Shown here: positions 1 through 21,114 of the stretch, one piece after another
Layout of the letters: the number at the start of each line of letters is the position of its first letter
Numbering within the stretch: the first letter of the stretch is position 1
Virus record (IMG/VR): IMGVR_UViG_3300020470_003412
Span: 1 to 21,114 of that record
Source: a virus
Strand: one strand, 5' to 3'
DNA: 21,114 nucleotides
The notes under the pieces: generated by a model
Told to the model about the DNA's origin: nothing
The model's input: only the letters and a program-made list of their open reading frames with translations
Databases searched by the model: none
Program-made: the position numbers and the translations under genes

Positions 1-1
1 T

Positions 2-454
2 GAGGATAACAAACTTACAGTGGATATGAAGGCGTACATCAACGCGAACATCCGACAAGGACAGGCGATACGAGATACGGCAAAGATGGCAGCTGGAGTA
101 ATCAAACACATCGAAACCAAGCATCTGAAAGCGATAGAGAAAGTCAAAACACAGACTACCAGAGACAAGAAAACCGCCAGTATGCAACTGCTCCTAGATA
201 CTCTAGAAGAACGCAAAGATCAAATAAAGATCATATTTGATGTCATGCGTGCTTTCCAGTTATGTAAAAACTACATCACACACAAACTGGAAAGGATCAA
301 AGGAATGACAGATACCTTTGTCAAAACAGACTCAGGTTTCAAGGTTACAGCCCCAGAAGGTTTTGTTGCAATTTCTGGAGGTAAAGCGATCAAGTTGGTT
401 GATCGTCTTGAGTTTTCCATGAACAATTTTAACGCAGTAAAAAGCTGGGACTAA
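2..454 (+). CDS. C-terminal part of a marine T4-like phage protein, possibly ligase-like (5' end outside window)
   Basis: The reading frame is open from the first bases, so this is the last ~150 codons of a longer gene; the internal GTG at 20 and ATG at 26 are probably not the true start. The visible part is Lys-rich and helical, then ends in a compact segment with PEGFVAISGGKAIKLVDR near the C-terminus. From memory, the EGxV...KLVDR arrangement resembles the end of a large family of marine T4-like phage proteins (DUF6267-like) whose N-terminus carries a KWDG motif. That pattern is reminiscent of motifs I, IV and V of covalent nucleotidyltransferases (DNA/RNA ligases). Motif I is outside the window, so function is not established. 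The stop codon abuts the ATG of the next small gene. Confidence 0.75.
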   Translation, partial: EDNKLTVDMKAYINANIRQGQAIRDTAKMAAGVIKHIETKHLKAIEKVKTQTTRDKKTASMQLLLDTLEERKDQIKIIFDVMRAFQLCKNYITHKLERIKGMTDTFVKTDSGFKVTAPEGFVAISGGKAIKLVDRLEFSMNNFNAVKSWD

Positions 455-619
455 ATGGACAATCCACTATTAAACAGATTCGCTAGACAGAATAGACTGA
501 ATCCAAACGAGACCAATCATGACCCTTTGACTAGGTCACTCATTGATGCGGTCCAACAAGTATACACAAAGAAGGACGAAGATGAGACTGGAGCACCAGA
601 TCAAGAACGTAGTGAATGA
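455..619 (+). CDS. Small hypothetical phage protein (54 aa)
   Basis: A 54-codon ORF starts with an ATG directly after the TAA of the upstream gene (TAAATG), which implies translational coupling. The product begins MDNPLLNRFARQNRLN and ends in an acidic tail (KKDEDETGAPDQERSE). It has no membrane segment, cysteine or recognisable motif, and I cannot assign a function. Its 3' end overlaps the next gene by 38 bases in a different frame. Exact head-to-tail placement, a good start and protein-like composition support it as real. Confidence 0.6.
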   Translation: MDNPLLNRFARQNRLNPNETNHDPLTRSLIDAVQQVYTKKDEDETGAPDQERSE

Positions 620-1433
620 GAAGTATACAGAAACGCCAGGTGAAAAAGGTGGTCATCAAGAACACCCTATCTCCAAGAAGACTTCTGACTACGAAGAAAA
701 ACACTTCCATGCCGCATCTGGAAAAGACGATAGAAATACGTTCATAACAGGTAAGAAACCTGAACATCCAGAGGACGTAGAGGACAAGGCTCATAAAGAT
801 GGGAAGTCCAACAAAGTCAAAGGTCAAGATGGGGGAGAAGGAAATATCAATGCCCAAGAAGAACAGGTAGAAGAAATGGCTAAACCTAAGTTCGACATGG
901 GTAAGATGAAGAAACTGGCAAAGAAAGACGGATTTATTGCGATGGCGATGAAGAAGGATAAGCCAGAGGTTATTTTCAATACTTACATCGCTCAGAACAA
1001 AGCGATGATTCAACAATACAACGAGGAATCAGAAATGAATATCGATCTCAAAGCTGTTGAGAATCTTTCTGAGAAGAAAGGCGTTAAGCCTGAGGAAGAA
1101 ACCTTTATGGGTAAAATCGCTCACGCTCATCAACAAGGCAAGGACAGTGTAGAAATTGGTGGTAAGACTTACCCAGTCAAAATGAAGAAGTCTACGGCCA
1201 AGGCTATCAAAAAGAATAAAGGTGAAGACGAACAGGTCAAAGAGAATATGACTTTCGAAGAGGCTGTTCGTGCAGCTCAGGAAAAAGGGGCAGTCAATGC
1301 TCAGAAATACTGGGAAGAAGCTGCGAAGACCAAACAAGAAGGTTGGGGTGGAAAAGGTGGAGTTCCTGGCAAGGGAACAGTTACCACTGTCCGCAAGAAG
1401 CCTCAAGGTGGAATGACAATGGGTGGGAAGTAA
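582..1433 (+). CDS. Lys-rich hypothetical phage protein (283 aa)
   Basis: The frame is open from a TTG at 543, but the ATG at 582 is preferred because GAAGGA (571-576) lies 5 bases upstream and the overlap with the small upstream gene is smaller. The product is very hydrophilic. The first ~90 residues look disordered (His, Lys, Glu and Gly rich). The middle (from about residue 95) has helical Lys-rich segments such as MGKMKKLAKKDGFIAMAMKK. A short beta-like stretch reads VEIGGKTYPVKMKKSTAKA, and the tail is Gly/Lys rich (GGKGGVPGKGT). No enzymatic motif is seen. It lies just upstream of the three-domain ligase gene. Lys-rich composition and location could suit a virion or internal head protein, but that is inference. 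Confidence 0.7.
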   Translation: MRLEHQIKNVVNEKYTETPGEKGGHQEHPISKKTSDYEEKHFHAASGKDDRNTFITGKKPEHPEDVEDKAHKDGKSNKVKGQDGGEGNINAQEEQVEEMAKPKFDMGKMKKLAKKDGFIAMAMKKDKPEVIFNTYIAQNKAMIQQYNEESEMNIDLKAVENLSEKKGVKPEEETFMGKIAHAHQQGKDSVEIGGKTYPVKMKKSTAKAIKKNKGEDEQVKENMTFEEAVRAAQEKGAVNAQKYWEEAAKTKQEGWGGKGGVPGKGTVTTVRKKPQGGMTMGGK

Positions 1434-1434
1434 T

Positions 1435-3480
1435 TTGTCCAAGTCATTCTTTCAACTCAGGGAAGATACAGGGAAGACGGCAGTATTTGCATTCGGCCGT
1501 CTAAACCCACCAACAACAGGTCACGAGCTTCTAGTCAAGACTATAGAGAAGTTGGCAAGGAAACACTCTGCTGACCCATTCCTATACTTGTCTCATTCTG
1601 AAAATCCAAAGAAAGACCCACTACCATATAATCTGAAAGTCGCTATCGCGAAAAAAGCTTTTGGAAAGCTCGTCCAGAAGGATGATGCTAGAACTGTGTT
1701 TGACGTTGCCTACGACTTACGCGACAAAGGATATACAAGATTGATTTTGGTAGCTGGGTCCGACAGGGTTCCTCAGTTCAAGGCACAATTCTCAAAGTAC
1801 GTTGACCATCCTGACAAGACAAAGACAGTAGGGAAACACTTTGACGTTATCTCTGCAGGGGAACGAGATCCAGATGCAGAGGATGTGTCAGGTATGTCAG
1901 CCAGTAAGATGAGAGCACTCGCAACTTCCAACGAGTTTGGTGAGTTCAGACAAGGTGTCCCATCAAAACTAAGTGACGCTGATGCCAAGAAGATGTACAT
2001 GGCCTTACGTAAGGCGATGAAGATCAGAGAAGACTGGAGTGAGTTTGATTGGGACGAATACTATCCTGAGAGAGAAGAACTTGTCGAGACAGTAGAAGTC
2101 GAGGAAAAATTTACCTATCAGAGATTGATGGAACAGAAGGAACAACCTACGTTTCTGATTCTTTGTGTCGTAAAACCAGAAGACTCTACACCACAAGAAT
2201 ACTGGTTGAAACACGAAAACGTGCACATTGTCTATGTTGATAAAGCATTTACCCATCTCGTAGAGGACACTAAGTTAGTAATACACAACTACGATGGTGA
2301 AAATAAATCATTGTCTGTAGACCCTACGAATACATTCGCAATTCCTTTGGGATCAGTATTGATGGACGAAGGAAGAATGGGCGTTGCTAAAGCGGTCGAA
2401 CAGGCGGGTGTACCATTCATGAACTCGATGGAAGCGATGGAGGCGGCGAGAAACAAATTGTCGACTGCTCGTATCCTTCAGTCCAAGGATGTTGCTACAC
2501 CTAGAACTGCAGTGATTCATTCTGGAATCACAGATGAGGTAGTTGAGACTCTGGGAGGAAAGTTCCCGATGATGCTCAAAACCATCACAGGTTCTAAGGG
2601 TAAAGGAGTGATGAAGATGGAAAGTCTATCGTCACTCAGAGGTGTCGTAGATGCTTTCTCAAAACAGACAGACGCACAACTGATAGCTCAAGAGTTCTTT
2701 GACCTGAAGTATGATGTCAGGGTCATTTGTCTTGAGGGTGAGGCTAGATTCGGACTCAAACGAAACATCGCGAAAGGTGACTTTCGTACCAACGTAGATT
2801 TGGGTGGAGACTTTGAGGCGTATAAACCTTCAGACGAAATGAAGAAACTGGCAGAAAAGGCCACACATGCTCTGGGTATGAGACTGTCAGGTGTCGACAT
2901 TGCAGTCAACCGAAAAGGTGAACTGACTGTTCTTGAAGTCAATGGTTCGCCTGGTGTTTCGGCTAAATACTATGACATACAGAACAAGAATGACATCGAT
3001 GGAAAACAACTCATCGAGACACTTTACGAGTTTTATTCAGACAAATCAAACTGGTCCAAACAGTCTGTTCCAATCGGAGTGATTGAACCAGTGGGATTTG
3101 CGTGGGGTGAGATGATGTGTAAGATGGACACAGGAAACTCTGGTTCAGCTACACTTGACGCACGTGATCTCAAAGTCACAAAAACCAAAGCTATTTTCAA
3201 AGTCGGTGACACTGGTAAAATGGCGACCTTTCCTATCAAGGACTATGAGGTTGTCATGGGTGCAGTAGGAACCGACAAAGAGAAACGACCAGTCGTTGAG
3301 ATTCCAATGAACTTCAAAGGGAAGACATACAAAGTGAATTTCTCATTATCAGACAGGTCTCACATGGGTTACCCAGTTCTTATGGGAACTGAGTGGATGA
3401 AAGAAAATGGATTCATCGTAGACCCTAGAATCAGAAACGAAGAATATTTACCACAAGGAAACTATGTCCAAATACGCTGA
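1435..3480 (+). CDS. Three-domain fusion: nucleotidyltransferase + RimK-like ATP-grasp ligase + RimB-like retropepsin
   Basis: Start: the frame opens at GTG 1423, but TTG 1435 gives a natural N-terminus (SKSFFQLRED) just after the upstream stop, with GGGAAG at 1425-1430 as a weak ribosome site. Residues ~10-200 form a nucleotidyltransferase of the HxGH/NMNAT-like class: FGRLNPPTTGH with H30, later GSDRVPQF and the signature-loop variant GMSASKMRA, a block I recall from many marine T4-like phages. Residues ~237-535 are a RimK-type amino-acid ligase: a pre-ATP-grasp region, ARNKLSTARILQSKDVATPRT-like entry, a glycine loop GSKGKG, FFDLKYDVRVI, and the metal-binding end LEVNGSPGVS (~500). Residues ~550-681 match the retropepsin-like 'ATP-dependent zinc protease'/RimB family: MDTGNSGSATLDA with D565, then LSDRSHMGYPVLMGTEW and FIVDP. 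In bacteria RimK adds glutamates to ribosomal protein S6 and RimB is a partner peptidase. Substrate here is unknown. The 3' end overlaps the acidic-protein gene by 17 bases. Confidence 0.85.
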   Translation: MSKSFFQLREDTGKTAVFAFGRLNPPTTGHELLVKTIEKLARKHSADPFLYLSHSENPKKDPLPYNLKVAIAKKAFGKLVQKDDARTVFDVAYDLRDKGYTRLILVAGSDRVPQFKAQFSKYVDHPDKTKTVGKHFDVISAGERDPDAEDVSGMSASKMRALATSNEFGEFRQGVPSKLSDADAKKMYMALRKAMKIREDWSEFDWDEYYPEREELVETVEVEEKFTYQRLMEQKEQPTFLILCVVKPEDSTPQEYWLKHENVHIVYVDKAFTHLVEDTKLVIHNYDGENKSLSVDPTNTFAIPLGSVLMDEGRMGVAKAVEQAGVPFMNSMEAMEAARNKLSTARILQSKDVATPRTAVIHSGITDEVVETLGGKFPMMLKTITGSKGKGVMKMESLSSLRGVVDAFSKQTDAQLIAQEFFDLKYDVRVICLEGEARFGLKRNIAKGDFRTNVDLGGDFEAYKPSDEMKKLAEKATHALGMRLSGVDIAVNRKGELTVLEVNGSPGVSAKYYDIQNKNDIDGKQLIETLYEFYSDKSNWSKQSVPIGVIEPVGFAWGEMMCKMDTGNSGSATLDARDLKVTKTKAIFKVGDTGKMATFPIKDYEVVMGAVGTDKEKRPVVEIPMNFKGKTYKVNFSLSDRSHMGYPVLMGTEWMKENGFIVDPRIRNEEYLPQGNYVQIR

Positions 3481-4339
3481 CCTAGCACACAAGATTGTTG
3501 ACATGGTCCACGCCACTCACAAAGAAGAGGTTAGGAAGGCGAAGACCGAAGAGAAGACCAAGAAGGCCGAGGAAAAAGAAAAACTAAAAAATGAGGCCGA
3601 AAAGGAAGATGACGAAGAAAAAGAAGATGATGAGGAGAAAGAGGACGAGAATGGCGATCCTGTAGGAAAAGCTCCAGAGGGTGAAGAAGGGGATAAAGAA
3701 GAGGGTGACGATGAAGAAGAGGAACCCGAAGAAGAACCACCCGCAGAAGAAGGCGGAGAAGAAGCACCTGCAGAGGCACCACCCGAAGGAGGAGCACCAC
3801 CTGAGGCTGAGGCTCCACCAACTACCGACTCTATGGGTCGACCAGTAACAGGAATGGGTAAGAAATCACCTATTACACCTAAAAAAGATTCACCAAAGGT
3901 AAAGATGTCAGGAAAGAAAGAGAAAGTCAAAGTCGAATCATTTGACGATGTCGATAAGTTGATTCGCGAAAGACAAGAGTATCTAAATGAAAGATACAGT
4001 TTTGATTGGGAGTCCGTAGACAAAGAGTTTGGTATTCGTGAAAAGATGATTGCCGAAGGAATGTGGGACGGAAACATTGCAGACAGTGCCGAGATTTACG
4101 GCAAGCCTGACATCTCCCAGTTACAAATTTACAGACTATTGGAACTCTACAAAGCTGCGGGGATGAACCTCGACCAGTCCTTGAGGACTATCGAGCATCT
4201 CTATGGAGTTCAAGTACAGACAGACTCAAACGGAAATCTGGACTTCAGCGATACAGACTATTCCAAAGGTGATACCTACGGAATGAACATGGGTCAGAAC
4301 TTGGACTATTACAAGCCAGGTGTGATTCGTGAACAGTGA
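3464..4339 (+). CDS. Acidic Glu/Pro-rich linker protein (291 aa), function unknown
   Basis: ATG 3464 has AAGGA at 3455-3459 and overlaps the ligase/peptidase gene by 17 bases, so the two are probably translated together. Residues 1-30 form an amphipathic helix (MSKYADLAHKIVDMVHATHK). Residues ~30-120 are an extreme low-complexity zone, first Lys/Glu, then repeated EEKEDD, then Glu/Pro/Ala (EEPPAEEGGEEAPAEAPPEG). A basic Pro/Ser/Lys patch follows, and from ~160 a folded helical domain (FDDVDKLIRERQEYLNERYSFDWESV). The C-terminus is Tyr/Asn/Gly rich. I do not recognise the family. The domain-linker-domain layout suits a virion protein or a tethering factor. Its immediate position after an amino-acid ligase makes it a candidate partner or substrate, which is inference only. 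Confidence 0.75.
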   Translation: MSKYADLAHKIVDMVHATHKEEVRKAKTEEKTKKAEEKEKLKNEAEKEDDEEKEDDEEKEDENGDPVGKAPEGEEGDKEEGDDEEEEPEEEPPAEEGGEEAPAEAPPEGGAPPEAEAPPTTDSMGRPVTGMGKKSPITPKKDSPKVKMSGKKEKVKVESFDDVDKLIRERQEYLNERYSFDWESVDKEFGIREKMIAEGMWDGNIADSAEIYGKPDISQLQIYRLLELYKAAGMNLDQSLRTIEHLYGVQVQTDSNGNLDFSDTDYSKGDTYGMNMGQNLDYYKPGVIREQ

Positions 4340-4381
4340 AATGTTTCGTGATATGATAATAAACCCTAGTCAAGGATAACT

Positions 4382-6097
4382 ATGGCAGATCGTAAGATAA
4401 CCGATTTAACGGAGATAAGTCTAACGTCAAGTGATGACATTCTTCATTTAATCGACTTTAACCCAAGTGCGAGAAATACCAAGATCACACTTGCTAACTT
4501 TTTTAACTACATTCCTTCAGACCTAACTCTGGGAAATTCCACGACTGGGCAGAACTTGACCCTGTATGGACAGAACCAACAAGGGAATGTATCGTGGAGT
4601 GCCGCTAACGACACTTTCACAATCAATGGTAACACCAACTTCACACGAAGTATCGAAATCGGTGACAATACCATTAACACTTCCTTGGTGATGAACCATT
4701 ACGGAACATACAACCTGTACGGAGAAGCAAACCTTGCAAGTGCCAATGTTCTAGTAGGTAACTCCACCAACGGACAAAGTCTCAATGTCGAGAGTCCAAC
4801 AGCGAAGATCAACTTTGACGGAACTTCAACTCTGTCAGTCAACGCTGATACCACTTTCTTACAAGGGAATGTACACTTTGGTGACATGACTTCAGGTCAG
4901 GACGTATTCGTCTGGGCCACAGGATCATCTGCACCTTCAGTACGTTTCGACAAAGCGACAGGAACACTGTCAGTCACAAAAGCCCAAACAGTCGCTAACT
5001 CGACTGGTGCACTCGTAGTTGACGGACCTACAATGTTGGGTAACGCTACTACTGGTTCTGATGTCAAGATCATGGGTAACGCAGCTGACAAGTTCGTATC
5101 ATGGGATACACAGAACAGTATCTTCACTATCAACGCGTCCACACAGTCACACGGAGCGTTTATCCACGGAGACCTCGCGGCTCAACACGACGCGACTTTC
5201 CACTTTGCTTCTGGTAACGTAATCATGAAGGCGACTGACTCTAAGATGACAGTCAACGGAGGATTGAACGCTAACGGAGTTGTAGAAGTTGGACAGGAAC
5301 AGGTTGGATTCAATACCACAATTCATGGTGTCGCCGCAGCTGGTGACAGTGGATTGGCGAATGGTATGATTCAGTGGATCGCTGGAACTAACAAAGCTAA
5401 GTTCGTTGTCAACTCCACTGACGGAGTTCACATTGACGGAGCATTGTCAGTCGGTGCAGACGGAGAAGCTTCCGACGCATACTTCTTCACAGGAGATGCA
5501 GGTGAGTCATTGAAGTGGGACGGAACAGCAAAGACATTGACTCTGAACTCAGCGTCAACTGACGGAGCACACTTCAACGCTAACGTATCGATGCACACTC
5601 CTGAAGAAGGAACTGGTGTATCAGCACGTAGAGCTGGATTCCACTACTATCGACCAAACGGAAACTCCAAAGTTCGTATCGAAACTTGTCCTTTCATTCT
5701 TGGACCAGGCTCGGTAGACACAGGAGTCGCTGCTTCTGGTGGTGAAGTAGATACCACATTCATTCTCTCAACTGAGGGAGCAAAACCTGACGGAACTGCA
5801 GTAGCAGGACTGGGTAACAACAATCAGGCTTACCTGTACGCGAAACAACTTTCTGGTCTCGCACAGTTATTCGTTATGAACAGTTCTGGGTCAACCCCAG
5901 GCGGTGCAACAGAAACACAGATTTCTCCTCACAACAGTAAAGGCGAATGGTGTTTCAACGAATACGATGCAGGTCTAAAGCGTCGAAGATACATCAATAT
6001 GATTGAAGTCGTAAGAGCACTTGAAGAAGTCTCTGGACGTAAATTGATCCACGACACAGAGGGTGTAGACTCGAACTGGGCAGATCCTCAGTATTAA
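4382..6097 (+). CDS. Repeat-rich tail-fibre-like virion protein (571 aa)
   Basis: AAGGA (4372-4376) precedes ATG 4382. The N-terminus MADRKITDLTEISLTSSDD resembles the 'ITDLT...DD' opening that I recall from marine phage fibre and structural proteins. The body is beta-rich, with Asn, Thr, Ser and Gly abundant and almost no Lys clusters. It carries an imperfect repeat beginning LTLGNSTTGQ (~48), VLVGNSTNGQ (~123), VHFGDMTSGQ (~164) and TMLGNATTGS (~217), each followed by a V-x-W/F-D...T-I/L-x-V/I-N segment, consistent with a trimeric beta-helical shaft. A Gly/Ala-rich region follows. The last ~60 residues (QISPHNSKGEWCFNEYDAG, then RYINMIEVVRALEEVSG) form a short helical end domain that also recurs in marine phage fibres. 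It is probably a fibre or head/tail decoration. The receptor cannot be inferred. Confidence 0.75.
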   Translation: MADRKITDLTEISLTSSDDILHLIDFNPSARNTKITLANFFNYIPSDLTLGNSTTGQNLTLYGQNQQGNVSWSAANDTFTINGNTNFTRSIEIGDNTINTSLVMNHYGTYNLYGEANLASANVLVGNSTNGQSLNVESPTAKINFDGTSTLSVNADTTFLQGNVHFGDMTSGQDVFVWATGSSAPSVRFDKATGTLSVTKAQTVANSTGALVVDGPTMLGNATTGSDVKIMGNAADKFVSWDTQNSIFTINASTQSHGAFIHGDLAAQHDATFHFASGNVIMKATDSKMTVNGGLNANGVVEVGQEQVGFNTTIHGVAAAGDSGLANGMIQWIAGTNKAKFVVNSTDGVHIDGALSVGADGEASDAYFFTGDAGESLKWDGTAKTLTLNSASTDGAHFNANVSMHTPEEGTGVSARRAGFHYYRPNGNSKVRIETCPFILGPGSVDTGVAASGGEVDTTFILSTEGAKPDGTAVAGLGNNNQAYLYAKQLSGLAQLFVMNSSGSTPGGATETQISPHNSKGEWCFNEYDAGLKRRRYINMIEVVRALEEVSGRKLIHDTEGVDSNWADPQY

Positions 6098-6101
6098 GTA
6101 A

Positions 6102-6590
6102 GTGGTTCGTTTTGAGAACCTGACGAATGAAAACTGGTTGTTGTATGCCTTTCAAAATTACATAATGAAAGAGCATACGACAACTAGAGAATTTCAACAG
6201 GATGTGAACAAGACGAAGTACATAAATAGACATTTCAATAACTACAGAAAGAAGGGAGAGTTAAAGTCCCGACTGTTATTGAACCACGTGATTATGTATT
6301 TCAATGTCTTCAGACTAGATGCAGCTCAGAGGTTATTGTTTTTCAAGATACCTCCAGACAACTGGTCACTATTGAAAATGTATCTTATTTTGGCAAATCG
6401 CTGTCCACGAAGTGTCAAGGGTATTAACGGACAAAACGTCAACGTGGGGAACATCCCACTTGAAGATAACGCAAAAGAAGTAGCAACAAGGGAACTGTAT
6501 GGGACTGATGACGGGGGCTTTCAACGTAGCAACGGCATTCTTCTTTATCAAGAAGATGGCGACCCCTTTCGAGAAGACCCAGGCGTATAA
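6102..6590 (+). CDS. Conserved marine T4-like phage protein of unknown function (162 aa)
   Basis: It starts at GTG 6102, four bases after the fibre gene, with no strong Shine-Dalgarno sequence. The N-terminal ~115 residues (MVRFENLTNENWLLYAFQNY, RHFNNYRKKGELKSRLLLNH, VFRLDAAQRLLFFKI) match my memory of a short conserved protein in T4-like marine phages that usually sits just before the next gene's family, so the pairing itself supports the call. It is helical, aromatic and basic, with no cysteines at conserved spacing and no membrane segment. The last ~30 residues are encoded where the next gene already runs in another frame (92-base overlap) and look less protein-like, so the C-terminal tail may be specific to this phage. 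Function unknown. Confidence 0.7.
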   Translation: MVRFENLTNENWLLYAFQNYIMKEHTTTREFQQDVNKTKYINRHFNNYRKKGELKSRLLLNHVIMYFNVFRLDAAQRLLFFKIPPDNWSLLKMYLILANRCPRSVKGINGQNVNVGNIPLEDNAKEVATRELYGTDDGGFQRSNGILLYQEDGDPFREDPGV

Positions 6591-8655
6591 GCTTGGGATC
6601 ATCGATAAGAAGGGGAAGGTGCTCAAGAAGATGGGAGACCTTGAAACAGAACAGGAGAAAAAGGCATACACTCTCCTTGACAGGGTAATCTGGAACATCA
6701 AGAAACTGATGTCCTTCATACCAGGCGGTGGATCAATGTTAGCTGGAGTCGCCGCCGCTACTGCCCTTTTGATGAAAGAAGAAACAGAAAGACTGGATGA
6801 CCAGAAGTATCTAAAGGAGTCATTCGATCACTATTCCAGTATAGACTACATGCCCGACTGGATGACTGAAGAAGTCATAAAGGCATTGTACGAAGCGGCG
6901 ATTGACGATAAGACAAACGAGGCTCTTCTCAAAAAACTATCTGACCTCTGGGACAAGTCCAAGATGGACCCAGATGTTTTCCGTGACGAGCTTGAAAAGG
7001 CAGGTATGGATGACGCATACTTGAGTAAGAACAATCTCAAGGCATTCGTACACTCCCTTATCGGTGATGAACCTTTGGACGAAACTCCAACAAACGCAGT
7101 AGGAACTGGCATGATAAAAGGAACGGATCAGTTCCCACCATTTAAAAGGAAAAAAGACATGAAAACAGAAGCAGTTGACAACTCTTTAAATCTTCTGTTT
7201 GAGAGTGAAGAATATTCTCAAATGGCTTTTGACGAAGTTAATGATTTCTGTACCAACTTTGGATTAGATCCTGCAGAACTCACAGAAGAGGAATACATTC
7301 ACCTCGTAGATTGTCTTGACACGTTTGCGAGAAACATGATCTCAGAGACATTGACTCTGACACAGACAACGATCATGACAGAAGATGACCATCACGAGAA
7401 AGACGCTAGTGGAGAACCAATACCTCACGATGACGCGGAAGGTGAAGAGGAAGTTGTAGAAGCCAAGAAAGGTAACTACGAACTCTACCACGACACAATG
7501 TCTGGGGCACTCCAACATGCACTTCAAGTCGCTCTGGACAAACACAAGTGGGAAGTCGATGCAGAAGACTGGTTCCAGAAAGTCAACATGGGACCGAAGA
7601 AACCATCTAAGGGTAAGACCAATTCCTACTCACTTTCAGGTTACGAATACCCATCTGGGAAACCAACTCGTAAGAGATTACACGCACAAGTCTATGCAAT
7701 GGATAGCGGTAAGTATGAGTTGAATATGTATGTTGAGGACAGGACACAAGGACAGGAAAGATTGATCACTGAAGGAACATGGGCTCTTCCCGATTCACCC
7801 GAAGACATCTCAGCGATTCAAAAGATTTTCCAGAAACCTATTCCTGCTAAACAAGCCGCTTCACAACTCTACTCGTATACAGGGGATGATGGTCTGTTTG
7901 ACGAAATCGATAGGATAGAAAAAGAAGATGGACCAAGAGCTGATGTCCGTCCTGCAGTCAAGAATTTCTTATCATCAAAGTTTGTCCAACAATACATGAA
8001 GAAAAAGAAACTCGATACACGTTGGGTCAAGAAACTGAAAGAAGAAGTCCTTGACGAAATGGCACCAATGAGTGCGTATGGTGGTGTCGGTAGTAACAGG
8101 ACAGGACTTGACAGACAGAAAATCGAGTTGATGGTTAAGAAAACAAAGATCCCTGCAGAAGTATTCCAAAAGGGAGATGACATAGTTTTACGTCACAAGA
8201 AATACGGAGACATTTATTACAATCAAAAATCTGACCAGTTCACATTTCCAAGTAAGACGGCCAAACCTCTCATGAAGGTATGGAAGAAACACACAGGTGA
8301 AAACTGGAAAGACGCTGTGCTCGGTAACAGGGTTATCGGTGGTGGGGCGGTAAAAATGTTCAACCTTATGAAAGAGAGTGTAGAGGATACAGGTACACCT
8401 ATCTTTGTTGTATCACCCGAAGTTTACGACCAATGTAAGTGGGGCCGTGAAAAATACCAACGCTGGAACAAGATAGTCGGTGAAGGTAAGGGTGAGAGTA
8501 AAATCATAGAATACGGAAAGAAATTTCCAGACAGACCAATTATAGTGAAAAATTCGAAGACCGAAGCAATGCAGTATTTGAGATTCGGTCAAATGAAGTC
8601 AAACTTGAAAGAACATTATTATGAGTACATTGGACTGGAACAAACCGCTGAATAA
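6499..8655 (+). CDS. Large composite T4-like phage protein (718 aa), probably virion-associated
   Basis: ATG 6499 is favoured by AAGGGA (6488-6493) five bases upstream; an ATG at 6508 is an alternative. Residues ~15-100 (KKMATPFEKTQAYKLGIID, EKKAYTLLDRVIWNIKKLM, then GGGSMLAGVAAATALLMKE) form a block I recall as a conserved unnamed marine T4-like family. It has one hydrophobic Gly/Ala-rich stretch that may touch membrane. Residues ~115-290 are helical and acidic, and an acidic His/Asp/Glu linker lies at ~290-320. Residues ~325-430 contain a second recurrent block (YELYHDTMSGALQHALQVAL, then GPKKPSKGKTNSYSL) also familiar from these phages. The C-terminal ~200 residues are basic and mixed alpha/beta. 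No catalytic motif is recognised. Its length suggests fusion of modules that may be separate elsewhere. Confidence 0.75.
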   Translation: MGLMTGAFNVATAFFFIKKMATPFEKTQAYKLGIIDKKGKVLKKMGDLETEQEKKAYTLLDRVIWNIKKLMSFIPGGGSMLAGVAAATALLMKEETERLDDQKYLKESFDHYSSIDYMPDWMTEEVIKALYEAAIDDKTNEALLKKLSDLWDKSKMDPDVFRDELEKAGMDDAYLSKNNLKAFVHSLIGDEPLDETPTNAVGTGMIKGTDQFPPFKRKKDMKTEAVDNSLNLLFESEEYSQMAFDEVNDFCTNFGLDPAELTEEEYIHLVDCLDTFARNMISETLTLTQTTIMTEDDHHEKDASGEPIPHDDAEGEEEVVEAKKGNYELYHDTMSGALQHALQVALDKHKWEVDAEDWFQKVNMGPKKPSKGKTNSYSLSGYEYPSGKPTRKRLHAQVYAMDSGKYELNMYVEDRTQGQERLITEGTWALPDSPEDISAIQKIFQKPIPAKQAASQLYSYTGDDGLFDEIDRIEKEDGPRADVRPAVKNFLSSKFVQQYMKKKKLDTRWVKKLKEEVLDEMAPMSAYGGVGSNRTGLDRQKIELMVKKTKIPAEVFQKGDDIVLRHKKYGDIYYNQKSDQFTFPSKTAKPLMKVWKKHTGENWKDAVLGNRVIGGGAVKMFNLMKESVEDTGTPIFVVSPEVYDQCKWGREKYQRWNKIVGEGKGESKIIEYGKKFPDRPIIVKNSKTEAMQYLRFGQMKSNLKEHYYEYIGLEQTAE

Positions 8656-8674
8656 TAATGTTGGAGAGGATGAT

Positions 8675-9010
8675 ATGGCTGAAGCTGAAATACAAACTGC
8701 TGCTACTAACCCGCATACACAGTTAGACGAGATAGCAGACGCTATTGATAGGGGTGTTCCCCCAGATTTAATTGTACACGAGGCCGAACTGGAAGAGTCA
8801 CGTAGACGAAGACAATTTGTCGCTAGGTTTACACTGTCATTGACCCAGATCGGTATTTTTATAATGATAATCACGATACTATTTTTCTTCCAGATCACAG
8901 ATGCATTTCGTGACCTGTTAAATATACTGGTCGGTGGATTTCTCGCCACCTTTACCAAAATAAGTGATTACTGGTTCAAAGCTGACACAGGAGATGAAGG
9001 TAAAAAATGA
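8675..9010 (+). CDS. Small membrane protein with one or two transmembrane helices (111 aa), holin-like in layout
   Basis: The frame is open from ATG 8621, inside the previous gene. ATG 8675 is preferred because GGAGAGG (8663-8669) stands 5 bases upstream, in the gap after the previous stop. The product has an acidic soluble N-terminus (~45 residues), a basic patch ESRRRRQFVARF, a strong hydrophobic helix (LSLTQIGIFIMIITILFFFQ), and a second weaker hydrophobic stretch (LLNILVGGFLATFTKISDYW) before a charged tail. Size, two hydrophobic segments and charged ends resemble small phage lysis proteins, but there is no sequence match I can name and no endolysin next to it. It ends in an ATGA overlap with the next gene. 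Confidence 0.65.
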   Translation: MAEAEIQTAATNPHTQLDEIADAIDRGVPPDLIVHEAELEESRRRRQFVARFTLSLTQIGIFIMIITILFFFQITDAFRDLLNILVGGFLATFTKISDYWFKADTGDEGKK

Positions 9011-10182
9011 GAACATATTCAACGCTAAAAGAACTTGAGGAAAACTCAAGCGAACTACCAGAGGGAATAGCTAATCATCCCATGTTGACTCCGATGTCAA
9101 AACTGGTGAAAGAATCTCCTGTCAATGACAAGAAGGTTCACGACGCAGGACATCGCGACGAAAAACTGCTAAAAAAGCACGATGAGGAGGGTGGGAAGTC
9201 CTCTGTAGAAAAAGACGCCTATCCACAAGATACCTCAGTGCCACCAGAGGCAAAAGACCTGAAGAACGTCAAAGTCAGTAAGAAGACCATACGGGCTGAC
9301 GAAAGATCGATGGACCAGAAGGAAGCTCAGGAAAAGGCGACAGTCAATTACGAAGAACTCCAACTTGAGAACTATCGTGTACTGGCCCGTAAGGGTATGG
9401 GTACGGAGTCTAAGAAGGATGCAAGAGTAGGTCTTGAACTCGACTTCTATGAGCCAAAACGTGGTGACAAACGTAGCGGTAAGATTACCAAAATGACTAG
9501 AGATGGGTATGAAGTTCAGGACGAGAAAGACAAGAAGAAATACAAGTTCAAGTTTTTCGATCCCAAGAACTACAAGAAACTCATGCAACAAGAAGTAGAA
9601 ATCGTAGAAGCGAAGGAGACAGATGGTTACTATGTCAAGTACGCTACTGCAAAGAGAGGTCCGATAAGCCAAGTCTACTTCAGTACGAAGGAACAGGCAG
9701 AAGGGTTCCTTCAACGTATTAACAAAATGGGGGCACGTGGGATCATCTCCGACAAGCCCACCAAAGGTGCGATCCCTATGGGACATAGTCAAGTTCGTCG
9801 CCAACAAGAGGTTGAGGTGGTTGAGGAAAACGCGGACATGGAAGAAGGTGCGTGGGATTCTGTCGATTGGAAAGCGATCTCAGACTTAGCCAGATCAAAC
9901 CCGAAGAAGTTCAAAAAGAAAAACGACTGGGTAGACTGGTTGAATACCAACGTAGCGAAGGACAACCCAGCCGCAGCGAAGAAGGCGGTACGAGCATGGG
10001 AGTCAATGGAACTACCAGAGATACTGGACTTCATTGAGGAACAGTGCAAATGTCAGGAACTATCGGTAAAGGTAGACGGACGTACCAAACAGTTCAAAGA
10101 AACAAGAAAACGTATTGAGTCGCGACTTGCAAGATTAAAAGAAAGACTCAGACAGGCTACAAAGGAATCATTCAAGAAATGA
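9007..10182 (+). CDS. Lys/Glu-rich multi-domain phage protein with small beta-barrel segment (391 aa)
   Basis: It starts at ATG 9007 within an ATGA overlap; GAAGG lies upstream. The N-terminus MRTYSTLKELEE resembles the T4 capsid-targeting peptide (T4 internal proteins begin MKTYQEFIAE) and includes LKE/LEE sequences matching the L/I-x-E rule for gp21 cleavage. Residues ~20-120 look disordered. Residues ~140-190 (VGLELDFYEPKRGDKRSGKI, then KKYKFKFFDPKNY) look like a small KOW/SH3-type barrel. Residues ~205-255 (YYVKYATAKRGPISQVYFS) are another alpha/beta unit. Residues ~285-335 contain Trp-rich helices (WDSVDWKAISDLARSNPKKF). The C-terminus is an Arg/Lys-rich coiled coil. I infer a possible internal head or DNA-associated protein; the family is not recognised. 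Confidence 0.7.
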   Translation: MRTYSTLKELEENSSELPEGIANHPMLTPMSKLVKESPVNDKKVHDAGHRDEKLLKKHDEEGGKSSVEKDAYPQDTSVPPEAKDLKNVKVSKKTIRADERSMDQKEAQEKATVNYEELQLENYRVLARKGMGTESKKDARVGLELDFYEPKRGDKRSGKITKMTRDGYEVQDEKDKKKYKFKFFDPKNYKKLMQQEVEIVEAKETDGYYVKYATAKRGPISQVYFSTKEQAEGFLQRINKMGARGIISDKPTKGAIPMGHSQVRRQQEVEVVEENADMEEGAWDSVDWKAISDLARSNPKKFKKKNDWVDWLNTNVAKDNPAAAKKAVRAWESMELPEILDFIEEQCKCQELSVKVDGRTKQFKETRKRIESRLARLKERLRQATKESFKK

Positions 10183-10385
10183 GAACCTACTATCTACTCT
10201 CACTAAGAGAGCGTGAACGAAAAAAACTATTGGGTGTATTAAACGAAAAGTTATCTGCTGACGCGACACAAAAAGACTATATCGATGATTTTTTAGATTC
10301 AGATGCTCCGCAGTTTAAGGGAAAGTCAAAGAAGAAAATCATAGGTATGGCCGTCGCGGCATACAGAGGACGGAAGAATGGCTGA
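10179..10385 (+). CDS. Small basic phage protein with conserved PQFKGKSKKK motif (68 aa)
   Basis: It starts in an ATGA overlap with the preceding gene and overlaps the next by 8 bases. The N-terminus (MRTYYLLSLRERERKKL) is again of the M-R-T-Y type. The C-terminal half (DDFLDSDAPQFKGKSKKKII, then GMAVAAYRGRKNG) matches a short motif I recall as widespread in marine T4-like phages, where D-x-P-Q/K-F-K-G-K-S-K-x-K...A-x-A-A-Y ends many small or appended domains. The function of that motif is not known to me. The protein is highly basic with no cysteines and no membrane segment. Tight coupling and the motif make it a real gene. Confidence 0.7.
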   Translation: MRTYYLLSLRERERKKLLGVLNEKLSADATQKDYIDDFLDSDAPQFKGKSKKKIIGMAVAAYRGRKNG

Positions 10386-10692
10386 TGAAAAACTCGTGCC
10401 AGGTGAAGAAGTGAGGAACGCGATAGTAGACGTAGAAGTCGTGAAGGTCAAGGTCGACCACATCGCATCTTCATTTGACAAACACGTATCTCAAAATATA
10501 GCTGACTTCAAAGAAGTTCATTCCCGATTGTCCAAACTCAGAGATGAGATAAACGAGGACATTGAGAATACTTGGAAAGAGGTCGACAGACTAAATCGGT
10601 GGAAGTGGATGTTTACAGGCATCCTACTGACACTCACGTTTGCGATGACACTCATGCAGACGTACGCATCATTTTTCGGAGCAATCAAATGA
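10378..10692 (+). CDS. Coiled-coil protein with C-terminal membrane anchor (104 aa)
   Basis: ATG 10378 lies inside the end of the upstream gene, with a purine-rich GAGGACGGAAG stretch just before it. Residues ~10-75 are a long charged coiled coil (VEVVKVKVDHIASSFDKHV, then RLSKLRDEINEDIENTWKEV). The basic/aromatic boundary RLNRWKWMF follows, and a single transmembrane helix (TGILLTLTFAMTLMQTYASF) ends near the C-terminus. This is the layout of a tail-anchored phage membrane protein, reminiscent of XhlA-like or spanin-adjacent proteins, but without sequence proof. The gene overlaps the next by 4 bases (ATGA). Together with the membrane protein at 8675-9010 it could form a lysis or superinfection-exclusion pair; that is inference. 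Confidence 0.65.
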   Translation: MADEKLVPGEEVRNAIVDVEVVKVKVDHIASSFDKHVSQNIADFKEVHSRLSKLRDEINEDIENTWKEVDRLNRWKWMFTGILLTLTFAMTLMQTYASFFGAIK

Positions 10693-11150
10693 AAACATTT
10701 TTAGAATACACCAGAGACCAGCAAGAAGAGGGTATCGGTGATACACTAAAGAAGGGTGTAAAATCCGTCGCTAAAGCGGGCGGTAACCTCATGAAGAAGG
10801 TAAAGGGTGATGGTAAGAAAGACAAAGGTCCAGGCTTGATGGACAAAATCAAGTCAGGAGCGAAGAAAGTCGTTCAGGCTGTAGGTCGTGAATTTCAAAA
10901 AGGAAAAGACGCCGCTAAAGCAGAACGACCACCTAAAGACAAAAAGGCAAAACAACAAGCCAAGGTAGACAAGGGTAAAGCGATGGGTATCTCAGAACTG
11001 GAACCTACAAAGAATGACGTAGACCAGACTGGTGATGCTTTCGAAAAGAAAGAGAAGGACGCAAAGATCAAAAAGAAGGAAGATGAAAGAGAAGAGGAAC
11101 AGCGTAAATTAGAAGCTGGATATGCTCCTCTCCCAGTAGACCAGCGGTAA
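10689..11150 (+). CDS. Very basic Lys-rich protein, candidate internal head protein (153 aa)
   Basis: The frame is open from 10572, but that upstream part is a shadow of the previous gene. ATG 10689 in an ATGA overlap gives the clean N-terminus MKTFLEYTRDQQEE. That N-terminus resembles the M-K-T-Y/F capsid-targeting peptide of T4 internal proteins. The rest is strongly basic, with repeated amphipathic KKGVKSVAKAGGNLMKKVKG-type segments up to residue ~100, then alternating Lys/Glu helices (EKKEKDAKIKKKEDEREEE). No cysteine, membrane segment or catalytic motif is seen. Composition and N-terminus fit a DNA-neutralising internal head protein; this is inference. It is the last gene before the promoter at 11152. 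Confidence 0.65.
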   Translation: MKTFLEYTRDQQEEGIGDTLKKGVKSVAKAGGNLMKKVKGDGKKDKGPGLMDKIKSGAKKVVQAVGREFQKGKDAAKAERPPKDKKAKQQAKVDKGKAMGISELEPTKNDVDQTGDAFEKKEKDAKIKKKEDEREEEQRKLEAGYAPLPVDQR

Positions 11151-11151
11151 C

Positions 11152-11179
11152 TTGACAAACACAAATTCTGTGTTATAAT
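11152..11179 (+). promoter_or_regulatory. Consensus sigma70-type promoter with extended -10, upstream of primase operon
   Basis: A perfect -35 hexamer TTGACA (11152-11157) and a perfect -10 hexamer TATAAT (11174-11179) are separated by 16 bases, with TGT directly before the -10 (extended -10). It starts right after the stop of the preceding gene, in the only gap of this part of the window. The expected transcription start (about 11186-11188) is only ~3-5 bases before the primase ATG at 11191, so the message would be leaderless or nearly so. It fits host-RNA-polymerase (early/middle) expression of primase, thyX and nrdJ. Confidence 0.8.
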
Positions 11180-11190
11180 GTTTCTATTTT

Positions 11191-12198
11191 ATGCTTTTCA
11201 TTGATGTCGAGTACGCCAGACGCCTAGGTGTACAACTCCGAAATTTCAAGGACAAGGGAAGGAACCTTTTCAACTTCTCTTGTCCACTCTGTGGCGATTC
11301 CAAAAAGAATAAAAGAAAGGCACGAGCCTACTTCTACGAGAAGAAAGGTGGTCTGTTTTTCAAGTGTCATAATTGTGGTCGAGGAACCACACTCTCCAAA
11401 CTAATCTCCCAAGTAGATTCTGCATTAGGTGAAGAATACAAAGTCGAAAAATTCAGACAAGGGTCTCACAATAACAACCCAGTGGAGAAACCCGCTGAGT
11501 CGGTCCAGCAGGCTGAACTGGCTAAGAAGGTGGAAGACAACTATATCGGTCTCAAGTCAGTCCACTCTCTCACCAACGATCACATAGCCTGGAACTTTTG
11601 TGAGAAGAGACTCCTACCCTATCCACCAAGGAAAGACTTGTACTTTGCTCCAAGGTTCAAGACATGGGTCCAGACCAAGTCAGACAACCCGCGGTATGCA
11701 GAACTTCAGGATGACGCCAGACTGGTGATCCCATTCTATGATGCGAATGGTAGACTGATTGCCTGTCAGGGACGGAGTCTGATGAAATCTACTATTCGGT
11801 ATTTGACAGTCAAGTTTGTAGAGGACGCACCAAAGGTATACGGGCTAGATCGGTGGGAACCACAACGTAGAACCTACGTAGTGGAAGGTCCATTGGACAG
11901 TCTATTCATCGACAACTGTCTAGCGGTAGCTGGTGCAGACCTTACGGAATTCAGTTTACTAAATAAGAAACTTACCACATTAGTGTTCGATAATGAACCT
12001 CGTAATCAAATCACTGTCAAGAAAATATCCTCAGCAATTGACAGAGGTTATGCGGTATTCATTCCCCCAGAACATTTCTCAGGTAAAGACATCAACGAAG
12101 CTATATTGAATGGACATCGAGGTATTCAAAGTATCATCGATGGAAACACTTTTGAAGGGGCTATTGCCTCGCTAAAACTATCGCAATGGAAGAAGTGA
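11191..12198 (+). CDS. DNA primase, T4 gp61-like (zinc ribbon + Toprim)
   Basis: It makes RNA primers for lagging-strand replication, working with a replicative helicase. The N-terminal zinc ribbon uses C31 and C34 (CPLCGDSKKNKRKARAYF) and C59 and C62 (FFKCHNCG). The Toprim catalytic fold has E232 in YVVEGPLDSLFID and the acidic pair at VFDNE (D267, E269). Length (335 aa) is close to T4 gp61 (342 aa), and marine T4-like primases have the same CP-CGDS opening. No other in-frame start fits. There is no Shine-Dalgarno sequence, consistent with the promoter placing the RNA start just before ATG 11191. It overlaps thyX by 13 bases and begins the nucleotide/replication operon. Confidence 0.88.
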   Translation: MLFIDVEYARRLGVQLRNFKDKGRNLFNFSCPLCGDSKKNKRKARAYFYEKKGGLFFKCHNCGRGTTLSKLISQVDSALGEEYKVEKFRQGSHNNNPVEKPAESVQQAELAKKVEDNYIGLKSVHSLTNDHIAWNFCEKRLLPYPPRKDLYFAPRFKTWVQTKSDNPRYAELQDDARLVIPFYDANGRLIACQGRSLMKSTIRYLTVKFVEDAPKVYGLDRWEPQRRTYVVEGPLDSLFIDNCLAVAGADLTEFSLLNKKLTTLVFDNEPRNQITVKKISSAIDRGYAVFIPPEHFSGKDINEAILNGHRGIQSIIDGNTFEGAIASLKLSQWKK

Positions 12199-12974
12199 AA
12201 ATACACGACCACGGCTTTGTCCGTCTGGTCGATCATATGGGAACCGATGAGTCCATAGAGAATGCGGCTCGTATCTCTTATGGTGACGGCACGCGAAAGA
12301 AGTCCGAAACTGAGGGACTTCTCCGATACCTTATGCGTCACCGACATACATCTCCATTTGAGATGTGTGAAGTTGTCTTTCATCTCAAGTTACCTATTTT
12401 CGTGATGAGACAACTTGTACGACACAGGACGGCATCGTTGAATGAATATAGCGGTCGGTACTCAGTAATGAGCGATGACTTCTATGTTCCAAGTAGAGAA
12501 TATCTTAGAAAGCAATCAGCAACGAACAAACAAGGTAGGTCAGATGAGTTGGCAGACAAGGGTGGGTTACTACAATACGAATACAATCGTTCCCACGATG
12601 GAAGTCATACCGCATACCAAAACCTACTAAGAGAAGATGTGTCAAGGGAAATTGCACGGGCCGTGCTCCCTGTATCAAATTATACTGAAGTTGTATGGAA
12701 GAGTGATTTACATAACTTTTTTCACATGGTCAAGTTACGTAGTGACGCACATGCACAACAAGAAATAAGAGACTACTCAGATGCCATGTATGAAATGGTA
12801 AAACCTCTCTTTCCGATTTCCTGTAAAGCTTTCGAAGATTATGTTCTCAATAGTGTGAGTTTTTCGCAAGAGGAATTGCGAATAATCAAAGACCAATTGG
12901 ATGGATCTTGGACTATGGACAACTATAGTCTAAGTAAACGAGAACGAACAGAATTTTTGGAGAAGCTAAAATGA
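12186..12974 (+). CDS. thyX: Flavin-dependent thymidylate synthase ThyX
   Basis: ThyX makes dTMP from dUMP using FAD, NADPH and methylene-tetrahydrofolate. The signature RHRxxSxNExSxRY is intact as RHRTASLNEYSGRYS (residues 79-93). Typical flanking elements are present: AARISYG at ~28-33, RHRHTSPFEMCEVVFHLKLP (51-70), and the C-terminal LHNFFHMVKLRSDAHAQQEI carrying the Arg/His residues of the nucleotide/folate site. Length (262 aa) is in the normal range. ATG 12186 lies inside the end of the primase gene; no strong ribosome site is visible, so coupled re-initiation is likely (GTG 12195 is an in-frame alternative). The gene ends in an ATGA overlap with nrdJ, so the two dNTP-supply enzymes are co-translated. 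Confidence 0.95.
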   Translation: MEEVKIHDHGFVRLVDHMGTDESIENAARISYGDGTRKKSETEGLLRYLMRHRHTSPFEMCEVVFHLKLPIFVMRQLVRHRTASLNEYSGRYSVMSDDFYVPSREYLRKQSATNKQGRSDELADKGGLLQYEYNRSHDGSHTAYQNLLREDVSREIARAVLPVSNYTEVVWKSDLHNFFHMVKLRSDAHAQQEIRDYSDAMYEMVKPLFPISCKAFEDYVLNSVSFSQEELRIIKDQLDGSWTMDNYSLSKRERTEFLEKLK

Positions 12975-15082
12975 CGGACGCTATGACTGCACTAGCACAT
13001 AAGGAATTTGAAGAACGAAACCAACCACAACGAATAAGGGAGTTACCAACATTTTATCAGCAGTTTATACACAAGAGTCGATACGCCAGATGGAACTATG
13101 ACCTACAACGTAGAGAAGAGTGGGGCGAAACTGTACAGAGATACATCGACTTTTTCGATGGTCATTTGAAAAAGAATTTTGATTATAGTCTGAGTGAGTC
13201 AGAACTGAAAGAGTTGAGAACCAGTATCGGCGAACTCAAGGTGATGCCTTCTATGCGTTGTCTGATGACAGCGGGAGAAGCATTAGAGAAAGAAAACGTA
13301 GCAGGGTATAACTGTTCATTTGTCGCAGTTGATACACCAAGAGCGTTTGACGAGATTCTGTATGTACTGATGAACGGAACAGGTGTGGGTTTTTCAGTAG
13401 AGACAAAATACACAAATAAATTGCCTGTCATCCACGAGGAGTTTCATCCTACTGATACAACCATCGTGGTCGCTGATTCCAAACTGGGATGGGCGAAGGC
13501 ATTGAAACAACTGATTGCTTTGTTATACAACGGAGAAGTTCCAAGTTGGGATGTCTCCAAGGTACGACCTGCTGGTGCACCACTCAAGACATTCGGTGGC
13601 CGAGCTAGTGGACCCGAACCTTTAGTAAATTTGTTCAACTTCTGCACGACCAAGTTCAAGTCCGCTGCAGGTAGAAAGTTGACATCCCTAGAGTGTCACG
13701 ACATCGTATGTAAAATAGCCGAGATTGTGGTTGTTGGGGGAGTAAGACGTTCCGCGTTGATTTCTCTATCCGACCTCAATGATAGGGACATGCGATACGC
13801 GAAATCGGGAAACTGGTGGGAGAGCGAAGGTCAACGGGCTTTGTCAAATAACTCAGTCAACTATCAAGAGAAACCTGGCATGGGTTCCTTCATGAAAGAG
13901 TGGTTGAGTCTTTATGATTCCAAGTCTGGTGAGAGGGGAATCTTCAGTTCTTACGCCTCAAAGAAATCAATAGAAAGGTTAAATGACAGACACAGAATTC
14001 GAATGGATAGACTCGGACTACTTGGAAATGACGGAAGTGGACGAGGAGACAATAGCGGAGGAGATGGAACTGGAGGAGTTGGAGATGATAGCGGAGGAGA
14101 TGTTCGAAGGCGCTCGCCGAGAGATGACTTTGGCACAAATCCGTGCAGTGAGATCATTCTTCGCTCAAGGGAATTCTGCAACCTTTCTGAAGTCGTTATC
14201 AGAAGGACAGACACTCTTAAATCTCTCAAAGCAAAAGTCCGTACTGCGACAATCATTGGAACACTACAGTCCACTCTTACCAACTTCAAATACCTGACGA
14301 AGGAGTGGGAGAATAACTGTAAAGAAGAGAGACTTCTTGGTGTGTCGATGACAGGTATCATGGACAACCCAGTGACCAATGGTTCAGAGGGAAAAGAGAA
14401 GCTCTCTAAATGGTTACAACAATTAAGGGAGGTCGCAGTTGAGACAAACGAAGAATGGTCAGACAAACTTGGAATCGAAAGATCCGCAGCAATCACGTGC
14501 GTTAAACCTTCTGGTACAGTTAGCCAGTTGGTCGATTCTGCCAGTGGTATACATGCTCGCCATAACCCATATTATATTCGGACTGTTCGTGCAGACAACA
14601 AAGACCCACTCTGTCAGTTCATGAAAGACATGGACTTTCCACACGAACCAGACTTCATGAAACCAGATCACACAACTGTATTTTCGTTTCCTATGAAATC
14701 CCCTGACGATGCAGTAATGAGATACGATAGGGACGCCATCGAACAGATGGAATTGTGGAAGACGTATCTGGAAGACTGGTGTGAACACAAACCTTCTATC
14801 ACAGTATCAGTCAAGGAAAATGAATGGATGCAGGTAGGTTCTTGGGTATACGACAACATGGATGATATCTCAGGTATCTCCTTCTTGCCGTTCTCAGACC
14901 ACGTGTATGCTCAGGCTCCTTACCAAGATTGTGATGAGGAAACTTATAATGAACTTCTAGCTAGAATGCCTAAGAACGTAAATTGGGAAGAAGTTTCCAA
15001 GTACGAAGCACAAGATTACACTGCAGGAGCACAAGAATTAGCGTGTGCTGCTGATGGTGGGTGTGAGGTAGTTGATATCTAG
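12971..15082 (+). CDS. nrdJ: Monomeric class II (adenosylcobalamin-dependent) ribonucleotide reductase NrdJ
   Basis: It reduces ribonucleotides to deoxyribonucleotides using coenzyme B12. Class II is shown by a single chain with GYNCSF (C114), the finger loop FGTNPCSEII (N390, C392, E394), EFCNL (C403), CVKPSGTVSQLVDSASGIHA (510-529), and the monomeric-RTPR-type ending LPFSDHVYAQAPYQDCDEET. A C-terminal redox pair C692/C698 follows. The C392-C403 spacing of 11 equals C408-C419 of the Lactobacillus leichmannii enzyme. There is no ATP cone, glycyl-radical tail or NrdB gene. Odd feature: residues ~343-382, just before the finger loop, are a Gly/Asp/Arg low-complexity segment (GNDGSGRGDNSGGDGTGGVG) absent from the canonical loop as I remember it. 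The host or environment would need to supply cobalamin. It starts in an ATGA overlap with thyX. Confidence 0.9.
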   Translation: MTDAMTALAHKEFEERNQPQRIRELPTFYQQFIHKSRYARWNYDLQRREEWGETVQRYIDFFDGHLKKNFDYSLSESELKELRTSIGELKVMPSMRCLMTAGEALEKENVAGYNCSFVAVDTPRAFDEILYVLMNGTGVGFSVETKYTNKLPVIHEEFHPTDTTIVVADSKLGWAKALKQLIALLYNGEVPSWDVSKVRPAGAPLKTFGGRASGPEPLVNLFNFCTTKFKSAAGRKLTSLECHDIVCKIAEIVVVGGVRRSALISLSDLNDRDMRYAKSGNWWESEGQRALSNNSVNYQEKPGMGSFMKEWLSLYDSKSGERGIFSSYASKKSIERLNDRHRIRMDRLGLLGNDGSGRGDNSGGDGTGGVGDDSGGDVRRRSPRDDFGTNPCSEIILRSREFCNLSEVVIRRTDTLKSLKAKVRTATIIGTLQSTLTNFKYLTKEWENNCKEERLLGVSMTGIMDNPVTNGSEGKEKLSKWLQQLREVAVETNEEWSDKLGIERSAAITCVKPSGTVSQLVDSASGIHARHNPYYIRTVRADNKDPLCQFMKDMDFPHEPDFMKPDHTTVFSFPMKSPDDAVMRYDRDAIEQMELWKTYLEDWCEHKPSITVSVKENEWMQVGSWVYDNMDDISGISFLPFSDHVYAQAPYQDCDEETYNELLARMPKNVNWEEVSKYEAQDYTAGAQELACAADGGCEVVDI
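14052..14102 (+). repeat. Internal direct repeat (15 bp, twice) within the nrdJ low-complexity insert
   Basis: ATAGCGGAGGAGATG occurs at 14052-14066 and 14088-14102, 36 bases (12 codons) apart, embedded in a purine-rich GGAGGA/GGAGAT tract. In the nrdJ frame it encodes Gly/Asp/Ser-rich sequence. In the +1 frame it encodes I-A-E-E-M both times. Confidence 0.8.
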
Positions 15083-15096
15083 AAATAATTGATTTA

Positions 15097-15104
15097 CTAA
15101 ATAC
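15097..15104 (+). promoter_or_regulatory. CTAAATA box, candidate phage late-promoter element
   Basis: CTAAATAC lies in the 35-base gap between nrdJ and the first head-cassette gene (15118). It resembles the T4 late box TATAAATA and recurs at 16311 and 20931, also in gaps. The distance to the ATG (21 bases) is shorter than at the other two sites, so a start point would fall inside the ribosome site GAGGAA (15108-15113); this copy is less certain. Confidence 0.4.
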
Positions 15105-15117
15105 TTTGAGGAATTTT

Positions 15118-15282
15118 ATGGCTAATACACAAGATATGCTTAAAGCGTTGAATGATGACGATGTTAATGGTTTCAAGGATCAAATAGAGGCTGATCTTCA
15201 AGACCGAATTCGTCAACATATCGACCTGAAAAAAATAGAGATTGCAAAAAATCTTGTAACTGGGGAAACAGAGGAAAACTGA
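15118..15282 (+). CDS. Small acidic prohead-core candidate protein (54 aa)
   Basis: A 54-codon ORF begins at ATG 15118 with GAGGAA at 15108-15113. The product (MANTQDMLKALNDDDVNGFK, then DRIRQHIDLKKIEIAKNLV) is a pair of helices. In marine T4-like phages a short ORF just before gene 21 has the same pattern, with an acidic first helix and then D-x-R/K...hydrophobic-A-x-x-hydrophobic; I recall it as a gp67/prohead-core-like protein. The position here, at the head of the gp21-gp22-gp23 cassette, agrees. T4 gp67 is similarly small and acidic. Homology is not proven, and the assignment rests on position and general pattern. Confidence 0.65.
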   Translation: MANTQDMLKALNDDDVNGFKDQIEADLQDRIRQHIDLKKIEIAKNLVTGETEEN

Positions 15283-15289
15283 GAAGGAA

Positions 15290-15634
15290 ATGGGTAATCT
15301 GACTTTTTCAGAATTAATGGAAGGTCCAGTCCCAGGCTTTCGTATGACTGGCGGCGGAAGAGGAAAAACTCCTAAGAGAGTGAAGTTCTTCTTCTGCGGT
15401 CCAGGCCGAAAACGAAAATCGATGGGACCAGGCAAACCACCAAAATGTCTTCCGAAGGGTATGCCGACCAAAACTGGGGCGGCGAAGATCAAGGACATGA
15501 TGGGTAGGAAAAAGGCACAGAAAACTAAGAGAGCGTTGGGACCAGCTTATAAAAAGAGGGTCGCGTTTAAAGCATCAGTCGCTCACAAGTTCCGTAAAAA
15601 GTTTGGCATCAGAAATGTTGGAAAGTCAGCATGA
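15290..15634 (+). CDS. Highly basic Lys/Arg/Gly-rich head-cassette protein (114 aa)
   Basis: ATG 15290 follows the previous stop by 7 bases, with GAGGAAA and GAAGGA purine tracts upstream; the gene ends in an ATGA overlap with gene 21. The N-terminus (MGNLTFSELMEGPVPGFRMT) is followed by a basic loop with two cysteines (FFFCGPGRKRKS, KPPKCLPKGM) and then basic helices (KIKDMMGRKKAQKTKRAL, KASVAHKFRKKFGIRNVGK). Net charge is extremely positive. In T4 the basic core protein gp68 lies between gp67 and gp21, so position and charge suggest a gp68-like or nucleic-acid-binding core protein. I see no sequence signature to prove this. The two Cys within Gly/Lys/Pro repeats are unusual. Confidence 0.6.
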   Translation: MGNLTFSELMEGPVPGFRMTGGGRGKTPKRVKFFFCGPGRKRKSMGPGKPPKCLPKGMPTKTGAAKIKDMMGRKKAQKTKRALGPAYKKRVAFKASVAHKFRKKFGIRNVGKSA

Positions 15635-16308
15635 AACTAATCAAAGAATTTAACGAAAACCTTATCTGTGAGAGCGTCGTTTCCGAAGAAGGTAAGACGA
15701 AGGACTATTTCATAGAGGGAGTTTTTCTGCAGGGAGACATTAAGAATCGTAATGGTCGAGTCTACCCGAAGCCCGTACTCCAGAAGGAAGTGAAACGCTA
15801 CACGAAGGAGTACGTGAATAGTAATAGAGCTTTTGGTGAGTTGGGTCATCCCGATTCTCCTACAGTAAACCTAGATCGTGCTTCCCACATGATCAAAGAA
15901 CTCAACGAAGATGGTTCCAATTATATTGGTAGGGCTAAAATTATGAGTACACCAATGGGAGAAATCGTGAAGAACCTTATCGATGAGGGAGCCAAACTTG
16001 GTGTGAGTTCTAGAGGTATGGGCTCGTTGAAACCCAATAGTAGTGGAGTCAATGAAGTCCAAAAAGATTTCATGTTAGCCACCGCTGCCGACATTGTAGC
16101 AGATCCATCTGCCCCTGACGCTTTCGTAGAAGGTATCATGGAAGGAGTGGAATGGATTTGGGATAATGGTCTCTTGAAGAGGGTTGACCTAGAATACGCA
16201 AGGGATCAAATAAACTCTGTTGCCGCCACGAAATCTAGTGTGCTCGCAGAAGAGAGACAGAAGGCTTGGTTATCCAAGTTTGACATCTTCGCTTCTAGTT
16301 TGCGGTAA
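15631..16308 (+). CDS. gp21: Prohead core protease gp21
   Basis: This is the maturation protease that cleaves capsid, scaffold and internal proteins after L/I-x-E during head assembly. The family signature is clear: GVFLQGDIKNRNGRVYPKPV near residue 30, catalytic His in FGELGHPDSP (H73), a Ser in LGVSSRGMGSL (S126/S127), and D154 in ADIVADPSAPDAFVEGI. The His-Ser separation of ~54 residues matches T4 gp21. Length (225 aa) is near T4's (212 aa). Its own N-terminus MKLIKEFNE resembles the targeting-type peptide. It starts in an ATGA overlap with the basic protein gene and precedes gp22, the standard T4-family order. Confidence 0.93.
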   Translation: MKLIKEFNENLICESVVSEEGKTKDYFIEGVFLQGDIKNRNGRVYPKPVLQKEVKRYTKEYVNSNRAFGELGHPDSPTVNLDRASHMIKELNEDGSNYIGRAKIMSTPMGEIVKNLIDEGAKLGVSSRGMGSLKPNSSGVNEVQKDFMLATAADIVADPSAPDAFVEGIMEGVEWIWDNGLLKRVDLEYARDQINSVAATKSSVLAEERQKAWLSKFDIFASSLR

Positions 16309-16310
16309 CC

Positions 16311-16318
16311 CTAAATAG
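16311..16318 (+). promoter_or_regulatory. CTAAATA box, candidate late promoter for gp22-gp23
   Basis: CTAAATAG begins three bases after the gp21 stop and 39 bases before the gp22 ATG, leaving room for a short leader with ribosome site TAAGGA (16339-16344). It matches the boxes at 15097 and 20931. With the terminator after gp23 it would define a gp22-gp23 transcript, sensible for the two most abundant head proteins. Confidence 0.55.
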
Positions 16319-16349
16319 ATAACAGGACACTTTCATACTAAGGATTCTA

Positions 16350-17669
16350 ATGACAGAACAAGAAATGTTAGAACAAATTCTTGAGGAAGAAGGAACGAAA
16401 GTGCAGACGCCTGGTCAATCGGGGAAAGCCGAAGACATGGGCGGGGAAGACGGAGAGTCCAAAGCACTGAAGATGAAAACTTCAGGTAAAGGCGCCGCTA
16501 AAGCTAAGAAAGCATCTGCAGATCCTTCCGCTACCAAGATCAAAGAACCATCTGACTCTAGTGAGATGATGTACCAAGACGAAGTCGAAAAAGTCGAAGA
16601 AGGCGAAATGCCTCCCGCACTTGCCAAAGCAATGGACAAGAAGAAGGGTGACGATGAAGACGAAGAACAAGAAGAGGTACAACCCAACCCACGCACTAAG
16701 CTGGGAATGCTCAAGCAGGTCCAAGACCGCTTAGGGTCAATGAAAAAGACAGAGGTTGAAGAAGTCCTCAAAGGAATGAAAACCAAAGAGGCAGAAGAAC
16801 AAGCAGTAGCCGAGGCAAAGAAAGCCGAGGAAGAAGAACCAGAAGAAGAAGAGGAAGTACAAGCTAAACCAGCAGCGACAAAAGTCGAGAAGCTGAAGGC
16901 AGAAGACCTGAATCTTGACCTGAGTTCACAAACACAAGAATTGTTTGAAGGACAAGAACTTGATGAGGAGTTCAAACAACGAGCTTCAGTTATTTTCGAA
17001 ACTGTAGTCAGTAAAGCAATTCTGGAACAAGTCAACGACAGACTTGAGACTTTGGAAGAGGTCGCCGCTGTAGAAATCGCAGAGGGGATCGCAGAGGCCG
17101 AAGTCAAGATGGCTGAGAAAATCGATGACTATTTGACCTACGTTGCAGAAGAATTCTGTAAAGAGAACGAGTTAGCGATTGAGAGAGGTATTCGTGCCGA
17201 ACTCGCCGAGAACTTTATTTCTGGTCTCAAGTCCCTTTTCGAAAAACATTACGTAGATGTGCCCGAAGAGAAGGTAGACATTGTAGAACAGTTGTTCAAT
17301 AAGGTCGAATCTCTAGAAGAGAAGCTCAATGTTGAAATGCAAACAAACATTGAAGCTCTCAAAGAAATGAAGAACTTCAAAAAAGTTGAAGCGATCGCCG
17401 AAGCTTGTGAAGGACTCACTTCTGTAGAAACAGACAAAATGTGCGAACTGGCAGAAGCCGTTCAGTACGAAGATCACAAAGAGTTCGTTAGCAAACTAAA
17501 CACTCTCCGTGAATCATATTTCAATACACGAGAAACTTCTGGGATTGAGGAGACTCGACAGACGTTGACCGAAGCAGTCACAAATACTGAAGAGGAAAAT
17601 GCAGATGTCGATCCTACAATGGACAGATACACTCAAGCTATCCGCCGAGTTCAACGGATAGTAACTTAA
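16350..17669 (+). CDS. gp22: Prohead scaffolding core protein gp22
   Basis: This is the internal scaffold around which gp23 assembles, later degraded by gp21. It is assigned by position between gp21 and gp23 and by a typical C-terminal half: FKQRASVIFETVVSKAILEQ, EKIDDYLTYVAEEFCKENEL, AIERGIRAELAENFISGLKS, LFEKHYVDVPEEKVDIVEQL, a set familiar from cyanophage gp22. The N-terminal ~190 residues are a long disordered Lys/Ala/Glu region with acidic runs (GDDEDEEQEEV, EEEEPEEEEEVQ). At 439 aa it is longer than T4 gp22 (269 aa), mostly through this region. Many L/I-x-E sites fit gp21 degradation. It ends with RYTQAIRRVQRIVT. Ribosome site TAAGGA is five bases before ATG 16350. Confidence 0.9.
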   Translation: MTEQEMLEQILEEEGTKVQTPGQSGKAEDMGGEDGESKALKMKTSGKGAAKAKKASADPSATKIKEPSDSSEMMYQDEVEKVEEGEMPPALAKAMDKKKGDDEDEEQEEVQPNPRTKLGMLKQVQDRLGSMKKTEVEEVLKGMKTKEAEEQAVAEAKKAEEEEPEEEEEVQAKPAATKVEKLKAEDLNLDLSSQTQELFEGQELDEEFKQRASVIFETVVSKAILEQVNDRLETLEEVAAVEIAEGIAEAEVKMAEKIDDYLTYVAEEFCKENELAIERGIRAELAENFISGLKSLFEKHYVDVPEEKVDIVEQLFNKVESLEEKLNVEMQTNIEALKEMKNFKKVEAIAEACEGLTSVETDKMCELAEAVQYEDHKEFVSKLNTLRESYFNTRETSGIEETRQTLTEAVTNTEEENADVDPTMDRYTQAIRRVQRIVT

Positions 17670-17686
17670 CCAAGACAGGAGCAACT

Positions 17687-19132
17687 ATGTATCTTTCGGA
17701 ACAACTCCAAAAGAAGTGGGGTCCAGTCTTAGAGCATCAAGATTTGCCTGAGATTAAAGATCCTTATAAGAAAGCTGTTACAGCTATTCTTTTGGAAAAC
17801 CAAGAGAACGCATTACGAGAACAGTTTGTCTCGGAACATTCCATGTTTCTGTCAGAGGCCGCACCTACAAACGCTATGAGCGGTGCTAATGGATTAGGTG
17901 GTTTTACTGGTGCTTCAGTGGGAACTGGAGACCAGGCCATCCAATTCGTTGACCCAGTGCTTATCAGTTTGGTCAGACGGGCAATGCCTAATCTGATCGC
18001 TTATGACATTTGTGGTGTTCAGCCAATGACTGGACCAACTGGTTTGATTTTCGCAATGCGTGCACGTTACGACAACCAAAGTGGAAGTGAAACATTCTAC
18101 AACGAACCTAATACTTTCCATTCTGGTCAAAACACATCTGATGGATCAGCCATCACCTCATCCCAGTCCGCTATTCTTGGACAAGGATCTGGATCACCAC
18201 TCGACCTGGCCCTCAGTGGACAAGGTGGAGGTGCTTCCGTACTAGAAGGTGAATCTGCAGGTGACGGATCAGCTAGAGCTAACGCTTCTACTGGTCTTGG
18301 AACACAGGCTGGTCAAATCGCCGAGATGGCGTTCAGTATCGAGAGAATGTCCGTAGAGGCAAAGACTCGAGCACTGAAAGGTGAGTATTCAATGGAATTG
18401 GCACAAGACCTCCGTGCAGTACACGGACTCGACGCTGAGACCGAACTCGCTAACATTCTTTCGACTGAGATCCTTGCTGAAATCAACAGGGAAATTGTTC
18501 GAACTGTATACACCATCGCCAAGCAAGGTGGAGCTAATAACACCGCTGCTGGAACACTCGACCTGTCCGCAGGATCAAGTGACCACGATGGACGATGGTC
18601 CGTAGAACGCTTCAAGTCCCTCATGTTCCAAATGGAAATTGAGGCCAACGAAGTCGCAAAAGGAACACGACGCGGTAAGGGTAACATTATCATCACATCA
18701 GCAGATGTTGCGTCAGCCCTTCAAATGGCGGGTGTTCTTGATTACGGAACAATCCTCAACGGAATGAATAGCCTGAATGTCGATGACACAGGTAACACAT
18801 TCGCTGGTGTCCTCAACGGACGTTTCAAAGTATACGTTGATCCATACGCAGGAAACTTCACCGCTGGATCTGACAACGGAATGCATTATTTCGTAGTTGG
18901 TTACAAAGGGTCAAGTGCCTACGACGCTGGACTGTTCTACTGTCCATACGTCCCACTGCAGATGGTTCGTGCTATCGGTGAAAACACATTCCAGCCTAAG
19001 ATTGGTTTCAAGACACGTTACGGCGTAGTCGAGAATCCTTTCAGTCAAGGTCTGACTGCTGGAGCTGGTGTCGTAACTGCTAACAGTAACGAATACTACA
19101 GAGGTGTCGCAGTCAAAGGACTGTTAGGATAA
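17687..19132 (+). CDS. gp23: Major capsid protein gp23
   Basis: HK97-fold T4-type major capsid precursor, 481 aa. Typical sequences include GFTGASVGTGDQAIQFVDPV, LVRRAMPNLIAYDICGVQPM, TGPTGLIFAMRARY, FNxx-like ETFYNEPNTFHSG, AFSIERMSVEAKTRALKGEY, ELAQDLRAVHGLDAETELAN, and the C-terminal YVPLQMVRAIGENTFQPKIG, FKTRYGVVENPF. A gp21 processing site is likely at FLSE/AAPTN (after E57), leaving ~424 residues. AGGAG (17677-17681) sits five bases before ATG 17687. No frameshift or gap is seen. It is followed by a palindrome and an intrinsic terminator, so it ends a transcript. Confidence 0.97.
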   Translation: MYLSEQLQKKWGPVLEHQDLPEIKDPYKKAVTAILLENQENALREQFVSEHSMFLSEAAPTNAMSGANGLGGFTGASVGTGDQAIQFVDPVLISLVRRAMPNLIAYDICGVQPMTGPTGLIFAMRARYDNQSGSETFYNEPNTFHSGQNTSDGSAITSSQSAILGQGSGSPLDLALSGQGGGASVLEGESAGDGSARANASTGLGTQAGQIAEMAFSIERMSVEAKTRALKGEYSMELAQDLRAVHGLDAETELANILSTEILAEINREIVRTVYTIAKQGGANNTAAGTLDLSAGSSDHDGRWSVERFKSLMFQMEIEANEVAKGTRRGKGNIIITSADVASALQMAGVLDYGTILNGMNSLNVDDTGNTFAGVLNGRFKVYVDPYAGNFTAGSDNGMHYFVVGYKGSSAYDAGLFYCPYVPLQMVRAIGENTFQPKIGFKTRYGVVENPFSQGLTAGAGVVTANSNEYYRGVAVKGLLG

Positions 19133-19148
19133 TCTAATTTAAATTAGA
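19133..19148 (+). repeat. Perfect 16-bp palindrome just after gp23 stop
   Basis: TCTAATTTAAATTAGA is self-complementary over all 16 bases and starts immediately after the TAA of gp23. It is AT-rich and could form a weak hairpin or protein-binding site. Its last bases (AGA) also contribute to an alternative stem with the terminator arm. Confidence 0.75.
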
Positions 19149-19158
19149 GGCATTCACA

Positions 19159-19188
19159 GGGGAGGGGCAGTGCCTCTCCCCTTTTTTT
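19159..19188 (+). terminator. Strong intrinsic terminator after gp23
   Basis: GGGGAGGGG (19159-19167) pairs with CCTCTCCCC (19173-19181), nine pairs including one G-T, around a 5-base loop, followed directly by seven T residues (19182-19188). Position right after the major capsid gene is where a T4-like phage would isolate a highly expressed transcript. Confidence 0.92.
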
Positions 19189-19231
19189 GTTTTTATTGAA
19201 CTGTACAGCATGATGAATGGGAAACATGGCG

Positions 19232-19543
19232 ATGAAAGACTTATACGCCGACTCGGCAAATGCTTATCAAAAGTTTCAACAATCTGGGTTGTACTTATTC
19301 TTATTACCCTGTGTTCTGGTTGTTCTAACTTTTACGATTGCACTTACTCCGTTTCGGATAATAGACATAGATGCAAATCGTGCGATGCACGGACTGGATG
19401 TGGAAGCTACTGCACCAGTTTCAGTTCCTTCTTTGACTCCCCCTACAGATGGCATCCAAAAGGAAAGTTCAGAGGATGTGGTAGTTGGGGTTGGTATTTC
19501 GGAGACTAATGACGATCAAGACCAGTCCAGCAACGACAACTGA
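19232..19543 (+). CDS. Small single-pass membrane protein (103 aa from ATG 19232)
   Basis: In-frame ATGs occur at 19217, 19226 and 19232. The last is chosen because GGGAAA (19219-19224) is 7 bases upstream and MKDLYADSANAYQKF is a natural N-terminus. A short soluble N-terminus precedes one transmembrane helix (GLYLFLLPCVLVVLTFTIAL), then ~65 residues that are Pro/Ser/Asp/Glu rich and probably disordered (TAPVSVPSLTPPTDG, SETNDDQDQSSNDN). It is the first gene after the gp23 terminator; I see no clear promoter in the short gap. A second ORF in another frame (19210-19509) overlaps it almost completely. Function unknown; the membrane anchor with an acidic tail could be host-envelope related. Confidence 0.6.
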   Translation: MKDLYADSANAYQKFQQSGLYLFLLPCVLVVLTFTIALTPFRIIDIDANRAMHGLDVEATAPVSVPSLTPPTDGIQKESSEDVVVGVGISETNDDQDQSSNDN

Positions 19544-20033
19544 TAATCACAACTTTCTACAGAATGTATCATTTGAGTTTGGAATAGGTCGATTCCCCAA
19601 TATGAATTTTTTCGTCCAGTCTGTCACGATGCCAGGTATTGATCTGGGTCAGTCACAGATAGCTACTGGAACAGTCCCATACAAATATTACTCAGAAATT
19701 ATTGACTTCCAACCACTGACACTGTCCTTCGCAATAGACGAAGACATGGCCAACTACATAGAAATATGGTCTTGGATGACAACTGTCGCTGGTGTATGTC
19801 GTGAACCTCAGAAGGTGGAAGACCCTATCACAGGAAAGACCACTTCTGATATGATTCTAATCATCCATACGTCACACAGAAACTCAAACATCAAGTGTGT
19901 GTTTCGTGACGCATTTCCTACATCACTTGACCCTGTGACTTTTGACTACAGGTCAGCGACCATTGACTACCAAGTCGCAACTTGTACCTTCGCATACAAT
20001 CACTATTCAATCGATCCAATAAACAAATCTTGA
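19509..20033 (+). CDS. Tail-tube-fold protein: gp3-like tail completion or gp19-like paralogue (174 aa)
   Basis: The frame is open from 19485, but ATG 19509 with GGAG (19501-19504) is the better start. The protein has the pattern of T4 tail-tube-family proteins: NVSFEFGIGRFPNMNFFVQS, VTMPGIDLGQSQIATGTVPY, IIDFQPLTLSFAIDEDMANY, and a C-terminal beta hairpin (FRDAFPTSLDPVTFDYRSAT). In cyanophages the gene between gp23 and uvsY is gp3 (tail completion/sheath stabiliser), and T4 gp3 is 176 aa, so synteny and length favour gp3. The fold itself could equally be a second tube protein. It ends in a TTGA overlap with uvsY. Confidence 0.75.
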   Translation: MTIKTSPATTTDNHNFLQNVSFEFGIGRFPNMNFFVQSVTMPGIDLGQSQIATGTVPYKYYSEIIDFQPLTLSFAIDEDMANYIEIWSWMTTVAGVCREPQKVEDPITGKTTSDMILIIHTSHRNSNIKCVFRDAFPTSLDPVTFDYRSATIDYQVATCTFAYNHYSIDPINKS

Positions 20034-20452
20034 ACTACCTAGACATTTGGGAAAGAGACTCACGGATTTCTGATGACCTAACATTGGAGTCTTTGAAAAT
20101 CCCACAACTCCATTCAAAATGGATGAAGTATCTCTATGCAGAGAAAAATGAACTGGTCATCATCCAACGAGCGTACTACAAAATGAAACGACTCCGTTGG
20201 GAATACTATAATGGAACCATCGACCACAACGTACTAGATAAGATGGGATGGGAGCCATTCCTACAGAAAATATTGAAACCAGACCTACCTATGTGGCTGG
20301 ACTCCGATAAAGAACTTGGGGAACTCAAAGACCAGAGGACCAGAAAGGAGCAAACAATATCTTTACTTGAACAAATCATCAAACAAATAACCGAAAGACA
20401 ATGGACTATTAAGAATGCCATAGAATGGCGTAAATTCGAAATGGGAGCATGA
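20030..20452 (+). CDS. uvsY: UvsY recombination mediator
   Basis: UvsY loads the UvsX recombinase onto single-stranded DNA coated with gp32 during recombination-dependent replication. From TTG 20030 the product is 140 aa (T4 UvsY 137 aa). Characteristic features are an acidic N-terminal helix (NYLDIWERDSRISDDLTLES), then PQLHSKWMKYLYAEKNELV, RAYYKMKRLRWEYYNGTID, the LPMWLDSDKELGELKDQR block, and the C-terminal TERQWTIKNAIEWRKFEMG, matching the SRGFAIKHIQDMRAFEAG-type ending of T4. The TTG sits in a TTGA overlap with the upstream stop; the longer frame to 19982 is a shadow. Gene order gp23, tail gene, uvsY is as in cyanophages. Confidence 0.88.
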   Translation: MNYLDIWERDSRISDDLTLESLKIPQLHSKWMKYLYAEKNELVIIQRAYYKMKRLRWEYYNGTIDHNVLDKMGWEPFLQKILKPDLPMWLDSDKELGELKDQRTRKEQTISLLEQIIKQITERQWTIKNAIEWRKFEMGA

Positions 20453-20934
20453 TGAAAGTCTCAAAAAAGGCGAAACTTCTTAAAAAGGTAAAAATGTTAG
20501 AGTTCAATAACCCTATCATAACGACCCTCATAGGATTGGTCGTATTTTATATTGGTCTTAAAATGTTTTCAGGTGGAATGAAATCGATGGGTAACATTGA
20601 CCACCTACAATGGTTCTTAGGAAATCCTATCTATATGTTTTTTGGTGGGATTGTTATGACACTCCTGTGGCAGTCAAGTTCTCTGTCCACAACAGCGATC
20701 ATAGGTTTGGTTGCTGGTGGAGCTTTACCCCTTCCCGCTGCGATAGGTGCAGTTCTAGGGGCGAACATAGGTACTACAGGTACAATATGGTTAGCGGGCA
20801 TTCTGGTGAGTGATGGAATGCCGACAGGTATTACGAAACAAATTGCTATGGTTCATACTGGAGTAAATCTTTTGATGGCTGTTATGTTATTACCATTCGC
20901 ACATCAAATAGCGAAATTTGTCTCCAGATTCTAA
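20449..20934 (+). CDS. Half-length Na/phosphate cotransporter-like membrane protein (161 aa)
   Basis: It belongs to the Na/Pi-cotransporter family (PF02690; NptA/YjbB). The diagnostic repeat is present once: LLWQSSSLSTTAIIGLVAGG, then LPAAIGAVLGANIGTTGTIW. About four hydrophobic segments can be seen: IITTLIGLVVFYIGLKMF, NPIYMFFGGIVMTLLW, the QSSS/GANIGTT region, and VHTGVNLLMAVMLLPFA. Family members normally carry two inverted copies of this unit, so this protein would have to act as a homodimer or is an incomplete or regulatory form. It has a very basic N-terminus (MMKVSKKAKLLKKVKM). ATG 20449 overlaps the uvsY stop, and ATG 20452 is equivalent. It is a likely auxiliary metabolic gene for phosphate or another ion; transport is not proven. 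A CTAAATAG box overlaps its stop. Confidence 0.82.
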   Translation: MMKVSKKAKLLKKVKMLEFNNPIITTLIGLVVFYIGLKMFSGGMKSMGNIDHLQWFLGNPIYMFFGGIVMTLLWQSSSLSTTAIIGLVAGGALPLPAAIGAVLGANIGTTGTIWLAGILVSDGMPTGITKQIAMVHTGVNLLMAVMLLPFAHQIAKFVSRF

Positions 20935-20938
20935 ATAG
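20931..20938 (+). promoter_or_regulatory. CTAAATA box, candidate late promoter for the last gene
   Basis: CTAAATAG overlaps the stop codon of the transporter-like gene and lies 41 bases before the next ATG (20972). This is nearly the same spacing as the box before gp22, with an AAAGGAAAA ribosome site between. Confidence 0.5.
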
Positions 20939-20971
20939 TTAAACATTAACTTGAATGAATGAAAGGAAAAC

Positions 20972-21114
20972 ATGAGCAGAAGTGAAATCAAAGACTGGAT
21001 TGTAATGTCTTTATCGTTTGGAACGATACTATTACTATTCGTCATTACACTAGGTGACTTTTATGTCGCAATGGAAAACAGTAGAGAGATAAGTAAAGAT
21101 GTTATCAACCTACT
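20972..21114 (+). CDS. Small membrane protein, N-terminal part (runs off the window)
   Basis: ATG 20972 follows AAAGGAAAA (20962-20970). The frame stays open to the window end (47 codons). The visible part is MSRSEIKDWIV, one hydrophobic helix (MSLSFGTILLLFVITLGDFY), and the start of a charged segment (AMENSREISKDVINLL). This is an N-terminal membrane anchor with the rest outside the window; no family is assigned. Confidence 0.6.
   Translation, partial: MSRSEIKDWIVMSLSFGTILLLFVITLGDFYVAMENSREISKDVINL

Follow-up and report, generated by a model that had tools for sequence, protein, structure and literature searches.

The bacterial enzymes RimB and RimK also occur as physically joined RimBK hybrids (Pseudomonas, Desulfotalea), in which RimB comes first and which are active on polyglutamylated RpsF; RimB stimulates RimK besides removing glutamates (PMC11957791). 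In RloA, the residues K46, R114 and R137, which are common to RimB, provide the basic contacts with polyglutamate (PMC12239564). In phage T4, the internal proteins IPII and IPIII start with MKTYQEFIAE/A (here and below, the slash follows the leader Glu), and a capsid-targeting sequence of this type is enough for foreign proteins to be packed into T4 (PMC3012670, PMC9024508). Cytidyltransferase/NMNAT proteins recur in the virions of cyanophages, in a proteome study whose authors allowed for contamination by abundant proteins (PMC10665884).

The DNA described here (the window) is a stretch of 21,114 nucleotides, IMG/VR record IMGVR_UViG_3300020470_003412, from a T4-like virus that has marine phages among its relatives. 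Its frame at 1435-3480 encodes a single intact chain in which a T/HxGH nucleotidyltransferase (NTase), a RimK-type ATP-grasp ligase and a RimB/RloA-type retropepsin follow one another (Table 1).

Table 1. The fusion gene, its parts and the neighbouring genes, in window coordinates.
Feature	Coordinates	Strand	Basis or remark
DUF6267 protein, C-terminal end, first gene of island	20..454	+	PHROG 455; PF19782 E 2e-102 on L004 copy
Lys/Glu-rich ORF	543..1433	+	adjoins fusion also in L004, L240; no family match
Three-domain fusion protein, 681 aa	1435..3480	+	open frame 1435-3477 plus stop
Fusion leader MSKSFFQLRE (then D)	1435..1464	+	same position as capsid-targeting leader of NTase relatives
NTase domain, T/HxGH (aa 13-201)	1471..2037	+	PHROG 3041, fold; H30 codon 1522-1524
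Linker, low confidence, pLDDT<50 (aa 208-235)	2056..2139	+	AlphaFold
RimK-type ATP-grasp ligase (aa 238-541)	2146..3057	+	profiles and fold; metal ligands D488, E501, N503
RimB/RloA-type retropepsin (aa 545-666)	3067..3432	+	catalytic D565 at 3127-3129; K563, R618, R641
Acidic ORF, overlaps 3' end of fusion gene	3464..4339	+	78 D+E in 291 aa; adjoins fusion also in L004, L240
Basic 153-aa ORF, starts MKTFLEYTRDQQEEG	10689..11150	+	candidate internal head protein, by eye like T4 IPI (MKTFKEFTST...ITEA)
gp61-type DNA primase, downstream border of island	11191..12198	+	PHROG 47 E 3e-68
gp21-type prohead protease (Peptidase_S77), expected leader-cutting enzyme	15631..16308	+	PF03420 E 9e-38

Three enzyme domains in one chain

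The first-pass annotation had called the three domains from their motifs and had likened two of them to RimK and RimB; both the domains and the analogy are borne out by profiles and fold comparisons, and the catalytic residues, which it had named correctly, are invariant far beyond chance. In the profile search, aa 338-522 matched RimK (PF08443) with an E-value of 6e-29 and 101 bits against a cut-off of 21. The match to TIGR00768 at aa 312-508 reached 136.6 bits, just under the curated cut-off of 143.4, and the ligase domain is therefore filed as RimK-like and not as RimK itself. The retropepsin/Zn_protease family PF05618 was matched at aa 600-665 (34.1 bits, cut-off 27), and aa 10-202 corresponded to PHROG 3041, 'cytidyltransferase', with E 5e-52; for this NTase domain, neither the Pfam search nor the comparison of its profile with PDB sequences gave a match.

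The AlphaFold model (mean pLDDT 81, 50 sequences) has three folded domains with the approximate limits given in Table 1. ATP-grasp matches filled the structure search with the full-length model; for the retropepsin a sequence profile was therefore used, and the NTase was modelled by itself. By fold, the middle domain has RimK 5zct as its nearest match (Z 28.2 over 281 residues), with which it also has the motif GDFR[S/T]N in common (GDFRTN in the fusion). The retropepsin profile found the RimB/RloA-family PDB entries 9g58, 9g59 and 2pma, with E-values from 2e-11 to 6e-9. The NTase model resembled HxGH adenylyltransferases of the PPAT/NadD kind at Z of about 14 (PPAT 14.4, tied with NadD), a resemblance that does not name its substrate.

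Among the 20 NTase sequences compared, H30 is invariant, and TxGH and S155-A-S-K158-x-R160 (ISSxxxR-type) are kept in all 20 at the positions checked. The ATP-grasp residues K382, D427, R429, R451, N453, D488, E501 and N503 are the same in 34 of 34 sequences, as is D565-T-G-N568 of the retropepsin. This invariant DTG marks the last domain as an aspartic retropepsin instead of the 'zinc protease' of the Pfam name of PF05618, and 'glutathione synthetase', the annotation of the homologue in phage Mosig, was likewise rejected, the GSH-S_ATP score lying far below that of RimK. RloA residues K46, R114 and R137 align to K563, R618 and R641 of the fusion, with the RloA numbering mapped via 9g58 aligned to the phage profile and an inferred offset of 20; in the phage family, the first position is K or R in 34/34, the second R in 12/12 and the third R in 32/34. 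The cutting of polyglutamate by the phage retropepsin is a reasoned prediction, and glutamate specificity is suggested indirectly, by the RimK-like GDFRTN motif and by these conserved polyglutamate-contact residues. Ribosomal protein S6, as a possible target of the ligase, is chosen by analogy with RimK.

The PPAT/NadD-like fold of the NTase, together with the ATP-grasp relatives LysX and ArgX that lie within 1 Z of RimK, would also suit a small-molecule pathway, in which the NTase activates a metabolite (NMN, a pantetheine-like or a cytidylyl compound), the ATP-grasp domain couples an amino acid and the retropepsin is regulatory. This is improbable, as the retropepsin keeps its polyglutamate-binding residues, the majority of the family members are without the NTase, and the NTase has other fusion partners elsewhere, e.g., DUF5824.

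Distribution and origin of the fusion

An assembly join as the source of the fusion is ruled out, because at least four other IMG/VR contigs, from four metagenomes, hold the same three-domain architecture at 84-89% identity. TTG is the start codon in the window and L002; in L001, L003 and L004 the codon at this position is ATG. That no phage system with the three activities fused had been described, as was first supposed, is consistent with all that was found (at least five contigs, and no isolate at 80% coverage), but the two-domain combination of RimK and retropepsin is common in phages and a RimB-RimK hybrid had already been described in bacteria (PMC11957791).

ATP-grasp–retropepsin proteins without the NTase were located at no fewer than 573 IMG/VR loci (573 of the 600 candidate stretches listed encode relatives). 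The isolates with this two-domain protein include the pelagiphage Mosig, where it is annotated 'putative glutathione synthetase' and follows regA, and the Yersinia phages YerA41 and GN1, where it is annotated 'structural protein'. Bacterial relatives are mostly on MAG contigs, and the closest are probably phage DNA. The two-domain protein thus represents a large phage family and the three-domain fusion a provisionally rare form, the scans having been pattern-based and the counts lower bounds.

On contig L076, DUF6267, an ORF, an unfused NTase, a protein of the Zeta-toxin/AAA-type kinase kind and an unfused ATP-grasp–retropepsin gene follow one another, and the nearest two-domain relatives in the alignment are those of L075 and L076 (37 and 34% identity). 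From this order and closeness, the fusion most likely arose by the joining of neighbours within one island.

The island and its neighbours

The island lies in an interval that has UvsX and a DnaB-like helicase upstream (seen on L240) and the primase downstream. DUF6267, complete in L004 with 418 aa, has a KWDGAPA motif (window 20-454; L004 3761-5017; L069 8365-9612) that resembles the lysine motif with which polynucleotide ligases bind the nucleotidyl group; DUF6267 proteins adjoin the NTase or are fused to it, and the copy in Melnitz opens with a capsid-targeting-like leader, MINFSKYITE. P-loop kinases of the Zeta-toxin/AAA type stand beside the NTase in the same island (L076 3193-4812; HTVC008M, L266 1821-2483). 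The gp21-type protease was found also in the records of three relatives.

Two further genes of the window were noted in passing. Positions 12971-15082, next to ThyX, encode a ribonucleotide reductase that bears signatures of the B12-dependent class (class II) and has an unusual stretch rich in Gly and Asp, GRGDNSGGDGTGGVGDDSGGD, and a short Na+/Pi cotransporter gene (20449-20934, PF02690 E 1e-15), a possible phosphate-uptake auxiliary gene, lies downstream of gp23.

The N-terminal leader

The phage ATP-grasp–retropepsin proteins start with MKAPKFREFISE/A, MEKFKSFITE/A and similar sequences, and in the Mosig homologue MQVQPFKNYLEE runs up to the leader Glu. A first, loose leader motif had a background of about 3%, which was too weak, and a stricter motif and a scoring matrix were used instead. 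The strict motif was found in 5 of 8 non-redundant ATP-grasp–retropepsin representatives versus 3 of the 264 remaining proteins on those contigs (Fisher p 2.5e-7), and one of these three, L095, is a misfiled family member. The matrix, trained only on 21 distinct leaders of the phage ATP-grasp family, placed IPIII and IPII second and third among 243 T4 ORFs, a score reached by 0.15% of random N-termini; in Mosig and S-SCSM1 it put the phage's own homologue (of 200) and the virion NMNAT (of 55), respectively, in first place. With it, candidates for internal head proteins can be picked out simply in unknown T4-like phages. First in T4 was gp61.1 (L153 18966-19130, 54 aa, MKTFKEFIKEDM...), which is encoded beside primase gene 61, a gene of the type that borders the island, and which is possibly an unrecognised internal protein of T4.

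The NTase family, which is not homologous to the ATP-grasp–retropepsin family, has the leader as well. In cyanophages it reads MKKFSAFLTE/A (S-RIM2), MKKFSAFLIE/A (S-CAM8), MKRYTNFLSE/A (S-CREM1) or MKSFLQFLKEA, and a spacer separates it from the NTase; the common leader of IMG/VR NTases, MKTFKDIRE/A, has one residue less and gets a lower matrix score. A RimK-like ATP-grasp protein of Melnitz-3 (L071 82-1131) carries the leader MTQKFSQFITEE and has no retropepsin; the tag thus does not depend on the protease. No matching leader was found in gp066 of YerA41, and a few two-domain members (L114) are also without one. The late promoter TATAAATA was not found upstream of the genes, and the T4 IP genes are likewise without it within 150 nt.

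In the window protein itself the leader is degenerate and its matrix score negative, while Glu10 (P1; LRE/D) is invariant in 20 of 20 sequences. Virion delivery is therefore a conclusion at the level of the family, extended to this member, whose putative capsid tag is argued only from the position of the leader and from Glu10. The basic ORF at 10689-11150 also scored negative, and its likeness to IPI was seen by eye only.

Virion reports for relatives

The product of S-SCSM1 gene 91 (NMNAT), which has 37% identity to the NTase of the fusion (E 2e-34), is a virion protein by mass spectrometry. Of the surrounding genes, 89, 90, 92 and 93 carry virion-protein annotations, and genes 89-93 lie in the stretch that runs from the replicative helicase region to the primase, the same interval as the island of the window. 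YerA41 gp066, an ATP-grasp–retropepsin protein, bears its 'structural protein' label in a phage for which LC-MS identified 63 particle proteins (PMC7354516).

The same writer and eraser chemistry might belong to an ordinary enzyme that is produced in the infected cell and is not carried in the virion, its leader resembling the T4 sequence by chance or as a relic. The degenerate leader of the window protein, the S6 transferase of S-RIM32, in which no such leader was found, and the place of the fusion gene among replication genes, outside the head cluster, fit such an enzyme; however, the T4 internal protein genes are likewise outside the head cluster, and the enrichment of the leader, the T4 ranking by the matrix and the reports of homologues as virion proteins make an intracellular enzyme rather unlikely.

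The matrix results for the relatives, which point to the head core, would also agree with an action on the phage head, the retropepsin cutting Glu-rich scaffold or core proteins of the prohead (gp22 or the acidic neighbour) and the ligase modifying a head protein. RimB and RloA cut internal polyglutamate, gp22 contains the runs EEEE and EEEEE, and the gene following the fusion is acidic. On the other hand, these Glu runs are short, gp22 and gp67 of T4 are acidic too and T4 has no such enzyme, an ATP-dependent ligase would be of little use inside a DNA-filled head, and the family shows no linkage to head genes; little probability is given to a role in the head.

Proposed mode of action

The first-pass annotation stands in its domains, its analogy and its fusion, but it had missed the capsid-targeting-type leader of the relatives and the virion reports for homologues, and these change the likely mode of action. 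The computations show three intact enzyme domains, a leader in both parental families that matches the T4 capsid-targeting sequence, and a gp21-type protease in the window phage. On this basis the fusion is proposed, with the balance about even, to be a virion-borne, injected amino-acid ligase and polyglutamate protease with an added adenylyltransferase, and both parental phage enzyme families are probably packed in T4-like heads.

The fusion protein would be drawn into the prohead core, its leader would be cut by gp21 after LRE10, and it would be packed with the DNA and then injected. In the host, the RimK-type domain would add an amino acid (probably glutamate) to a host protein in an ATP-dependent reaction, the retropepsin would trim the polyglutamate, and the NTase domain, an adenylyltransferase of the NMNAT/PPAT kind, would add an activity of its own to the same molecule, perhaps the synthesis of NAD+. 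Host translation or metabolism would then be changed rapidly, before phage gene expression, as by T4 Alt. Since RimB stimulates RimK as well as deglutamylating, the fused pair could be a self-regulating unit.

More tentatively, and with somewhat less than even confidence, it is suggested that marine T4-like phages carry in their heads, for injection, a polyglutamylation writer and eraser by which host ribosomes (or some other host machine) are changed as the DNA enters, here fused to a co-packaged adenylyltransferase so that three activities reside on one polypeptide. To our knowledge, few virion-delivered protein modifiers have been characterised, T4 Alt being the classic one, and we know of no other virion-delivered amino-acid ligase; this one would be the first. 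If true, a widespread family of injected glutamate ligases and proteases would represent a novel means by which phages take over translation, and the Rim ribosome-modification pathway would extend to viruses. Relatives of one or other part of the fusion are carried by the cultured phages Mosig (a pelagiphage), YerA41 and S-SCSM1.

Comparison with known systems

T4 IPI-III and Alt resemble the proposed system in that an N-terminal capsid-targeting sequence is cut by gp21 and the proteins are injected with the DNA, Alt being a virion-borne protein modifier; their domains are unrelated to those of the fusion, and Alt acts by ADP-ribosylation in place of the amino-acid ligation predicted here. The cyanophage virion NMNAT/cytidyltransferases (S-SCSM1 gene 91, S-CREM2, S-CBWM1) offer a homologous NTase with a leader, the same helicase-to-primase interval and virion reports, homology and position having been tested for S-SCSM1, but they have neither ATP-grasp nor retropepsin and place a spacer between leader and NTase. 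The phage 'ribosomal protein S6 glutaminyl transferase' (PHROG 2599; S-RIM32) is a RimK-like ATP-grasp protein of T4-like marine phages as well, but has 292 aa and lacks both the retropepsin and the leader.

In the RloA-RloB-RloC system of Pseudomonas aeruginosa (PMC12239564), a retropepsin with the same Lys/Arg substrate contacts occurs beside an ATP-grasp protein, whereas RloA is unfused and secreted via a signal peptide and the system has no NTase; no RloB-like gene was seen at the window locus. RimK/RimB and RimBK share with the phage protein a RimK ATP-grasp with GDFR[ST]N and a DTG retropepsin of the polyglutamate-cutting type, and the physical fusion exists there too. They differ in the order, which is reversed in the phage (ligase first, protease last), in having DTGA where the phage has DTGN, and in the extra NTase domain, the phage genome and the capsid-targeting-type leader of most relatives. 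With its retropepsin C-terminal and not N-terminal to RimK, the fusion is not filed as RimBK; built from two phage enzyme families, it would work like the RimK/RimB pair.
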